Source: Mariniphaga anaerophila (lineage in GTDB: Bacteria > Bacteroidota > Bacteroidia > Bacteroidales > Prolixibacteraceae). From it: a stretch of 64,000 bases of DNA. The stretch covers positions 135,555 through 199,554 of the forward strand of contig NZ_FQUM01000007.1 of NCBI RefSeq assembly GCF_900129025.1, in the 5' to 3' direction. The position numbers and the translations under genes are program-made. Below, piece after piece: positions 1-64,000 of this stretch; position 1 is the first letter of the stretch; every line of letters begins with the position of its first letter. The notes under the pieces are model-generated. The model had not been told where the DNA came from and did not search any database. It saw nothing but the letters and a program-made list of their open reading frames with translations.

Positions 1-630
1 GAAGGAGGAATGGTAACCGAAACATTTATGTTAACCGTTAACCCGGTAAATGATGCTCCGTACCTAGTAACTGCCATTGACGACCAAATGGTGAATGCTT
101 CTTATGTATTGAAAGTGGAAGTAAGCTCGGAGTTGGGCGTTCTTTTTGATGATATAGACGGAGACGAGCTGACCATCAGTGCCATGCTCGAAAATGGAGA
201 CCCGCTTCCAGAGTGGGCAGAAATGGTTGATGACACATTGGTTTTCAGTCCGATGATAGAAGACATGGGGTGTATTGATGTTGTAGTAAAAGCAACTGAT
301 ACAGAAGGCGCTTTTGCAACCGACACGTTCCGGTTGTGTGTTGAAGGTTACCCGGTAAGTGCAGAAGACATTTCCGCAGAAACGTTCAGCGTGAATTTGT
401 ATCCGAATCCTGCCCGCAATAACGTTAACCTCGAAATTAAAAGTTCAGGTTATGGTCCGGTAGATGTATCGGTTTACACCATAACAGGGAAAGAAGTGCT
501 TCGCAGGAACTTTGGCAACAGCAGCCTTGTTACGTTCAGCATGGAGGAACAAGTATCAGGAGTATATTTTGTTAAGCTGCAAAAAGACGGACAGATAGCC
601 GTTAAAAAACTGGTACTGGAGAGTAAATGA
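1..630 (+). CDS. C-terminal part of a T9SS-secreted protein (partial at the left edge)
   Basis: The frame is already open at base 1, so the start lies outside the window; the visible part is about 209 residues. It holds a cadherin-like/Ig-like domain with acidic DxDGD-type turns (roughly residues 15-115), then a type IX secretion C-terminal sorting domain of about 75 residues with the usual YPNP motif, a V.VY...G motif and a closing GVYFVKL...KKLVLE strand. Such domains direct passage of the outer membrane through the T9SS and are normally cleaved or attached to the cell surface. The substrate cannot be told, as the functional part is upstream. A hairpin terminator follows 27 bases after the stop. 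Confidence 0.85.
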   Translation, partial: EGGMVTETFMLTVNPVNDAPYLVTAIDDQMVNASYVLKVEVSSELGVLFDDIDGDELTISAMLENGDPLPEWAEMVDDTLVFSPMIEDMGCIDVVVKATDTEGAFATDTFRLCVEGYPVSAEDISAETFSVNLYPNPARNNVNLEIKSSGYGPVDVSVYTITGKEVLRRNFGNSSLVTFSMEEQVSGVYFVKLQKDGQIAVKKLVLESK

Positions 631-656
631 TAGTGGTATTTTTGAGTAAAACAGAA

Positions 657-689
657 AAGGTTGCTTCTTTGTTGGAAGCAGCCTTTTTT
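657..689 (+). terminator. Intrinsic terminator after the first secreted-protein gene
   Basis: An 11-bp stem (one G-T wobble) with a 7-nt loop is followed by six T residues. It lies 27 nt after the stop of the upstream gene and separates it from the next one. Confidence 0.85.
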
Positions 690-757
690 ACGTTTAGGGT
701 ACCGGTTTTTGTATAATTCCCTGATTTTTAAAGGTGCATAAAACTTGTCGCATTGTT

Positions 758-772
758 TTGTATATTGAACTC
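758..772 (+). promoter_or_regulatory. 15-bp element shared with the next gene's upstream region
   Basis: TTGTATATTGAACTC occurs here, about 105 bp before the start at 878, and again exactly at 2289-2303. It contains TATATTGA, close to the Bacteroidota -7 element TAnnTTTG. A promoter or common operator is inferred. Confidence 0.4.
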
Positions 773-877
773 GTTTTGCATTTGTGAAAATTGTTTTATA
801 AAAGGAGTACAAACTTGAGAGCAGATTTAAAAATAGGGCAATGTCAAATTGAAAAGGTTCTGTCAAACCCAATTAAA

Positions 878-2185
878 ATGAAGGGAACGGTTTGCGTTTT
901 TCTGCTTTTCGTTGTTTTGTTCTTTAGTAAAATTACCATGGCTCAGGTGCATTTTAATCCTGTGTATGGGCATTTTACGCCTCCGGGATTTATGAATATC
1001 AATTTGATTGAGGCAAAAGTAAATGGCATAGATTTAAATGAAGGGGATGAAGTTGGTATTTTTGAAGACGAAGTTTGTGTTGGGTTTTTGGTTCTTTCCG
1101 ATGAACTTGGTGAATTCGATGATTTACTGGTTGCCCCCGGAGTTGCAGGAATCAACGATCCGGACACCGAAAAAACAGACGGGTTTTCCAATGGACGGAT
1201 TATTTCATATAAATTCTGGGATGCTTCCGAAAATGAAGAAATTCATTCTGTTGCTCCTGTTTATTATCATGTAATGAGCGGTAGTATTCTTGCAAACACG
1301 CCGACTTTTTCGGAGAATGCCTCGGCTTTTGTCAGCCTTACCGGTGTTCACAATTACACACCGGTAGCCAATGCCGGAGATGATTTTGAAGTTGCAGAAG
1401 GTGAAGCGGCCCGCTTAAATGGAACAAAATCTTCTGATTACGAAAACGATTTTTTAACGTTTAACTGGACTGCTCCGGACGGAATAATTCTGGACGATGT
1501 TAGCTCTGAAACACCCGCTTTTGTGGCTCCCGAAGTACAGGAGAACACCAACTTTAAATTTGTGTTGACGGTAAACGATGGTGAATCTGATTCAAGGCCC
1601 GACACTGTTGAAGTAACGGTATTGCATATAAACAAAACTCCTGTTTTTAATACGATTGAAAATGTTACTGCCAATATTGGCTACGGATTCTCCGTAGATA
1701 TTTCGGTAACTGACCCGGATGAGCTGGATGAGATTTCAATTTTTGCCGACGACTTGCCTCACTGGCTGAATCTGGTAGACAATGGAGATGGTACGGCAGT
1801 GTTGAAATCTGACTCCATTCCAAAACTGGAAAGCCTGTTGGGCGAACACAGTGTTGTGCTGAAAGCAAGCGATGGACACGAAACTGTTGATCTATTGTAC
1901 TCTTTTGTGGTTAGCGTTGATGTTGGCATCACAAGTTTAGACGACGAGGTTTTGAGTATTTATCCGAACGTGACTGATAAACTGGTGAATATTCAGCTTA
2001 AATCATTCCCTGAAAACGGCGCAAATGTAGGCGTTTACAATCAGCTTGGGCAAATGGTTTTATCCAGACAAATTAAAGCGCAAAAAACGCAGCTTGATCT
2101 TTCCGGCAATCCGGCGGGCGTTTATCTTGTCAGGGTTTCTTTTTCGAGCTTTCAGTATGCCGGCAAAATCATTTTGCTGCAGTAG
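878..2185 (+). CDS. Modular T9SS-secreted protein: GDE-IFDG module, PKD-like and cadherin-like domains
   Basis: The protein has 435 residues from the ATG at 878, chosen because it begins a clear signal peptide ending in MAQ; an upstream in-frame ATG at 791 would add 29 residues that look non-coding. After the signal come a module of about 125 residues with GDEVGIFEDEVCVG and a KFW motif, a PKD/REJ-like beta domain beginning ANAGDD, a cadherin-like domain with DPDELDE, and a T9SS type A sorting domain (YPN, GVYLVRV). No catalytic domain is visible, so a surface adhesive or binding role is inferred. The first module recurs in the LRR protein at 5213-8179. Confidence 0.88.
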   Translation: MKGTVCVFLLFVVLFFSKITMAQVHFNPVYGHFTPPGFMNINLIEAKVNGIDLNEGDEVGIFEDEVCVGFLVLSDELGEFDDLLVAPGVAGINDPDTEKTDGFSNGRIISYKFWDASENEEIHSVAPVYYHVMSGSILANTPTFSENASAFVSLTGVHNYTPVANAGDDFEVAEGEAARLNGTKSSDYENDFLTFNWTAPDGIILDDVSSETPAFVAPEVQENTNFKFVLTVNDGESDSRPDTVEVTVLHINKTPVFNTIENVTANIGYGFSVDISVTDPDELDEISIFADDLPHWLNLVDNGDGTAVLKSDSIPKLESLLGEHSVVLKASDGHETVDLLYSFVVSVDVGITSLDDEVLSIYPNVTDKLVNIQLKSFPENGANVGVYNQLGQMVLSRQIKAQKTQLDLSGNPAGVYLVRVSFSSFQYAGKIILLQ

Positions 2186-2288
2186 GATGTCACTTTTTTG
2201 TTGAGAATGATTGCGTGTGATGCGCTGTTTTTGAATGTGGGAAATGAAATAATTGCAGATGATGCGTTTTTTGTTCAGGGTTAAAGAC

Positions 2289-2303
2289 TTGTATATTGAA
2301 CTC
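2289..2303 (+). promoter_or_regulatory. Second copy of the 15-bp upstream element
   Basis: This is identical to 758-772 and ends 20 bp before the ATG at 2324. A TTTTTTG run lies about 20 bp upstream in the place expected for a -33 element, so a promoter is plausible here. Confidence 0.45.
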
Positions 2304-2323
2304 AAATTGGAGCATTTTGAAAG

Positions 2324-4852
2324 ATGAATAGACAAACTATAATAGGGAAGACCGGCTTTTTTGTTGCAATATTATTATCTGCATTGAGCTTTGCTTCTGC
2401 CCAAAATATCATTAAAAATTCGGGGTTTGAATCTGGTGATATTGTACCGTATTGGTCGGTTTGGCCTGAAAATAACGGCATTTATGTATCTATTGATTCT
2501 GAAGTCTCTTTGTCCGGTTCATTTTCTGCAAGGCTTGCCAATAACGAAGTGTATTTATACCAGCGTGTTGTTTTGGAGCCAAACACAAAATATACTTTAA
2601 AGGCGTCTGTGAAATCAGAATTGGGTGATGTTATTTATCTGGGAGTAAATAACCATGGAAATGAACCTTCGAACATAATTTTTCAACATACAGAATTTAA
2701 AACTGATAGTTTGATTTTTACTACCGGAGAAAACCCCGACAATGACGCCAATATATACGTCTGGAAAGTCGATGGGACAGGAAAAGCTTGGGTTGATGAT
2801 GTTTCGTTGATTGCAGATAAAACCGGGCAGGCTCCCGATGAGCCGGGAGGGTTAGGAACTTATTACGTAAGTAGTTCGGGAAACGATAATAATGCCGGTA
2901 CTTCGCCATCAGATGCCTGGCAAACTATTGAAAAGGTAAATCGTATGATTTTTCAGCCGGGCGATCAGGTTCTTTTCGAAGGAGGCGAGGCTTTTTACGG
3001 GTGCATTCGTTTGAATGAGTTTGATTCTGGGGTAGTTCCAAACTATGTTTCTTTTGGCTCTTACGGTGCCGGACGAGCTACTATTAATGCAGGAGCTGGT
3101 TCCGGGCTGGTAGCTTCTGATTGTCAGTTTCTGAAAATAAGTAATTTGAATTTTGTTGGCGACGGACGTAAAACCGGAAATTCAGGCAACGGTATTAATT
3201 TGAATTACTGCTCAAATGTTTTGGTTGACAGCGTTGAAGTCAGTGGTTTTCAGCATGCCGGTGTCGTTGTAAAAAACACCGGAAATAATTTTCGGATTAC
3301 TAATATTTATGCTCACGAAAATGGTTATGCCGGAATTTATTTCTCGGGAAACTATAAAAATTCGCTTTCTGATATCTATATCGGGCACTGCATCGCAGAT
3401 AATAATCCGGGCGACCCAACTGTGTTGGACAACCACAGCGGTAATGGAATTTTTGTGTACCTGGCAAGCAGCATTCTTATTGAATATTGCAAGGCATCAA
3501 ATAATGGTTGGGATATGCCCCGAACCGGGAATGGGCCGGGCGGAATCTGGGTAGCTGAAGTTGATAGTGCGATCATTCAGCATTGTATTTCGCACAGTAA
3601 TAAAACCTCGGATGGTGGGCAGGACGGGCTTGGATTTGACCTGGACGGAGGAACAACAAATTCTGTTATTCAGTACTGTTTGTCGTACAACAATGAAGGG
3701 GCAGGCTACGGCCTTTTTCAATACGATGGCGCTTCGCAATGGAAAAACAATACGGTAAGGTATTGCATAAGTGAAAATGACGGGAATGTGTCGGCGAGAG
3801 GAGCTGCGGTGTTCTGGAATGGAGCCGGCGATTCCGATCAGTTTCAGGGACTCCATTTTTATAATAATGTGATATACAACTCAGCGGGGCCCGCTTTGGC
3901 GTTTTTAGATCATTTGAATGACAACTTCCGTTTTTACAACAATATTTTCGTTTCGGAACAAAGTAGCGTGTATAATGGAATTAACAATGAACGATTTGCG
4001 GGAAACTGCTGGTATTCGTTTAATAACTCGTTTTATCTCGATTCAGAAGTCGGTTTTTTAGAGTGGGCGCAATCCAATAATCAGGAAATGGTAGAAAATG
4101 AAATTGTTGGGATGTATGAAAACCCTGAATTTATAAACCCGGGCAATTCCGTTTTGGAAGACCCGGCTCAATTGGGAAAGAGCGAAGATTATACTCTAGC
4201 ACCCGGCTCGCCGGTGATAAATGCAGGCCTCGATCTTAGCGCTTTTGGGGGTGTTAATCCGGGCAAACAGGATTTTTCCGGCTACCCGTTAACGCAGGTG
4301 ACGAAGTTTGATATGGGAGCATTCGAACATCAGCAGAAACAGAAAATAGTTTTGACTCCGGGCTGGAATTTTATTTCAATAAGGGTTTTGCCTGCAAATC
4401 CCGATTTGATGGATATATTTCAGCCGCTTATCAAATCAGGAAATCTGGTTAAAATTATGGATGAGAACGGATACTCCGTTGAAAATTATGGGTTTGTTGG
4501 AGAATGGATGAATTTTATTGGTGATTTGGATCGAATGAACGGTTATAGGGTGAATGTGGTATCTGCCGACACGCTGGAAGTGACAGGCATTGCAATTGAT
4601 TTTCCGATTGAAATATCGCTTTCTCCCGGGTGGAACATTATTCCCTGGCCTGCGGAGGAGGAACAGAATGCACTTGCTGTTTTGCAACCACTAATTGACG
4701 AAGGCTGTTTTGTGAAAGTAGTGGATGAAAACGGAAGCACCATTGAAAAGGCTGTTTTGGAACCGGGGTGGGAGAACAGCATCGGGAATTTCAAGCCGGG
4801 TAAAGGGTACTTGGTAAAAGTGAATTCTGCGTGTCGCCTAATTCTAAACTGA
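2324..4852 (+). CDS. Secreted right-handed beta-helix protein with N-terminal CBM-like domain and C-terminal GWN modules
   Basis: The protein has 842 residues and a signal peptide ending ASAQ. Residues about 27-165 resemble a carbohydrate-binding jelly-roll (NSGFE.G start, W.DDVSL end). Residues about 175-660 are a parallel beta-helix of the pectate-lyase/DUF1565 type, starting with YYVSSSGND and rich in short N/G/S turns. Residues about 673-842 are two copies of a roughly 80-residue module: PGWN-I, LQPLI, VK-DENG, W.N.IGN, GKGY-VKV. The same pair occurs in the LRR protein downstream. No T9SS domain ends the protein, unlike its neighbours. Polysaccharide binding or lyase activity is likely; no substrate can be assigned. 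Confidence 0.85.
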   Translation: MNRQTIIGKTGFFVAILLSALSFASAQNIIKNSGFESGDIVPYWSVWPENNGIYVSIDSEVSLSGSFSARLANNEVYLYQRVVLEPNTKYTLKASVKSELGDVIYLGVNNHGNEPSNIIFQHTEFKTDSLIFTTGENPDNDANIYVWKVDGTGKAWVDDVSLIADKTGQAPDEPGGLGTYYVSSSGNDNNAGTSPSDAWQTIEKVNRMIFQPGDQVLFEGGEAFYGCIRLNEFDSGVVPNYVSFGSYGAGRATINAGAGSGLVASDCQFLKISNLNFVGDGRKTGNSGNGINLNYCSNVLVDSVEVSGFQHAGVVVKNTGNNFRITNIYAHENGYAGIYFSGNYKNSLSDIYIGHCIADNNPGDPTVLDNHSGNGIFVYLASSILIEYCKASNNGWDMPRTGNGPGGIWVAEVDSAIIQHCISHSNKTSDGGQDGLGFDLDGGTTNSVIQYCLSYNNEGAGYGLFQYDGASQWKNNTVRYCISENDGNVSARGAAVFWNGAGDSDQFQGLHFYNNVIYNSAGPALAFLDHLNDNFRFYNNIFVSEQSSVYNGINNERFAGNCWYSFNNSFYLDSEVGFLEWAQSNNQEMVENEIVGMYENPEFINPGNSVLEDPAQLGKSEDYTLAPGSPVINAGLDLSAFGGVNPGKQDFSGYPLTQVTKFDMGAFEHQQKQKIVLTPGWNFISIRVLPANPDLMDIFQPLIKSGNLVKIMDENGYSVENYGFVGEWMNFIGDLDRMNGYRVNVVSADTLEVTGIAIDFPIEISLSPGWNIIPWPAEEEQNALAVLQPLIDEGCFVKVVDENGSTIEKAVLEPGWENSIGNFKPGKGYLVKVNSACRLILN

Positions 4853-5212
4853 AATTGACATAGAATTTCTGGCTGAAATGGGAAAATAGTCCCAGAATGA
4901 AATGAATTGGATTTTTTGGAAAATAAAGAATTGACTGTTTTTAGGGTGTTTTGCTTGTGGTATGTTAATTGTCGCCTTCTTTTTGAAAAAATATGATATT
5001 TTTATAGTTGTAAAATATCAGTTTGATTTTTTGCCGGGTTGACGATAAATCAATCTTTTTGATTGGGGATACAGAAGAAAAAGAGTAATAGATGGTTTAA
5101 TGTATTATTTTGAGGGCTACAAAATAAAGTGACTAAGACAGATTTTGCTCAGTATTGAATGTCTGAAAGCGACTTTATATTACGCCGCTGAAAAACAAAT
5201 AATTTTAATCAA
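4853..5212. other. 360-bp AT-rich intergenic region with an inverted repeat
   Basis: No ORF or RNA gene is seen. A perfect 9-bp inverted repeat (4994-5002 with 5012-5020, loop 9 nt) followed by a T-rich stretch may act as a weak terminator for the upstream gene or as an operator for the downstream one. Confidence 0.45.
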
Positions 5213-8179
5213 ATGAAAAGAGATCGGACGCTTGTGAAATTTATCCCATATTTATTTGTGCTGCTATTTGTTTGGTTGGCAGACATAGATTCAAATGCAC
5301 AGCCGGAAAAAACTACCGGTTTAAATTCAAAAGATGAAGTTCTCTCGAAGGTTGCAAAAGAGGTGACCCTTCAGATAGAAAGGGAGCGACTTGCGCTGCA
5401 TGAGTCGGAAAACTCAAAACCGTTAGTTGAAAAGTCTTCGGTGATAAATGACTTTCCGGTGAAAACAGCAATCAGTGAATCAGATTCGATGGTGCTGGTG
5501 CGCTTTTTTAACCAAACCGGCGGGGCTAATTGGACAAACAATACGAATTGGCTTGCAGGCCCTGTCAATACATGGTACGGAATAGAAATCGAATCCGATT
5601 TTGTAACTGAAATTAGGTTGAAAAACAACAATCTGGAGGGGACAATTCCTCCGGAACTTGGGCAGTTGACCTCCTTGAAACATCTGGATTTGGATACCAA
5701 TAAATTGCAGGGAGCAATTCCAGTGGAACTGGGCCAATTAACAGAACTGGAGTTTTTGTATTTGAATGGTAACAAATTGACCGGAACTATTCCTGCCGAA
5801 TTATTGCAGCTGGTAAATCTTGAACTATTGTATTTGAGCGACAATCAGCTTTCCGGAGATATTCCCGAAGGATTTGAACAGATTGCCGGGCTCCGGTGGC
5901 TCGATTTGAGCCACAATCAGTTTTCCGGTTCAATTCCTGTTGAATTTGGGCAATTTGCTTCTCTGCTGTTTTTGGATCTGGGACAGAATCAGTTTACGGA
6001 TACCATCCCGGCGTCGTTTGGGCAGTTGGCAAATCTGAGGTGGTTGGTTTTAAGCGATAATCAGTTGGATGGGGAAATTCCGGTAGAGTTGGCCGCTCTT
6101 TCCAGTCTTGAGCAATTGTATCTTGAAGGAAATCAGTTTAGTGGAGGTGTTCCTGCGGAGTTGGGACAGCTAACGAATCTTCTTTGGTTGAATTTGGGAC
6201 AGAATCAGTTGATCGGATCTGTCCCTGTGGAGCTAGGGCAACTGTCCGATCTTCGTTTGCTCTACTTGGATGGGAACCAGTTGGATGGAGGAATCCCTGT
6301 TGAGCTTGAACATCTGACTGATTTAAGATGGGTTAATTTGAGTGAAAACCAATTAAGCGGCAGTATTCCCGACGAAATATGGCAACTGGCTAACCTGGAT
6401 TTGCTTTTTCTGGATTCGAATCAATTGACGGGAAATATTTCTACACAGTTGGGGCAGTTGGCCGGTGTTGAGTGGTTGGATTTTGGACAAAACGAATTAA
6501 CAGGCGCAGTTCCGAAAGAGATTAGTCAGTTGGCAGATCTGCAGATATTTAATGTAAAGTCAAATCGACTGGATTCTCTGCCTGAAATTGTTGCGCCGGA
6601 AAGCCTGGCATATTTCGATGTGTCAGATAATCAACTTGGGTTTGACGATCTGGAACACAATATAGATTTGGAATCAGCGCTGGATTTCTTTTATTCTCCG
6701 CAGGACAGCATAGGAACAACCCGGGTGTTTTTGGAAAAAGCGGGGGACAGTTTCAGCTTTTTGCTGGAGGTCGGTGGAGAACAAAATGTGTATCAATGGT
6801 ACCGAAATGGAGTGCTTCTGGAATCGCAAACCTCGTCAACGTTGGCATTCGATAATCTTGCTCCCGGAAATTCGGGGAAATATTATTGCGTGGTAACCAA
6901 CACGCTTGTTCCTAATTTGGTTTTAACAAGCAGATTGGTAACCTTAAAAATTGAACAGTGCCAGGAGTTGGTGTTTGATGAAGGGTGGCACATTATTTCG
7001 GTTCCGGTATTGCCGGAGCAGGCAGATGCCGAATTCCTTTTTCAGTCGATGATCGACAAATCAACATTGTTATCTGTTCTGGATGAAGATGGAAATGTGC
7101 TTGAAGAAGGCGAATCCTCGGAGATTTGGCAGAATGATATTGGCGATATTACTCCCGGTAAAGGATATAAATTGAGAGCCGGCGATAAAGATACCGTTGA
7201 AATTTGTGGGGTGGTGTTGGATTATCCGTTTTCAATTCCGTTGAAGGCCGGGTGGAATATTATTGGATTTCCACACACGTCGCCTGCTAATTCAGATGAG
7301 GTGATTCAATCACTGGTTGACAAGGGTACTCTGGAAAAAGTGCAGGATGAAAGAGGAAATGCAATAGAAGACTGGGGTGAGTCTGGTGGTTGGAAAAACT
7401 TTGTTGGTAATTTTGTCCCGGGCAAAGGTTACAAAGTGAAGCTCACTGTTGCCGATACCATTTATATTAACGAAGTTTATCAGGCATCCGATGTCCAGTC
7501 AATTGCTTCGCCAGTACATTTTCAGCCGTCTTTTACCGGCAATGGCGTTGATCATATGAATATTAACATTACCAATTTGTCGTCCGCTTTTTTTAGCCCC
7601 GGTGATGAGTTGGCGGTTTTTGACGGCGACTTTTGTGTTGGCGCAGTTGTATTGACCGAGTTTCAGATTGAAGAACAAGCTGTTTCAATTGCCGCTTCTG
7701 CTGCTGGTGCTTTTGGAATGAGCGGATTCACAGAGGGAAATACCATTATGTTGAAGTTCTGGAGCGCTGAAAATGATCAGGAAATGGTGTTGACTCCTGA
7801 ATTAATGGACGGGACACTCACTTTTCTTAAAAATGAATCGGCATTTCTCAGCCTGGCTGAATATACTGCTGCCGGCATAGTGGATGAGTTTCCGGGAAGC
7901 CGGGCGTCAATCAGTTGCTATCCCAATCCTTTCAGCAGTGAGGTTACCATCGAAATAGTGCAATCCGAAGCAGACAATGTTCAACTTGAAATATTCAATC
8001 ATCTTGGACAGCGGGTGAAAACTCTTTCTAGCAGAGTTCGTTTGCCGGCAGGTGTTCACAGGTTTGTCTGGGACGGAAAAAGCTCAGGTGGCCAGATGGT
8101 TGCTCCGGGTGTTTATTATGTGAATATGGTGACGAACAACGTTCAAAAGCAGAAGAAGATACTGCTGTCTGGTTTCTGA
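5213..8179 (+). CDS. Giant modular T9SS-secreted leucine-rich-repeat protein
   Basis: The protein has 988 residues with a signal peptide ending SNAQ. Residues about 92-132 form a plant-type LRR cap (W.N...W). About 13 regular 24-residue LRRs follow from residue 134 (pattern L-L--NQL-G-IP-EL-QL--L), then two degenerate ones. Next come an Ig-like domain (QWYRNG, about 530-580), two GWN modules (about 585-745), a GDE-IFDG-CVG module (about 755-865) and a T9SS type A/FlgD-like sorting domain (YPNPF, PGVYYV). The GWN modules match those of the upstream beta-helix protein and the GDE module matches the protein at 878. A surface adhesin or binding protein is inferred. Confidence 0.9.
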   Translation: MKRDRTLVKFIPYLFVLLFVWLADIDSNAQPEKTTGLNSKDEVLSKVAKEVTLQIERERLALHESENSKPLVEKSSVINDFPVKTAISESDSMVLVRFFNQTGGANWTNNTNWLAGPVNTWYGIEIESDFVTEIRLKNNNLEGTIPPELGQLTSLKHLDLDTNKLQGAIPVELGQLTELEFLYLNGNKLTGTIPAELLQLVNLELLYLSDNQLSGDIPEGFEQIAGLRWLDLSHNQFSGSIPVEFGQFASLLFLDLGQNQFTDTIPASFGQLANLRWLVLSDNQLDGEIPVELAALSSLEQLYLEGNQFSGGVPAELGQLTNLLWLNLGQNQLIGSVPVELGQLSDLRLLYLDGNQLDGGIPVELEHLTDLRWVNLSENQLSGSIPDEIWQLANLDLLFLDSNQLTGNISTQLGQLAGVEWLDFGQNELTGAVPKEISQLADLQIFNVKSNRLDSLPEIVAPESLAYFDVSDNQLGFDDLEHNIDLESALDFFYSPQDSIGTTRVFLEKAGDSFSFLLEVGGEQNVYQWYRNGVLLESQTSSTLAFDNLAPGNSGKYYCVVTNTLVPNLVLTSRLVTLKIEQCQELVFDEGWHIISVPVLPEQADAEFLFQSMIDKSTLLSVLDEDGNVLEEGESSEIWQNDIGDITPGKGYKLRAGDKDTVEICGVVLDYPFSIPLKAGWNIIGFPHTSPANSDEVIQSLVDKGTLEKVQDERGNAIEDWGESGGWKNFVGNFVPGKGYKVKLTVADTIYINEVYQASDVQSIASPVHFQPSFTGNGVDHMNINITNLSSAFFSPGDELAVFDGDFCVGAVVLTEFQIEEQAVSIAASAAGAFGMSGFTEGNTIMLKFWSAENDQEMVLTPELMDGTLTFLKNESAFLSLAEYTAAGIVDEFPGSRASISCYPNPFSSEVTIEIVQSEADNVQLEIFNHLGQRVKTLSSRVRLPAGVHRFVWDGKSSGGQMVAPGVYYVNMVTNNVQKQKKILLSGF
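5612..6680 (+). repeat. Tandem LRR-coding repeat, about 72-bp units
   Basis: About thirteen 24-codon units plus two irregular ones lie inside the LRR gene. Units share ELGQL and NQL-G-IP at nearly every turn, and codon use varies between units, so the array is diverged rather than freshly expanded. Confidence 0.85.
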
Positions 8180-8189
8180 AAAAAGGGCT

Positions 8190-8690
8190 TTATTCGTTTG
8201 CACGGTTAAAAACAAAAGTGCCTTCAGTGTTCGTTACGCTTTTGTCGCCATCGAGATCCAACTGAAGGATTAACTGATTGTTGTATTCTGTGTGAATTCC
8301 AATAAAAGAAGGATGAATATTCAGGTGGTCCAAAATGATGGATGCAAAATTATTGTCTGCGTCGTTGAAGTATGTTAGTTGACCGTTTTTGTCCACAACT
8401 CCTATTTTGGCAATCTTTGCTTCAAGGGTGTTGTCAATTGTGAGAAATGTGCCGATAAATTCACTAACAGGAATGTTAGATTCGTTTTGCTGAATGCAGA
8501 TTGTTGACTTAAAGGTGTTTGTGCTGATTTCGAGCGTTTGAGAAAACTCAGTATCATTTTCTTCGTTTAGCCAGCTTCTTTCCCATGAGCCAATGTACAA
8601 AGGAGTTGGTTTTTCGTCTTCCCGGCAGGACCATGAGACGAGTATTAACAGAACAAACAGAGCTGTTTTTACTGAACTTGTAGTTTGCAT
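8190..8690 (-). CDS. Small hypothetical lipoprotein
   Basis: The protein has 166 residues with an N-terminal hydrophobic segment and a Cys at about 22 (SWSC) followed by acidic residues, which suggests a surface-routed lipoprotein although the lipobox is not classical. The body is rich in short beta-type stretches (GSWERSW, LEIS, QLILQLDLDGDKS), reminiscent of small lipocalin-like folds. I do not recognise the family. It converges on the LRR gene with only 10 bp between stops. Confidence 0.75.
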   Translation of the reverse strand: MQTTSSVKTALFVLLILVSWSCREDEKPTPLYIGSWERSWLNEENDTEFSQTLEISTNTFKSTICIQQNESNIPVSEFIGTFLTIDNTLEAKIAKIGVVDKNGQLTYFNDADNNFASIILDHLNIHPSFIGIHTEYNNQLILQLDLDGDKSVTNTEGTFVFNRANE

Positions 8691-8734
8691 TTTGAACAGG
8701 TTGGTGTTGTTACGTTCTGATGTTTTTGCGGAGT

Positions 8735-10153
8735 TTATTTCCCGTTCGCTTTAAATGCAACCATTACGGTGTAAATGAGTATTTTGAAATCGATGTAAAG
8801 CGATATGTTTTTCATGTACATCATGTCGTAGGGAAGTCGTTCAAGCATTTCATCAACGTTGGAAGCATATCCGTATTTAACCTGGCCCCAGGAGGTGATT
8901 CCCGGGCGGAGCTTGTGCAGATGCGTATAATGCGGTGCACGTTTAACAATCTGGTCGATAAAATATTGCCTTTCAGGACGTGGCCCCACCAGCGACATAT
9001 CGCCTTTTAAAACATTGTAAAATTGCGGAATTTCATCGAGGTGGGTTTTTCGCAGAAACCGGCCGATTTTGGTGATTCGCGTGTCGTTTTCACTTGAAAG
9101 TGCCGGCGTGCCGTTTTCTGCGCCCTGCACCATGCTGCGCAACTTATATATTTTAAAAGGTTTACCAAATCGGCCAATACGTACCTGCTTGTACATAATG
9201 GGGCCTTTTGACGATTTTTTGATTAAAACAGCCAATACTAAAAAAACAGGGAGAAACAGAACGGAGGCGATAACCGAAAGTACCACGTCGATTAACCGTT
9301 TTGTGTTTGCCTGCCACGACGGCATAAGTCCATTGGAAATTTTTATGAGCGGACTGCCATAGATGGTAGTCGTTTTAACTGTTCCCGATAGGAAATCGTA
9401 CAATTCGGGAATTCCCCAGATGGTTATCTGGCGGTTTTCCAACACCGTTAAAATTCCGGTCAGTTTTTCGTGCTCGCGTGTTTCTATGGCGATAATTACC
9501 TCTTCAATGTTATTGTCTTGAATTATTTCATTCAGTTGGTTGATTTTTCCCAGTTGGGGAAGGTGCTGACCCAGAAGCTTGTCGTCGTTATTTTCAACGC
9601 CGATAAACCCTTTGAAGAGATTTCCCGCCGGGCGCTTTTGACCCGACATTTCTTTGAAAACTTTTTCTGCTTTTTCGTTACTGCCAATCAGTAATGTATT
9701 GAATCCGATTTTACGGTGGTGAATTTTATGAATGGTGTGTGTTGTAAGAATCAGCCTGAAAAAATAGGTGAAACTAAAGTGAAGCGCCAATAACGTAAAA
9801 AACAGGTGGTAATAATTTTTGTACGAGTGAATGTAATCGTCCAGAATGAGGGTAAAAAAAATGACGATAACCCCAGTGACAGAGGTCAGTAATGTTTGCC
9901 AAAGCTCCAGGAGCCTGGATCTTCTGTAAATATTATCGTAAAACCCTGTGATGTAGTAGAACAGAATCCATAAAGCAGGAATAAAAAGAAGGCCAAGAAA
10001 GTACTGACCCGTAAATTCGATGGGGATATCAATGCCAAATCGCTGGGGTTCAATAATGGCTTTTCTGTAAATGTAAAATGCAGTCCAGCTTAAGGCGGCA
10101 GCAATAAAATCCAGAGTTAAATATTTAGCAACTTGCCACTTTTTGTTCATCAT
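8735..10153 (-). CDS. Undecaprenyl-phosphate sugar-phosphate transferase (exopolysaccharide initiation)
   Basis: The protein has 472 residues. Four or so transmembrane helices cover residues 1-135, a Rossmann-like middle domain follows (LIGSNEKAEKVF), and residues about 275-472 form the bacterial sugar transferase domain. That domain shows KRLIDVVLS, YKQVRIGRFGKPF, KLRSM, LRKTHLDEIPQFYNVLKGDMSLVGPRP split across its length. The family moves a hexose-1-phosphate onto undecaprenyl phosphate at the inner membrane to start polysaccharide synthesis (WcaJ/WbaP-like). No other capsule gene is nearby, so it may serve a locus elsewhere. A -7-like element lies 71 bp upstream. Confidence 0.93.
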   Translation of the reverse strand: MMNKKWQVAKYLTLDFIAAALSWTAFYIYRKAIIEPQRFGIDIPIEFTGQYFLGLLFIPALWILFYYITGFYDNIYRRSRLLELWQTLLTSVTGVIVIFFTLILDDYIHSYKNYYHLFFTLLALHFSFTYFFRLILTTHTIHKIHHRKIGFNTLLIGSNEKAEKVFKEMSGQKRPAGNLFKGFIGVENNDDKLLGQHLPQLGKINQLNEIIQDNNIEEVIIAIETREHEKLTGILTVLENRQITIWGIPELYDFLSGTVKTTTIYGSPLIKISNGLMPSWQANTKRLIDVVLSVIASVLFLPVFLVLAVLIKKSSKGPIMYKQVRIGRFGKPFKIYKLRSMVQGAENGTPALSSENDTRITKIGRFLRKTHLDEIPQFYNVLKGDMSLVGPRPERQYFIDQIVKRAPHYTHLHKLRPGITSWGQVKYGYASNVDEMLERLPYDMMYMKNISLYIDFKILIYTVMVAFKANGK

Positions 10154-10223
10154 TCGAAGTTAAGTCAGTCTGTATGCATTACAATTTCATACAACTAACG
10201 CATTGTTCAAAAAAATATTGCGG

Positions 10224-10231
10224 CAAAAGTA
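10224..10231 (-). promoter_or_regulatory. -7 promoter element for the sugar transferase gene
   Basis: On the - strand this reads TACTTTTG, an exact TAnnTTTG match, giving a leader of about 64 nt before the ATG at 10153. No clear -33 TTTG was seen. Confidence 0.4.
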
Positions 10232-10245
10232 GTCTTTTCGGCGGG

Positions 10246-11112
10246 TTAATTTCCTGAAAAATGGTCTAACTTCGATTTGATTCGTTGAACGGTCTGAATC
10301 ACAGCGGAGTAGTCTTCGATGTTGGTGGTGTTTTGTTTTTTCAGAATGATGGAATTCAGAAAATCATTGGTTTCTTCTTTCTCTTCCAATTCTGAAAGAT
10401 CGAGGGGGATGTTGTTGCAGAAATACTGATTCCGGATAAAATCAAAATCTGTAAACTGATTGTTGGCAAAAGTCTTTATTCTGAATTCACTTTCAGTACT
10501 CATTTTTCCGTAGCAAATATTTACTCTTGTTCCGTTTCCAAACTCCATCTGGATGCTGTTGATTTCTGAATCGGCCGGAGCAGACCGAAATGAAACAGCA
10601 TTTATTTTTTTTGGAGTTGTGCCTGCGCTGTTTTTCAACATCAGTATTAGCCCGACAAGAATATCGTCGGCAGGTTGTTCGTCGCTGAAGTGGGAAACTT
10701 CAATTAACGAAGGTTGTTTGACGTTTGCATTTAACCACTGAATGGCCGGAGTGTAATAAAAAGGGTTGGTTACCTGGATAATGGTTTGAGCCTCTTCTGC
10801 CAGTTTGGCAATTTGATTGCATTCATTAGAAGTTAGTTCCGGGTAGCTGGTGGCAAAAAAATGTTTCGATTTTTTAACCATGTCGCAGAGCAAGTCAAAC
10901 GGCAGTAGCGAAAACCGGTTAATCAGCAACACATCCGACCTTTCTATTAATTCAATACGATTAAATTCGGGAACAGAATAACGGGTATGCCCGGGTTTCG
11001 ATGGCGTCCCGACTGATGATTTCCCCGTGATGTGTACCTCGCGGTGTTTCTGAGCTTTCTGGATGAAGGCATCCAGGAGCTGAATGTCTCCTATCAAACC
11101 AAGGTTTAGCAT
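10246..11112 (-). CDS. Degenerate Gfo/Idh/MocA-like protein
   Basis: The protein has 288 residues from the ATG at 11112; an in-frame start at 11142 adds ten residues that break the N-terminal Rossmann strand. LNLGLIGDIQ fits a nucleotide-binding turn, and residues about 90-135 match the dehydrogenase pattern of a helix rich in A/E followed by NPFYYTPAIQWLN. The usual catalytic E-K-P motif is replaced by TSYPE, so oxidoreductase activity is doubtful. It is the gene upstream of the sugar transferase on the same strand, which hints at a sugar-related role. Confidence in the family is moderate. Confidence 0.7.
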   Translation of the reverse strand: MLNLGLIGDIQLLDAFIQKAQKHREVHITGKSSVGTPSKPGHTRYSVPEFNRIELIERSDVLLINRFSLLPFDLLCDMVKKSKHFFATSYPELTSNECNQIAKLAEEAQTIIQVTNPFYYTPAIQWLNANVKQPSLIEVSHFSDEQPADDILVGLILMLKNSAGTTPKKINAVSFRSAPADSEINSIQMEFGNGTRVNICYGKMSTESEFRIKTFANNQFTDFDFIRNQYFCNNIPLDLSELEEKEETNDFLNSIILKKQNTTNIEDYSAVIQTVQRIKSKLDHFSGN

Positions 11113-11252
11113 GTCACAAATATAGAAATAGAGATAACCCATTTTCGGAAATTGCTCATTAACTTATCAACTTTATGTGTTAATATTGCAGAAAAAGAAA
11201 TTTAGCAAGACCCGGTTGGTTCGGCTATTTTTGCGGCTTAATTGGATGGAAC

Positions 11253-11906
11253 ATGACAGAATTCGATAATTTGCGGCATCAGGGAATGCGAAAGCGCTTG
11301 GTGGACGGCTTGAAAATAAAAGGGATAAGAGATGAGAGCGTTTTGGCTGCCATTGGAAAAGTACCGCGCCATTTGTTTATGGAAAGCTCGTTTCTGAACT
11401 TTTCGTACAAGGATCAGGCGTTTCCGATTGGAGCAGGGCAAACCATTTCCCAGCCTTATACTGTCGCTTTCCAGTCGCAGCTTTTGCAAATACAAAAAAA
11501 TGAAAAAGTGCTGGAGGTAGGTACCGGCTCCGGATACCAGGCTGCCGTTTTGGTTGAGCTGGGCGCAAAAGTATTTACCATCGAACGTCAGAAAGAGCTT
11601 TTTCGGAAAGTGCAGTCGTTTCTGCCTGAAATAGGTTATCATCCGGCTTGCTTTTTTGGCGACGGATACGAAGGGTTGCCTGCCTTTGCTCCATTCGATA
11701 AAATACTGGTAACTGCCGGCGCTCCGCTGATTCCGGTTGCATTAAAGGAGCAGCTGAAAATTGGAGGGAGGCTGGTTATTCCTGTCGGAAAGGACAATCA
11801 TCAGGAAATGCAGGTTATTGTTAGAGTTTCCGAAGATGAATATAAGTCGGAAAAGCACGGCGGGTTTGTGTTTGTCCCATTGTTAAAAGGAGTTGTCAAT
11901 ATTTGA
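11253..11906 (+). CDS. pcm: Protein-L-isoaspartate O-methyltransferase
   Basis: The protein has 217 residues, a normal length. It repairs isoaspartyl residues in aged proteins using S-adenosylmethionine in the cytoplasm. Visible hallmarks are VPRHLFM, the substrate-site GAGQTISQPYTVA (about 57-69), the SAM motif VLEVGTGSGYQAAVL (about 86-100), GDGYEG and the C-terminal VPLLKG. It is followed 3 bp later by the MBL-fold gene, so the two are probably cotranscribed. Confidence 0.95.
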   Translation: MTEFDNLRHQGMRKRLVDGLKIKGIRDESVLAAIGKVPRHLFMESSFLNFSYKDQAFPIGAGQTISQPYTVAFQSQLLQIQKNEKVLEVGTGSGYQAAVLVELGAKVFTIERQKELFRKVQSFLPEIGYHPACFFGDGYEGLPAFAPFDKILVTAGAPLIPVALKEQLKIGGRLVIPVGKDNHQEMQVIVRVSEDEYKSEKHGGFVFVPLLKGVVNI

Positions 11907-11909
11907 TAT

Positions 11910-12548
11910 ATGCTAAAAATTGAAAAATTCGTAGTAAATCCGTTGCAGGAAAATTCGTTTGTCATTTCTGATGAAACAGGTGAGTGCATTTTTGTTGATC
12001 CGGGCTTTTATTTTGAAGTGGAGCACGACGAGGTTCGCGACTACATTTCGGATAACCATCTCAAGCCTGTAATGATTGCCAATACCCACTGCCATTTCGA
12101 TCATATTATGGGGGTTGAGTTTATTCGTAAGGAATATGACGTCCCTTTTTATGCGCATCCCGACGATGCTTTTTGGGTTGAAAAAGCCCTTGAGCAAGGT
12201 CAGATGTTTGGGTTTGCAATGGCACAGGTTGATGCCCCCGATTTCTTTTTTAAAATGGCAGAGCCGTTAAAGTTTGGAAATACCGAATTAGAGATTATTC
12301 ACGTTCCGGGGCATTCTCCCGGGCATGTGGTTTTTTACTCCAAAAAAGAAAATGTACTGATTGCAGGGGATGTTCTTTTTCACGGAAGCATCGGACGAAC
12401 CGATTTGCCGGGGGGTAATCATCAGGCATTGGTTTCCGGTATTAAAAACAAGCTTTTTGCGCTGCCCGACGAAACTCATGTTTTTTGCGGCCACGGCCCG
12501 GAAACCACAATTGGCTTTGAAAAAACTTCGAATCCTTTTCTAATGTGA
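11910..12548 (+). CDS. MBL-fold metallo-hydrolase (glyoxalase II-like)
   Basis: The protein has 212 residues. The binuclear metal site is complete: H60-x-H62-x-D64-H65, a second-sphere HVPGHSPGH near 133, GDVLFHGSIGRTDLPGG near 150 and CGHGP near 196. The GRTDLPGG signature is typical of the YcbL-type glyoxalase II-like branch, whose members hydrolyse thioesters; the true substrate is uncertain. It directly follows pcm with a 3-bp gap. Confidence 0.9.
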   Translation: MLKIEKFVVNPLQENSFVISDETGECIFVDPGFYFEVEHDEVRDYISDNHLKPVMIANTHCHFDHIMGVEFIRKEYDVPFYAHPDDAFWVEKALEQGQMFGFAMAQVDAPDFFFKMAEPLKFGNTELEIIHVPGHSPGHVVFYSKKENVLIAGDVLFHGSIGRTDLPGGNHQALVSGIKNKLFALPDETHVFCGHGPETTIGFEKTSNPFLM

Positions 12549-12652
12549 AATGGCTGAACCCTGCTTTTATTAACGGATAGATGGAATAAATCATTTTTTC
12601 AAAAAGAGCGATACTTTATACTTGCAAACAATTTAATAAAAATAAAAGACAC

Positions 12653-15529
12653 ATGTCTCACGATCGTTTTGTAACCCGGCATATTGGTCCGCGCGAGGAC
12701 GAAATTCAGGAAATGCTGAAAGCAATTGGCGTTTCATCAATGGAAGAGTTAATAGCACAAACTGTTCCCGATGATATTCGCTTAAAAGAACCTTTGAAAC
12801 TCAAAGAAGGACTCACCGAAAGGCGGTATTACAGAAGAATACTCAGCCTGGCAGATAAAAACAAGGTTTTCAATACGTACATTGGAATGGGGTATTACGA
12901 CACCATTACTCCGGCAGTTATTCTGCGTAATGTATTGGAAAACCCGGTTTGGTACACTTCATATACTCCTTATCAGGCTGAAATTTCGCAAGGACGGCTG
13001 GAAGCTTTGTTAAACTTTCAGACAATGGTTTGCGAACTGACTGCCATGGAAGTTGGTAATGCATCGTTGCTGGATGAGGCCACTGCTGCTGCAGAAGCTA
13101 TGATAATGATGTTTAACATGAGAACCCGGCAGATGGTAAAAGCGGGAGTAAATGTTTTACTTGTTGATGAAAAGATCTGGCCGCAAACTCTTGATGTGTT
13201 AAAAACCCGTTCCAATCCGTTGGGAATTGAATTGAAAGTTCAGTCAAAAGATTCATTCGATTTTTCCGACAATGTTTTTGGTGCAGTTGTACAATACCCG
13301 AATTCCGATGGCGAAATTATAGATTACGCGTCGTTGGTAAACAGTGCGCACGACAACGGAGTGAAAGTAGCTGTTGCTGCCGATTTGCTTTCGCTGGCAC
13401 TGCTTACTCCTCCCGGAGAATGGGGCGCTGATATCGTTTTTGGAAGCAGTCAGCGTTTTGGTATTCCTATGGGATACGGCGGTCCGCATGCTGCTTTTTT
13501 TGCGGCTCGCGAAGAATACAAACGACACATGCCCGGAAGAATTATCGGCATTACAAAAGATATGCACGGCAATCGTGCTTTAAGAATGGCGCTCCAAACT
13601 CGCGAACAGCATATTAAAAGAGACAAAGCAACTTCGAACTTATGTACGGCGCAGGCGTTGCTTGCAACCATGGCAGGGTTTTTCGGAGTTTATCACGGAG
13701 CCGGAGGAATAAAAACCATCGCTCGCCGGATTCACAATATCGCAGCTTTTCTTGCCGAAGAAATTGAAAAGTTGGGATACAAACAACTGAACCATAATTT
13801 CTTTGATACGTTGAGATTTTCGCTGCCGAAACATGTGAAGCGCGAAGATATTGAATGGCTGTCACTGGAGCTGGAAATGAATTTCAGGTATTTTGAAAAC
13901 GGGGATGTAGGAATTAGTATTGACGAAACTACCAACCGCGAAGACATGACCTGGATTCTGGAAGTATTTGCCAAAGCCGCAAACAATTCGTGGTCGGTTA
14001 TTCATGAATATCCAAAAGGTTATGAAATAGATCCGAAGTTTGCACGCCAGTCAAAATTTATGACACAGGACGTGTTCGAATCGTATCGGTCTGAGACCGA
14101 AATGGTGAGGTACATTAAAAGGTTGGAACACAAAGATATTTCGCTTACTCAATCTATGATTTCTTTGGGGTCGTGCACCATGAAATTAACTGCGGCCACA
14201 GAAATGCTTCCGCTTAGCTGGATTAAATTTAACGGCATCCATCCTTTTGTCCCGAAAAACCAGGCAATGGGATATCACGAAATGATGGAAGAATTGCGCC
14301 GCGATTTGGCAGAAATAACCGGAATGGCAGACGTAAGTGTGATGCCTAACTCGGGAGCTGCCGGAGAATACGCAGGGCTGATGGTTATCCGGGAATATCA
14401 CCGGAACAGGGGCGAATTGCAACGAAATGTAGTTTTAATCCCGTCGTCGTCGCACGGAACAAACCCTGCCAGCGCAGTTATGGCCGGATTAAAAATTGTG
14501 GTTGTAGATTGTGATGACAGAGGAAATGTTGATTTGGAGGACTTGCGGAAAAAGGCTGAACTGAACAAAGAAACACTGGCTGCGCTTATGGTTACCTATC
14601 CGTCAACTCACGGGGTTTTTGAATCATCAATCGTTGAAATGTGCCGGATTATACACGAAAATGGCGGTCAGGTTTACATGGATGGTGCAAATATGAATGC
14701 GCAGGTTGGACTCACTTCTCCGGGGAAAATTGGTGCCGATGTTTGCCACCTGAATTTGCACAAAACCTTTGCTATTCCGCATGGTGGTGGCGGCCCGGGA
14801 GTTGGTCCCATTGCAGTAGCCGCGCACCTGGTGAAATTTCTTCCTTCGCACCCGATTATGAATAACGGACACATTGGAATAACAGCAGTTTCTGCTGCTC
14901 CGTGGGGAAGTGCATCTGTTTTGCCAATTACTTACGGATACATAAAAATGATGGGTGCCGAAGGATTAACCAAAGCAACCGAGGTAGCCATTTTAAATGC
15001 AAATTACATTGCTAAAGCCCTGGAAAAAAATTACGGTATTGTGTACACCGGAGAAAATGGCAGGGTAGGCCACGAGCTGATTTTGGAATGCAGGCATTTT
15101 AAAGCGTCTTCCGGTGTTACCGAAGAGGATATTTCAAAACGGCTTATGGATTTTGGTTTCCATGCGCCAACGCTTTCATTCCCTGTGCATGGAACTTTGA
15201 TGGTTGAACCAACCGAAAGTGAGTCTAAGCAAGAACTTGATCGGTTTATTTCAGCTTTGAATGTAATCTACGATGAAATAAAAGAAGTGGAAAACGGAGA
15301 AGCAGATAAGTCCGATAATGTGTTGAAGAACTCGCCACATACTGCAGAGCAGGTTACTTCCGACAATTGGACGCACGCTTACCCAAGGCAAAAAGCAGCA
15401 TGGCCTGTTGCCTGGTTAAGAGAAAATAAGTTCTGGGTTCCGGTTGGCCGGGTAGATAATGCCTGGGGCGACAGAAATCTGATTTGCACCTGCGGTTCAC
15501 CAAAAGAGTACGAACTGATTGGTGAGTAG
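12653..15529 (+). CDS. gcvP: Glycine dehydrogenase (decarboxylating), P protein of the glycine cleavage system
   Basis: The protein has 958 residues, the full length of the fused homodimeric form. It decarboxylates glycine and passes the aminomethyl group to the lipoyl H protein. Seen: N-terminal FVTRHIGP, YTPYQAEISQGRLEALLNFQ split over the N half, SSSHGTNPASA, and the PLP lysine K704 in LNLHKTFAIPHGGGGPG. The C-terminal DNAWGDRNLICTC is also typical. gcvT and gcvH are not in the window. ispE follows after 22 bp, so cotranscription is likely. A TATACTTG sequence about 35 bp upstream is one base off the -7 consensus. Confidence 0.97.
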   Translation: MSHDRFVTRHIGPREDEIQEMLKAIGVSSMEELIAQTVPDDIRLKEPLKLKEGLTERRYYRRILSLADKNKVFNTYIGMGYYDTITPAVILRNVLENPVWYTSYTPYQAEISQGRLEALLNFQTMVCELTAMEVGNASLLDEATAAAEAMIMMFNMRTRQMVKAGVNVLLVDEKIWPQTLDVLKTRSNPLGIELKVQSKDSFDFSDNVFGAVVQYPNSDGEIIDYASLVNSAHDNGVKVAVAADLLSLALLTPPGEWGADIVFGSSQRFGIPMGYGGPHAAFFAAREEYKRHMPGRIIGITKDMHGNRALRMALQTREQHIKRDKATSNLCTAQALLATMAGFFGVYHGAGGIKTIARRIHNIAAFLAEEIEKLGYKQLNHNFFDTLRFSLPKHVKREDIEWLSLELEMNFRYFENGDVGISIDETTNREDMTWILEVFAKAANNSWSVIHEYPKGYEIDPKFARQSKFMTQDVFESYRSETEMVRYIKRLEHKDISLTQSMISLGSCTMKLTAATEMLPLSWIKFNGIHPFVPKNQAMGYHEMMEELRRDLAEITGMADVSVMPNSGAAGEYAGLMVIREYHRNRGELQRNVVLIPSSSHGTNPASAVMAGLKIVVVDCDDRGNVDLEDLRKKAELNKETLAALMVTYPSTHGVFESSIVEMCRIIHENGGQVYMDGANMNAQVGLTSPGKIGADVCHLNLHKTFAIPHGGGGPGVGPIAVAAHLVKFLPSHPIMNNGHIGITAVSAAPWGSASVLPITYGYIKMMGAEGLTKATEVAILNANYIAKALEKNYGIVYTGENGRVGHELILECRHFKASSGVTEEDISKRLMDFGFHAPTLSFPVHGTLMVEPTESESKQELDRFISALNVIYDEIKEVENGEADKSDNVLKNSPHTAEQVTSDNWTHAYPRQKAAWPVAWLRENKFWVPVGRVDNAWGDRNLICTCGSPKEYELIGE

Positions 15530-15551
15530 CAGCACAAAGGAAATATAAACA

Positions 15552-16355
15552 ATGATTGTTTTTCCGAATGCAAAAATAAATATAGGGTTGAACGTGGTTT
15601 CCAAAAGGCCGGATGGCTATCACAATTTGGAAACCGTGTTCTACCCTGTTTCTCTTTCGGATGCTTTGGAGATGGTTGAAGCACCGAAATCCGGTATTTC
15701 TTTTTCGGGAACAGCGGTTCATGGGGCTCCCGAAGATAATCTCGTATTACGAGCTTACAATCTTGTGAAAAAGGATTTTGGTTTGCCTCCGGTGCATTTT
15801 CATTTGCACAAAGTAATACCAACCGGAGCCGGGCTGGGCGGCGGTTCTTCCGACGCTGCGTTTACATTAAAGTTGCTGAATAATTTTTTTGAACTGCAAA
15901 TCAGCGTTGAACAGTTAAAAAACTATGCCGCTGCAATTGGAGCCGATTGCCCGTTTTTTATTGAGAACAGGCCGGCTTTTGCAACAGGCATCGGCGATGT
16001 TCTTTCCCCTGTTCAATTGGATTTAAGCAGGTATAAACTTCTTATTGTAAAACCACCTTTTGGGGTAAGCACTCCTGATGCTTACCGGAATATTGTTCTT
16101 TCGGTGCCTTCTTTTTCGCTGTCAAAAATTCAGGAAAGGCCTGTTGAAGAGTGGAAAGAATTGGTTAAAAACGATTTCGAAAAGAGTGTTTTTAAAGAAT
16201 ATCCGGAGATAGAAAACATAAAAATGAAATTGTACGAAATGGGGGCTGTTTATGCATCCATGTCAGGAAGCGGCTCTTCCGTATTTGGTATTTTCAGGGA
16301 ACTTCCTGTCCAAATTCCCGGCCAATTTCCAAATGATTATTTCGTGTTTAGTTGA
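15552..16355 (+). CDS. ispE: 4-diphosphocytidyl-2-C-methyl-D-erythritol kinase
   Basis: The protein has 267 residues. This is a GHMP kinase of the MEP isoprenoid pathway that phosphorylates CDP-methylerythritol at the 2-hydroxyl. Seen: K8 in NAKINIGL, DGYHNLET, the ATP loop PTGAGLGGGSSDAA (90-103), the catalytic region GADCPFF near 136 and a C-terminal MSGSGSSVFG. It lies 22 bp after gcvP on the same strand. Confidence 0.96.
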   Translation: MIVFPNAKINIGLNVVSKRPDGYHNLETVFYPVSLSDALEMVEAPKSGISFSGTAVHGAPEDNLVLRAYNLVKKDFGLPPVHFHLHKVIPTGAGLGGGSSDAAFTLKLLNNFFELQISVEQLKNYAAAIGADCPFFIENRPAFATGIGDVLSPVQLDLSRYKLLIVKPPFGVSTPDAYRNIVLSVPSFSLSKIQERPVEEWKELVKNDFEKSVFKEYPEIENIKMKLYEMGAVYASMSGSGSSVFGIFRELPVQIPGQFPNDYFVFS

Positions 16356-16682
16356 ATTGTCACGCCTTCCTAGTTGTCTTGTTCCCCTAATTTGTTTGTT
16401 ACTTTTTCTGAGTTTAATATGTTGTGGCAGTGTTTTTTCTTAGTTGTAGCAATTCGAAATTGTTCTTTATAGTAAAGTGCTTTTCTTCGCCATTTACCGG
16501 CAATTTTCAATAAAAATACTTTTTCGTATTTTATTCGACCGATGAAATCCGTCTTTCGCCGAATTTTGCAGCATGCTGGCATACTTTACATATTTTTTAA
16601 CAAAAAGGAATGTAACCTTTGCACCTGTAATTAGTCTATTTAGATGAAACAATTATAGAAACAAGCAATAAAAACAGAAACA
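16356..16682. other. 327-bp intergenic region with several short inverted repeats
   Basis: No ORF or RNA gene is recognised. It holds CAATT-cga-AATTG (16450-16462), a hairpin with 7-bp stem (16513-16532) and the perfect palindrome CAGCATGCTG (16569-16578). TAACCTTTG near the small gene resembles a -7 element with one extra base. Operators for the downstream small secreted protein are possible. Confidence 0.4.
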
Positions 16683-17036
16683 ATGAAAACAATGAAAGCT
16701 CAATTAAGTCAGATTTTTTTAGTCACATTCCTGATTGCAATACTGGTAAGCGGAAATGTGGATGCTGAAGGAAATGAAATGATAGTTGTCTCAGGCCTTG
16801 AAAATACTGTAGAACCCGGACTTGTTGTTGAAGACTGGATGGTAACCGAGGATTGCTGGCTTACTGCAGAAAGTGATTTTTTTGTTGCTACAGACCACGA
16901 TGAAGATCTTTCGGTAGAGTTCTGGATGTTAGACAAAAGTAAATGGGGATTAGCTGCATTTGATTATGCCTCAACCGACCACGAAAACAGGTTGGAGCTT
17001 GAAAAGTGGATGGTAAACGAAATGTTTTGGAATTAA
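16683..17036 (+). CDS. Small exported protein with E-x-W-M repeats
   Basis: The protein has 117 residues with a signal peptide (about residues 1-28). The mature part is acidic and carries the same ten-residue motif three times: EDWMVTEDCW (50-59), EFWMLDKSKW (79-88) and EKWMVNEMFW (107-116). The spacing is 28-29 residues and one Asn follows the last motif. The segments between repeats 1-2 and 2-3 also align (AESDFFVATDHD with AAFDYASTDHE). There is no catalytic motif and I do not recognise a named family. It stands alone with its own terminator. A periplasmic or surface structural or interaction role is possible but unproven. Confidence 0.8.
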   Translation: MKTMKAQLSQIFLVTFLIAILVSGNVDAEGNEMIVVSGLENTVEPGLVVEDWMVTEDCWLTAESDFFVATDHDEDLSVEFWMLDKSKWGLAAFDYASTDHENRLELEKWMVNEMFWN

Positions 17037-17079
17037 TGAGGAGATAGTGATAACGCGATTAGTTTAGTTGGATTTTTAA

Positions 17080-17108
17080 AGACTGTTGGAAACAACGGTC
17101 TTTTTTTT
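17080..17108 (+). terminator. Intrinsic terminator of the small exported protein gene
   Basis: A 9-bp stem (one G-T pair) with a GAAA loop is followed by eight T residues, 43 bp after the stop codon. Confidence 0.9.
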
Positions 17109-17141
17109 AGCTCAGAACTGTTGATGGAAAATTGCAGAAAC

Positions 17142-17172
17142 AAAAAAAACCGCATCCAATGTGCGGTTTTTC
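17142..17172 (-). terminator. Terminator of the acyl-CoA carboxylase genes
   Basis: A 9-bp perfect stem (17146-17154 with 17162-17170), loop 7 nt, is flanked by an A run on the left and T run on the right, so it can work in both directions. It sits 30 bp beyond the stop of the biotin carrier gene. Five TTA units follow at 17175-17189. Confidence 0.85.
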
Positions 17173-17199
17173 TATTATTATTATTATTATCTGTGAAGT

Positions 17200-17532
17200 C
17201 TATTTAATCCGGACTGGTTTAATTTCCAGCATCAGGTGTTTTCTTGGAATGACCTCGTCTTTTGTAACGTAAATTTTTACGATTTCGCCATCAAATGGCA
17301 TTCTTACCTGATTTTGCATTTTCATTGCCTCAAGTAAAAGCAGGGTTTGTCCTTCTTTTACTTTTTCTTTTGGCTTTACAAAAATGTCGATAATTGTTCC
17401 GGGAATAAATGAGTAAATGTGATTCGGATTGGGGGCTTCCCAATTCAACCGGTTTTCAAATTTCCAGGTGTAAGTGGTTTTGTACACTGCTCCCTGAACT
17501 ACGAGGTTTTTGAATTCTTTTTCTTCTGTCAT
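17200..17532 (-). CDS. Biotin carboxyl carrier subunit of an acyl-CoA carboxylase/decarboxylase
   Basis: The protein has 110 residues. The C-terminal half is a biotinyl domain with the biotin-acceptor motif EAMKMQN (Lys71) and the expected PGTI...V..KEKVKEGQTL and PFDGEI strands. The N-terminal 35 residues are not the Ala/Pro linker usual for decarboxylase carriers. It follows the carboxyltransferase gene by 17 bp and ends the operon. It would carry CO2 between a biotin carboxylase and the carboxyltransferase; no biotin carboxylase gene is present here. Confidence 0.92.
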   Translation of the reverse strand: MTEEKEFKNLVVQGAVYKTTYTWKFENRLNWEAPNPNHIYSFIPGTIIDIFVKPKEKVKEGQTLLLLEAMKMQNQVRMPFDGEIVKIYVTKDEVIPRKHLMLEIKPVRIK

Positions 17533-17549
17533 ACCTGTTTTTTAATGGA

Positions 17550-19094
17550 TTAAAACGGTGGAATCCCGTGTTTTTTGTTGGGAAGATGAACGCTTTTGTT
17601 CTCAGAAATCTGCAAAGCGTGAAGAATTCTTCCTCTGGTTTCGCGGGGTTCAATTACCTCGTCAATATATCCCTGTGCAGCTGCAACATACGGATTGGCA
17701 AATTTCTCTTTGTACTCCTGTATTTTGTGTTGCCTTGTTTCTTCCGGGTTTTCAGACTCTGAAATTTCTTTACGGAAAACAATGTTGGCAGCACCTTCCG
17801 GCCCCATTACTGCAATTTCTGCAGTTGGCCAGGCAAATACAAAGTCGGCGCGCAAATGGCGCGAGTTCATGGCAATGTAACCACCACCATAAGCTTTTCT
17901 GAGAATTACCGTAACTTTCGGAACGGTGGCTTCGCTGTATGCATACAAAATTTTTGCACCGTGCCTGATAACACCGGCGTGCTCCTGATCCACTCCCGGC
18001 AGGTAGCCCGGAAGGTCTTCCAGTGTAACAATAGGAATATTAAATGCATCGCAGTAACGGATAAACCTTGCTGCTTTGTCCGAACTGTCGGTGTCAAGAA
18101 CACCTGCAAGCACCATTGGCTGGTTGGCAACAAAACCCACGGTTTCGCCGTCCATGCGTCCAAACCCTATAATAATGTTGGGTGCAAAAAGCTCCATTAC
18201 TTCGAAAAACTCCGAGTTGTCGGTAATTGTTTTTATGAAGTCGCGCATGTCGTAGGGAATACGCGGATCTGAGGGAACCAGGTCTTCAACCTTTTTGCCT
18301 TTTTTCGGCGGTTTGGGAGGAAATGGCATTGCTTTGGCGCCATTATTTCTAGGAATGTAGCTGATAAGTTTTTTTATCTGCTCAAAACATTCCAGCTCGC
18401 TGGTCGCATAAAAGTGGGCATTTCCTGTAAGTTCGGCATGTACTTTTGCTCCACCCAGCTCTTCCATTGAAATTTCTTCGCCCAAAACTGATTTTATAAC
18501 ACTTGGGCCGGTGATAAACATTTTGGAAATGTTTTCTACCATAAAAACAAAATCGGTAAGGGCCGGAGAGTAAACTGCACCACCGGCACATGGTCCGAGA
18601 ATAACAGATATTTGCGGAATTACGCCTGATGCCAGGGTGTTGCGAAAAAATATTTCGCCATACCCGGCCAGCGAATTAACCCCTTCCTGAATACGGGCGC
18701 CACCGGAATCGTTAATTCCAATTAGCGGAACCCTCATCTTCAGGGCATGATCCATTATTTTTGTGATTTTCCGGGCGTGCATTAGCCCCAGCGAACCACC
18801 TGCAACGGTAAAGTCCTGGGCAAAAATACAAACCGGTTTGTTGTAAATTGTTCCTGTCCCGATAATTACGCCATCTCCGTGCAGCACTTTGGTATCCATG
18901 CCAAAATCTCTGGCACTGTGCTCAACAAATAAGTCGTATTCGTGAAAGGAATTTTTATCCAAAAGGGCAAGGATACGTTCACGGGCAGTCAATTTTCCCA
19001 TTTTTGCCTGTTTCTCGATGGCTTTGTCGCCACCGCCTTTTTGTACCTCCCTTTTCCTTTTTCGAAGGTCAAGAACGTTACTTCTTAATGACAT
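17550..19094 (-). CDS. Acyl-CoA carboxylase carboxyltransferase subunit (propionyl/methylmalonyl-CoA type)
   Basis: The protein has 514 residues, the standard length. It transfers CO2 between carboxybiotin and an acyl-CoA. Seen: N-terminal RERILALLD, DGVIIGTG, crotonase-fold GGARIQEGV and ILGPCAGGAVYSPA (N half), then PGYLPGVDQEHAGVIRHGAK, RKAYGGGYIAM and MGPEGAANIVF (C half). Sequence alone does not separate propionyl-CoA carboxylase beta from methylmalonyl-CoA decarboxylase alpha. The pairing with a short free biotin carrier and lack of a membrane beta subunit or biotin carboxylase in view leaves both open. Likely used in the succinate-propionate route. Confidence 0.93.
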   Translation of the reverse strand: MSLRSNVLDLRKRKREVQKGGGDKAIEKQAKMGKLTARERILALLDKNSFHEYDLFVEHSARDFGMDTKVLHGDGVIIGTGTIYNKPVCIFAQDFTVAGGSLGLMHARKITKIMDHALKMRVPLIGINDSGGARIQEGVNSLAGYGEIFFRNTLASGVIPQISVILGPCAGGAVYSPALTDFVFMVENISKMFITGPSVIKSVLGEEISMEELGGAKVHAELTGNAHFYATSELECFEQIKKLISYIPRNNGAKAMPFPPKPPKKGKKVEDLVPSDPRIPYDMRDFIKTITDNSEFFEVMELFAPNIIIGFGRMDGETVGFVANQPMVLAGVLDTDSSDKAARFIRYCDAFNIPIVTLEDLPGYLPGVDQEHAGVIRHGAKILYAYSEATVPKVTVILRKAYGGGYIAMNSRHLRADFVFAWPTAEIAVMGPEGAANIVFRKEISESENPEETRQHKIQEYKEKFANPYVAAAQGYIDEVIEPRETRGRILHALQISENKSVHLPNKKHGIPPF

Positions 19095-19119
19095 AAAACT
19101 ATTTTTAATTTATTAATCC

Positions 19120-19134
19120 CCCTTCGTTGAAGGG
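19120..19134 (-). other. Leader stem-loop of the carboxylase operon
   Basis: CCCTTC-gtt-GAAGGG forms a 6-bp hairpin in the - strand 5' leader, about 26 bp before the start codon at 19094. It may influence translation or mRNA stability. Confidence 0.35.
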
Positions 19135-19144
19135 CTTTTTGATC

Positions 19145-19166
19145 TCGATAAATCGAAACAAAATTA
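19145..19166 (-). promoter_or_regulatory. -7 element and adjacent inverted repeat of the carboxylase operon
   Basis: On the - strand 19166-19159 reads TAATTTTG, an exact -7 match. The inverted repeat TCGAT-AA-ATCGA (19145-19156) then covers the expected transcription start, where a repressor could sit. Confidence 0.45.
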
Positions 19167-19289
19167 TAAATTTTTTCCCTCGGGTAACAGATTTTATAAT
19201 TTCAGGGATACATTTTAAGAGACATTCGCATTATGAAATCGAATAATTACATTTTTTGTTTGAATGGTGGAATCTGGTAAAAAACTGTT

Positions 19290-20375
19290 TTATCTGGCTG
19301 CCCACCTGAAAACAAAGAATGCAATTATGCTGTATCCGAGGTTGGGAATCCATACGGCAATAAGAGGCGGAGCAGTTCCGCTTACTGCAAAAACCGTTGA
19401 TATTTGCATAAAAAGTATGTACGAGAAACTTAGCAGCAGGCCAAGCCCCAGATGAAATCCCAGGCCTCCTTTTATTTTTCGGGACGCCAGTCCGGCACCG
19501 ATAATCGTTAAAATGAAGGCGGAAAATGGGCCGGCAAGTCTTCGGTGCTTTTCAATTTCCCATTCAATTGTATTTACCCCGCGCATTTGCATTAACGAAA
19601 TTTCCCTCCTCAGTTCGGGGGTTGTATAATTTTCCATCTGGTTTTTGACAATCTTATAGTCAGCGGGCGACATGTTCAAAGTGGTATCCATGCGATATCC
19701 TTTTTCAAACTCTTCGTGTGAATCGTAAATGGTTCTTTTCCACCAGTTGTTCAGTATCCATTTTCCGCTTTCTTCGTCCCAACGAATATTGTCTGCCGTA
19801 ATTTTTTCCACCAGTTGGGCGCCGTCAAACTTCTCAAGCGTAAACCTATCGCCCACATTACTTGCATTAAACCGGCGCATGTAAATAAATACTCCTGGTT
19901 CAATTTGCCGGTGAATGTTTATTTCAGAAGAAACCGATTGCCTGTTGTTGTCAATGTAATACTGCCTGAACTGGTTCATGGTTTCGTTGGCCGGGGGAAT
20001 AATGTAATTGCCCAGGGTAAACGAAAAAACACCCAGAATGAATGCAGATACCATGTAAGGCCTCATTAGCCTTGTGTAAGAAACCCCGCTGCTTAAAATG
20101 GCAATAATCTCGGTGTTGTACGCCATTTTCGACGTAAAATAAATTACGGCAATAAACGTGAAAAGCGGGCTGAAAAGGTTGGCAAAATAGGGAATGAAGT
20201 TCAGGTAATACTCAGTAATAATAGTTGTCCAACCAACATCTTTAGATAAAAATTCGTCGAGGTTCTCCGACATGTCGAACACCACTGCAATACTTAGGAT
20301 GAGGGCAATGGCGTAGAAAAATGTCCCCAGAAACTTTTTAGTTATGTATATGTCTAAAGTTTTGTAGAACCTCAT
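19290..20375 (-). CDS. LptF/LptG family lipopolysaccharide export permease
   Basis: The protein has 361 residues. It has three N-terminal transmembrane segments (about 14-33, 58-80, 100-122), a central periplasmic beta domain of about 150 residues, and three C-terminal segments after RRLAGPFSAFILTIIGAGLASRK. This layout and the conserved P-F-S-A and G-A-G-L positions fit the YjgP/YjgQ permeases that, with LptB, lift LPS from the inner membrane. F and G cannot be told apart here. It is 6 bp downstream of tgt and surely in one transcript. Confidence 0.92.
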   Translation of the reverse strand: MRFYKTLDIYITKKFLGTFFYAIALILSIAVVFDMSENLDEFLSKDVGWTTIITEYYLNFIPYFANLFSPLFTFIAVIYFTSKMAYNTEIIAILSSGVSYTRLMRPYMVSAFILGVFSFTLGNYIIPPANETMNQFRQYYIDNNRQSVSSEINIHRQIEPGVFIYMRRFNASNVGDRFTLEKFDGAQLVEKITADNIRWDEESGKWILNNWWKRTIYDSHEEFEKGYRMDTTLNMSPADYKIVKNQMENYTTPELRREISLMQMRGVNTIEWEIEKHRRLAGPFSAFILTIIGAGLASRKIKGGLGFHLGLGLLLSFSYILFMQISTVFAVSGTAPPLIAVWIPNLGYSIIAFFVFRWAAR

Positions 20376-20381
20376 AATATA

Positions 20382-21509
20382 TTATAATCTGGTTTTTAGC
20401 TGTTGAACCATATTTGTTTTCCAGCTTTTAAAGCTCCCTTCTGTTATTTTTTGCCTGGCTGTTTTAACCAGCCAAAGGTAAAAAGCCAGGTTGTGCTGAC
20501 TCGCAATTTGCGCACCAAGCATTTCGTTGGAAATGATCAGGTGCCTGAGATAGGCTTTGGAATAAAGATCCACAAAAGAGTTTTCTGCTTCATCAATGGG
20601 GGAATGATCGTTTTCCCACTTTTTGTTGCGGATGTTGATTACTCCTTTTGAGGTGAAAAGCATTCCGTTTCGGCCGTTTCTGGTAGGCATCACACAATCG
20701 AACATGTCTACACCGCGGTCAATCGATTCCAGAATATTTACCGGCGTTCCTACTCCCATCAGGTAGCGCGGTTTGTTTTCCGGCAGTTCGGCATTAACAA
20801 CTTCGGTCATTTCGTACATTACCTCTTCGGGTTCGCCAACCGATAATCCGCCGATTGCGTACCCGTCGGCTTCGAAATTTTTTACATGAATCGCAGCTTG
20901 TTTCCTCAATTCCGGATAAGTATTTCCTTGTACAATCGGGAAAAGCGACTGCGAATAGCCGTACTTCGGTTCTGTTTTTTCAAATTGCTCAAAACACCGT
21001 TGCAACCAGCGTTGGGTCAACTCCAGCGATTTTTTGGCGTAATCGAAATCGGCATCGCCGGGAGTACATTCGTCAAAAGCCATCATAATGTCTGCCCCGA
21101 TTGACCGTTGAATGTCAATAACTTTTTCGGGAGAGAACAGGTGGTAAGAGCCATCAATATGCGATTGAAAACGGGCTCCCTCGTCGCTCAGTTTCCGGAT
21201 GTCGCCCAGCGAAAAAACCTGGTATCCACCGCTGTCGGTCAAAATAGGCCCGTCCCAACGGTTAAATTTGTGCAATCCTCCTGCTGTTTCAATAACAGAG
21301 GTTCCCGGACGAAGGTACAAGTGGTACGTGTTGCCTAAAATGATTTGAGCTTTTATGTCGTTTTTCAAATCGCGGGCATGTATCCCTTTTACCGAGCCGG
21401 CCGTCCCAACCGGCATAAAAATAGGCGTTTCAATTTGTCCGTGTCCGGTGGATAGAATTCCTGCCCGGGCGCGGGTTCCGTTTTCTGTTGCTGTTAATTT
21501 AAATTCCAT
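20382..21509 (-). CDS. tgt: Queuine/preQ1 tRNA-ribosyltransferase
   Basis: The protein has 375 residues from the ATG at 21509. An in-frame ATG at 21530 exists, but the -7 element overlaps it, so the inner start is used. The enzyme swaps guanine-34 of GUN tRNAs for preQ1. Seen: MPVGTAGSVKG, LGNTYHL, DSGGYQVFSLG, IGGLSVGEP, LMGVGTPVNI and DMFDCVMPTRNGRNG. The usual zinc site C-x-C-x-x-C is absent (NSFVD region) while the His of SQHNL is kept, so the protein appears zinc-free at that site. It is followed by the LptF/G gene. Confidence 0.95.
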   Translation of the reverse strand: MEFKLTATENGTRARAGILSTGHGQIETPIFMPVGTAGSVKGIHARDLKNDIKAQIILGNTYHLYLRPGTSVIETAGGLHKFNRWDGPILTDSGGYQVFSLGDIRKLSDEGARFQSHIDGSYHLFSPEKVIDIQRSIGADIMMAFDECTPGDADFDYAKKSLELTQRWLQRCFEQFEKTEPKYGYSQSLFPIVQGNTYPELRKQAAIHVKNFEADGYAIGGLSVGEPEEVMYEMTEVVNAELPENKPRYLMGVGTPVNILESIDRGVDMFDCVMPTRNGRNGMLFTSKGVINIRNKKWENDHSPIDEAENSFVDLYSKAYLRHLIISNEMLGAQIASQHNLAFYLWLVKTARQKITEGSFKSWKTNMVQQLKTRL

Positions 21510-21527
21510 TACCCGTTTTTCAGGGCG

Positions 21528-21535
21528 CAAATATA
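21528..21535 (-). promoter_or_regulatory. -7 promoter element of tgt
   Basis: The - strand reads TATATTTG, an exact TAnnTTTG match 18 bp before the ATG at 21509. It places transcription start just before that ATG and argues against the longer ORF start. Confidence 0.55.
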
Positions 21536-21685
21536 GCCAAATTACTTGAAATGAAGGGGAATTTAATGTCTGCCAACCTGTTAATAAATTCTAATTCAAA
21601 AGCCGGTTTTTTGCCGCAGAAAATTTTGAAATTGAGCTGAATGTTTCCATTTTTGGCAGAAGAAATTTTTCTTTAATCTATCAGC

Positions 21686-22843
21686 ATGCGAGAATCGGTA
21701 TTGGAAATTTTTAATCATTTGTCGACGTTTGAATGGGGGGTGTTTGCATTTTTTCTTGCAATTGCTGTGTTGAGGATGGTTTATCTGATTTTGTTTTCGG
21801 GGCGTGTTGCCTTTTTAAAGACTCCGCCGGCATCGGCGCCGGAACCTGTTTCCCTGCTGTTGGCATTTAGAAATGAGGAAGCAAATTTGAGAAAAAACCT
21901 GCCCACGCTTTTGTCGCTCGGAAACAACGATTATGAAGTTGTAGCAGTTGACGATTTCTCCACTGACGCTTCGTTAACGGTATTGGGAACTCTCAAAAGA
22001 CAAGACCTGAAAATGCACGTTTCCTCCATGAGTCAGGAAACACATTTTTCCGAAAAAATGGCGCGAAACATTGCCATAAAAGCTGCTGTAAACGAATGGC
22101 TGCTTTTTCTTACGCCAACGGTTAGTTCTTTTGCTCCGGGGTGGCTTTCAAACGTAGAGTCGGTGCTAAATGATGACGCCGATGTGGCAGTTGGTTATTC
22201 CAATTTGAAACCCAATGGCAAGTTTGTGAGTTTGTTGTTCAGGGTTGAACTTTTTTTTCAGCAGCTGAAAAGTTTTGGGTTTATTTTAAACGGACTCCCT
22301 TTTGTTGTGGCAGAAGAAAATGTGGCGTTTAAAAAACAAAAATATTTCGAAGCTAACGGTTATCATAACAAAATATCAGAATCTTTTGCCCACCTCGAGT
22401 TGCTGATTAATTCGTTTATGCAAAAGAAAACAACGCTGCTGTTGTCGAAAGGCGAATTTGCTTGCTGGGAGGAGAAGAAGGTTTCTTTTGAAGCGTTTTT
22501 CGACTTGCTAAAAAAAGAGATTAGGCTGAAGAGATTTCTGTCCGGGAATAAGCGTTTTATGTTGTTTTTTACCAATTGTATCGAACTATTGTTCTTTCCG
22601 GTTGCCGCTTTGCTTTTTGTTTTTGTTCCTGCACTTTGGCCGTTAATAGCCAGTGTTTTAGGCCTTGTTTTTATTTTTCGTTTGTTTATCATAAAAAGAA
22701 TACTTTTTCGTTTGAACGAACGTAAATTATTTTTACCTTCGTTGTTATTAGCTTTGTTGCGACCGTATTTTAAACTGGTTTTTGTCCTATGGTATCGCAA
22801 TACCGAACGAAAAGGAAATGGAAGGACTAAATTTATCAGATAA
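21686..22843 (+). CDS. Membrane glycosyltransferase-like protein (GT2, degenerate)
   Basis: The protein has 385 residues. One N-terminal transmembrane helix (about 15-37) precedes a GT-A domain starting PVSLLLAFRNEEANL with the first nucleotide-sugar aspartates in AVDDFSTDAS (about 89-98); two or three C-terminal helices (about 290-380) follow. The place where family members have a D-x-D metal motif reads LLFLTPTVSS, and the acceptor region reads AEENVAFKKQKY. Lack of D-x-D suggests altered or lost catalysis. It overlaps the sigma factor gene by 26 bp, so the two are translationally linked. Confidence 0.8.
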   Translation: MRESVLEIFNHLSTFEWGVFAFFLAIAVLRMVYLILFSGRVAFLKTPPASAPEPVSLLLAFRNEEANLRKNLPTLLSLGNNDYEVVAVDDFSTDASLTVLGTLKRQDLKMHVSSMSQETHFSEKMARNIAIKAAVNEWLLFLTPTVSSFAPGWLSNVESVLNDDADVAVGYSNLKPNGKFVSLLFRVELFFQQLKSFGFILNGLPFVVAEENVAFKKQKYFEANGYHNKISESFAHLELLINSFMQKKTTLLLSKGEFACWEEKKVSFEAFFDLLKKEIRLKRFLSGNKRFMLFFTNCIELLFFPVAALLFVFVPALWPLIASVLGLVFIFRLFIIKRILFRLNERKLFLPSLLLALLRPYFKLVFVLWYRNTERKGNGRTKFIR

Positions 22844-23423
22844 GGCCTGGCAAGACTATGAATTAGTTCAACGTGCACTTAATGGTGATGAAAAAGCTTT
22901 TACCCGGTTACTGGCTCGGTACAAAGATGCCATCTATTTTATGTTGCTTAAAATGGTGAACAATCGCAGCGATGCTGAAGATTTAACCCTGGAGGCTTTC
23001 GGAAAAGCGTTCAAAAATTTGCATCAATACTCTCCAACTTATGCTTTTAGCACCTGGCTGTTCAAAATTGCATCCAATAATTGCATCGATTTTTTGCGAA
23101 AAAAGAAAGGAACTTACCTGGCGATTGAAAATAACGGCGATTCTGGTGATAACAGCGAGGTTGTCCGGTTGAAATCAAAAGATCCTGATCCCGAAGAAAA
23201 ACTTATCAGTCAGCAAAAAGCAATATTTCTTCATCATGTTGTAAGAAAACTGAAGCCCCGCTACCGCACTCTTGTAGAATTAAGGTATTTTCGCGAATTC
23301 TCTTACGAAGAAATTGCAAAGGAGCTTGATATTCCGCTGGGAACTGTAAAAGCCCAGTTGTTTCGGGCGCGCGAAATGCTTTTTCGGTTAATTGAGAATA
23401 CCGAGATGGGAAGTGATGATTGA
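22818..23423 (+). CDS. ECF-type RNA polymerase sigma factor
   Basis: The protein has 201 residues from the ATG at 22818. An earlier in-frame ATG at 22782 lies deeper inside the upstream gene and adds 12 residues not typical of the family. Region 2 is seen in DEKAFTRLLARYKDAIYFMLLKM and AEDLTLEAFGKAFKNL, FSTWLFKIASNNCIDFLRKKK; region 4 in RYRTLVELRYF and SYEEIAKELDIPLGTVKAQLFRARE with a helix-turn-helix. No anti-sigma gene adjoins it. The regulon cannot be inferred. Confidence 0.92.
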   Translation: MEGLNLSDKAWQDYELVQRALNGDEKAFTRLLARYKDAIYFMLLKMVNNRSDAEDLTLEAFGKAFKNLHQYSPTYAFSTWLFKIASNNCIDFLRKKKGTYLAIENNGDSGDNSEVVRLKSKDPDPEEKLISQQKAIFLHHVVRKLKPRYRTLVELRYFREFSYEEIAKELDIPLGTVKAQLFRAREMLFRLIENTEMGSDD

Positions 23424-23438
23424 TTATTTTTTTTCGTG

Positions 23439-24059
23439 ATGAATGTTATTCAAAAATATTTTACCCGGTTAACGCCGGATCAGATTTCTAAAATAGACCG
23501 GTTGTTTCCGTTGTACGCAGAGTGGAATGCAAAAATTAATGTCATTTCGCGGAAAGATATCGACCAGCTTTATGAGCGGCATGTGCTGCATTCGCTAGCC
23601 ATTGCCAAATTTATACGGTTTACGCCTGGCACTAAAATACTGGACGTGGGAACCGGAGGTGGTTTCCCCGGAGTTCCGCTGGCTATCCTTTTTCCTGAAT
23701 GCCGGTTTCACCTGGTAGATTCAATCGGGAAAAAAATAAAAGTAGTAAATGAGGTGGTTCAGGCGTTGGATCTAAACAACGTAACAGCAGAGCAAATAAG
23801 GGCTGAACAGCTAAAAGAAAAGTATGATTTTGTGGTTAGCCGGGCTGTTACAACATTGCCCGAGTTTGTTGCCTGGGTAAATAAAAATGTTTCTCCCGTT
23901 CAGAAAAATGCTTTGCCAAACGGTATTATTTATCTGAAAGGAGGAAACCTGGATGCAGAAATAAAGCCTTTCCGGAGAAAGGCTTTTGTTCAGGATTTAT
24001 CGGAATATTTTGAAGAGGAGTTTTTCCAGACAAAAAAGCTGGTGCACCTGCCTCTTTAG
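23439..24059 (+). CDS. rsmG: 16S rRNA (guanine-527-N7)-methyltransferase
   Basis: The protein has 206 residues. ATG at 23439 is preferred over the GTG immediately before it. The enzyme methylates G527 of 16S rRNA with SAM. Seen: YAEWNAKINVISRKD, ERHVLHSLAI, the SAM motif ILDVGTGGGFPGVPLAILFP, LVDSIGKKIKVV and VSRAVTTLPEFVAW. It ends in a 4-bp overlap with the convergent phosphofructokinase gene. Confidence 0.95.
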   Translation: MNVIQKYFTRLTPDQISKIDRLFPLYAEWNAKINVISRKDIDQLYERHVLHSLAIAKFIRFTPGTKILDVGTGGGFPGVPLAILFPECRFHLVDSIGKKIKVVNEVVQALDLNNVTAEQIRAEQLKEKYDFVVSRAVTTLPEFVAWVNKNVSPVQKNALPNGIIYLKGGNLDAEIKPFRRKAFVQDLSEYFEEEFFQTKKLVHLPL

Positions 24060-25108
24060 TTTTGCATGTATTCGTCTCCGAACGAAACTCCCATTTTTCG
24101 TGCTTTTTGAATGAGCTGGTGGTTCGGATCCACAAGTCGTAATTTTCCTCCTACTTCGTCGAGCGGAACTGTGGTGAGATCACCTTTTTTCAGAGCCACC
24201 ATTGTTCCGAAACATTCGTTGGCGATGCATTCGGCTGCAAAAGCTCCGTAGCGTGTTGCCAGAATCCGATCCATCGGAGTCGGGCTTCCTCCGCGCTGAA
24301 TGTACCCAAGCACCGTTTCGCGCGTTTCAATATCGGTATAGGTGGTAATTGCCTCAGCCAGGTACGATGCAGCCGAACCTTTTTTGGGATGTTCTATTCC
24401 TTCGGCAACCACTATAATGGAATACGGCTTTTTGTTTTCGTAGCGTTTTTCAATTTTTTTGCACACCGAACGAATGTTGTACGGTACTTCAGGAATTAAA
24501 ATAATGTCGCCACCGCCGGCCATTCCGGCATAAAGTGCCAGCCATCCTGCATTGTGCCCCATCACTTCAATAATCATTACCCGTTGGTGAGAGTTGGCAG
24601 TTGTGTGCAAACGATCAATAGCATCTGTAGCAACCTGCACTGCCGATTCGAACCCGAATGTTACGTCGGTTCCCCAAACATCGTTGTCAATGGTTTTCGG
24701 AATGCCAATTACGTTTAACCCTTCCATGGCCAGCATATGGGCTGTTTTCATGGTTCCGTTGCCTCCGATGCAAACCAGACAATCCAGCTCCAGCTCGCTG
24801 TATGTTTGCTTTATCATTTCGGGTTTGTGCGTTTCGCCGTGGTCGCTTTTTACAATTTTGTAGGGTTTCTCCCGCGAGGTGCCCAAAATGGTCCCACCAA
24901 CAGTTAGAATGCCCGAAAGCTGAGATTCTTTAAGAATAGTGTAATCTTTGTTTATTAGACCAAGAAAGCCGGCGTTAAAACCGTATACTTCCATCCCGTA
25001 GTTTACAATTGCTGTTTTCCCGACGCCCCTGATGGCTGCATTTAATCCGGGACAGTCGCCTCCGGCGGTTAATATTCCAATCCTTTTGGGTTTACCTGTT
25101 TTGTCCAT
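24056..25108 (-). CDS. 6-phosphofructokinase, group III type
   Basis: The protein has 350 residues. It phosphorylates fructose 6-phosphate in glycolysis. Seen: GILTAGGDCPGLNAAIRG, GGTILGTSR, IGGNGTMKTA (114-123), PKTIDNDVWGTD with catalytic D141 and D143, and IQRGG. Gly118 matches the ATP-type residue (PPi enzymes have Asp there) while Lys138 is the Lys common to PPi and group III enzymes, so ATP use is likely but not certain. Asn117 replaces the Asp or Glu usual next to the phosphate donor. The gene stands alone, convergent with rsmG. Confidence 0.9.
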   Translation of the reverse strand: MDKTGKPKRIGILTAGGDCPGLNAAIRGVGKTAIVNYGMEVYGFNAGFLGLINKDYTILKESQLSGILTVGGTILGTSREKPYKIVKSDHGETHKPEMIKQTYSELELDCLVCIGGNGTMKTAHMLAMEGLNVIGIPKTIDNDVWGTDVTFGFESAVQVATDAIDRLHTTANSHQRVMIIEVMGHNAGWLALYAGMAGGGDIILIPEVPYNIRSVCKKIEKRYENKKPYSIIVVAEGIEHPKKGSAASYLAEAITTYTDIETRETVLGYIQRGGSPTPMDRILATRYGAFAAECIANECFGTMVALKKGDLTTVPLDEVGGKLRLVDPNHQLIQKARKMGVSFGDEYMQN

Positions 25109-25158
25109 GTTGCTTTAATGCTTTTTGTTTTTGAAACTGATTATCGAATTTACAAAAG

Positions 25159-25181
25159 AATATTCGAAATTTCTGAATATT
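25159..25181. other. Inverted repeat between phosphofructokinase and DUF1080 genes
   Basis: AATATTC (25159-25165) and GAATATT (25175-25181) are perfect inverted arms with a 9-nt spacer, lying in the shared divergent upstream region. A dimeric regulator site is possible. Confidence 0.3.
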
Positions 25182-25232
25182 AATCTTTCATTTTGCCCTT
25201 ATTGTAAAATAATTAAGGATTGGTTTAAATGT

Positions 25233-25262
25233 TTTGCATCTAACTAATTTCAATTATTTTTG
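25233..25262 (+). promoter_or_regulatory. Promoter of the DUF1080 lipoprotein gene
   Basis: TTTG at 25233-25236 and TATTTTTG at 25255-25262 are separated by 18 bp, matching the Bacteroidota -33/-7 arrangement. Leader length is about 43 nt. Confidence 0.65.
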
Positions 25263-25312
25263 TACAACCAACTAAAACAAAGAATTCTTTAACCAATTAA
25301 ATAGTAATAAAA

Positions 25313-26104
25313 ATGAAAAAAGTTATTTCTTTCCTTTTTGCAGGTGCGCTTGTTTTTGGGATTTCGTGCACCGGTGGCCAAAAAAAATCTGCAGAGCAGA
25401 CTGAAGAAAAAGCAGCTGTTGTAGAAGAAGTTGGCCCGAATGAATTATCTAAAGAAGAAAAAGCAGCCGGTTGGTCATTGCTTTTTGACGGAACAACCAG
25501 CAACGGCTGGCGCGGTGTAAACAAAACAAATTTCCCGGGAGGATGGGAAGTTGTTGACGGAACATTGCATTGCAAAGGCTCCGGAATGGGCGAAGCCGGT
25601 TCTGATGATGGCGGCGACATTCTTTACGATAAAGAATTTTCTAATTTCCATTTGAAAATGGATTGGAAAATTGGCGAAGGCGGAAATTCGGGTATCTTTT
25701 ATCTCGGACAGGAAGTGGAAGACTGGCCAATCTGGAAAACTGCTCCTGAAATGCAGGTGCTCGACAACGAAAGGCATCCTGATGCCCTGCTGGGTAAAGA
25801 CGGAAACCGCAAAGCCGGTTCTCTTTACGATCTTATTCCGGCCAATCCACAGAATGCAAAACCTGCCGGAGAATGGAATTCCATCGAAATTTTGGTTTAC
25901 AAAGGAACTGTTGTTCACAAACAAAATGGCGAAACCGTTTTGGAATATCACCTGTGGACCGACGACTGGAATAACCTTGTAAAAGATTCTAAATTCCCCG
26001 AACTGAATCCCGACTGGGCAAATGTTGCAAAATCAGGATTCATTGCATTGCAGGATCATGGCGACGACGTTTGGTTCCGTAACATTAAAATTAGGGAACT
26101 GTAG
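25313..26104 (+). CDS. DUF1080 lipoprotein (3-keto-glycoside hydrolase-like)
   Basis: The protein has 263 residues, with signal peptide and lipobox GISC (Cys about 20), then a short charged linker. The rest is a DUF1080 concanavalin-like fold with the signature W-LFDGTT--GWRG near the start and GGWEVVDGTLHCKG, F.L.MDWKIGEGGNSGIFY, and GFIALQDHGDDVWFRNIKIREL at the end. Family members are often annotated as 3-keto-disaccharide hydrolases and occur with oxidoreductases of 3-keto-sugar pathways. No such partner is beside it; it is a single-gene unit with its own promoter and terminator. Confidence 0.92.
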   Translation: MKKVISFLFAGALVFGISCTGGQKKSAEQTEEKAAVVEEVGPNELSKEEKAAGWSLLFDGTTSNGWRGVNKTNFPGGWEVVDGTLHCKGSGMGEAGSDDGGDILYDKEFSNFHLKMDWKIGEGGNSGIFYLGQEVEDWPIWKTAPEMQVLDNERHPDALLGKDGNRKAGSLYDLIPANPQNAKPAGEWNSIEILVYKGTVVHKQNGETVLEYHLWTDDWNNLVKDSKFPELNPDWANVAKSGFIALQDHGDDVWFRNIKIREL

Positions 26105-26122
26105 AAAATATTGTTTCTTGTT

Positions 26123-26157
26123 AAAAAGGGGTGCATTAAGAAATGCATCCCTTTTTT
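26123..26157 (+). terminator. Intrinsic terminator after the DUF1080 gene
   Basis: A long stem of about 13 bp with one G-T pair and a 4-nt loop (AAGA) is followed by a run of T residues, 20 bp after the stop codon. Confidence 0.9.
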
Positions 26158-26173
26158 GTTTTATTGACATTTA

Positions 26174-26208
26174 TTTGAAAATCTTAATGGAATTCTTCTT
26201 TAGATTTG
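26174..26208 (+). promoter_or_regulatory. Promoter of the TonB receptor gene
   Basis: TTTG (26174-26177) and TAGATTTG (26201-26208) are 23 bp apart. The start codon is 48 bp downstream of the -7 element. Confidence 0.55.
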
Positions 26209-26255
26209 CCCCGATTTGTAACCCGAAGATTTTTTTTGTTAAAAAGCCAAATTAA

Positions 26256-28658
26256 ATGCGAAAAACAGTTATTGCCTTGCTGCTAATCATTCAATGTTTT
26301 TGGGTGTATGCACAGAATCTGACAATAAGCGGATATGTCAGGGACAAACACACCGGCGAGAGCCTTATTAATGCCAATGTTTACGAAAAGGAATCCATGA
26401 AAGGAACCATCACAAACGAATATGGTTTTTTCAGCCTTTCTCTGAGTCCCGGTGAAAAAACCATCGTTTTCTCCTACGTTGGTTACACCAAAGAAGAACT
26501 GAACGTTAATTTGCAAAACGATTCCAGCATTGTTGTAGAACTGGAGTTGATGAAAGAACTGCACGAAGTAAAAGTCTACGGCAGCGAAGCGTCTAAAGTA
26601 AAGAGAACGCAAATGAGTATGGTGGAAATACCAACTACCACATTGGCAAAAGTTCCTCTTTTACTTGGCGAACCCGATGTGCTGAAAGTTATTCAGTTGC
26701 TTCCGGGAGTGCAGTCTGGTACAGAAGGCACCAGTGGAATTTATGTTCGGGGTGGCGGCCCCGATCAAAACCTGTTTTTGCTCGATGGGGTTCCCGTGTA
26801 CAACGCCAACCATCTTTTCGGGTTCTTCTCGGTATTTAATCCGAGTGCCGTAAAAACAGTAAAACTTTACAAAGGAGGTTTTCCGGCGCGCTTTGGCGGG
26901 CGGCTTTCGTCGGTTATCGATATTCGCATGAAAGAAGGAAATACCAAAGAGTTTAAAGGTGAATTTTCGGTGGGGCTCATTTCGTCGCGGTTTTCACTGG
27001 AGGGGCCAATTGTTAAAGATAAAACTTCGTTTATTGTTTCAGGAAGAAGAACATATCTGGATTTGCTGGCTCGGCCGGTTATGAAAATTGTAAACAAAAA
27101 CACCGATGGTTACGATTATACGGGAGGTTACTATTTTTACGACCTCAACGCCAAAATAAACCATATTTTTTCGGACAGGAGCAGGCTCTATTTTTCGTCG
27201 TACCTGGGGCTGGACAAAGCTTATTCTGTGGAAGAAGGATACTATGTGGAGGAGTATGTCAGGTACAACGACCGGTCTGAATCGGGTCTGAAATGGGGAA
27301 ACATAACCAATGCTTTGCGTTGGAATTACGTGTTCGGATCGAAACTCTTCAGCAATGTTACGCTAACTTACAGCAAGTATAATTTTAATGTGGGAAGCGA
27401 ATCGTTAACGGTGAACACCCGCGATAACGAGAAAAGAGAAGATATTTTCGATTACAATTCGGGTATTGAAGATTTTGCAGGCCGAATCGATTTCGACTAT
27501 TTTCCTTCGGCCCGGCACTCGGTGAAAATGGGGATTGGCGCTATTCATCACACGTTTAGTCCCGGTGTAAACCATTATAATTTTACTGATGACAGCGATT
27601 CTGCGGCGCCATCTGATACTACCTTCGGAAACAAAAACATTGCGGCAAGCGAAATCCGCATGTACGGAGAAGATGTTTTTGATATTTCTGAAAAGTTTCA
27701 GATGAATGTTGGGGCGCACTTTTCATTTTTTAATGTTCAGGGAAGAAACTACACCTCGTTTGAGCCGCGTGCATCGTTGCGTTTTCTCGGTTCAGAAAAA
27801 TGGTCGTTAAAAGCTTCGTACGCTCAAATGAGCCAGTACATCCACTTGCTTACCACTTCAACAATTAGTTTGCCTACAGACTTGTGGCTTCCGGCTACCA
27901 AAAACGTGAAGCCCCAGATGTCGCACCAGGTGGCAGTGGGCGCATTTTACAAATTGCCAAAGGGGTTTGATTTATCTGCCGAGTTGTTTTATAAGGATAT
28001 GAACAACCTGATTGAATACAAGGAAGGCGCTTCTTTTTCGGGAGTAGCAGAAGGATGGGAATCGAAAATTGAAACCGGCAGAGGCTGGGCTTACGGCCTG
28101 GAAGTGATGTTGGAAAAGAACATAGGAAAAACCACCGGCTGGATTGGCTATACGTTATCGAAGTCAGAACGAAAATTTGAAAATCTGAATTTCGGAAAAG
28201 CTTTTCCGGCAAAATACGACCGCCGCCACGATGTTAGTCTGGTTCTTACCCACCGCTTTTCCGACAAAATTGATGTTGGAGCTACCTGGGTTTACGGAAC
28301 CGGCAACGCAGTTACGCTTGGTCAACAAACATACGCTGCTGGGTCTACTGGATTTTCGCGTTGGGGCGTGTCAGAAATTCAGTATTACGGAGGACGAAAC
28401 AATTACCGCATGCCTGCCTACCACCGGTTAGACGTGGGAGTTAATTTTCATAAACAGAAAAAGCACGGAATCAGAACCTGGTCGTTAGGAGTTTACAACG
28501 CCTATAGCCGTCAAAATCCGTTTTATCTTTTCTGGGGGCACAACAGCAAAAGCGGGTACAACGAGCAAGGGAAGTACTACGAAACATCCGAAACAGCACT
28601 GAAACAACTGAGCCTGTTTCCTTTGATACCTTCTGTTTCATACACTTTTAAGTTTTAA
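26256..28658 (+). CDS. TonB-dependent outer membrane receptor
   Basis: The protein has 800 residues with a signal peptide ending VYAQ. Residues about 22-105 are a carboxypeptidase-regulatory-like beta domain (ISGYVRDKHTGESLINANV). The plug follows with PDVLKVIQLLPGVQSG and IYVRGGGPDQNLFLLDGVPVYN split across 145-190, then a beta-barrel ending in VSYTFKF with a C-terminal aromatic. It imports an unknown ligand with TonB energy. It pairs with the DUF4249 gene 4 bp downstream, a frequent Bacteroidota arrangement. It is not a SusC-type protein. Confidence 0.93.
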   Translation: MRKTVIALLLIIQCFWVYAQNLTISGYVRDKHTGESLINANVYEKESMKGTITNEYGFFSLSLSPGEKTIVFSYVGYTKEELNVNLQNDSSIVVELELMKELHEVKVYGSEASKVKRTQMSMVEIPTTTLAKVPLLLGEPDVLKVIQLLPGVQSGTEGTSGIYVRGGGPDQNLFLLDGVPVYNANHLFGFFSVFNPSAVKTVKLYKGGFPARFGGRLSSVIDIRMKEGNTKEFKGEFSVGLISSRFSLEGPIVKDKTSFIVSGRRTYLDLLARPVMKIVNKNTDGYDYTGGYYFYDLNAKINHIFSDRSRLYFSSYLGLDKAYSVEEGYYVEEYVRYNDRSESGLKWGNITNALRWNYVFGSKLFSNVTLTYSKYNFNVGSESLTVNTRDNEKREDIFDYNSGIEDFAGRIDFDYFPSARHSVKMGIGAIHHTFSPGVNHYNFTDDSDSAAPSDTTFGNKNIAASEIRMYGEDVFDISEKFQMNVGAHFSFFNVQGRNYTSFEPRASLRFLGSEKWSLKASYAQMSQYIHLLTTSTISLPTDLWLPATKNVKPQMSHQVAVGAFYKLPKGFDLSAELFYKDMNNLIEYKEGASFSGVAEGWESKIETGRGWAYGLEVMLEKNIGKTTGWIGYTLSKSERKFENLNFGKAFPAKYDRRHDVSLVLTHRFSDKIDVGATWVYGTGNAVTLGQQTYAAGSTGFSRWGVSEIQYYGGRNNYRMPAYHRLDVGVNFHKQKKHGIRTWSLGVYNAYSRQNPFYLFWGHNSKSGYNEQGKYYETSETALKQLSLFPLIPSVSYTFKF

Positions 28659-28662
28659 GGCA

Positions 28663-29805
28663 ATGAAAAACGCAAGTAAAATAATATTGGTTTTCCTTTC
28701 TGTGGTTCTTTTTTCGTGTGAAAAAACAATAGAATTTAAGGAGAAAGATGCGCGCCCGATGATTGTTGTTAACGCTGTCATTGTCCCGGGAAACGAGTTC
28801 AGGGTAAATATCAGCAAAAGCAGGCATATTCTTGAAAAAAGCATTTACTACGAAGCGCTCGAAAATGCCGAGGTAAGCTTGTACGAAAACGGTTCTTTTG
28901 TTTCTGAACTAGCGTTTTTCAGTAATAAAGATACCACCTACGAATACTTTGATTACGGCTCGAAGAAGGAGCACATTTTTGAAAACGGATATTATTACGA
29001 GCCCGATTTGGAGGTGAAAGAGGGTGCAACGTACCGGCTGGAAGTATCGCACGAAGGTTTCTCCCCAGTGTCGTGCGAAACCACCGTGCCAATTCCGGTG
29101 GAGCTTGGCAATTTTGTTGGCCAACTGGAAAAAGCTCCGCAGCAGTATTCCAATAATACTTACGAAGCGAAAATGAATTTGGAGATAGTGGATCCGGTTG
29201 ATGAAGATAATTATTACCGGATTGGCATTAGCAAAGAAAGGGGAATAGAACTCTATTTTAGAAAAAAAGGCGGTTATTATTACGATTATAGCGGCTATGG
29301 TGGTGGTTATGGCGGTGGAGAAGTCGATCCGGAATCTGTTACTCCAACTGACACAATAGTTGAAGAAGCCGAATTCTCCAACTATATTTACTCCACGGAT
29401 CCTGTGTTAAGTGCCTATCGGAATGCGGATATTATTGGTACAACCGACGATGCTATCGGCCTTTTTTCCGACGAGTTATTTAGTAAAGAAGTTTACAATT
29501 TGTCTTTTTATGCGCTAACCAGAAAGAAAACTTTTTTCGAGTACGGAGAGTATTTTAAAGTCAGTGCATTTGTTCAGTGCCTGTCAAAAGAACTATTTCT
29601 TTATTCCCGTTCTTTTGACCAACACAGCATGGTTTCCGACAACCCGTTTGCAGAGCCTGTTCCGGTTTATTCGAATATTGAGGGCGGCCTGGGAATTTTT
29701 GGTTCGCTGGTAATTTCTTCAAAAAGCTTATATATTGGCGACTATCCGGTTGAGGGGAAAACCTATATTGACGATGAAACTTTTAGAGAATTGTATAAGT
29801 TTTAA
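28663..29805 (+). CDS. DUF4249 family lipoprotein
   Basis: The protein has 380 residues; signal peptide with lipobox LFSC (Cys about 19) followed by EKTIEF. The DUF4249 body is beta-rich, beginning IVVNAVIVPGNEFRVNISKS. Around residues 205-222 lies an unusual Tyr/Gly-rich stretch (YYYDYSGYGGGYGGG) that looks like an exposed loop. The start lies 4 bp after the TonB receptor stop, so it is cotranscribed and probably the receptor's surface partner. Ligand unknown. Confidence 0.88.
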   Translation: MKNASKIILVFLSVVLFSCEKTIEFKEKDARPMIVVNAVIVPGNEFRVNISKSRHILEKSIYYEALENAEVSLYENGSFVSELAFFSNKDTTYEYFDYGSKKEHIFENGYYYEPDLEVKEGATYRLEVSHEGFSPVSCETTVPIPVELGNFVGQLEKAPQQYSNNTYEAKMNLEIVDPVDEDNYYRIGISKERGIELYFRKKGGYYYDYSGYGGGYGGGEVDPESVTPTDTIVEEAEFSNYIYSTDPVLSAYRNADIIGTTDDAIGLFSDELFSKEVYNLSFYALTRKKTFFEYGEYFKVSAFVQCLSKELFLYSRSFDQHSMVSDNPFAEPVPVYSNIEGGLGIFGSLVISSKSLYIGDYPVEGKTYIDDETFRELYKF

Positions 29806-29816
29806 TGGTTCCCCGC

Positions 29817-30824
29817 CTATTCCGGGTAATATCCGGAGTCGTTTAAAATTTGCTGGTAGTTGGTGTTTTTCATGAGCTCGGGCAGTGTTATTTCTTTGTG
29901 CTTTTTCATGTACTGCCTAACAATTTGCCAGCCAATCCAAACGCCACTTCGTCCCGGCGATTCAATAGGAAACCCGGTGGTATAAGGTCCGTCGTTAATA
30001 AACCGCAAAATGTCCATTCGTTTGTTGGAATACAGCATTTTCTTTTCAATCAGAAAATTCCACATCTGCGCTTCGTTGTTTTTGCACCATTGCAATTGCT
30101 CGGCGTTGTAGCCAATTTTCAGTGAATCGTGCATTTCCGGCAGGAGGGCGTCGGTAAAATACATTAGTTTGCCCTGGTAAACAATATGGTCGAGTATTGT
30201 GGTAGCCGTTCCGTTCTCGTTAAACTCGGTTAATCCCCAGGCGTAGGCAACGTCTGAAACCAGTTTTTGCGGGTGCATGTTTTTTATTTTATAAAGCGGC
30301 ACATTACTCAACTGCTTGTAATAACTGCAATCCTGTCCTAAGTATTTGTCGAGGCTGATGCCGATAATATTTTCGGCAGTAACAACAGATTGGTTGAAAC
30401 CCGATATCATGGTGAAAATGGAAGGAAGCTCTTTCTCGGGAAAATGAAACTGGTAATATTTAAATGCTTTTACCAGCGCTTTTTTTGTCGGCTCAAAATC
30501 TGAAAATTTTTTGTCAGCAAGAGCTTTAACATTCACAATCATCGTATCGGTAAGAAATTCGCCCATACCTTCCGAAAAATGTTCTTCGGTGAGTCCACCC
30601 AGCCCAATCACTCTCCAGGTAAACAAATCAAAAAAATCCGGGTGCAGGTTTCGGAGTTCTGTCAATTCGGCCAGCGTGTCCTGCATGGGCAGTTCAAAAA
30701 GCTGCTGATCAAACCGTACAATTTCCACTTCGTTTTCAATCCCGGAAATGTCTACTTTCAGCGGGTTTCTGTTGCAAGAGATGAGAGCAACCGCCAGAAA
30801 GAAGAAATATGTTATGTGTTTCAT
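29817..30824 (-). CDS. gldB: GldB-like lipoprotein
   Basis: The protein has 335 residues; signal peptide with lipobox ALISC (Cys about 17). The body carries GldB features: VEIVRFDQQLF near the start, DLFTWRVIGLGG, SGFNQSVV, ISLDKYLGQDCSYY, and near the end IESPGRSGVWIGWQIVRQYMKK. GldB is an inner-membrane or periplasmic lipoprotein linked to gliding and type IX secretion in Flavobacteria. It is divergent from nadE, a neighbourhood also seen in flavobacteria. Presence of T9SS cargo in the window makes a secretion role sensible. Confidence 0.88.
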   Translation of the reverse strand: MKHITYFFFLAVALISCNRNPLKVDISGIENEVEIVRFDQQLFELPMQDTLAELTELRNLHPDFFDLFTWRVIGLGGLTEEHFSEGMGEFLTDTMIVNVKALADKKFSDFEPTKKALVKAFKYYQFHFPEKELPSIFTMISGFNQSVVTAENIIGISLDKYLGQDCSYYKQLSNVPLYKIKNMHPQKLVSDVAYAWGLTEFNENGTATTILDHIVYQGKLMYFTDALLPEMHDSLKIGYNAEQLQWCKNNEAQMWNFLIEKKMLYSNKRMDILRFINDGPYTTGFPIESPGRSGVWIGWQIVRQYMKKHKEITLPELMKNTNYQQILNDSGYYPE

Positions 30825-30882
30825 TTAATGATTATTATTCTTTTTAATACGCACTGCGCTATTTTTTATTGCGAAATTGGCT

Positions 30883-30917
30883 CAAAAATAAGACATTTGC
30901 ACATTAATCAAGACAAA
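30883..30917 (-). promoter_or_regulatory. Promoter of gldB
   Basis: On the - strand TTTG (30917-30914) and TATTTTTG (30890-30883) are 23 bp apart, giving a leader of about 50 nt. Confidence 0.55.
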
Positions 30918-30967
30918 TACCGGCAAGCTAAAACTTGAACGTTTTACTTTTAATCTGAAAATGCTTT

Positions 30968-32611
30968 ATGAAAGTTGCACTGGCTCAGTTGAACTATATT
31001 ATCGGCGACTTTGACGGGAATGCCGCAAAAATGATCGAAACCATCGAACGGGCAAAAACAGAGGGAGCCGACCTTGTTGTTTTTTCCGAGTTGTCGGTTA
31101 CCGGTTACTATCCGCACGATTTGCTCGAAAAAAAGGAATTTATTCGGAAAGCAGAAGAAACGGTTAAGCGGATTGCCGAAGCGTGTTGCGGAATTGCAGC
31201 CATTGTTGGCGCTCCCCGTATAAACGAAAATGACCGCGGTAAAACATTGTTCAATTCGGCTTTTTTTCTTGCTGATGGAGGTGTGCGCTCGGTACACAAC
31301 AAAACATTGTTGCCTACTTACGACATTTTTGACGAGTACCGTCATTTTGAGCCCAATCGCGACTTTAATGTTGTTGAATATCAGAATGAACGTATTGCAA
31401 TTACCATTTGCGAAGATTTGTGGGACGAACAGCCTACGGCCAACGAGTTTGGTAAAAACAAACTTTACCAGGTTTCGCCAATGGAAGAGCTGGCAAAACT
31501 CAATCCTGATTTTGTGGTGAATATTTCGGCATCGCCTTTTTCGTACAACCAGGAAAACTGGCGGAAAGATGTGTTGGTGAATAAAGCAAAAAAATTCAGT
31601 TTGCCCATTTTTTATGTAAATCAAACCGGAGCACAAACAGAGTTGATTTTCGACGGAGGCTCTGTTTTTATTGATAAATCAGGTGAAATAGTAAAAGAAC
31701 TCAACTATTTCGAAGAAGATTATCTGATTGTGGATACCGCTAATCCGGGGGCGAGGAAGTTGCAGCCAGAAACAAATCACATCGAAAAAATACATGATGC
31801 GTTGGTTTTAGGTATTCGGGACTATTTTCTGAAAATGGGTTTCAGACAGGCAACACTCGGGCTTTCCGGAGGAATAGATTCTGCCGTTACTCTGGTGCTG
31901 GCAGAACGCGCTTTGGGCGCAGAAAATGTACGCGTGTTGTTGTTGCCTTCCAAATACTCGTCTGACCACAGTGTGGAAGATGCCCGGCAATTGGCGGAAA
32001 ATCTGGAAATCAGGTACGATGTTGTGAATATTCAGAAAGCAGTTGATGCGTTTGAAAACGAGCTTGCTCCTCAGTTTAAAGGGACTGCTTCGGGAATTGC
32101 AGAAGAGAACATTCAGGCCCGTGCGCGGGGAATTTACCTGATGGCAATCTCCAATAAATTTGGACATATTTTGCTGAATACCACCAATAAAAGTGAGTGC
32201 GCCGTGGGTTACGGAACGCTTTACGGCGATATGAACGGCGGGCTGGCGGTTTTGGGCGATGTGTACAAAACCGATGTGTTTGCAATGGCCAGGTTCATGA
32301 ATAAAGAGCGGGAAATTATTCCCGAAAACACCATCGTAAAACCGCCCTCGGCCGAGCTGCGTCCCGATCAGAAAGATACCGACTCACTTCCCGAGTATGC
32401 CGTGCTCGACGAAATACTATTCAGTTTTATCGAACAGAACCTTTCTCCGGCCGAGATTGTGAATAAAGGATTTGACCCTGAAATGGTGAAAAAAGTTATT
32501 CGCATGGTAAATACAAATGAATATAAACGGTTTCAGGCAGCACCTATTTTACGTGTAAGTTCTAAGGCATTTGGGTTCGGCAGAAAAATGCCGCTGGTAG
32601 CCAGATATTAA
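30968..32611 (+). CDS. nadE: Glutamine-dependent NAD+ synthase
   Basis: The protein has 547 residues. The N-terminal nitrilase-type glutaminase domain (about 1-265) has E in SELSVTGYYPHDL, K in HNKTLLPTYDIFDE and nucleophile C148 in ITICEDLW. The C-terminal synthetase domain (about 275-547) has the PP-loop LSGGIDSAV (299-307) and NTTNKSE. It amidates deamido-NAD with ammonia from glutamine. An ECF sigma gene follows 23 bp later, so some read-through into the glycan locus is possible. Confidence 0.96.
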   Translation: MKVALAQLNYIIGDFDGNAAKMIETIERAKTEGADLVVFSELSVTGYYPHDLLEKKEFIRKAEETVKRIAEACCGIAAIVGAPRINENDRGKTLFNSAFFLADGGVRSVHNKTLLPTYDIFDEYRHFEPNRDFNVVEYQNERIAITICEDLWDEQPTANEFGKNKLYQVSPMEELAKLNPDFVVNISASPFSYNQENWRKDVLVNKAKKFSLPIFYVNQTGAQTELIFDGGSVFIDKSGEIVKELNYFEEDYLIVDTANPGARKLQPETNHIEKIHDALVLGIRDYFLKMGFRQATLGLSGGIDSAVTLVLAERALGAENVRVLLLPSKYSSDHSVEDARQLAENLEIRYDVVNIQKAVDAFENELAPQFKGTASGIAEENIQARARGIYLMAISNKFGHILLNTTNKSECAVGYGTLYGDMNGGLAVLGDVYKTDVFAMARFMNKEREIIPENTIVKPPSAELRPDQKDTDSLPEYAVLDEILFSFIEQNLSPAEIVNKGFDPEMVKKVIRMVNTNEYKRFQAAPILRVSSKAFGFGRKMPLVARY

Positions 32612-32634
32612 TCTTTTTTCTTACTTTTATAGCA

Positions 32635-33207
32635 ATGTCTGTTATAAAAGGGATTAAGGAAGAAACCCTGATACTGCGGCTTGTTAGCGGCGACCAGACT
32701 GCCTTTGAATTACTGTTTCGTTTTTATTATCCTGGCCTGGTGATATTCGCTTCTCGAATTGTTTTAGACAGAGATGAGGCGGAAGAAATTGTCCAGAATT
32801 TTTTTGTAAAACTGTGGTCTGACAGAAAAAGAATCAGAAAATCTGAAACCCTGAAAAGCTACTTTTTTGCGTGTGTGAAAAACCACGCATTGAATCATCT
32901 AAAAAGGGAGAAAATAAGCGAACGGGTTCGAAATGAACTTCGAAAAATGATTGAAACGGATCGGCTGTATCAGCCCGATGTTTTTGTAGAATCTGAATTG
33001 CAGCACCGCATAAAATCGGCTTTTGAAAAATTGCCGCCCCGCACCAACGAAATTTTTACATTAAGCCGGTTTAACGGGCTTTCTAATCAGCAAATAGCCG
33101 AACAACTTCAAATTTCCAAAAGAACCGTGGAAACTCAAATTTCCAATGCGTTGAAATTGCTGAGGGAGGAATTGAAAGACTTTATGTTTATTCTTATGTT
33201 GTTCTGA
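32635..33207 (+). CDS. ECF sigma factor of the sulfated-glycan locus
   Basis: The protein has 190 residues. Region 2 is visible in ALNELLFRFYYPGL-like positions (FELLFRFYYPGLVIFA, DEAEEIVQNFFVKLW) and region 4 in LPPRTNEIFTLSRFNGLSNQQIAEQLQISKRTVETQISNALK. This is the Bacteroidota FecI-like type. It is followed by FecR and a SusC with STN domain, the classic three-part trans-envelope circuit, and is expected to transcribe the locus when the anti-sigma factor releases it. Confidence 0.93.
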   Translation: MSVIKGIKEETLILRLVSGDQTAFELLFRFYYPGLVIFASRIVLDRDEAEEIVQNFFVKLWSDRKRIRKSETLKSYFFACVKNHALNHLKREKISERVRNELRKMIETDRLYQPDVFVESELQHRIKSAFEKLPPRTNEIFTLSRFNGLSNQQIAEQLQISKRTVETQISNALKLLREELKDFMFILMLF

Positions 33208-33322
33208 AAAGAAAACATTTTTCAGAATTCTATTACGCCTGATTTTATTGACCTGTAGTCTGTTGATTCAAAAAAAAGTTTTTTTTTCTACGTGTTTTTT
33301 TTGTCTCGGTTGTACTATTAAT

Positions 33323-33345
33323 AAACCAACTGAAAATTGGTTTTT
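33323..33345 (+). other. Weak hairpin between sigma and anti-sigma genes
   Basis: AAACCAA/TTGGTTT, a 7-bp stem with 7-nt loop, is followed by two further T residues. It may partly terminate sigma-factor transcripts, but the stem is A/T-heavy. Confidence 0.3.
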
Positions 33346-33363
33346 GAAATAGCAAAATACCGA

Positions 33364-34383
33364 ATGAAAGAACAAAATCATAAAATGAACGCTGAATCTG
33401 AACTGGAAAAGTTTATTAAATCCAGGGCCGGATTGTCGTCTTTTGACAGGAAGCTGGAGGCAGCAAAGCTTATTAACCACACAAATTCTGTGGATGTTGA
33501 AACAGCCTGCAAAAAAGTAAGTAGTAAAATCAGCGGTACGAAAGCGTCCCGTTCGTTTTTTACTGCATTAACCCGGGTTGCGGCAATACTCACTTTGCCG
33601 TTGCTGGCTTTTGCCGTTTGGAGCCTGTTTTTTCAGGAAGAGCAATCGGAAGAGCCGGTTCTGTTGGTGCAGAACGAAATTACCTGGCAGGAAATTTACA
33701 GTCCGCTGGGGATGCGTTCGTTTGTGGTTTTACCCGACGGAACCAATCTTTGGTTAAACGCCGGCAGCCGGTTACGCTACGGAATTCCGTTTACCCGCGA
33801 ACGACGGGAGGTAGAGCTTTCCGGAGAAGCTTTTATTGACGTGAAAGAAAATGAGCAATCGCCTTTTGTTGTGAAAGCCCAAAATGCCGAAGTTGAGGTG
33901 TTAGGAACGCAGTTTAATGTGAATGCTTATTCGGATGCCGAGCAGATTCAGGTGGCGCTGAAAGAAGGAAAAGTGAAGTTTCTGTTCGACGGGGATTCGG
34001 GGGCGAAAAAATATTGTGAACTCAATCCAAACGACCTGTTGGCATTCAATAAAAAAAGCAAAACAGTAACCCGGGCAAACACCAATATTGAAAAGTACAT
34101 TGCCTGGCATCAGAACATAATGATACTTGACGATACGCCAATGACAGAAGTAGCCAGATTAATGGAACGGTGGTACGGCGTGAAGGTTATTATTAAAGAT
34201 GAGAGCATAAAAAAATACCGGTTTACAACCGTTTTCGATAACGAACCGCTTTTTAGGGTGCTGGAGCTGCTGGAGCTGAGTTCGCCCAAAATAAAAACAA
34301 CTTACATTCCCGGCAAACCGGATGACGAAACCAAAAAACTATCTCAATCAATAGTAACCATAACTAAAAATAAACGCTTATGA
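33364..34383 (+). CDS. FecR-type anti-sigma factor
   Basis: The protein has 339 residues from the ATG at 33364 (the open frame extends to a TTG at 33337; ATG at 33385 is an alternative). A cytoplasmic sigma-binding part of about 65 residues precedes one transmembrane helix (VAAILTLPLLAFAVWSLFF). The periplasmic FecR domain follows, with LPDGTNLWLNAGSRLRY, VELSGEAFIDV and VEVLGTQFNVNAY, then a DUF4974 domain (AWHQNIMILDDTPMTEVARLMERWYGV). It should sense the STN domain of the SusC downstream and control the sigma factor upstream. Confidence 0.93.
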   Translation: MKEQNHKMNAESELEKFIKSRAGLSSFDRKLEAAKLINHTNSVDVETACKKVSSKISGTKASRSFFTALTRVAAILTLPLLAFAVWSLFFQEEQSEEPVLLVQNEITWQEIYSPLGMRSFVVLPDGTNLWLNAGSRLRYGIPFTRERREVELSGEAFIDVKENEQSPFVVKAQNAEVEVLGTQFNVNAYSDAEQIQVALKEGKVKFLFDGDSGAKKYCELNPNDLLAFNKKSKTVTRANTNIEKYIAWHQNIMILDDTPMTEVARLMERWYGVKVIIKDESIKKYRFTTVFDNEPLFRVLELLELSSPKIKTTYIPGKPDDETKKLSQSIVTITKNKRL

Positions 34384-34419
34384 GAAATTAATTCCGAGAG
34401 TCTGTTTCTTATTAAGAGA

Positions 34420-34446
34420 GAAGGAAGCGCTACCAACACTTCCTTC
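34420..34446 (+). other. Stem-loop in the SusC leader
   Basis: GAAGGAAG and CTTCCTTC form a perfect 8-bp stem with an 11-nt loop, between the anti-sigma stop and the SusC start, with no T run. It may be an mRNA processing or stability element. Confidence 0.35.
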
Positions 34447-34511
34447 CGTCTTTACCGGAATCACCCGGTGAAAATCTTAAATCATATTCTAATTTAAAAC
34501 AGTGTAAAACT

Positions 34512-37500
34512 ATGAAAAAATTTTTAAACCTATTGTGTTTGCTGTTGAAGCAACACCGAAAAAAACTAGTTGTTATGCGCAATACAGTTTTGATACTACT
34601 ATTAAGCACCTTCCAGGTTTTTGCCGTTGGCACTTATGCGCAAACCAAAACAATCAGTCTGGCTATGCATGACGCAACCATCCGCGATGTATTGTTTGCC
34701 ATTCAAAATCAGAGTGAATTTTATTTTTTGTATAACAGTGAGTTAGTCGATGTAACAAAAAAGGTAGATATTTCAATTAAAGGAGAAAAGGTAGATGAAA
34801 TACTAACCCGATTGTTCGATAAAAGTAAAGTAGATTTTTTAATCAAGGATCGTTACATCGTACTAACTCCTGTTGGCGGAAATGTTGAACTGTTTGATCA
34901 GCCATCCCGAATAACAGGAAAAGTTACCGACTCGTTTGGGCAGCCGCTGCCCAGTGTAACGGTTGTTATTAAAGGCACGACCCAGGGAACGGTGACGACT
35001 TCGGATGGAGAATATATTCTGACAAATATTCCCGAAGATGCTACGCTGGTTTTTTCTTTTGTGGGAATGAAAACGCAGGAAATTCCTGTTGGCGGGCAAA
35101 CAAGCATTGATGTGGTTATGCAGGAAGAAGCCATCGGGCTCGAAGAGGTTGTTGCAATCGGATACGGAACGGTTAAAAAAAGCGATTTAACCGGTTCTGT
35201 TACAAAAGTATCCGGCGAGGAATTTAGCATGCAACCTTTAACTCAGATTACTGAAATGCTTGCCGGTACCGTTGCCGGGTTTAATTCCAGCCAGGGAACA
35301 AGTGCTTCTGGCGGAGGTAGCCTGGAGATTAGGGGGCCAACTTCGTTAAGTGCCGGAACCGATCCGTTGATTGTTCTCGATGGCGTTATTTATAACGGTA
35401 GCATCCGCGACATAAACCCGATGGACATTGAAAGCCTGGACATTCTGAAAGATGCCAGTTCTTCTGCCATTTTTGGAGCAAAAGCTGCATCGGGCGTTGT
35501 TATAATTACTACAACAAAGGGAAAAACCGGAAAGCCGACCATCAACTTTTCGACAAAAATGGGGCTTGCCGAAGTTACAAATAAAGATATGAGGCCGTTT
35601 AGTCCCAAAGGGTTTACCGATTTCAGACGGGACTTTTTAGGCAGGTTGTATCCCGATTTACCTCAATACTATTTTTACAGCCCGGATGAATTACCGGGGA
35701 ACATTAGTGTAAGCGACTGGTCGAATTACAGTGACAATCCTAACTCCAATAACTATGTTGAGTGGTTGTCGAGGTTGCAACTTACCAACCCGGAAATTGA
35801 GAATTACCTTAATGGCAGAACTGTGGATTGGTACGATCAGGTGATGCAAAAGGGATTCCGCCAAAGTTACGATGTGAGTATTAACGGCGGAGGCGAAAGC
35901 CTTTCGTATTACTGGTCATTGGGATACACCGATAACGAGGGAATTATTGTTGGCGACAAATATTCTGCATTAAGGTCGAGACTCAATGTCTCTGCTAAAA
36001 TTTCTGATTTCCTTTCTGTTGGAACAAATACACAGTTTGCATTTAGGGACGAAAGCGATATACAGGCGCAGTTGAGGAACATGTTTAATAATACGCCGTA
36101 TGCTACGATGTACAACGAGGATGGAACGCTGAAATGGTTTCCGAACGATCAGCAGCAAAATGCACAAAACCCGCTTTTAAATACCTATTATCAAGATAAG
36201 CAGAAGAATATTTACAGCCTGGTTTCATCGCTTTACGCCGATATTATTTTGCCTCTTGGCTTTAGTTACCGTATTGTTTATCAGCCCAGAATGGGTTTTA
36301 CTAAAAACTATAATTTTTGGTCAACTTCCACAATTGTGGGCGCTATTGACCACTCGGGCGGGTACGGTACCCGGGAGGACAGCCAGTTTTACGAATGGCA
36401 GGTCGACAATATTCTGAAATGGAATAAGGATGTTGGAATTCATTCTTTTGATTTTACGTTTTTATACAATGCCGAAAAATACCAAAGCTGGTATTCTTTT
36501 CAGTCTGCCGAAGAATTCAGCCCCAACGAAAAGCTGTCGTTTCACTCGTTGCAATCAGGTGCCAAACTAACAATCGACAACAACGATACTTATTCAACGG
36601 GAGATGCAGTAATGGGAAGGTTGAACTATACATTGATGGATAAATACTTGCTGACAGCTTCTGTTCGACAGGACGGATATTCTGCTTTTGGATTGGAAAA
36701 CAAAAGGGCAATATTTCCTGCATTGGCGCTGGCCTGGCAGGCTTCCAGAGAAAATTTCTGGAACAACGACTGGCTGGTGAACCGGCTAAAAATGCGATTG
36801 TCGTGGGGTGTAAACGGAAACCGCGATATTGGGGTGTATTCAGCACTGGCAAAACTGTCTCAGAATTTTTATTACAATGGTTCGCAGGTGCAGATTGGTG
36901 TGTACAACTCATCGCTTGCAAATGCGCAGTTGTCGTGGGAAAAAACAGAGGCATATAATCTGGGGGTTGATGTGGGGTTATTCGATAACCGGATAGATAT
37001 AACCGCCGACGCTTACGTTTCTACCACCAAAGATTTGTTAATGCTGAGAAATCTTCCAAAAATAACAGGCTTTTCCGATATCTATTCAAACCTGGGAGAG
37101 TTGAAAAATAAAGGGCTGGAGTTTTCTGTGAATTCCGTAAATATTACGAATAGCAGAATAAAGTGGAATTCAAGTCTTGTTTTTTCACTGAACCGCAATG
37201 AAATAGTTGAACTGTTTGGAGACGTGGGAGAATATACGTTAGAAAATGAAGTCCGTTACGGAGAACTTCCTGACTTTACCAACCGATGGTTCCCGGGGCA
37301 GGCAATTGACAGAATTTGGGACTACGATATTACCGGTGTTTGGCAGCTCGATCAGGCAGATGAAGCAGCTAAGTACAATCAGTCTCCGGGCGATTACATT
37401 GCAGTAGATGTGAACGAAGACGGTATTTATACTGAAAGTAATGACAAACGCTTTGTTGGTTGGAAGCAGCCGCGCTACAGGATAGGGCTTCGAAATGAAG

Positions 37501-37919
37501 TCAGTTTTCTGAAACATTTTACTGCTTCTGCTTTTCTTCGGGCAGAATTGGGGCACATCGGGAGCATTGCCATATTTAAAGGAACCAGCAGTTCTTACGA
37601 AAGAACGAGTACCCGGGAATTTCCGTACTGGACTCCTGATAATCCTTCCAATAAATACGGTGCTGTTGTTTCGTACAGCGGCTTATACAGCGGCGGTTTT
37701 AACACCTACTTCCCGCGGTCTTATCTGAGGGTTCAGGATTTATCAATTTCCTACAACGTTCCTAAAAAAGTAATTGAACACTTAAATTTTGAAAGAGTAC
37801 GTGTGTATGGTAACGTGCGGAACTTGCTCACTTTTGACGGGTGGATGGACTGGGATCCTGAATCAGGTTCTTCGCCTATGCCAAGAGTATTTACACTGGG
37901 ATTTGATCTGTCATTTTGA
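34512..37919 (+). CDS. SusC/RagA-type TonB-linked outer membrane transporter with STN domain
   Basis: The protein has 1135 residues. The long N-terminal signal is of the MRNTVLILLLSTFQVFAVGTYAQ type. It is followed by an STN (secretin/TonB N-terminal) signalling domain about 46-118, a carboxypeptidase-like domain about 130-210 (ITGKVTDSFGQPLPSVTVVIKG), the plug with IGYGTVKKSDLTGSV and IEIRGPTSL-like LEIRGPTSL, DPLIVLDGVIY, then a 22-strand barrel to the final LGFDLSF. It imports oligosaccharides captured with SusD, and its STN domain contacts the FecR protein for regulation. The SusD gene starts 21 bp downstream. Confidence 0.97.
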   Translation: MKKFLNLLCLLLKQHRKKLVVMRNTVLILLLSTFQVFAVGTYAQTKTISLAMHDATIRDVLFAIQNQSEFYFLYNSELVDVTKKVDISIKGEKVDEILTRLFDKSKVDFLIKDRYIVLTPVGGNVELFDQPSRITGKVTDSFGQPLPSVTVVIKGTTQGTVTTSDGEYILTNIPEDATLVFSFVGMKTQEIPVGGQTSIDVVMQEEAIGLEEVVAIGYGTVKKSDLTGSVTKVSGEEFSMQPLTQITEMLAGTVAGFNSSQGTSASGGGSLEIRGPTSLSAGTDPLIVLDGVIYNGSIRDINPMDIESLDILKDASSSAIFGAKAASGVVIITTTKGKTGKPTINFSTKMGLAEVTNKDMRPFSPKGFTDFRRDFLGRLYPDLPQYYFYSPDELPGNISVSDWSNYSDNPNSNNYVEWLSRLQLTNPEIENYLNGRTVDWYDQVMQKGFRQSYDVSINGGGESLSYYWSLGYTDNEGIIVGDKYSALRSRLNVSAKISDFLSVGTNTQFAFRDESDIQAQLRNMFNNTPYATMYNEDGTLKWFPNDQQQNAQNPLLNTYYQDKQKNIYSLVSSLYADIILPLGFSYRIVYQPRMGFTKNYNFWSTSTIVGAIDHSGGYGTREDSQFYEWQVDNILKWNKDVGIHSFDFTFLYNAEKYQSWYSFQSAEEFSPNEKLSFHSLQSGAKLTIDNNDTYSTGDAVMGRLNYTLMDKYLLTASVRQDGYSAFGLENKRAIFPALALAWQASRENFWNNDWLVNRLKMRLSWGVNGNRDIGVYSALAKLSQNFYYNGSQVQIGVYNSSLANAQLSWEKTEAYNLGVDVGLFDNRIDITADAYVSTTKDLLMLRNLPKITGFSDIYSNLGELKNKGLEFSVNSVNITNSRIKWNSSLVFSLNRNEIVELFGDVGEYTLENEVRYGELPDFTNRWFPGQAIDRIWDYDITGVWQLDQADEAAKYNQSPGDYIAVDVNEDGIYTESNDKRFVGWKQPRYRIGLRNEVSFLKHFTASAFLRAELGHIGSIAIFKGTSSSYERTSTREFPYWTPDNPSNKYGAVVSYSGLYSGGFNTYFPRSYLRVQDLSISYNVPKKVIEHLNFERVRVYGNVRNLLTFDGWMDWDPESGSSPMPRVFTLGFDLSF

Positions 37920-37940
37920 TAACGCTAAAATATTTCAACT

Positions 37941-39731
37941 ATGAAAATCATAAAAAACTATTTATTAGTACTAATAATATTGGTGACTGCATCATGTTCT
38001 GAAGATTACCTGGAGACAAAACCACTCTCTTTTTATGCTCCGGAAAACGTGTACACCAATGCCGAGGGATTCAATTCATTGTTGATTACAATGAAAAAAG
38101 ATTTTGCAATTGTTGGGTACGATCAGTTTTGTATCATGGCCGACCAAAATGCATATTCAGATTTGTGTGTTCCTGCTTCGTACAATAACCTTACAATAAG
38201 GGATTTGGTGAATAGTTTGACTCCTGCTGTAACCACCGGAGACACGCGGTTTCAGTTTCATAATCGGTTATTCGATCAGGCATACTATGCTGTTAGAAAT
38301 CCCAATGTGCTAATATCGAGGATTGACGATGTGGAGTGGAAAAATGAACAGGAAAAGAATTTTTTCCTGGCCTCGGCTTATTTCTACAGGGCTTATTGGT
38401 ACTACTTTTTAATTAACACTTACGGAGATGTGCCGTTTATAGGAGAGGAACTTACAGGACCAAAACTCGACTTTTATACGCATTCCCGCTGGACTATTTT
38501 GAATAAAATACAAGCGGACATGGAGTTTGCAGTGCAGTGGCTTCCTGTAAATGCCAACCCGGGGGAAATAACAAGGGGGGCTGCCAACCATCTGTTAACA
38601 AAAATTTATTTGGCCAACACTGAGTTTGACAAGGCAATTGCATCTGCAACAGCGGTTATCGACGGGCCCTACGCATTGATGAGGGATCGGTTTGGTTCGT
38701 ATAAAAACGATTTGGGGCGTAACGTGTTTTGGGATTTACATCGGGTTGAAAACATTAATGCACCTGAGAATACGGAAACAATATGTAGTTTGATTGACCG
38801 GTTTGAAGCACCGGAAAATGCCCAGAATGTTGGAATACAATCAGGTGTGTATAGAGGCAATACGCTGCCGCGTACGTACAACTGCCAGTGGTGGCATGCC
38901 ACTACGCTCGACAGCCAAGGGAAGAACGGAACAATTGGCAGTGGCGCTCAGTATGATACGCTTTTTAGAGGTGCTGCAACAGCCCGCCCGTCTGTTTATT
39001 ATCTGTATGAAATATGGGATCATGAGCGTGACTTAAGAAGAGCCGATCTCAATTGGGTAGACCCACATGAGATTATGTACAATCGTACTACCTCGGTTGA
39101 CTACGGAAAGCCGCTGAATCCTAATTATTTTGCCAGTGTAATAGATTCTTTTTCCAACATATACGCGATTCCTCACTATAAAACTTTTATACCCGAGCAA
39201 AATCCGCCGGGAGATGCATTCGGTGGCTCCGGCGATACCTACATTTTTCGGTTGGCGGGAACATATTTGTTGCGCGCCGAAGCCTATTTCTGGAAGGGAC
39301 AACTGGATTTAGCCGCTGCCGACCTGAATATGGTTAGGCAAAGGGCCGGTACTTTGCCAATTAGCGGCAGCCAGGTGACTATTGATGAAATATTCGACGA
39401 ACGTGCGCGGGAGCTTTTCACTGAAGAACCACGCTTTGCGGAGTTGACAAGAGTATCGTTTATAATGGCCAAACAAAACATTGGTGGTTATAGTCTGAAT
39501 AATTTTCATCAGAGTAATTATTTCTATGACAGGTCGATAAGTACGAACGTATTTTGGCGGACAAATTTCCAGGCGCGTTTTTCCGGAGAGCCGTTTCGAA
39601 TCGCTCCGTACAATGTGCTCTGGCCAATTCCTGAAACAGTTATCACAGCAAATACAAAAGGGGTAATTAATCAAAATGTCGGTTATTCAGGAACCGAAAA
39701 CAACGTGCCCCCTCTTGAAGTAATTGAATAA
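37941..39731 (+). CDS. SusD/RagB-type glycan-binding lipoprotein
   Basis: The protein has 596 residues; signal peptide with lipobox TASC (Cys 19) and the family start SEDYLETKPL. Tetratricopeptide-type helices are seen around FFLASAYFYRAYWYYFLINTYGDVPFI, and LRAEAYFWKGQLDLAAADLNMVRQRAG in the C half, ending with LWPIPE. It forms the hinged lid on the SusC transporter and binds glycan at the cell surface. The next gene is about 260 bp away behind a duplicated leader. Confidence 0.96.
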   Translation: MKIIKNYLLVLIILVTASCSEDYLETKPLSFYAPENVYTNAEGFNSLLITMKKDFAIVGYDQFCIMADQNAYSDLCVPASYNNLTIRDLVNSLTPAVTTGDTRFQFHNRLFDQAYYAVRNPNVLISRIDDVEWKNEQEKNFFLASAYFYRAYWYYFLINTYGDVPFIGEELTGPKLDFYTHSRWTILNKIQADMEFAVQWLPVNANPGEITRGAANHLLTKIYLANTEFDKAIASATAVIDGPYALMRDRFGSYKNDLGRNVFWDLHRVENINAPENTETICSLIDRFEAPENAQNVGIQSGVYRGNTLPRTYNCQWWHATTLDSQGKNGTIGSGAQYDTLFRGAATARPSVYYLYEIWDHERDLRRADLNWVDPHEIMYNRTTSVDYGKPLNPNYFASVIDSFSNIYAIPHYKTFIPEQNPPGDAFGGSGDTYIFRLAGTYLLRAEAYFWKGQLDLAAADLNMVRQRAGTLPISGSQVTIDEIFDERARELFTEEPRFAELTRVSFIMAKQNIGGYSLNNFHQSNYFYDRSISTNVFWRTNFQARFSGEPFRIAPYNVLWPIPETVITANTKGVINQNVGYSGTENNVPPLEVIE

Positions 39732-39877
39732 TTTTTTACGCCGTGCAGTTTGTTCCCGGGCTGCATGGCAAAATTTGTATCTAATGTCAATCAATAAGGT
39801 AATCTGAATTAAGCATAGTGAAAACTACCACTTGCGGGTTTCAGAAGTTGCCGTTGAACTTTTAAAATGTAAACGAA

Positions 39878-39998
39878 TGAAACGAATATGAATTTTCTTC
39901 ATTCAAAATCCACAAAATGAAATGATTAAAATTTGTGTGAGTTGCTGAGTGTCTTTGGTTATTTTGAACATTCAGAAATTAAAAATTTTATACAGATG
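39878..39998 (+). repeat. Duplicated leader, copy 1
   Basis: The 120 bp before the first propeller gene align almost without gaps to 42815-42937. Conserved blocks include ATGAATTTTCTTCATT, GAACATTCAGAAAT and CAGATGAAA at the start codon. ATGAA-ttttc-TTCAT inside it is a small inverted repeat. Duplication with the gene is direct observation; a regulatory role is inferred. Confidence 0.8.
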
Positions 39999-41324
39999 AA
40001 AAGAAGAGATTTTTTAAGGACGTCTGCCGGTTTTGTTGCCGTTGCTGCTGCCCCGGGTGTCTTTTTGGTTCAGTGCAAGTCAAGCCCTGCAGTAAAAATA
40101 AAATTCAGAGATTATCAAAAAGATACCAGTCTTGGTAAAGTGAAAATAGTAACTCCCGACGACGGGTTTTATCTCAATACCTTTTATGATATTTGCCCGT
40201 TTAGTCCAAGCCAGAAACTCCTTGCTGTAAATAAGTTGCCTTACCAGGGAAAAACGGCGGAATATGGAGACTTGTGCGATATCTGCATTGTTGATCTGGA
40301 GAACGAAACAATCGAAACGGTTTATTCTACAAAAGGGTGGGGGTACCAGTTGGGAGCCAACCTGAACTGGGGAATAACTGATCGCTATTTATATACCAAC
40401 GACATAATTGACAACGATGCGGTTTGTGTTCGGATAGATTTGGACACCAAAGAAGTAAAGGCATTTGCCGGGCCAATGTATCATATTGCACCCGACGAAA
40501 GCGCCGTTGCCGGATTTCCGCTGGATTTGATTAATGGCTATCAGGACGGAGAGTCTGCGCAAATGGGATACGGAGTGCCAATTTACAAGCTGTTGGAAGA
40601 GCTAAAGGGAGCGCCGTCGACAGAGGGGCTGTGGAGAACCGATTTGAAAACAAATGAGAAAACGCTTTTGGTGAGTTTGAAAGCGGCTTACGAAGCAATT
40701 GATAATCCGTATTATGCCGATGCCAATTGTTATTTTTTCCATACAAAATACAATAAGCAGGGCACGCGAATGTTGCAGGTGTTCAGAGGGGTGTTCCCGG
40801 GCTCATCGCGGTATCATCCTACACTGCTGACTTTTAATCCCGACGGGTCGGATATCGGGGTGGCTGTAACTCAGCAACAGTGGGCAAGAAGGGGAAATCA
40901 TCCCAATTGGCATCCCGACGGGAAACGCATTGTGATGAACCTGACACCAACCTGGCTGGGTGAGGAGCAAATGCGGTTTTGCATTTTTGACTATTCGGGA
41001 GACAATTTTAAACTGCTGTCTAAAAAACACTTTGGAAGTGGGCATCCTAGTGTTACGCCCGATACATCATACCTCATTTCTGATTATTACGTAGGCGAAT
41101 ACAAAAAACTGGGGTACGATGGTTCTCCAATTCGGTTAATTGACCTTAATACCGATGAGGAGCAGGCAATCTGCACTGTTTTTACCGACCTCGATATTGA
41201 TGCCAGTACATTCAGGGTTGATCCGCATCCTGCATGGAGTCGCGACTACAAAAAGGTGTGCTTCAATGGTGCGCCAAACGGCATAAGGCAGGTGTTTGTG
41301 GCAGATCTGGAAGGTGTAATTTAA
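39996..41324 (+). CDS. Tat-exported TolB/PL22-like beta-propeller protein, copy 1
   Basis: The protein has 442 residues from the ATG at 39996, which begins a twin-arginine signal (KRRDFLRTSAGFVAVAAAPG); the frame extends upstream to 39933 but that part is within the duplicated leader. A Cys follows the signal (VQC), perhaps a lipid anchor, absent in copy 2. The body has propeller-blade phrases GNHPNWHPDGKRIVMN, GSGHPSVTPDTSYLISDYY and DPHPAWSRDYKKVCFNGAPNG, as in TolB and oligogalacturonate lyases. A lyase on unsaturated or uronic oligosaccharides is possible; catalytic residues were not established. It lies between SusD and a sulfatase. Confidence 0.82.
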   Translation: MKRRDFLRTSAGFVAVAAAPGVFLVQCKSSPAVKIKFRDYQKDTSLGKVKIVTPDDGFYLNTFYDICPFSPSQKLLAVNKLPYQGKTAEYGDLCDICIVDLENETIETVYSTKGWGYQLGANLNWGITDRYLYTNDIIDNDAVCVRIDLDTKEVKAFAGPMYHIAPDESAVAGFPLDLINGYQDGESAQMGYGVPIYKLLEELKGAPSTEGLWRTDLKTNEKTLLVSLKAAYEAIDNPYYADANCYFFHTKYNKQGTRMLQVFRGVFPGSSRYHPTLLTFNPDGSDIGVAVTQQQWARRGNHPNWHPDGKRIVMNLTPTWLGEEQMRFCIFDYSGDNFKLLSKKHFGSGHPSVTPDTSYLISDYYVGEYKKLGYDGSPIRLIDLNTDEEQAICTVFTDLDIDASTFRVDPHPAWSRDYKKVCFNGAPNGIRQVFVADLEGVI

Positions 41325-41404
41325 TAGTTTCGGGGGTTGCACTTTGAGGCTGCCCCCGTTTTTAAGAGTTAGTCGTAGTGTTCAATTGGTTCAATACATT
41401 TGTT

Positions 41405-42802
41405 ATGAAATATTGTGCGCTTATATTTTTCTTCCTTTTTATTGTTCGTATCCAGGCACAGGACCAACCTAATGTTGTGCTGATTCTTGCAGATGATTTA
41501 GGTTATGGCGATGTTGGCTGTTACGGAAGCAGGGATATAAAAACACCAAATATCGACCGGCTGGCAACCGAAGGCGTGCGGTTTTCAAATTTTTACTCTA
41601 ACGGTCCGGAGTGCTCACCAACCCGGGCTGCATTGTTGTCGGGGCTTTATCAGCAACGAATTGGCGGGTTGGAATGTGCAATAGGAGCGGGCAATATCGG
41701 GCGGTACGACGAAGCTGCCTGGTTGGTCGATAAGAAGGAACTCGGGCTTCCCCGCGAATATTGTGTGCTTCCGCGCGAGTTGAAAAAGGCCGGGTACAAT
41801 ACAGCAATAATTGGCAAGTGGCACCTTGGATACGAAGAAAAGTTCAGGCCGCATAATCAGTTTTTTGACTATTCATTCGGGACTTTCGGAATAGGCGGCG
41901 AATATTTCTATCATGTTGAGCGAGGCCCCATAAATCTGGATGATTCGACATTTACCGGAATTCATACGCTGATGAAAAACGGGAAAGAAACTTTTCGGGA
42001 CGGGTATTACAGTACGCACTTATTTACCGATGAAGCGCGTGCGTGGCTCAATCAGCAAAACAACAAAACACCGTTTTTTCTGTATCTTCCGTATACCGCA
42101 CCACATACTCCTTTTCAGGGACCAAACGATTTTTCTGAAAAACCTTTTACAAACGAGGAATGGGGAACAAGAAACAAGAGCCGGAAGACCTACGCTGAAA
42201 TGGTTGAGGAGATGGATAAAGGCATAGGTCAGGTTCTTGACGTGCTTGAAAGAAAAGGACTGGCAAAAAACACCATCGTTATTTTTTTTAGCGACAATGG
42301 CGGAACAAAAATGTCTGACAACGGTGTTTTTAGCGGATATAAAGGGCAGGTTTACGAAGGAGGAATTCGCGTACCGTGTATCATCAAATGGCCAAGTATG
42401 ATTCCGGAAAACTCAGCGTCGGATCAGGCTTCAATCAGTTTTGATTTAACGTTGTCGATCATAGCCCGGGCGGGCGCTGACATTTCTTCTCTGGATCTGG
42501 ATGGTTATGATATTTTATCTCATGTGATTGACTACAAAACTGATTTTGACCGGACTCTTTTTTGGAGAAAAAAGCGGGAAGAGTCGGTGGTAAAAGCGGT
42601 TCGCGACGGAAGCATGAAACTGGTTGTTGAGTATGAAAGTGATGTGCTGAAAAATAAAAAATTGTACAATTTAAAAACGGATCCCTGTGAATCGGCTGAC
42701 TTGGCAGAAGCAAATCCGCAAATGGCGAAAAAGCTGTTTGAAAAACTGTCCGGATGGGAAAAAGAGGTTCAGTCAGAACGATTATCGGAGATGAAAAAAT
42801 AG
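41405..42802 (+). CDS. Exported sulfatase, type I (first)
   Basis: The protein has 465 residues from the ATG at 41405, which opens a signal peptide ending IQAQ. The formylglycine motif is C70-S-P-T-R, with metal ligands in LADDLGYGDVG and FFSDNGG, plus GKWHLG and APHTPF. It should remove sulfate esters from sugar in the periplasm after maturation of C70 to formylglycine. The position within the SusC/D locus points to a sulfated glycan. Copy 2 of the duplicated leader begins 12 bp after its stop. Confidence 0.94.
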   Translation: MKYCALIFFFLFIVRIQAQDQPNVVLILADDLGYGDVGCYGSRDIKTPNIDRLATEGVRFSNFYSNGPECSPTRAALLSGLYQQRIGGLECAIGAGNIGRYDEAAWLVDKKELGLPREYCVLPRELKKAGYNTAIIGKWHLGYEEKFRPHNQFFDYSFGTFGIGGEYFYHVERGPINLDDSTFTGIHTLMKNGKETFRDGYYSTHLFTDEARAWLNQQNNKTPFFLYLPYTAPHTPFQGPNDFSEKPFTNEEWGTRNKSRKTYAEMVEEMDKGIGQVLDVLERKGLAKNTIVIFFSDNGGTKMSDNGVFSGYKGQVYEGGIRVPCIIKWPSMIPENSASDQASISFDLTLSIIARAGADISSLDLDGYDILSHVIDYKTDFDRTLFWRKKREESVVKAVRDGSMKLVVEYESDVLKNKKLYNLKTDPCESADLAEANPQMAKKLFEKLSGWEKEVQSERLSEMKK

Positions 42803-42814
42803 TTAGTGAAATAG

Positions 42815-42937
42815 TGAAACGAACATGAATTTTCTTCATTTAAAATTCACAAAAAGAAATGGTTGAAATTTATGTGAGTTCCTGAATGTCTTCAAATTTT
42901 TAGAACATTCAGAAATCAAAAAAAATTAATGCAGATG
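42815..42937 (+). repeat. Duplicated leader, copy 2
   Basis: This is the counterpart of 39878-39998, starting just after the first sulfatase stop and running to the start codon of the second propeller gene. Many mismatches are scattered singly, as after an older duplication kept in register. Confidence 0.8.
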
Positions 42938-44260
42938 AAACGAAGGGATTTTATTACCACTTCTGCCGGGTTTATGGCATTTGTTGCTGCGCCCGGAGTA
43001 TTCTCGGTGGATTATCAAAGTGATTCGCCCAAAAGAACAAAATTCAGAGATTACCGGAAAAATAAAAGCTTGGGAAAGGTGCAAATAGTAACGCCCGATG
43101 ACGGGTTTTATCTGCATACGTTTTACGATGTTTGTCCTTTTAGCCCGAGTCAGAAATTGCTTGCGGTAAATAAAATTCCTTTTCAGGGAAAGGCAGTAAA
43201 ATACGGCGATCTCTGCGATGTTTGCATCGTTGATTTAGAGAATGAGACAATCGAAAAAGTGTATTCCACAAAGGGATGGGGATACCAGCTGGGGGCTAAT
43301 CTTAACTGGGGAAAAACAGACAGGTATTTATACACCAATGATATAATTGGAGACGATGCGGTGTGCGTGAGAATCGATTTGGAAACTAAAGAAATAAAAG
43401 CTTTTGCCGGGCCAATGTATCATATTGCGCCCGACGAAAGTGCCGTGGTTGGTTTCCCGCTGGACATGATTAATGCCACGCAGATGGGATATGGCGTTCC
43501 GGCGTTTCGCAAATGTGACGGAACAGTGGGGTCGCCTGCCGATCAAGGCCTTTGGAGAACCGACCTTAAAACCAATAAGAAAACATTGTTGGTTAGTATT
43601 CAGGATGTTTATCAAAAGGCGAAAGACAAAGAGTTTCTGAATGATGGAAACGGCTATCTGTTTCACTCTAAATTTAACCCGCAGGGCACGAGAATTCTTC
43701 AGGTTGTGCGCTACCTGTTTCCAGAGAATAGTGCAAAAGAAGGCCGAAATCCGATGTTGTATGCGTTCAATTCCGATGGCTCAGATGTCCATCAGGCTAT
43801 TACGCGGGTGCAGTGGTCGCTCCGTGGAAACCATCCCAATTGGCACCCCGACGGAGAGCGGATTGTTATGAATCTTACCCCGGCCTGGCTGGGCGACAAC
43901 GAGATGCGATTTTGTATTTTCCATCATACGGGAAAGGATTTCCGCATTCTTTCGAAGAAGTTCCTGGGCAGCGGGCATCCCAGCCTCACTCCCGACTCTT
44001 CTTATCTTTTGTCTGATTACTATGCAAAAGAGTACAAAAAGCTTGGTTTAACCGAGTCTCCCATTCGTTTGATAGATCTTAACACCGAGAAGGAAGAATC
44101 GATTTGTTCTGTTTTTACCGATTTGGATGTTGAGAGCAATACATTTCGGATTGACCCGCATCCGGCGTGGAGCCGCGACTTTAAAAAAGTTTGCTTCAAC
44201 GGTGCTCCAAACGGGGTGAGGCAGGTGTTTGTGGCTGATTTATCAAATGTTTTGGGCTGA
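42935..44260 (+). CDS. Tat-exported TolB/PL22-like beta-propeller protein, copy 2
   Basis: The protein has 441 residues from the ATG at 42935 (an ATG two codons earlier is possible). It is a close paralogue of the protein at 39996, nearly colinear throughout. Long identical stretches include DGFYL-TFYD-CPFSPSQKLLAVNK and STKGWGYQLGANLNWG; the variable part lies around residues 175-215. It has a twin-arginine signal (KRRDFITTSAG) but no Cys after it, so it should be soluble in the periplasm. Blade phrases NHPNWHPDGERIVMN and DPHPAWSRDFKKVCFN are kept. It sits between two sulfatases. Confidence 0.82.
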   Translation: MKRRDFITTSAGFMAFVAAPGVFSVDYQSDSPKRTKFRDYRKNKSLGKVQIVTPDDGFYLHTFYDVCPFSPSQKLLAVNKIPFQGKAVKYGDLCDVCIVDLENETIEKVYSTKGWGYQLGANLNWGKTDRYLYTNDIIGDDAVCVRIDLETKEIKAFAGPMYHIAPDESAVVGFPLDMINATQMGYGVPAFRKCDGTVGSPADQGLWRTDLKTNKKTLLVSIQDVYQKAKDKEFLNDGNGYLFHSKFNPQGTRILQVVRYLFPENSAKEGRNPMLYAFNSDGSDVHQAITRVQWSLRGNHPNWHPDGERIVMNLTPAWLGDNEMRFCIFHHTGKDFRILSKKFLGSGHPSLTPDSSYLLSDYYAKEYKKLGLTESPIRLIDLNTEKEESICSVFTDLDVESNTFRIDPHPAWSRDFKKVCFNGAPNGVRQVFVADLSNVLG

Positions 44261-44281
44261 AAATAATTCAATAATTCTGAT

Positions 44282-45670
44282 ATGTTTGGGAAAACGATTT
44301 TGGTTTTTTTGTTAATCGGTTTGATGTGCGAGCCGGTTTTTGCTGCCGACAAAAAGGAGCAGTTGCCTAATATTCTGGTGTTTGTTGCAGACGACTGTAC
44401 ATACAGAGATTTGGGGTGTTACGGAAGCACCGACTCAAAAACGCCGACAATAGATAGTTTTGCAAAAGAGGGAGTGCTGTTTACAAAGTGTTTTCAGGCT
44501 GTGGCCATGTGTTCACCTACCCGCAGTAATTTGTACACCGGAATTTACCCTGTTAAAAGCGGTGCATATCCAAACCATACTTTTGTAAAAGAAGGGGTGA
44601 AAAGCATTGTACAGCATCTGGCTCCGCAAGGTTACCGAACGGCTTTGCTTGGGAAAAAACATGTAAATCCGCCTTCTGCTTTTCCTTTTGAGTTTTTGGG
44701 CGATCCGGGCGATGAGCTGGATTTTGATCCAATGGATAATTTTTTGAATGAGGCAGGCGCAAACGAAAATCCTTTTTGCCTTTTTGTCTGTTCTCATCAA
44801 CCTCATACTCCGTATAATCAGGGAGACCCTTCGTTGTTTAGTGCCGGTGAAATTCAGCTTCCTCCTTATTTTGTAGATACTGAGGTAACGCGCGATGAAT
44901 TTGTAAAATACCTGGCAGAAGTCAATTACATGGATTCAGAGTTTCGGACTTGCCTGGACTTGCTCGACAAATACAAGCTTTCTGAAAATACATTGGTAAT
45001 ATTTACCAGCGAGCAGGGAAACAGTTTTCCTTTTGCAAAGTGGACTTGCTATGGCAGCGGTTTGCAATCTGCTTTTGTGGCAAGGTGGCCCGGAAAAATC
45101 AAAGCCGGTGCAGAAACCGATGCTATGATTGAGTATGTAGATGTTGTTCCTACTTTAATTGAAGTGTCTGGTCAGCACGTTCCCGGTTTTCTGGATGGAA
45201 AAAGTTTTCTTCCTGTACTCACCGGCGAAAAGGATTCGCACAAAGAATATGTTTTTGGTATTCAGACAACCAGAGGCATTAAATTAGGCTCTGATTATTA
45301 TGGAATCAGAACCATTCGCTCTGAACGTTTTCGTTATGTCTTAAACCTGACGCCGGAAGCAACTTTTCAGAATAACGTAATAGCTGATGACAATAAGAAC
45401 AGAGTTTTCAAATCGTGGTTAACCAAAGGAGCGGTTGATGCCGGCGCCAGGGAATTGGCGTATAAATATCAGCATCGCCCGGCTGAAGAACTGTATTTGC
45501 TGGATGTAGATCCTTTCGAAATGAATAATGTTGCTGATGATGAAAAATATGCGGATGTGAAGAAGGACTTGCGCGAAAGACTTTTACACTGGATGGAGGA
45601 GCAGGGCGACAAAGGTCAGCAAACAGAGCTGGAGGCTCCGGATCACCAGTGGCGAAATTACAGAGAATAA
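44282..45670 (+). CDS. Exported sulfatase, type I (second; sulfamidase-like)
   Basis: The protein has 462 residues; signal peptide ending VFAA. The formylglycine motif is C77-S-P-T-R, with metal site FVADDCTYRDLG and the second site SEQGNSFPFAKW, and GKKHV in place of GKWHLG. The pattern SEQG...KW...GLQSAFVARWPG is closer to heparan N-sulfatase/sulfamidase-type members than to the first sulfatase. Substrate assignment remains a guess. The stop is 33 bp before the next gene. Confidence 0.92.
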   Translation: MFGKTILVFLLIGLMCEPVFAADKKEQLPNILVFVADDCTYRDLGCYGSTDSKTPTIDSFAKEGVLFTKCFQAVAMCSPTRSNLYTGIYPVKSGAYPNHTFVKEGVKSIVQHLAPQGYRTALLGKKHVNPPSAFPFEFLGDPGDELDFDPMDNFLNEAGANENPFCLFVCSHQPHTPYNQGDPSLFSAGEIQLPPYFVDTEVTRDEFVKYLAEVNYMDSEFRTCLDLLDKYKLSENTLVIFTSEQGNSFPFAKWTCYGSGLQSAFVARWPGKIKAGAETDAMIEYVDVVPTLIEVSGQHVPGFLDGKSFLPVLTGEKDSHKEYVFGIQTTRGIKLGSDYYGIRTIRSERFRYVLNLTPEATFQNNVIADDNKNRVFKSWLTKGAVDAGARELAYKYQHRPAEELYLLDVDPFEMNNVADDEKYADVKKDLRERLLHWMEEQGDKGQQTELEAPDHQWRNYRE

Positions 45671-45703
45671 AAAAACGGGTTTGCTAACAGTAATTCTAAT
45701 AAA

Positions 45704-47917
45704 ATGAAGACAATAATCAGACTTTTTGGATGCGGACTAATTCTGGCAATTTTTTCCATGTTTTCCAACGAAAGCACTGCCCGCGAAAAACCGGGTAATC
45801 CCAATATAATAATTATATATGCCGATGATTTGGGGTATGGCGATTTGAGTACCTACGGGGGGACAATCCCAAGCCCGGGCATTCAGCGTATTGCTGACGC
45901 CGGTATTATGTTCACCGATTTTTACGTCAGTGCTCCGGTATGTACTCCTTCGCGGTATGGATTGCTTACAAGTCGATATCCACAGCGGTCGCTGCATAAC
46001 TTAACCGGCGCTTTAATGCCCGGAGATGAGGGCCACATTGACAAGACAACAAAAATACTTCCGCAGTATCTTAAAGATTTTGGCTATTCCACCGCACTTT
46101 TTGGTAAGTGGCATCTGGGAAACAGCAAACCGGAGTATTTGCCGTGTTATTACGGGTTTGATAAATTTGTGGGACACACGCACGGCTGTATCGACTTTTT
46201 TACTCATGTTTATGGAAGCTTGGGGCACGACTGGTATGAGGATTGCCAACCGTTGTACGAAGGAGGGTATGCCACCGATTTGATAACAAAACATGCCATA
46301 GATTACCTTTCGTCATTGGACGGGCAGTCTCCGTATTTTGTTTACATGTCGTATAACGCACCACATTACGGAAAATCCGATCCTGCAAATTTGCCGGCAA
46401 ACACAGTTGTGCTTCAGGAGGGCGAGCGGCAGGGGGTGAACTACGCAAATACTCTTCAGGCGCCGGAGAATTATATTGAGCGTTTTGCCGGCGTTGAAGA
46501 TATTTATCGCAGGTATTACTCCGCAATGGTTTCCAATCTGGATGACAACATTGCAAAGCTGCTGGACTACCTGGAGAAATCGAACCAGCTCGATAATACA
46601 ATCGTGTGGTTTATTTCTGATAACGGCGGTTATTCCGAAACGAATTTCAAACATGCCAGCAACGGTGTGCTGAAAGGGCAGAAAGCCAGCTTAAACGAAG
46701 GGGGCATCAGAATTCCTTCGGCGCTTTGCTGGGGGAAGAACATTAAACCGGGGCAGGTTATTTCTCAGCCGGCTGCTAATATCGATGTTTTGCCCACTTT
46801 TCTGGAACTCATAAAACCGGAACGTGCGGAGAAGGTGAATCTTGCCGATGGCGTTTCGTTGGTTCCGTTAATTCTCGGGAATAAATCAATTGACCGGGAT
46901 TTGTTTTGGAAATATCGTGGAAACAAGGCTTACCGGCAAGGAGACTGGAAATTGCTCGACGATAAGTTATTCAATCTTTCCGACGATATTTCAGAGGAAA
47001 ATGATTTATCAAAAGTCAGGCCCGACATCTACAAAGAGTTGAATGAAAAGTGGGAGAAAAAGGAAAAAGAGATTGAACAAACCAGGCAGAAAACGCAGGA
47101 GAAAGTGACTTGTGCAGAAGGAAAAAATAAACAGTTGTTTCCTGAAATGCCCGGAATGGTTTCTTACACCTATCGAAACAGTTTTAGCAAAAGCATCGCA
47201 TTAACGCTTGACACTTTGCAGGAACTGGGAATTAAAGACATGGAATTTTCCAACCTGTTTGGCGAAACAGCACTGGCTATCAGAAAGATGCTCGACGAGC
47301 GGGGAATGTTTTGTTCGTCTTTTGGAGTAAGTTACAACGACCTCGTTACCAAAACCGAAGAGGTCGGGAATAACGCAAAAGCTCTGGGCGCCAAATATGT
47401 GAGAGTGGCGTCAATCCCGCATAACCAGCCTTTTACCCTGGAGTTGGCTCAAAAAGCTGTGGAGGATTTTAACAAGACAGGTAAATTATTGAAGGAAAAG
47501 TTTGGCCTTACTTTTTGCTACCACAATCATGGGTTTGAGTTTTATCCGTACAACGGAGGTACTCTTTTTGATTACATGGTTGAGCAAACCAACCCCGATT
47601 ATGTGAGTTTCGAAATAGATATTTTATGGACTTTTTTGCCGGGGCAGGATCCTGCTGCGCTTATTAATAAGTATGGCGACAGGTTTAAGCTTATGCACCT
47701 GAAAGACCTGAAAAAAGGAGTAGAACGCGGATCGTTATCAGGGAAGACAGATAAAGAAAATGACGTGGCACTTGGTTCCGGGCAGTTAGACATCCCTGCA
47801 ATTTTAAAAGCTGCAAAAAAAGCCGGAATCAAGCATTATTACATAGAAGATGAAAGTTCTTCGTACAGTAAGCAGGTGCCGGAAACCATCAGGTATTTGA
47901 ATAGCTTGAAATACTGA
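45704..47917 (+). CDS. Exported fusion: sulfatase plus sugar-isomerase-type TIM barrel
   Basis: The protein has 737 residues with a signal peptide (about 1-27). Residues about 33-445 are a type I sulfatase: YADDLGYGDLSTYG, formylglycine motif C80-T-P-S-R, GKWHLG, FISDNGG. A charged linker about 445-480 rich in Lys/Glu/Gln leads to residues 482-737, a xylose-isomerase/AP-endonuclease-2-like barrel with YHNHGFEF, FEIDILW, LMHLKDLKKG and YYIEDE, the metal-site strands of that family. The frame is uninterrupted. Sulfate removal and a following isomerase, epimerase or lyase step could be coupled in the periplasm. It is the last gene of the locus. Confidence 0.9.
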   Translation: MKTIIRLFGCGLILAIFSMFSNESTAREKPGNPNIIIIYADDLGYGDLSTYGGTIPSPGIQRIADAGIMFTDFYVSAPVCTPSRYGLLTSRYPQRSLHNLTGALMPGDEGHIDKTTKILPQYLKDFGYSTALFGKWHLGNSKPEYLPCYYGFDKFVGHTHGCIDFFTHVYGSLGHDWYEDCQPLYEGGYATDLITKHAIDYLSSLDGQSPYFVYMSYNAPHYGKSDPANLPANTVVLQEGERQGVNYANTLQAPENYIERFAGVEDIYRRYYSAMVSNLDDNIAKLLDYLEKSNQLDNTIVWFISDNGGYSETNFKHASNGVLKGQKASLNEGGIRIPSALCWGKNIKPGQVISQPAANIDVLPTFLELIKPERAEKVNLADGVSLVPLILGNKSIDRDLFWKYRGNKAYRQGDWKLLDDKLFNLSDDISEENDLSKVRPDIYKELNEKWEKKEKEIEQTRQKTQEKVTCAEGKNKQLFPEMPGMVSYTYRNSFSKSIALTLDTLQELGIKDMEFSNLFGETALAIRKMLDERGMFCSSFGVSYNDLVTKTEEVGNNAKALGAKYVRVASIPHNQPFTLELAQKAVEDFNKTGKLLKEKFGLTFCYHNHGFEFYPYNGGTLFDYMVEQTNPDYVSFEIDILWTFLPGQDPAALINKYGDRFKLMHLKDLKKGVERGSLSGKTDKENDVALGSGQLDIPAILKAAKKAGIKHYYIEDESSSYSKQVPETIRYLNSLKY

Positions 47918-48090
47918 TTTTTGTACCTGACAGAACTGTTGTCAAACGAAAAGGTCGTTGCTAATGGGAATAGTCTTTTGGTAAAAAAGAGAGGGTTGTG
48001 TTCCAATCTCAACGGAAAAGGATAATCTTTCCGGAGTTGAACTATGATTTTAAGATTTAAAAATGGGTTTTGGGGCACCCGTCAATTTTT

Positions 48091-48133
48091 AGGCCCGGTC
48101 GAAAGCTGATGTTTCGAACGGGCCTGTTTTTCT
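48091..48133 (+). terminator. Terminator of the sulfated-glycan locus
   Basis: A 14-position stem with one G/A mismatch (AGGCCCG-G-TCGAAA against its partner), loop 7 nt, ends in GTTTTTC. It lies between the convergent fusion gene and asnB. Confidence 0.85.
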
Positions 48134-48165
48134 TTGGAAAGTTTAGTAAAATTATCGCGTAAGCA

Positions 48166-49854
48166 TTAACTCTTTTTTATGTCTTCGAAAACTGCTCCTT
48201 TCTCGTGAACAGTGTTTACGGCTCTTCCCGAGGGATCTGCATTGCCCTGGAATGAGGCGTCCCATGCAAGTGCTTCTCCGGTGCTGCATGCAATAGATGG
48301 CACTGAAGGAACGCAGGCCGCTGCCTGGTCCGACGGAAAATGCTCACTGTAGATAGTCCGGTACATGTATTCCTCTTTGTTCATTGGCGTATTTACCGGG
48401 AACCGGTATTTTGCATTTTCCATCATTTCATCGGTTACCTGCTCTTTGGCAATTTGTTTCAGGGTGTCAATCCAGCCGTAACCAACTCCGTCAGAAAACT
48501 GTTCTTTTTGCCGCCATGCCACACTTTCGGGCAGGTATTTTTCGAACCCTTTTCTCAGGCACCATTTTTCCATGCGCCCGTTTTTTGCCATCTTTTCTTC
48601 GGGATTAAAACGCATGGCAACATCAATAAATTCTTTGTCGAGAAACGGAACACGCCCTTCTACACCCCAGGCAGCAAGTGATTTGTTGGCTCGAAGGCAG
48701 TCGTATAAATGCAGGCGGCTTACTTTTCTTACGCTCTCTTTGTGGAACTCTTCGGCATTGGGTGCTTTGTGAAAATAGAGATATCCTCCAAAAATTTCAT
48801 CTGCGCCTTCTCCGGTCAGTACCATTTTTATTCCCATCGATTTAATAACGCGCGACATCATGTACATGGGAGTGGAGGCGCGCACCGTGGTTACATCGTA
48901 AGTTTCGATGTGATAAATAACATCGCGGATTGCGTCCAGCCCTTCCTGTATGGTGTAATGAATTTCGTGATGAATGGTGCCGATGTGATCAGCCACTTTT
49001 CGTGCCGCAGCCAGGTCAGGTGAACCTTCCAGGCCAATGACAAACGAATGTAACTGCGGCCACCATGCCTCTTTCTGGTCGTTATCTTCAATGCGCTTCG
49101 GTGCGAACTTTTTGGCCAGTGCCGATGTAATGGACGAGTCTAGCCCGCCGGAAAGAAGCACCCCGTATGGCACGTCTGACATTAATTGGCGATGGACTGC
49201 TTTCTCCAAAGCTTCAGACAATTCTTCTATGTCGGCAGGATTGTTTCTTACATTTTCGTAGTCCGTCCAGTCGCGCTCGTACCAGCGTTTCATTTCGCCG
49301 TCTTTGCTGTAAAGGTAGTGTCCGGGGGGAAATTCCTGAATTTTTTTGCAGTAGCCTTCCAGCGCTTTCAGCTCAGACGCAACGTAATAGTTTCCAAATT
49401 GATCCCATCCCTGGTATAAAGGAATAATTCCGATGTGGTCGCGGGCGATTAAATACGCATCTTCTTCTTCATCGTAGAGTCCGAAGGCAAAAATGCCGTT
49501 CATTTCATCCAGAAATTTTTCTTTCTTTTCCCTGTAAAGTGCCAGGATTACTTCACAATCTGACCCGGTCTGAAAATCGTATTTGTTTTCAAAACGTTTT
49601 CTGATTTCACGATGATTATATATTTCGCCGTTTACGCCGAGGATTAATTTCTGGTCCTTGCTGTACAAAGGTTGTCCTCCTGATTCAGGGTCAACAATAG
49701 AAAGCCGCTCGTGCGCAATAATGGCTTTTTCTCCGCAATAAATTCCCGACCAGTCGGGTCCCCGGTGTCGCAATTTTTTTGACATTTCTAAAACCTGCGG
49801 TCGTAATTGTTGACCGCCTTCTTTTAGATCAAATACACAAACAATTCCACACAT
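48166..49854 (-). CDS. asnB: Glutamine-hydrolysing asparagine synthase B
   Basis: The protein has 562 residues from the ATG at 49854. The frame runs on to 49914, but the enzyme needs Cys2 at the mature N-terminus (MCGIVCVF) and the promoter lies inside the extra part. The class II glutaminase domain shows RHRGPDWSG, HERLSIVD and NGEIYNH; the synthetase domain starts with PP-loop LLSGGLDSS near residue 233, followed by GEGADEIFGGY. It makes asparagine from aspartate and ATP. The gene stands alone. Confidence 0.96.
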   Translation of the reverse strand: MCGIVCVFDLKEGGQQLRPQVLEMSKKLRHRGPDWSGIYCGEKAIIAHERLSIVDPESGGQPLYSKDQKLILGVNGEIYNHREIRKRFENKYDFQTGSDCEVILALYREKKEKFLDEMNGIFAFGLYDEEEDAYLIARDHIGIIPLYQGWDQFGNYYVASELKALEGYCKKIQEFPPGHYLYSKDGEMKRWYERDWTDYENVRNNPADIEELSEALEKAVHRQLMSDVPYGVLLSGGLDSSITSALAKKFAPKRIEDNDQKEAWWPQLHSFVIGLEGSPDLAAARKVADHIGTIHHEIHYTIQEGLDAIRDVIYHIETYDVTTVRASTPMYMMSRVIKSMGIKMVLTGEGADEIFGGYLYFHKAPNAEEFHKESVRKVSRLHLYDCLRANKSLAAWGVEGRVPFLDKEFIDVAMRFNPEEKMAKNGRMEKWCLRKGFEKYLPESVAWRQKEQFSDGVGYGWIDTLKQIAKEQVTDEMMENAKYRFPVNTPMNKEEYMYRTIYSEHFPSDQAAACVPSVPSIACSTGEALAWDASFQGNADPSGRAVNTVHEKGAVFEDIKKS

Positions 49855-49893
49855 ATTTCGTTTTTTTTTTTCGTTTATACTGTTGTTGAAGGT

Positions 49894-49923
49894 CAAAAAT
49901 ATACATTCTGACATGAAATCAAA
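49894..49923 (-). promoter_or_regulatory. Promoter of asnB
   Basis: On the - strand TTTG (49923-49920), an 18-bp spacer and TATTTTTG (49901-49894) form a near-perfect Bacteroidota promoter. The start at 49854 gives a leader of about 33 nt. Confidence 0.7.
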
Positions 49924-50185
49924 ATAAAGTGTGACTTATTTCTTTAAATATTTCTTTTTGCTTTACATTTTGTAATTAAATATAATATTTTAAAATCATA
50001 AATTTTAAATTTACCCCCTCTGTTTTGAATGAGTTGTAGGAAAAAATAATATAAATTAACGTGATGCCCCTTGTTTTGGTTTCGGTTTGGCCGGAAAAAT
50101 ATAGAAATAGGTCGTCGGGCTATATCGTTTTTATTTTTTTGAATTTGCTGCGAATGTCCGCCAGAAATGTTGAACGAAACGCGGG

Positions 50186-50210
50186 TATATTTGTTAGTAA
50201 TCCCACTAAT
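50186..50210 (+). promoter_or_regulatory. -7 element and inverted repeat before the DUF302 gene
   Basis: TATATTTG at 50186-50193 is an exact -7 match, without a good -33 element. The inverted repeat TTAGT-aatccc-ACTAA follows at once near the expected transcription start and could be an operator or leader hairpin. Confidence 0.45.
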
Positions 50211-50228
50211 AATTTAAAAACAAAAGAT

Positions 50229-50621
50229 ATGAGCTATTATTTTAATACAATATTGGGCGACAGGAATTTTGACGATGTGGTGGAAGATGTGAAGGCCGGG
50301 CTGGCAGTAGAAGGATTTGGTGTTCCGGCAGAAGTGGATATGCAGAAAACCTTCAAAATTAAGCTGGATATCAATTTTCGAAAATACCGAATTTTGGGAG
50401 CCTGCAATCCTGAATATGCATTAAAGGGTGTTGAAAGTGAAAAGAACCTTGGCGTGCTGCTGCCATGCAGTGTGGTGGTGCAGGAGAACGAAGACGGCAG
50501 AGTAGAAGTTGCTGCAGTCAACCCCAAAGCATCAATGAACTTCGTTGATGATCCGGTGGTTCAGGAAGTCGCTTCGGAAATTGCCCTGCGGCTGGAGCGG
50601 GTAATCAAAAACCTCGGGTAA
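50229..50621 (+). CDS. DUF302 family protein
   Basis: The protein has 130 residues from the ATG at 50229; the frame is open from 50061, but that extension contains the promoter-like element and does not look like protein. The typical family pattern is present: FDDVVEDVKAGLAVEGFGVPAEVDMQ, F--YRILGACNPEYALKGV, GVLLPCSVVVQEN, and VAAVNPKASM near the end. The function of DUF302 is not known; a redox- or copper-related role is often suspected. Cytoplasmic, with no signal peptide. Confidence 0.9.
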   Translation: MSYYFNTILGDRNFDDVVEDVKAGLAVEGFGVPAEVDMQKTFKIKLDINFRKYRILGACNPEYALKGVESEKNLGVLLPCSVVVQENEDGRVEVAAVNPKASMNFVDDPVVQEVASEIALRLERVIKNLG

Positions 50622-50692
50622 CTGTAATAAGAGCTTTGTTTTGCCGAGGTGTTTTGTAAAAAGATGGAATTGCTGAAGAACAGGGATTTCTT

Positions 50693-51964
50693 TTATTCTA
50701 TCAGATAAAGGTTTTTGTCTGTTCGGAGTAACATCTTCCCCCGGAGAAATGCAGGGACAGCTTTTACTGTTTCGCCGATGCTGTTTTCTGCAACCAGGTT
50801 AAAAGAATTGCCCGGTTTAATAATGGTGCACTCTCCTTTTACGTTAAAGAAGTAGATATTTCCTCCGGCATAAACAGGCGATGAATTGAAATTCCCCTTT
50901 AGTTTTTCTTTCCATACCGGGGTGCCGGTTGCGGCATCGAGGCAGGTAACGGTGCCGCGGTCGTGCACCATGTACATTTTGTCGTCAACAATAACCGGCG
51001 TCGGAATTTGCGGAACCTCGTCCTCATACATCCACTTAACATGTGTTTTGGTTACATCTCCTTTTCCGGTTGGGTCAATTGCGTATTGCCGTGTAAAATT
51101 GGGGATATTATCCAGAAAAATCCATCCAGAGTTGACGAACACCATTCCGTTCCAGAAAAGCGGCTGACTCACTGTTGAGTCGTACCCGTATTCAATGGTC
51201 CAAACTACTTCTCCGGTATTTACATCGTGGGCAAAACACATGAAAGAAGCATTGCTAATCATCAGTTCCCTGCCATCCACTTCAATAATAATAGGAGTTT
51301 GGTACGACTTTCGGTAAACCGGTTCTATGGGATCATAAATTGCTTTCGGGCGCATACTTTTCCAGATTGTCTCTCCGGTTTTTTTGTTGAGGGCAACGAC
51401 ATACGGATTTTCGGTTCCTTCCAAATGAACAATCAACATATTTTTGTGTAAAACGAGCGAAGAAGCGGGCCCCTGCATGTGCTCGCATTTAAGATCCTCG
51501 CGTTTCCAGACCACTTCAAACGTTTCGGTGTTGATGCAGGCAGTGCCAAAACTTCCGTAGTGTACATACACCAATCCTTTTTCGATGCAGGGAGTTGGGG
51601 TGGCGTAGGAGTTGGTGCCGTGAATTCGTTGCGGTTCGGTACTCGTAAAAATCGTTTTCTCGTTGAGCAGTTTTCCCGATTCAAAATCGTAGCAAACGGT
51701 GTAAAACTCTTTCCCGTCGTCAGTGGCAGAAGTGAGCCATATTTGGTTATCGTAAACTACCGGCGACGACCAGCCTTTTCCTTTTACCGGAGTTTTCCAT
51801 ACAATGTTGGAGTTTTCACCCCACTGAAGCGGAGCTTTTTCTGTTTCTGCATTCGCGTCCATTCGCGAGCCTCTGAAATGGGTCCAGTTTTGTGCAGATA
51901 CAAAATTTATGTTCATTATAAAAGATAGAAGTACCAGGGAATAGAAGTTGGTTGTAGCCGGCAT
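50693..51964 (-). CDS. Exported PQQ-like beta-propeller protein
   Basis: The protein has 423 residues; signal peptide ending FVSAQ. The mature start NWTHFRGSRMDANA and repeated blades (GWSSPVVYDNQIWLTS, GLVYVHYGSFGTACIN, MYMVHDRGTVTCLDAATG) fit PQQ-like seven- or eight-bladed propellers. These resemble BamB in fold, but an isolated gene with the FRG...A motif is more like secreted proteins of unknown role. No quinoprotein catalytic residues were identified. It is transcribed away from the HExxH lipoprotein gene. Confidence 0.85.
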   Translation of the reverse strand: MPATTNFYSLVLLSFIMNINFVSAQNWTHFRGSRMDANAETEKAPLQWGENSNIVWKTPVKGKGWSSPVVYDNQIWLTSATDDGKEFYTVCYDFESGKLLNEKTIFTSTEPQRIHGTNSYATPTPCIEKGLVYVHYGSFGTACINTETFEVVWKREDLKCEHMQGPASSLVLHKNMLIVHLEGTENPYVVALNKKTGETIWKSMRPKAIYDPIEPVYRKSYQTPIIIEVDGRELMISNASFMCFAHDVNTGEVVWTIEYGYDSTVSQPLFWNGMVFVNSGWIFLDNIPNFTRQYAIDPTGKGDVTKTHVKWMYEDEVPQIPTPVIVDDKMYMVHDRGTVTCLDAATGTPVWKEKLKGNFNSSPVYAGGNIYFFNVKGECTIIKPGNSFNLVAENSIGETVKAVPAFLRGKMLLRTDKNLYLIE

Positions 51965-52238
51965 AATTGATGGTTTTTGGTTTGTTCTGAAAATATTTCT
52001 GTTATTGGTTTACGAAGCTAAAAATAAGATTTATTTTTAAGCCCGGATAAAACAAACCGGGAAATAAAAACGAACACAAAACGAAGGATTCCATCTGTTT
52101 TCTGTATTGTATAAGTAATGGCAGGCAATGTTAGTGGGTGTTCCCCGCTCTGAGGTATGAACCGAAACTCCTTATGCTGCCTGCACTGCTCATGCAATTT
52201 GTGGTTAACGGTATTAACAAAACAAGATCTATATAGCA

Positions 52239-53366
52239 ATGAAACATGTATTATTCGTACTTTCAGCATTCCTGTTTTTTGGGGGGTGCAAAAATCAAGA
52301 CTATCTGAACGTCAACTACATTAAGAATCAAAAAGAGTACACGGAAAAGATAAAATTGGATTTTATCTCGAAGAACGGCGATATAATCTCACCCTACATT
52401 GATTCTGTTAAATTTGGTTACCTGGATTCATTGTCCTTTCCCGATAATAATCCTGATAATCAACAATCAAACATTACGTACAAACCACTGGACTTCAACA
52501 AAAAAATAGAGCCTTGTAGTCCCGAGTACTACGCAGCTTATACCATTTACAACATTCAGAAAGATTTGGATTACTACAATCGGCTGTTTGACAATAAAAT
52601 TGATTTCAATTCGCAAAAAGAGTATCGGAATATTGCTATTGTTTTTGGAAATACTCCGCTTCTGTCGCAGCCAAAAATTTTCTGTTTCAAAGAAAACTCG
52701 AAACCCGAGCCTTCGCTATTTTATCATGAAATGGGGCACAGGGCATTTTGGTATTTGCAGGATGACCTTGGCGTAAAATTTGGCGGACTAACAATTATCC
52801 ACATGGGGCTTTTGGAGTACTTCAATATTTCGTTAAACAATTCTCCCATCGAAGTGGATGAAGATCCCAATCATCCAGGCCTTTTTATGAGAGATGCCAG
52901 TCGTATGTACAAATATCCGTTGGACAGCACTTATACGCTTCGATACACGTTTGAAAGGTTGAAAAAGGCGTACAAAGAAGAATTAAAAGATCCTGACAGC
53001 GATATTTCGAAGTATCTGGCTGCTTGCTATTCCAGCTACGACGATTATATTTTGGATAATATTTATGACAATCATTACGGCGGAATGGTTCTTGCCAGCA
53101 CGTTGTGGCGCATCCGTGAGAATTTAGGGCAGGAAAAAACAGACAACTTAGTAGCAAAAACTATTTTGGAATTGAACCAATTTATGGAGATGCGGGAAAC
53201 GTATTACAACGGAGATTTGAATTCACTGTCAAAAAACATCGATTGGCATGATGTCTATTACGGACTTATCCGGAAAGACAAAGAATTGTACGAAGGGCAT
53301 GATGTCAATATTATTGAAAACGAGTTTAAAAAGACCGGTTACCCAGCTCATGAAATTGTGATTTGA
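52239..53366 (+). CDS. Lipoprotein with an HExxH zinc-protease motif
   Basis: The protein has 375 residues; signal peptide and lipobox GGC (Cys 17). An HExxH motif is seen at 163-167 (YHEMGHRAFWY). A possible third ligand, E193, lies 26 residues after the second His in GLLEYF, an order seen in gluzincin proteases. The rest is helical with many Tyr/Asp/Lys pairs and no recognised domain. A surface metallopeptidase is a reasonable inference; the family is unknown to me. It stands alone. Confidence 0.75.
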   Translation: MKHVLFVLSAFLFFGGCKNQDYLNVNYIKNQKEYTEKIKLDFISKNGDIISPYIDSVKFGYLDSLSFPDNNPDNQQSNITYKPLDFNKKIEPCSPEYYAAYTIYNIQKDLDYYNRLFDNKIDFNSQKEYRNIAIVFGNTPLLSQPKIFCFKENSKPEPSLFYHEMGHRAFWYLQDDLGVKFGGLTIIHMGLLEYFNISLNNSPIEVDEDPNHPGLFMRDASRMYKYPLDSTYTLRYTFERLKKAYKEELKDPDSDISKYLAACYSSYDDYILDNIYDNHYGGMVLASTLWRIRENLGQEKTDNLVAKTILELNQFMEMRETYYNGDLNSLSKNIDWHDVYYGLIRKDKELYEGHDVNIIENEFKKTGYPAHEIVI

Positions 53367-53661
53367 GATTCTGTCGCTTCAGGTCATTGCGCGGTGTTGT
53401 AGATTCCGGAATTGAGAATGTAGCTTCTGTTTTGACTTTTTTGCACATATTTTAGCAGATTTTTGCTGAAAAGTGGTTTCCTGATTTTTGTGAAAAAGAG
53501 AGCAAAATTGACTTTCGGGAAGCTTTTAAGTTCTGAATTTTTGGAATGCTTCATTCTTTTAGTCGAATTGTTGATTCGTAAGTTTTTGAAGATAAGTGTT
53601 TTGTGTTTGTTTGGAACGAGTCTAAATAATCTAAACATCCTCATTTTCACTTGTTTCTGAA
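53367..53661. other. AT-rich intergenic region before the acyl-CoA synthetase gene
   Basis: I see no credible gene here. It holds a short hairpin (TTTAGCA-gattt-TGCTGAA type near 53450) and, at its right end, the promoter listed separately. Short open frames on both strands have the Lys/Phe/Leu-rich composition of untranslated AT-rich DNA. Confidence 0.5.
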
Positions 53662-53691
53662 TTTGGTGACAACCCAAAACCTGTATATTTG
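53662..53691 (+). promoter_or_regulatory. Promoter of the acyl-CoA synthetase gene
   Basis: TTTG (53662-53665), 18-bp spacer, TATATTTG (53684-53691): a full -33/-7 match. The ATG at 53714 is 22 bp after the -7 element, which rules out the upstream in-frame ATG at 53651. Confidence 0.7.
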
Positions 53692-53713
53692 GCCGTTTTA
53701 TAAATTTTTAGAA

Positions 53714-55501
53714 ATGGCAATTGAAGTTACCCGTACTTTTGATATTCTCGAAAAGCAAGTAAAAGAGTTCCCGCGAAAAGATGCGCTGGGAGGTAAGAAA
53801 AACGGTGATTGGTACACCTATTCTTCCGACGAATATTATGAAAAGTCGCATCAGTTTGCGCTGGGATTGATGGCCTTGGGATTTAAAAAAGGGGAAAAAA
53901 TTGCCACGGTTACTGCCAATCGTCCCGAGTGGAATTTTGCTGACATGGGAATGGCAATGGTCGGGTTGGTGCATGTACCCATTTACCCTACCATTGGAGA
54001 AGATGAGTACAAATACATTCTGGAACATTCCGAAGCACGGGTTCTTATTGCCGGCGACGCCAAACTCTACGAAAAGCTTATGCCAATTGTGGAAATGTCA
54101 TCAGCAATTCAGGATGTTTATACTTTTGAAGAGGTTGAGGGAGCCAAAAGTTACGAAGAGATTCTTGCTCTTGGGAAATCTCGGAAAGCAGAACTGGAAG
54201 GTAGTTTGGAAGAACTAAAACGTTCCATTCAGCCCGATGATTTGGCCACAATTATATATACGTCGGGAACAACTGGTGTTCCCAAGGGAGTAATGTTGTC
54301 CCAGCACAATCTGGTTTCCAATTTTGTGTCTCACTCGCAAATGCATAATCTGGGAAAAGAACACCGCGTTATTAGCTTTTTGCCTCTGTGCCATGTGTAC
54401 GAGCGCAGTGTGAATTACCATTTTCAGTATAAGGGAATGGGAGTATATTATGTAGGTAATTTGTCGCAAATTGTGTCGGCCATAAAAGAGGTAAAACCAC
54501 ACATGTTCAACTCTGTGCCACGGTTGCTGGAGAAAGTTTACGATGGTTTTGTTTCCAAAGGCAAGGAGCTTTCGGGAATTAAGAAAGGTATTTATTTCTG
54601 GGCGTTAGGGCTGGCCAGGCATTTTGAGTTCAATAAAAAATACGGCCCATTTTTGACGCTGAAAATCAAAATTGCAGATAAGCTGATTTATTCGAAATGG
54701 CGCGCTGCTTTGGGTGGAAATATAGTTTATATTGTATCGGGCGGAGCTGCTTTGCAGCCGCGTATTGCACGGGTTTTGGGAATGGCCGGGATGTACAACC
54801 TCGAAGGGTACGGGCTTACCGAAACATCGCCGGTAATCGCGGTTAATAATCCTGCAAAAAAAGAATTGAAAGTTGGAACCGTGGGCCCGATACTCGATGG
54901 TTTTGAAGTGAAGATTGCCCCGGACGGAGAAATTTTGTGCAAGGGACCCGGTGTGATGATGGGCTATTACAAAGCGCCCGAATTTACTGCTGAAGTAATC
55001 GACAAAGACGGTTGGTTTCATACCGGCGATATTGGCATTATGGATGAGGGGAGATTTTTGAAAATAACTGATCGCAAAAAAGAAATTTTCAAACTTTCAG
55101 GGGGGAAATATATTGCGCCCCAGATGATCGAAAATAAGCTAAAGTCATCGCATCTGATTGAACAAGCCATGGTGATTGGCGCCAACGAAAAGTTTGCCAG
55201 TGCGCTGATTTCTCCGAATTTTTCTTTGCTGCACGATTGGTGTACCGAGTACAAAATTCATTTCCGCGACAATCAGGAATTGATACAGATTCCGGAAGTG
55301 GTTGATAAAATTCAGTCGGAAGTACGCAAAATCAATAAAACATTGGGCTCACATGAACAAATCAGCCGCATTCGCCTGGTTTGCGAAGAGTGGACTCCTG
55401 CGTCCGGGGAGCTGTCGCCAACATTGAAACTCCGGCGGAATGTAGTTGCTCAAAAATACCAGCAGCTTATTAACGATATTTACTCGGTTGGAAACAATTA
55501 A
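53714..55501 (+). CDS. Long-chain fatty-acid-CoA ligase (AMP-forming)
   Basis: The protein has 595 residues. The adenylation domain shows the P-loop IIYTSGTTGVPKGVMLSQHN split across 185-205, FLPLCHVYER, VSGGAALQPRIA, GYGLTETSPV, and the hinge DGWFHTGDIG with ITDRKKEIFKLSGGKYIAP near 450-475. The length and an insertion before the last domain fit the long-chain FadD15/bubblegum-like branch in bacteria. It activates fatty acids to acyl-CoA at the membrane. A stem-loop of uncertain function follows the stop. Confidence 0.93.
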   Translation: MAIEVTRTFDILEKQVKEFPRKDALGGKKNGDWYTYSSDEYYEKSHQFALGLMALGFKKGEKIATVTANRPEWNFADMGMAMVGLVHVPIYPTIGEDEYKYILEHSEARVLIAGDAKLYEKLMPIVEMSSAIQDVYTFEEVEGAKSYEEILALGKSRKAELEGSLEELKRSIQPDDLATIIYTSGTTGVPKGVMLSQHNLVSNFVSHSQMHNLGKEHRVISFLPLCHVYERSVNYHFQYKGMGVYYVGNLSQIVSAIKEVKPHMFNSVPRLLEKVYDGFVSKGKELSGIKKGIYFWALGLARHFEFNKKYGPFLTLKIKIADKLIYSKWRAALGGNIVYIVSGGAALQPRIARVLGMAGMYNLEGYGLTETSPVIAVNNPAKKELKVGTVGPILDGFEVKIAPDGEILCKGPGVMMGYYKAPEFTAEVIDKDGWFHTGDIGIMDEGRFLKITDRKKEIFKLSGGKYIAPQMIENKLKSSHLIEQAMVIGANEKFASALISPNFSLLHDWCTEYKIHFRDNQELIQIPEVVDKIQSEVRKINKTLGSHEQISRIRLVCEEWTPASGELSPTLKLRRNVVAQKYQQLINDIYSVGNN

Positions 55502-55543
55502 CAGAGTCCGGTTTCTGTTAGCATGACGATTGTGTGGTGAACC

Positions 55544-55567
55544 CGGCGCAATAGCTTTTTTGTGCCG
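55544..55567. other. Stem-loop between convergent genes
   Basis: CGGCGCAA and TTGTGCCG form an 8-bp stem (one G-T pair) around an 8-nt loop that itself contains T residues; no T run follows. A terminator is possible but weak. Confidence 0.3.
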
Positions 55568-55589
55568 AAACGCAATTGCTTCTTTTCAA

Positions 55590-55847
55590 TTACCTGTGCT
55601 TGTTTTTGGCTTTATTGTACGCGAATTTTAGACCACTGGTAATTAGAATAAAACCAATTCCAACAATTAGTTTGTATTCCTGCAACGGATTGCCCGGAAT
55701 AACATTCGTCAGTGCAATTATCAATAAGAGCAGGCTGAAAACCCAAATAAAAACAATGATAATCAGAGCCGTGTTTTTCATTCTGTTTAGTTGCTGTTGT
55801 TCTCTACTTGCAAGATTTTTATAGCCTTCCTGCGAGTTTAGTCGCAA
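55590..55847 (-). CDS. Small membrane protein, two helices
   Basis: The protein has up to 85 residues starting at a TTG (55847), or 63 residues from the first ATG at 55781. Two hydrophobic helices are seen (TALIIIVFIWVFSLLLLIIAL and VGIGFILITSGLKFAY-type) with a basic tail KAKNKHR. The longer form adds a polar, Gln-rich stretch. I recognise no family. A + strand frame over nearly the same bases is rejected as its shadow. Confidence 0.6.
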   Translation of the reverse strand: MRLNSQEGYKNLASREQQQLNRMKNTALIIIVFIWVFSLLLLIIALTNVIPGNPLQEYKLIVGIGFILITSGLKFAYNKAKNKHR

Positions 55848-55960
55848 AAACGGCAGGTTCTAAAATAATACTTTTGAAGTGAATATTTCGATTTTTAGGC
55901 TTTTTCTGAGCGAGTATTTTGAATTGTTTGGCATGGGTTTCAAAAAATGAAAAGTTGCGC

Positions 55961-56827
55961 TCAATACGTTGTGGTCATGTTTTCGTGTATGCAAATTGTA
56001 TAATCGGCTTTGCCCGCATTTTCTTCCGCAAGCTCAGAAACGTCTTCCTGCGAAACTGTGGTGATGGTAACGATATTCAAATTCGGATTATGCTGTTTTA
56101 GATACCAGTAAATACTTTCAAAATTATCTGAGTGGTACGCCCCGTTGTAATGGATTAGCAATTTCCCCGGCATCCGGTTTTTTAGTATGAAATGCGCCAT
56201 GGTGGCGTCTTTAATGGCTTGCGCCTTTGGAAAGTTTTCGTTCACATGGGCTCCCATTCCTTCCATCTGCATCATGCTTTTGTAGCAGTTCAGCTCCGGA
56301 TTGTAAAGAACAGGAAGCGGCGGAAGAAAACTTTTTGCTTCTTCTGAAAGCTCTTCAAGCCCCTCAAAACCACGTGAGTTGACCAGCGATGCGTATCGTC
56401 GCGGAACATTGGAAGCAACAAAGCGGAGGTTGTTTCCGCGTGCAAACTCAACAAGTGGTTTGTAATCGGTTGAGTAGTTCCTCCACAAACGCGCTTCGTC
56501 TTCAAAGCGTGTTCTGGAAATGAGGCCGGCAAAGTATTCGTCCAGAATGACTTGGTTATCGCTTTCGAACATTTCAGCACCAAGAACCAGGTTTGTGTCT
56601 TTTAGCGCGAACAAATCCCGGGTTAATTCAAGTTGCAGCCAGTGTGCAACGGGGTTGTTGTGCAACTCGCCAAACAACACAATGTCGGCATCCTGAATTT
56701 TTTTTATCATTTTCCCGTATTTTATTTTTTTGCTTTCTTTTGAAAAAAGCATCCAGGCAGGTTTGCCGGGTTTGAATCCTGAAAATACGAAAAAGAGAAG
56801 CAGTAGTACAATCGGCGTTTTTTTCAT
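55961..56827 (-). CDS. ChaN-like exported protein (heme-binding/Tiki superfamily)
   Basis: The protein has 288 residues with a hydrophobic signal segment but no lipobox Cys, unlike many ChaN lipoproteins. Core motifs are seen: DADIVLFGELHNNPVAHWLQLEL (near 48), LGAEMFESDNQ (near 82), and GKLLIHYNGAYHSD (near 220). Family members bind heme or act as metal-dependent hydrolases of the erythromycin-esterase/Tiki type. Substrate and role here are open. The gene is alone. Confidence 0.88.
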   Translation of the reverse strand: MKKTPIVLLLLFFVFSGFKPGKPAWMLFSKESKKIKYGKMIKKIQDADIVLFGELHNNPVAHWLQLELTRDLFALKDTNLVLGAEMFESDNQVILDEYFAGLISRTRFEDEARLWRNYSTDYKPLVEFARGNNLRFVASNVPRRYASLVNSRGFEGLEELSEEAKSFLPPLPVLYNPELNCYKSMMQMEGMGAHVNENFPKAQAIKDATMAHFILKNRMPGKLLIHYNGAYHSDNFESIYWYLKQHNPNLNIVTITTVSQEDVSELAEENAGKADYTICIHENMTTTY

Positions 56828-57045
56828 TTTAATGCTTGTTGATATGCATGTAGAACAAAAACTTCGGCTTTCAGTTTAAAAGTGCCTCTCTGTTAAAACT
56901 GTTTCGTTTTAGCCTGACAACTGTCCGCCGGTGTTTTTATTGCTGTTGACTGTCGCGAATTAGCACTTTTTAAAGCATTTAACATCAGTAAGTTTTAATT
57001 AACAAAACTTCAGGAGCATTAAGTCGGGTTAACATATTTTCGGTG

Positions 57046-57053
57046 TATGTTTG
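57046..57053 (+). promoter_or_regulatory. -7 promoter element upstream of plsC
   Basis: TATGTTTG is an exact TAnnTTTG match 116 bp before the plsC start, with no obvious -33. Transcription from it would meet the terminator at 57124-57154 before the gene. Confidence 0.4.
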
Positions 57054-57123
57054 AAATGTGATTTAAAGCGAATTACATGAAGAGTAGTCTCAGTTAAACA
57101 ATTTCAGAAAATGCAATTTTAAG

Positions 57124-57154
57124 AGGATTCCTGTAAAACGGGAGTCCTTTTTTT
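57124..57154 (+). terminator. Intrinsic terminator between a promoter-like element and plsC
   Basis: A 10-bp stem with two G-T pairs and TAAAA loop is followed by seven T residues, only 14 bp before the plsC ATG. No + strand gene precedes it for more than 1.5 kb, so it ends either a short RNA or an attenuated plsC leader. Confidence 0.75.
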
Positions 57155-57168
57155 GTGATATTTGCACC

Positions 57169-57921
57169 ATGAAAACTGTACAAGCTATTTTGCTTTTTCC
57201 CCTGGCATTGTTTCGGTTGCTGTTTGTTGCAGCGGCTTCTTTTTATGTGGTGCTGGTTGGTTCAGTCTGGTTAATGTTGTTTGGCTTTAGCCGGAAATTG
57301 CAGAACTGGTCGATGCGCACCTGGGGAAGAAGTATTCTTTTTGTTTGTGGTGTCAAAATTAAGCGGAATGATATTCCGGATACCGACAACTTTATTCTGA
57401 TGCCCAACCACCGCGGATATCTCGATATTTTTATTGTTGCGGCGAATACTCCTGCTGCGTTTGTGGCAAAGGCAGAGTTGAAAAAATGGCCGTTTTTGAA
57501 AGGCGGGGGCAGAATTTCTCACACCATTTTTGTGTCCCGTTCCGAGCTGAGAAGCGCCATTGCAACTATGGGAAAAATAAAAGCTTCGGTAAGCAAAGGA
57601 ATTCCGGTGGCTCTTTTCCCGGAAGGCACTTCGTTCAAAGGACCGTTAACCAGACCTTTCAAAAAAGGAAGTTTTAAAATTGCCGCAGATACCGGAATTC
57701 CTGTTATTCCCATGGCTATTCATTTTAAAGATGAGGATGACGCCTGGGTTGGAAACGATACATTTATCGGCCATTTTTTCAGACAGATGGGGAAACCGGT
57801 TACATTTGTTACAATCAGGTACGGAACGCCGCTTGTAAACAATGACTATAAAACTCTTCAGCAAGAAACACGGGAGCAAATTGATGGCATGCTGACCGAA
57901 ATAATTTCAGGAATTAACTGA
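57169..57921 (+). CDS. plsC: 1-acyl-sn-glycerol-3-phosphate acyltransferase
   Basis: The protein has 250 residues with an N-terminal membrane helix (about 5-38). The acyltransferase boxes are NHRGYLD (about 80; H-x-x-x-x-D is kept as HRGYLD), FVSRSE, and FPEGTSFKGPL (about 148), followed by KKGSFKIAADTGIPVIPMAI. It makes phosphatidic acid from lysophosphatidic acid at the inner membrane. It overlaps the convergent permease gene by 15 bp at the 3' end. Confidence 0.93.
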   Translation: MKTVQAILLFPLALFRLLFVAAASFYVVLVGSVWLMLFGFSRKLQNWSMRTWGRSILFVCGVKIKRNDIPDTDNFILMPNHRGYLDIFIVAANTPAAFVAKAELKKWPFLKGGGRISHTIFVSRSELRSAIATMGKIKASVSKGIPVALFPEGTSFKGPLTRPFKKGSFKIAADTGIPVIPMAIHFKDEDDAWVGNDTFIGHFFRQMGKPVTFVTIRYGTPLVNNDYKTLQQETREQIDGMLTEIISGIN

Positions 57922-59274
57922 TTTCTCTTTTTTTCTTTTGAACCAGTAAAAGACCGGAATTCCGGATAGCGCCGTAAGAATTGCGATGGTCGATTCCCAG
58001 GGGCGCTCGCAGAAAGCAAGTACCAGGATGGCCAAGTTAACCACGATAAAAAACAGTGGTGCAATCGGGTATCCCGGCAGTTTTAGTTTGGCTTGCCCAC
58101 TCATTCGTAATTTGAAAACACCCAGAACCGCCAGAATCGGAAAAATTCCCAGGGAAAAACCCATGTAAGCCATTATCTCTTCAAATGTTCCGGATAGCAC
58201 CATGGTTATGGCAATGGCGCTTTGCAGCAACAGCGCATTCTGTGGAACTTTGAACCGCGGATGAACCGCCGAAACCCACTTGAAGAAAAGCCCGTCGCGC
58301 GCCATTTTATAGTAAACGCGCGGCCCCAGAATAATGAATGCGCTGAGAGAGGAAAACAGCGCGAACGAGATAAGCAGCGAAATGATGGTCCCCGCAAAAT
58401 CGCCGAAGGCAAGATTTACGGCAACTCCTCCAATTTCGGGTTCTCCGGCCATTTGTTCAGGCGGAACAGCATACACAAAAAAGAGGTTGAGTAAAAAGTA
58501 GAGAAGTGCAACAACGCCCGTTGAAATAAGCAACGATTGTGGAATTACTTTCGACGGGTTTTTTATTTCTGACCCGATGTATGTTGAAGAATTCCAGCCA
58601 CTGTACGCAAACATGATAAACATAAGCGACAGTCCAATGGATTTCCAACCAGCAAAATCAAACCTGAAATCCACGTTGGATTGCGGTTGCAGGTGCTGAA
58701 AATTGCCTTTTCCTATTGTAAGCCCTGCAAACACAAGGCCGGCAACCAGCACTACTTTTAATAGGGTTAATCCGTTTTGTACTCCGGCTCCGAACGCCAT
58801 GCCGCGGGCGTGTAATAACGAAAACAAGAGAATTGCAAAAATGGCAAGCAGCCGGCTAAACATTTCAGAGCTCATAATTTCGTCGAACAAAAACCACGAC
58901 TGAAAATCGGGGAAAGCCCAAATGAGATATTTGCTAAATCCGATGGCTGAAGCGGCAATTGGAGCAGAAAACCCCACAATGAGAGAAAGCCAGCCGCTTA
59001 AAAAACCAAGCAGCGGATGAAAAAGTTTGGAGATAAATGTGTACTCGCCGCCGGCTTCGGGGAATGCAGCTCCCAGTTCGCCAAATGCAAGTGCGCCACA
59101 CAAGGCAATAATTCCTCCAATCAGCCAGAGTGCCAGCATGATAATCGGGTTGCCCAAAAAATCCATTAAATAACCGGTTGTGGTAAAAATACCAGCACCA
59201 ATTATGTTGGCGACAACAATATTGGTTACCGGGAATAACCCCAGTTTCCGTTCCAGGTTATCCTGAGGGTTCAA
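57907..59274 (-). CDS. APC-family amino acid permease
   Basis: The protein has 455 residues with about 12 predicted helices. The family start VVANIIGAGIFTTTGYL holds the substrate-binding GAGIF in helix 1, followed by FGELGAAFPEAGGEYTF. Further on, FAYSGWNSSTYIGSEIKNP (about 217-235) is characteristic of LAT/YfnA-like transporters. The start codon overlaps the methyltransferase stop by 4 bp (ATGA), so the two are translationally coupled. Substrate not determined. Confidence 0.93.
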   Translation of the reverse strand: MNPQDNLERKLGLFPVTNIVVANIIGAGIFTTTGYLMDFLGNPIIMLALWLIGGIIALCGALAFGELGAAFPEAGGEYTFISKLFHPLLGFLSGWLSLIVGFSAPIAASAIGFSKYLIWAFPDFQSWFLFDEIMSSEMFSRLLAIFAILLFSLLHARGMAFGAGVQNGLTLLKVVLVAGLVFAGLTIGKGNFQHLQPQSNVDFRFDFAGWKSIGLSLMFIMFAYSGWNSSTYIGSEIKNPSKVIPQSLLISTGVVALLYFLLNLFFVYAVPPEQMAGEPEIGGVAVNLAFGDFAGTIISLLISFALFSSLSAFIILGPRVYYKMARDGLFFKWVSAVHPRFKVPQNALLLQSAIAITMVLSGTFEEIMAYMGFSLGIFPILAVLGVFKLRMSGQAKLKLPGYPIAPLFFIVVNLAILVLAFCERPWESTIAILTALSGIPVFYWFKRKKEKSVNS

Positions 59275-59924
59275 TTTTTCTTTGTGTTATCGGCTTTTTT
59301 TAAACTGATTGAAATGCCCGATCTGGAGCCGCGGGCAAAAGTAGTTTCGTAGTTTTTCAGGCTTTCTACATACTCGAGGAAGTCGCCGACTCCCGGAACC
59401 CGCATGGCTGTGTTGTGTGCGGCAAAGCAACCGCCCACTTTCAGTTTGGGATCCATATCAATAAAATAGTTTTTGTACCAGAATTTGTCGGCATCGCTAA
59501 AAACGAAGTCATATTTTCCGGGCAATTGTGGCACCAGCTCGTGGGCGTCGGCCAGTCGTGCATCGATGTATTTGTGCACCCCGGCTTTTTTGAAATTCGC
59601 TTTGGCCTGAACGTAGCGTTCTTTATCTATTTCGATTGTAATCAGTTTTCCTCCGGTTTTGCTTAGTGCCCAGGCAATCCAGATAGCCGAATGGCCTGTT
59701 GACGTTCCTATTTCAACTGCTTGCGTGTATTTGTTTTCAATAATTAAATCGTACAGAATTTTTCCGTCGGAAAGCGGCACGTTCATGTCGCGCCAGTTGT
59801 TTGCATTTTCTTCGAGGAAAGCTTTTACTTTTCGGTCAAGGCTGTTTTCCTCTTTTGGAAATTGAGCCTGTGTGGAGGAACAACTGAAAGCAAGGATCAG
59901 AATTACCCATAAATGTAACTTCAT
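59271..59924 (-). CDS. Exported class I SAM-dependent O-methyltransferase
   Basis: The protein has 217 residues. It begins with a signal peptide (LHLWVILILAFSCSSTQAQ), with a Cys at 15 that could be a lipid anchor. The rest is a catechol-type O-methyltransferase: AVEIGTSTGHSAIW (69-82), ITIEIDKERY, DFVFSDADKFWYKNYF, and GGCFAAHNT. SAM is a cytoplasmic cofactor, so export is puzzling. It is the upstream partner of the APC permease, with a 4-bp overlap. Confidence 0.88.
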   Translation of the reverse strand: MKLHLWVILILAFSCSSTQAQFPKEENSLDRKVKAFLEENANNWRDMNVPLSDGKILYDLIIENKYTQAVEIGTSTGHSAIWIAWALSKTGGKLITIEIDKERYVQAKANFKKAGVHKYIDARLADAHELVPQLPGKYDFVFSDADKFWYKNYFIDMDPKLKVGGCFAAHNTAMRVPGVGDFLEYVESLKNYETTFARGSRSGISISLKKADNTKKN

Positions 59925-59968
59925 AAGATCTTTTTTGCGTTGGACGACCTAAAGATAAAAAAAATGGG

Positions 59969-61234
59969 TCAACTTCCCTGAATATTCAGGCCTTCTTCTT
60001 GTGTGGTTTCGGTGTTGGCCAGAATAGCTTTTTCCTGTTCGTAATTGAAAAGCTTGTTCAGAAATTCGGGTACGCTTTGCGATGCTACGCTGTTGGGCGA
60101 ATTGGTGAGGTAAACAATGCCGATGTTTTCTTGTTGGCACACAGCGATTTCGGCTTTGTAGCCATGCACATATCCTCCGTGGTATGCTACTTTGCGATCT
60201 TTGTAATTTACAAGTCGCCAGCCCAATCCATATCTTTTTGTGCCTACTTTATCCCAGTATCTGAAATACCCGCGGCTGAGCGGAGAAACCACCTGCGGAG
60301 TGAAAATGGTTTTTTCTGCATCTTCTTTTAACAACGGCTTGTTTTCGTCCAGCAACGCCAGCAGAAAATGAGCCATGTCTGAAATGCTGGCATTTACCCC
60401 GGCTGCAGGAGCCGTGTTGTAATAACGGTCGTTTAACGGAAGTGATTTGTGTGAGCCGTTTCCCCAGTGCGGGTAAGCTTTATTATCGCTGTTTTTGAAA
60501 CTTTCGAAATCGGTTGAGGCGTCGCCCATTCCTGCCGGCTCAAACAGTTTTTCTTTTACCAGTTGACTGTAGTTTTTCGAAGTTTTTACAGAAAGTATTG
60601 TATCCAACAGACTGAACATTACATTTTGGTACCCATACAATTCGCCCGGTTTGGCTGAAATGCCGGCAGTTTTTAACCGCTCGTAAATGGTGTGAAAAGG
60701 AACGTGCGCTTCAACTAAATCGTCGTATGCGTGAGGAACCAGTCCCGATGTGTGGCTTAACAGATTTCTGATGGTCAGATTATTGGTGCTTTCCGGATTG
60801 TTTAAAAGAAAGCCCGGAAGTGATTCTTTTACGTGCTCGTCAAAATCAATAATATGTTCCTGCGCCAAAATTCCGGAAAGAACTCCTGTTACCGTTTTCG
60901 AAACCGAAGCCAGCCTGAAAATCGTATGTTTATCAACCGGTTCGTCGCTTTCTGCTTTCCGTTTCCCAAAACATTTCATAAAGGCAATCTGATCTTTGTA
61001 AGTAATGGCCACGGCAGCGCCAATTGTTCCCGATGCTTCAATTTCCGAAGTAATCCATTTGTCGTATTCTTCAAACAAACCCTGCATCTCTTTTAGCTCA
61101 ATTTCTGCCTGGGTTGGCTGAAGTTCGGGTACTTCACACAAGCTGTCAGGTGATGATGAAATACGTTGGTTTGTGGTGGTAAGGAGTATGAAAAATAGAA
61201 ATATTAATATTGTGAAAAATCGCTGCTGTTTCAT
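59969..61234 (-). CDS. Exported serine beta-lactamase-like hydrolase (class C fold)
   Basis: The protein has 421 residues from the ATG at 61234, which opens a signal peptide (FFTILIFLFFILL); the frame runs to 61264 but adds only polar residues. The active-site triad is visible: S-x-x-K in RLASVSKTVTG, Y-x-N as YQN in LYGYQNVMFS, and HGG in AYHGGYVHGYKAE (the K/H-T-G position). Such proteins include esterases and D-aminopeptidases as well as beta-lactamases, and true beta-lactamase activity is not implied. The gene is not near peptidoglycan genes. Confidence 0.92.
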   Translation of the reverse strand: MKQQRFFTILIFLFFILLTTTNQRISSSPDSLCEVPELQPTQAEIELKEMQGLFEEYDKWITSEIEASGTIGAAVAITYKDQIAFMKCFGKRKAESDEPVDKHTIFRLASVSKTVTGVLSGILAQEHIIDFDEHVKESLPGFLLNNPESTNNLTIRNLLSHTSGLVPHAYDDLVEAHVPFHTIYERLKTAGISAKPGELYGYQNVMFSLLDTILSVKTSKNYSQLVKEKLFEPAGMGDASTDFESFKNSDNKAYPHWGNGSHKSLPLNDRYYNTAPAAGVNASISDMAHFLLALLDENKPLLKEDAEKTIFTPQVVSPLSRGYFRYWDKVGTKRYGLGWRLVNYKDRKVAYHGGYVHGYKAEIAVCQQENIGIVYLTNSPNSVASQSVPEFLNKLFNYEQEKAILANTETTQEEGLNIQGS

Positions 61235-61264
61235 CCAATTCGTTCCTTTTTTAGAGAGAGCCAA

Positions 61265-61498
61265 ACGCCGTTTGATTTAATTGTGCCGAATTTAAAACAT
61301 TCATAGAAAAAATCAATGCCTGAATTAAATTAATTTTGAAACCTGTGGTGTTAATAACGCCGGAAATCGGTAGCAAAATTGTTTTTTATTTTTCATTTTA
61401 AGACGAATACGAACCTTTAAACAACAATTGTGTTGAATGTTGCTGAATGAAATCAGGCTTGAAGGCGATAAAAAAGTGGATTGTGGAGTAGAAAATTA
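61265..61498. other. Intergenic region left of the cytochrome biogenesis gene
   Basis: AT-rich, about 230 bp with no ORF or RNA gene recognised. It separates two divergent genes, so promoters for both are expected here; only the rightward one is clear. Confidence 0.45.
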
Positions 61499-61533
61499 TT
61501 TGCTCCTGTTTTTGTTTTCAACTGGTATATTTG
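61499..61533 (+). promoter_or_regulatory. Promoter of the ccs gene
   Basis: TTTG (61499-61502), 23 bp, TATATTTG (61526-61533). The leader to the ATG at 61645 would be about 105 nt. Confidence 0.55.
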
Positions 61534-61644
61534 AGACGTTTAAACAGTTGTTGTGATAAAATACTTTTTCCTCTCTTTTTTGTTTGCTTCTTTTGTTATA
61601 TGGGCAAAATCAGCTATTTTCAACGCCGTAAAAGAAAAATAGAA

Positions 61645-64000
61645 ATGAAAAAAGTATACTCGTTTTTAACCTCCTTGCCGTTTATGGCATTTTTATTTTT
61701 AGCCCTTGCTTTTTCCATGGCAATTGCCACATTTGTGGAGAGCAGCTACGGCACGCCGGCTGCCCGCTCGCTTATTTATAACACTGGTTGGTTTGAAGCG
61801 TTGTGGGCGTTATTTGCCCTCAACTTGTTTAACAATCTGTTTAAATATCGGTTGCTGACGAAGAGGCGGTTTACTATCGGGCTGTTTCATGTCGCTTTTT
61901 TGGTGATGTTGCTTGGTGCTGCCATTACACGTTGGTTGAGTTACGAGGGGTCGATGCACATTCGGGAAAACGACAGTTCTAACACCATTCTTTCTTCTGA
62001 TGCTACTTTTTTTGCCGGTGTTGGCAATCAGAATAAAGAAAAGACAGTGCGTTTTTCGGAGATAACTCCCCGCCAGTTTTCGGCGAAGTTTGATGTTGGC
62101 GGGCAAAAAGTTGAGGTGAAAACAATAGGTTACTTTTCTCATTCCGAAAGAAAAGCTATTCCTTCCGAATCGGGTGAATCCGTTATTGATTTAGTGTTTG
62201 CGGCTCCTGACCGCCAGGGCATGCAGTCTTTTACATTTCGGCGTGGAGATGTATTGGAATATCCCGGTCTGGTCGCCGGATTTGAAGCCCGGAGAGAAAC
62301 GCCCATACGTTTTTTCATGCGGGATGGAGAACTGAAAATGATTGCTGATTATCCGGTGGAAGAAACAACCATGGCAACTCAGGAAACGGTTACTTTTGCG
62401 CCCGGAGATACCATCGATGTAAAGAAGATGTTTTTGTATGGTGTGAATAATTTCCGGTTGTTGGTACGTGACTTTCTTCCCAGCGCCACTTTTACCGCAG
62501 TGAGAAGCGCGCAGGAAACCAATGAACAGGCTGTTCTGGTGGAGGTGTCCGATGGAGTTAGAAAACAAACTATTCCGGTTTTCGGGCATTCGGGAATGAG
62601 AGCCGATACCGTTGAAGTTCCGTTGAGTAACACTGTTCTGAAGCTTGCCTACGGGGCAAAAATCATCCATCTGCCTTTCCGGCTTTTTCTGAAAGATTTT
62701 CAGTTGGAGCGTTATCCCGGTTCCGAGTCGCCGTCATCGTATGCATCCGAAGTGGTGTTGATAGACGACGCCGAAGGAGTTAAACGGGACGTGCGTATTT
62801 TTATGAATAATACTCTGTTGTACAAAGGATATAAGTTTTTTCAGTCTTCGTACGATCAGGACGAGCTGGGAACTGTGCTTTCTGTGAACTACGATTTGTG
62901 GGGAACCTGGATTTCCTACATCAGTTATATATTGCTGGGGCTGGGTTTTGCGCTGTCTTTGTTAAATAAGAATTCTTATTTCCGGTTTCTTGCCCAGCGA
63001 CTTAAACAAACTTCTGCCAAAACAATTGCGGTGGTTGTATTGTCAACCGGTTTTGCGTTTAGTGCTTCAGCTCAAATTGGTGGTGGTACCAATATCCCTC
63101 CAATTGATCCGCAGCTGTCTGACGCTTTTAGTAAACTTTGGGTGCAGGGCGCCGACGGCCGCATTGAGCCGCTGAGTACGTTAAACAGCGAAATCGTGCG
63201 GAAATTGAGCCGCAAGTCGTCGCTTTACGGAAAATCGGCGGATGAAGTGGTTTTGAGCATGATGGCTTATCCTGAAATTTGGCAGACCCTGCCGTTTGTA
63301 CGGGTAGGCGACAAAGCGCTGTCGGCAGAGCTGGGCATTTCGGGCAAAACTATTGCCGTTCAGCAGATGTTCGACGCCCAGGGAAATTACAGGATTGCAG
63401 AGCAGGTGCGCGCTGCTTTCAGTAAACCTGCGGCAATGCGTAATCAGCTTGAGAAAGAGTACATTTACCTTGACGAGCGGGTGAGTATTTGTTTTATGGT
63501 ATTCAGAGGAACATTGTTCAATATTTTTCCCAGGGAAAGGATTGAAGACTCGTGGTACTCGCCGGGAGAAAATGCATTGGAATATTCGGGGGGAGATTCA
63601 ATTTTCATAAAAAGCGGAGTCAATCTGCTGGTTCAGTCCATTCAGAACGGAAATAGCACCGAGGCCCTGGATGTGCTGAGTGCAGTGAGCAATTTCCAAC
63701 TGAAATATGGTGGCGATTTACTTCCGGGGCAAGCCAAAAAGAGTGCGGAAATTCTGTACAACAAGGTGAATCCGTTCGAGCGGATTTTTCCCTTCTATTT
63801 ACTGTTCGGATTTTTTCTGCTGGTTGTGCTTATTGCTAATATTTTCAGGCTGAAACCATTGCCAGTTGCACTGAAGAAGACCTTCTTTTTCGCCATTTTA
63901 TTTCTTTTTGTGGTGCATACTGCCGGAATTATTTTACGGTGGTATATCTCGGGGCGGGCACCCTGGAGCAACGGTTACGAAAGCGTGATCTATGTGGCCT
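61645..64000 (+). CDS. Fused ResB/CcsA cytochrome c biogenesis protein (cut at right edge)
   Basis: 785 codons are visible, still open at 64000. Start ATG 61645 precedes the first membrane helix; an in-frame ATG at 61600 would add 15 basic residues. The N-terminal ResB-like half has helices near 8-30, 45-65 and 72-95 (GLFHVAFLVMLLGAAITRW), a periplasmic domain of about 320 residues and a helix near 415-435. The linker SAQIGGGTNIPPIDPQ leads to the CcsA half, whose first helices follow NPFERIFPFYLLFG. The final visible residues, SNGYESVIY, lie just before the heme-handling Trp-rich motif. It ligates heme to apocytochromes c in the periplasm. Confidence 0.93.
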   Translation, partial: MKKVYSFLTSLPFMAFLFLALAFSMAIATFVESSYGTPAARSLIYNTGWFEALWALFALNLFNNLFKYRLLTKRRFTIGLFHVAFLVMLLGAAITRWLSYEGSMHIRENDSSNTILSSDATFFAGVGNQNKEKTVRFSEITPRQFSAKFDVGGQKVEVKTIGYFSHSERKAIPSESGESVIDLVFAAPDRQGMQSFTFRRGDVLEYPGLVAGFEARRETPIRFFMRDGELKMIADYPVEETTMATQETVTFAPGDTIDVKKMFLYGVNNFRLLVRDFLPSATFTAVRSAQETNEQAVLVEVSDGVRKQTIPVFGHSGMRADTVEVPLSNTVLKLAYGAKIIHLPFRLFLKDFQLERYPGSESPSSYASEVVLIDDAEGVKRDVRIFMNNTLLYKGYKFFQSSYDQDELGTVLSVNYDLWGTWISYISYILLGLGFALSLLNKNSYFRFLAQRLKQTSAKTIAVVVLSTGFAFSASAQIGGGTNIPPIDPQLSDAFSKLWVQGADGRIEPLSTLNSEIVRKLSRKSSLYGKSADEVVLSMMAYPEIWQTLPFVRVGDKALSAELGISGKTIAVQQMFDAQGNYRIAEQVRAAFSKPAAMRNQLEKEYIYLDERVSICFMVFRGTLFNIFPRERIEDSWYSPGENALEYSGGDSIFIKSGVNLLVQSIQNGNSTEALDVLSAVSNFQLKYGGDLLPGQAKKSAEILYNKVNPFERIFPFYLLFGFFLLVVLIANIFRLKPLPVALKKTFFFAILFLFVVHTAGIILRWYISGRAPWSNGYESVIYVA

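Follow-up and report, generated by a model that had tools for sequence, protein, structure and literature searches.

The breakdown of glycosides by a 3-keto elimination route has been described for two kinds of substrate, levoglucosan and phenolic glucosides of plants (excerpts of PMC7676230 and PMC10628242). On levoglucosan the route comprises oxidation, elimination, hydration, and reduction, and in B. smithii the eliminase LgdB1 is indifferent to added Mn while the hydratase LgdB2 is helped by it (PMC7676230, excerpts); a lyase can therefore not be recognized from its metal site alone. The Agrobacterium O-glycoside beta-eliminase AtOGE (8bvk), an unfused protein of 259 residues whose studied substrates are 3-keto-glucosides, that of phloretin among them, coordinates its metal through His132, Asp163, His189, and, weakly, Glu233, uses His134 as its catalytic residue, and loses 90% or more of its activity when EDTA is added (PMC10628242, excerpts). 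DUF1080 has been tied to the hydrolysis of 3-ketotrehalose, with hydrolysis of 3'-ketolactose put forward as a proposal (PMC9007349, excerpts). The 3-keto-beta-glucopyranoside-1,2-lyases BT1 (8tct) and AL1 (8tcd and 8tcr) have been solved as chains of 270 to 289 residues. The gut enzymes are reportedly the subject of a 2024 paper in Nature. Sulfatases of family S1 carry the formylglycine motif C/S-x-P-x-R, and solved carrageenan sulfatases (6prm, 6bia, 6b0k, and 9hh3) have chains of 451 to 480 residues without a barrel. A barrel of the same fold joined to a second enzyme has been solved in 5hmq, where the partner is a different one, 4-hydroxyphenylpyruvate dioxygenase, and the barrel is more distant from the one described here (16 to 17% identity).

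The window, which is the whole 64-kb stretch of Mariniphaga anaerophila DNA that was analyzed, encodes both kinds of domain in a single gene, with the following features.

45704..47917, + strand: fusion gene for a 737-residue protein, an S1-type sulfatase plus a xylose-isomerase-like TIM barrel (ORF and Pfam)
45704..45787, + strand: signal-peptide-like N-terminus, about residues 1 to 28 (read by eye)
45800..46813, + strand: sulfatase domain PF00884, residues 33 to 370, the sulfatase half ending at about residue 459 (Pfam and alignment with a free sulfatase)
45941..45955, + strand: CTPSR, of the form C-x-P-S-R, taken as the formylglycine motif, with C80 (sequence motif)
47081..47125, + strand: linker, residues 460 to 474, where free barrels carry a signal peptide (alignment and model)
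47126..47914, + strand: barrel domain, corresponding to the whole mature free protein, with the Pfam match at residues 503 to 733 (Pfam, alignment, and model)
47522..47530, + strand: HNH, residues 607 to 609, with predicted metal ligand H607 and predicted catalytic base H609 (H132 and H134 of AtOGE; alignment)
47618..47620, + strand: predicted metal ligand D639 (D163 of AtOGE; alignment)
47696..47698, + strand: predicted metal ligand H665 (H189 of AtOGE; alignment)
47846..47848, + strand: predicted metal ligand E715 (E233 of AtOGE, weakly coordinating there; alignment)

The frame runs on the + strand from an ATG at 45704 to a stop codon at 47915 to 47917, with 737 codons and no internal stops. 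Matches to PF00884 (residues 33 to 370, profile positions 1 to 299 of 301, E = 3e-53, 181.5 bits against a cutoff of 25) and to AP_endonuc_2, PF01261 (residues 503 to 733, profile positions 2 to 247 of 249, E = 1e-14), each span nearly the full profile. The fusion is one intact frame with two whole domains, as the first-pass annotation had read it. Export, which had also been claimed, is apparent in the signal-like N-terminus as read by eye, and the protein is probably exported. Both halves represent known enzyme kinds, and their pairing is an architecture that was found nowhere else among the matches listed for the genomes searched.

The fusion gene closes a cluster of SusCD type, and the cluster is a SusCD-type polysaccharide utilization cluster. 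The genes upstream of it are as follows.

32635..33207, + strand: ECF sigma factor
33337..34383, + strand: FecR-type anti-sigma protein
34512..37919, + strand: SusC-type TonB-dependent receptor
37941..39731, + strand: SusD-family protein
39933..41324, + strand: protein without a family above the cutoff, its N-terminus TAT-like and its TolB/PD40 propeller matches weak
41378..42802, + strand: sulfatase, PF00884
42929..44260, + strand: paralogue of the 39933 protein, 71% identical, no family over the cutoff
44282..45670, + strand: sulfatase, PF00884, ending 33 bp before the fusion gene

The paralogues at 39933 and 42929 are possibly an undescribed kind of propeller enzyme, perhaps a lyase; relatives of them lie near sulfatases at two other loci, L172 (with GH88 and GH2) and L034. 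No ORF in the 64-kb window matched a Gfo/Idh/MocA query at an E value of ≤1e-5, and neither a Gfo/Idh/MocA nor a DUF1080 gene was found beside the fusion. For a lyase of the 3-keto-glycoside kind, such neighbors would be supporting evidence more than a defining trait. The sole DUF1080 ORF of the window, at 25313, had been offered as partner evidence. It lies about 20 kb away, outside the cluster, and is one of 29 matches to PF06439 over the cutoff in the 5.05-Mb genome (a few frames hold two), from which about 0.37 would be expected per 64 kb, and it was dropped as a clue. The 5-Mb genome also holds many sulfatase matches.

An assembly or sequencing artefact could also produce a frame of this kind, and the fusion comes from one assembly of 45 contigs. 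The gene lies at 181 to 183 kb of the 267-kb contig C16, that is, in mid-contig, with no ambiguous bases (N) in the window, and is the only full-length match to the fusion in its own genome (G000, 5.05 Mb). In GC and GC3 both halves are similar to six neighboring genes, with the GC3 of the sulfatase half (49.6) slightly over the neighbors' range (40.6 to 48.2). The fused copy lacks only the barrel's signal peptide, and no remnant of a signal peptide, stop codon, or spacer is left at the junction, across which the frame is kept; in a chance chimera, one domain's end and the start of the mature barrel would have had to meet in frame. The first-pass annotation had raised the case of orthologues that are always two genes, with a sequencing error here. 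Its first part holds in that the nearest 80 barrels kept, of 368 found, are all separate genes; its second part does not, since such an error would not delete both the stop codon and the signal peptide and leave the frame intact. An assembly error was dropped as an explanation on these grounds, and an artefact of either kind is considered highly improbable.

Residues 25 to 459 of the sulfatase half align with residues 27 to 459, the last residue, of a free 459-residue sulfatase in the relative G019 (45% identity), and include C80-T-P-S-R84, which we take to be the formylglycine motif. The carrageenan sulfatases named above are the solved proteins closest to it in sequence (E values of 1e-59 to 4e-52), and the S1-19-labelled chains 9hh3 and 9hh2 are among the nearest. 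Apart from the protein itself, only G019 gave a match at an E value of ≤1e-90 among 140 genomes of the family; none was found at 1e-85 outside its own genome among 247 genomes of the phylum, and 393 genomes of the order yielded three free sulfatases at 38 to 40% identity, one with an internal TGA. The N-terminal half, with its domain and motif complete, is a formylglycine-type S1 sulfatase and is predicted to remove sulfate esters. The anSME maturase model TIGR03942 had no match above its cutoff in the genome, the best being weak (43.7 against 349 bits; L217, G000:C33:283-1197) despite the many sulfatases. The whole-chain model is poor over the sulfatase half (mean pLDDT of 57) and was dropped as a source for the domain arrangement; in it, linker residues 460 to 474 fall inside a modeled helix spanning residues 440 to 475.

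Free proteins of up to 76% identity align with the barrel half along its length. These belong to a large family of about 283 residues with signal-like N-termini, of which 368 were found in the species-genome collection and the best 80 (66 to 76% identical) were kept. All 80 kept loci have open barrel frames of 263 to 386 residues, and in all except L067 (79/80) the conserved part is preceded by a hydrophobic stretch. Two 139-residue frames elsewhere in the genome, at G000:C45:20790-21056 and G000:C21:109-375, gave partial barrel matches of equal score; the latter is near a contig end, and the pair is perhaps a repeat that broke the assembly.

With the barrel model (pLDDT of 96.1) as the query, Foldseek placed the uncharacterized structure 3obe at the top (1e-15), followed by the lyase BT1 (8tct; 2e-15) and the uncharacterized 3l23, with AL1 (8tcd; 6e-15) and AtOGE (8bvk; 8.5e-14) further down and the hydratase AtHYD (8ro4) below the lyases, at rank 18 (2.6e-10). 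BT1 and AL1 structures together matched at 2e-15 to 2e-14, and BT1 is also detectably similar in sequence (2e-22). Identity to the solved lyases in the fold alignments is only 22 to 25% (24 to 25% for BT1 and AL1 and 22 to 23% for AtOGE), and those lyases are chains of their own, whereas the barrel here is the C-terminal half of a sulfatase. H607, D639, H665, and E715 align with the AtOGE ligands and H609 with its base, so that each AtOGE residue has a counterpart, and all five are invariant in 15 of 15 alignment rows. The metal-site residues of the barrel are present, with the ligands, whose absence had been named as grounds for rejection, intact. The best NCBIfam match was the myo-inosose-2 dehydratase IolE (TIGR04379; 45.4 bits against a cutoff of 290), and IolI, IolE, and epimerase structures likewise matched the model in Foldseek. 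Compared with five free relatives, the barrel has pN/pS values of 0.18 to 0.22 at near-saturated synonymous sites, which speaks for constraint on the barrel, without dating it relative to the fusion. Assignment of the barrel to the 3-keto-glycoside lyase/hydratase kind is supported; within that kind, lyase and hydratase have a common fold and metal site and are not separable by sequence here.

The gene neighborhoods of free barrels bear on the same assignment. Of the 80 loci, 67 were 12.7 kb or longer and were compared with 40 control stretches (2 of them holding N), drawn from four genomes of the phylum to which the window belongs. DUF1080 (7/67 versus 0/40; Fisher test, P = 0.033) and Gfo/Idh/MocA genes (21/67 versus 4/40; P = 0.009) were more frequent near free barrels, as were sulfatases (6/67 versus 0/40; P = 0.055), with P values uncorrected for relatedness or for the number of tests. 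In crude ORF calls at 76 loci (L030, L071, L076, and L094 having no barrel call), the same-strand ORF just upstream of the barrel was Gfo/Idh/MocA at nine, DUF1080 at two (L027 and L032), and a sulfatase at two (L034, with a gap of 46 bp including the stop codon, and L018, with a gap of 582 bp). By phmmer, the sulfatases of L034 and L018 resemble the 41378 sulfatase of the window more than the fused one, so these loci are analogous pairs, not the fusion's orthologue in split form; L034 also encodes a protein related to that at 42929 in the window. In G661, a distantly homologous cluster has a relative of the 42929 protein (44% identity) together with GH88, GH2, a Gfo/Idh/MocA protein, and four sulfatases (three recognized by Pfam and one by phmmer), and no barrel in the 19 kb read. 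This gene content fits the order of desulfation and oxidation proposed below. G1120 duplicates L034 and G458 duplicates L027, and counts from the two sources were not summed. For seven Gfo/Idh/MocA proteins, six beside barrels and the one in G661, the best NCBIfam match was the glycoside 3-dehydrogenase BT_2158_fam, at 128 to 290 bits; the cutoff is 750, so they are relatives, not members, of that family. Fold ranking, ligands, and the context of free relatives thus agree with the first-pass placement of the barrel among 3-keto-glycoside lyases and hydratases otherwise known as free enzymes.

When the same domain pair was sought in other genomes, a sulfatase-barrel fusion was seen in its own genome only, among the matches listed. 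No second such frame appeared among the matches listed for overlapping samples of 60, 395, 140, 393, 195, and 150 genomes, which were queried with the barrel or the whole protein. Two candidates were scored per genome in the 393-genome search, six in the 395- and 247-genome searches, and up to 11 to 17 in the 140-, 195-, and 150-genome searches. An 805-residue frame in G360:C38 was not counted as a further fusion, as its stretch is full of long overlapping frames. None of the 196 stretches that fit a pattern in a viral-contig scan encoded a relative, and among 887 plasmid records that gave a match, none covered 80% of the query at a single place. Titles and abstract openings, mostly outside subscription journals, gave no sulfatase fused to such a barrel.

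Barrels of this kind are joined to other domains elsewhere. Three proteins combine the same barrel subfamily with DUF1080 in one chain, one with DUF1080 first (L146:739-2280, +; G1097) and two with the barrel first (L148:1429-2961, +; G1051; and L149:1417-2943, +; G973). They are likely bifunctional 3-keto-glycoside enzymes, and they resemble the window's protein in pairing the barrel with a second enzyme domain but differ in that the partner is a 3-keto-disaccharide hydrolase domain and not a sulfatase, and in occurring in both domain orders. The same subfamily is also fused to a polysaccharide deacetylase, PF01522 (L132:3981-5570, +). More divergent barrels are joined to FG-GAP repeats in two genomes of different families (L128:1501-3516, −, and L156:3631-5634, −); in both, HNH reads HPH, and the PF01261 score of L128 (26.3) is under the cutoff of 31.1. 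In a tree of 51 rows, the window barrel groups with 15 free barrels in a 16-row clade (support of 100/98), and the free and fused states change five times or more among the 51 rows. Of six loci skipped by a motif search, L146 and L156 were entered in this tree by hand and L106, L110, L113, and L147 were left out, as was the long-branched outgroup L161; the two FG-GAP rows come together as long branches. Given the DUF1080 fusions in both orders, the deacetylase and FG-GAP fusions, and the context enrichment, the barrel appears to be a module that is fused again and again in 3-keto-glycoside breakdown, and the sulfatase would be one more of its partners.

The fusion is read here as a bifunctional sulfatase and 3-keto-glycoside lyase, probably exported, whose gene stands last in a SusCD-type cluster, a reading given about even confidence. 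The N-terminal S1 sulfatase would remove a sulfate ester from a glycan fragment, both activity and substrate being predicted, and a separate enzyme would then oxidize C3 of the sugar. With the 3-keto group bound by the metal, H609 would act as the base and take the C2 proton, and elimination would break the glycosidic bond at C1, on the same or a neighboring sugar. Desulfation may free a hydroxyl or a conformation needed by the 3-dehydrogenase. The first-pass annotation had proposed that the sugar, once desulfated, undergoes a second step. Its placement of the barrel is supported and this two-step idea only in part, because a 3-keto lyase requires prior oxidation of C3; by Pfam, neither half contains an oxidoreductase domain, and the window gave no Gfo/Idh/MocA match. 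With C3 oxidation in between, the two halves would act in one pathway, though probably not in successive chemical steps. The gene itself may have arisen when a sulfatase gene and a barrel gene were joined and the signal peptide of the latter was lost, as one of the five or more changes between free and fused barrels.

Other functions for the barrel were weighed against the same evidence. It might be the hydratase of the pathway, acting on a 2-hydroxy-3-keto-glucal like AtHYD or LgdB2. These two are also annotated as sugar phosphate isomerases (PMC7676230 and PMC10628242, excerpts), LgdB2 is the one helped by Mn, and LgdB2 can partly replace LgdB1 (PMC7676230, excerpts), so the activities are close; the DUF1080-barrel fusions, too, could split elimination and hydration between their halves. 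Against this, AtHYD matched the model at 2.6e-10 and the lyases at 2e-15 to 8.5e-14, the size of the barrel (an estimated 29 kDa) is that of AtOGE (30 kDa) more than that of AtHYD (41 kDa) (PMC10628242, excerpts), and, in the comparison with AtOGE, the HNH ligand and base pair is present. These comparisons leave a hydratase as a rather unlikely candidate. An isomerase, epimerase, or inosose dehydratase acting on another sugar or a cyclitol, unrelated to 3-keto-glycosides, would account for the best NCBIfam match to IolE (45 bits) and the matches of IolI, IolE, and epimerase structures, but the IolE cutoff is 290 bits, the lyase structures match the model better, and the signal-like N-termini of free relatives (a hydrophobic stretch in 79/80) and their association with DUF1080 and Gfo/Idh/MocA genes are ill suited to cytoplasmic inositol catabolism. 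Such a function is judged improbable.

The fusion could also be without meaning for a pathway, two neighboring exported proteins having been joined by a deletion that left one signal peptide in common. Its occurrence in one genome only would suit this, and partners as different as a deacetylase and FG-GAP repeats suggest an exported module that is prone to fusion. Several of the partners nevertheless act on glycans or suit the pathway (DUF1080, deacetylase, and sulfatase), and unfused sulfatase-barrel pairs are adjacent at two other loci. We rate an accidental joining as improbable to the same degree as a function on another sugar.

Read as a sulfatase joined to a 3-keto-glycoside lyase, the protein gives a testable hint that sulfated polysaccharides may enter the 3-keto elimination route. 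The repeated fusions of the barrel, to DUF1080 in both orders, deacetylase, FG-GAP repeats, and sulfatase, provide a list of bifunctional proteins whose partners point at substrates. A broader and more tentative proposal, which we consider possible but doubtful, is that Bacteroidota break sulfated glycans via the 3-keto route outside the cell or in the periplasm, fusing editing domains for desulfation or deacetylation to one exported lyase module, of which the protein described here would be the sulfatase version. Barrels of this kind may break glycosidic bonds by elimination, not hydrolysis, and sulfated glycans may feed into that reaction.
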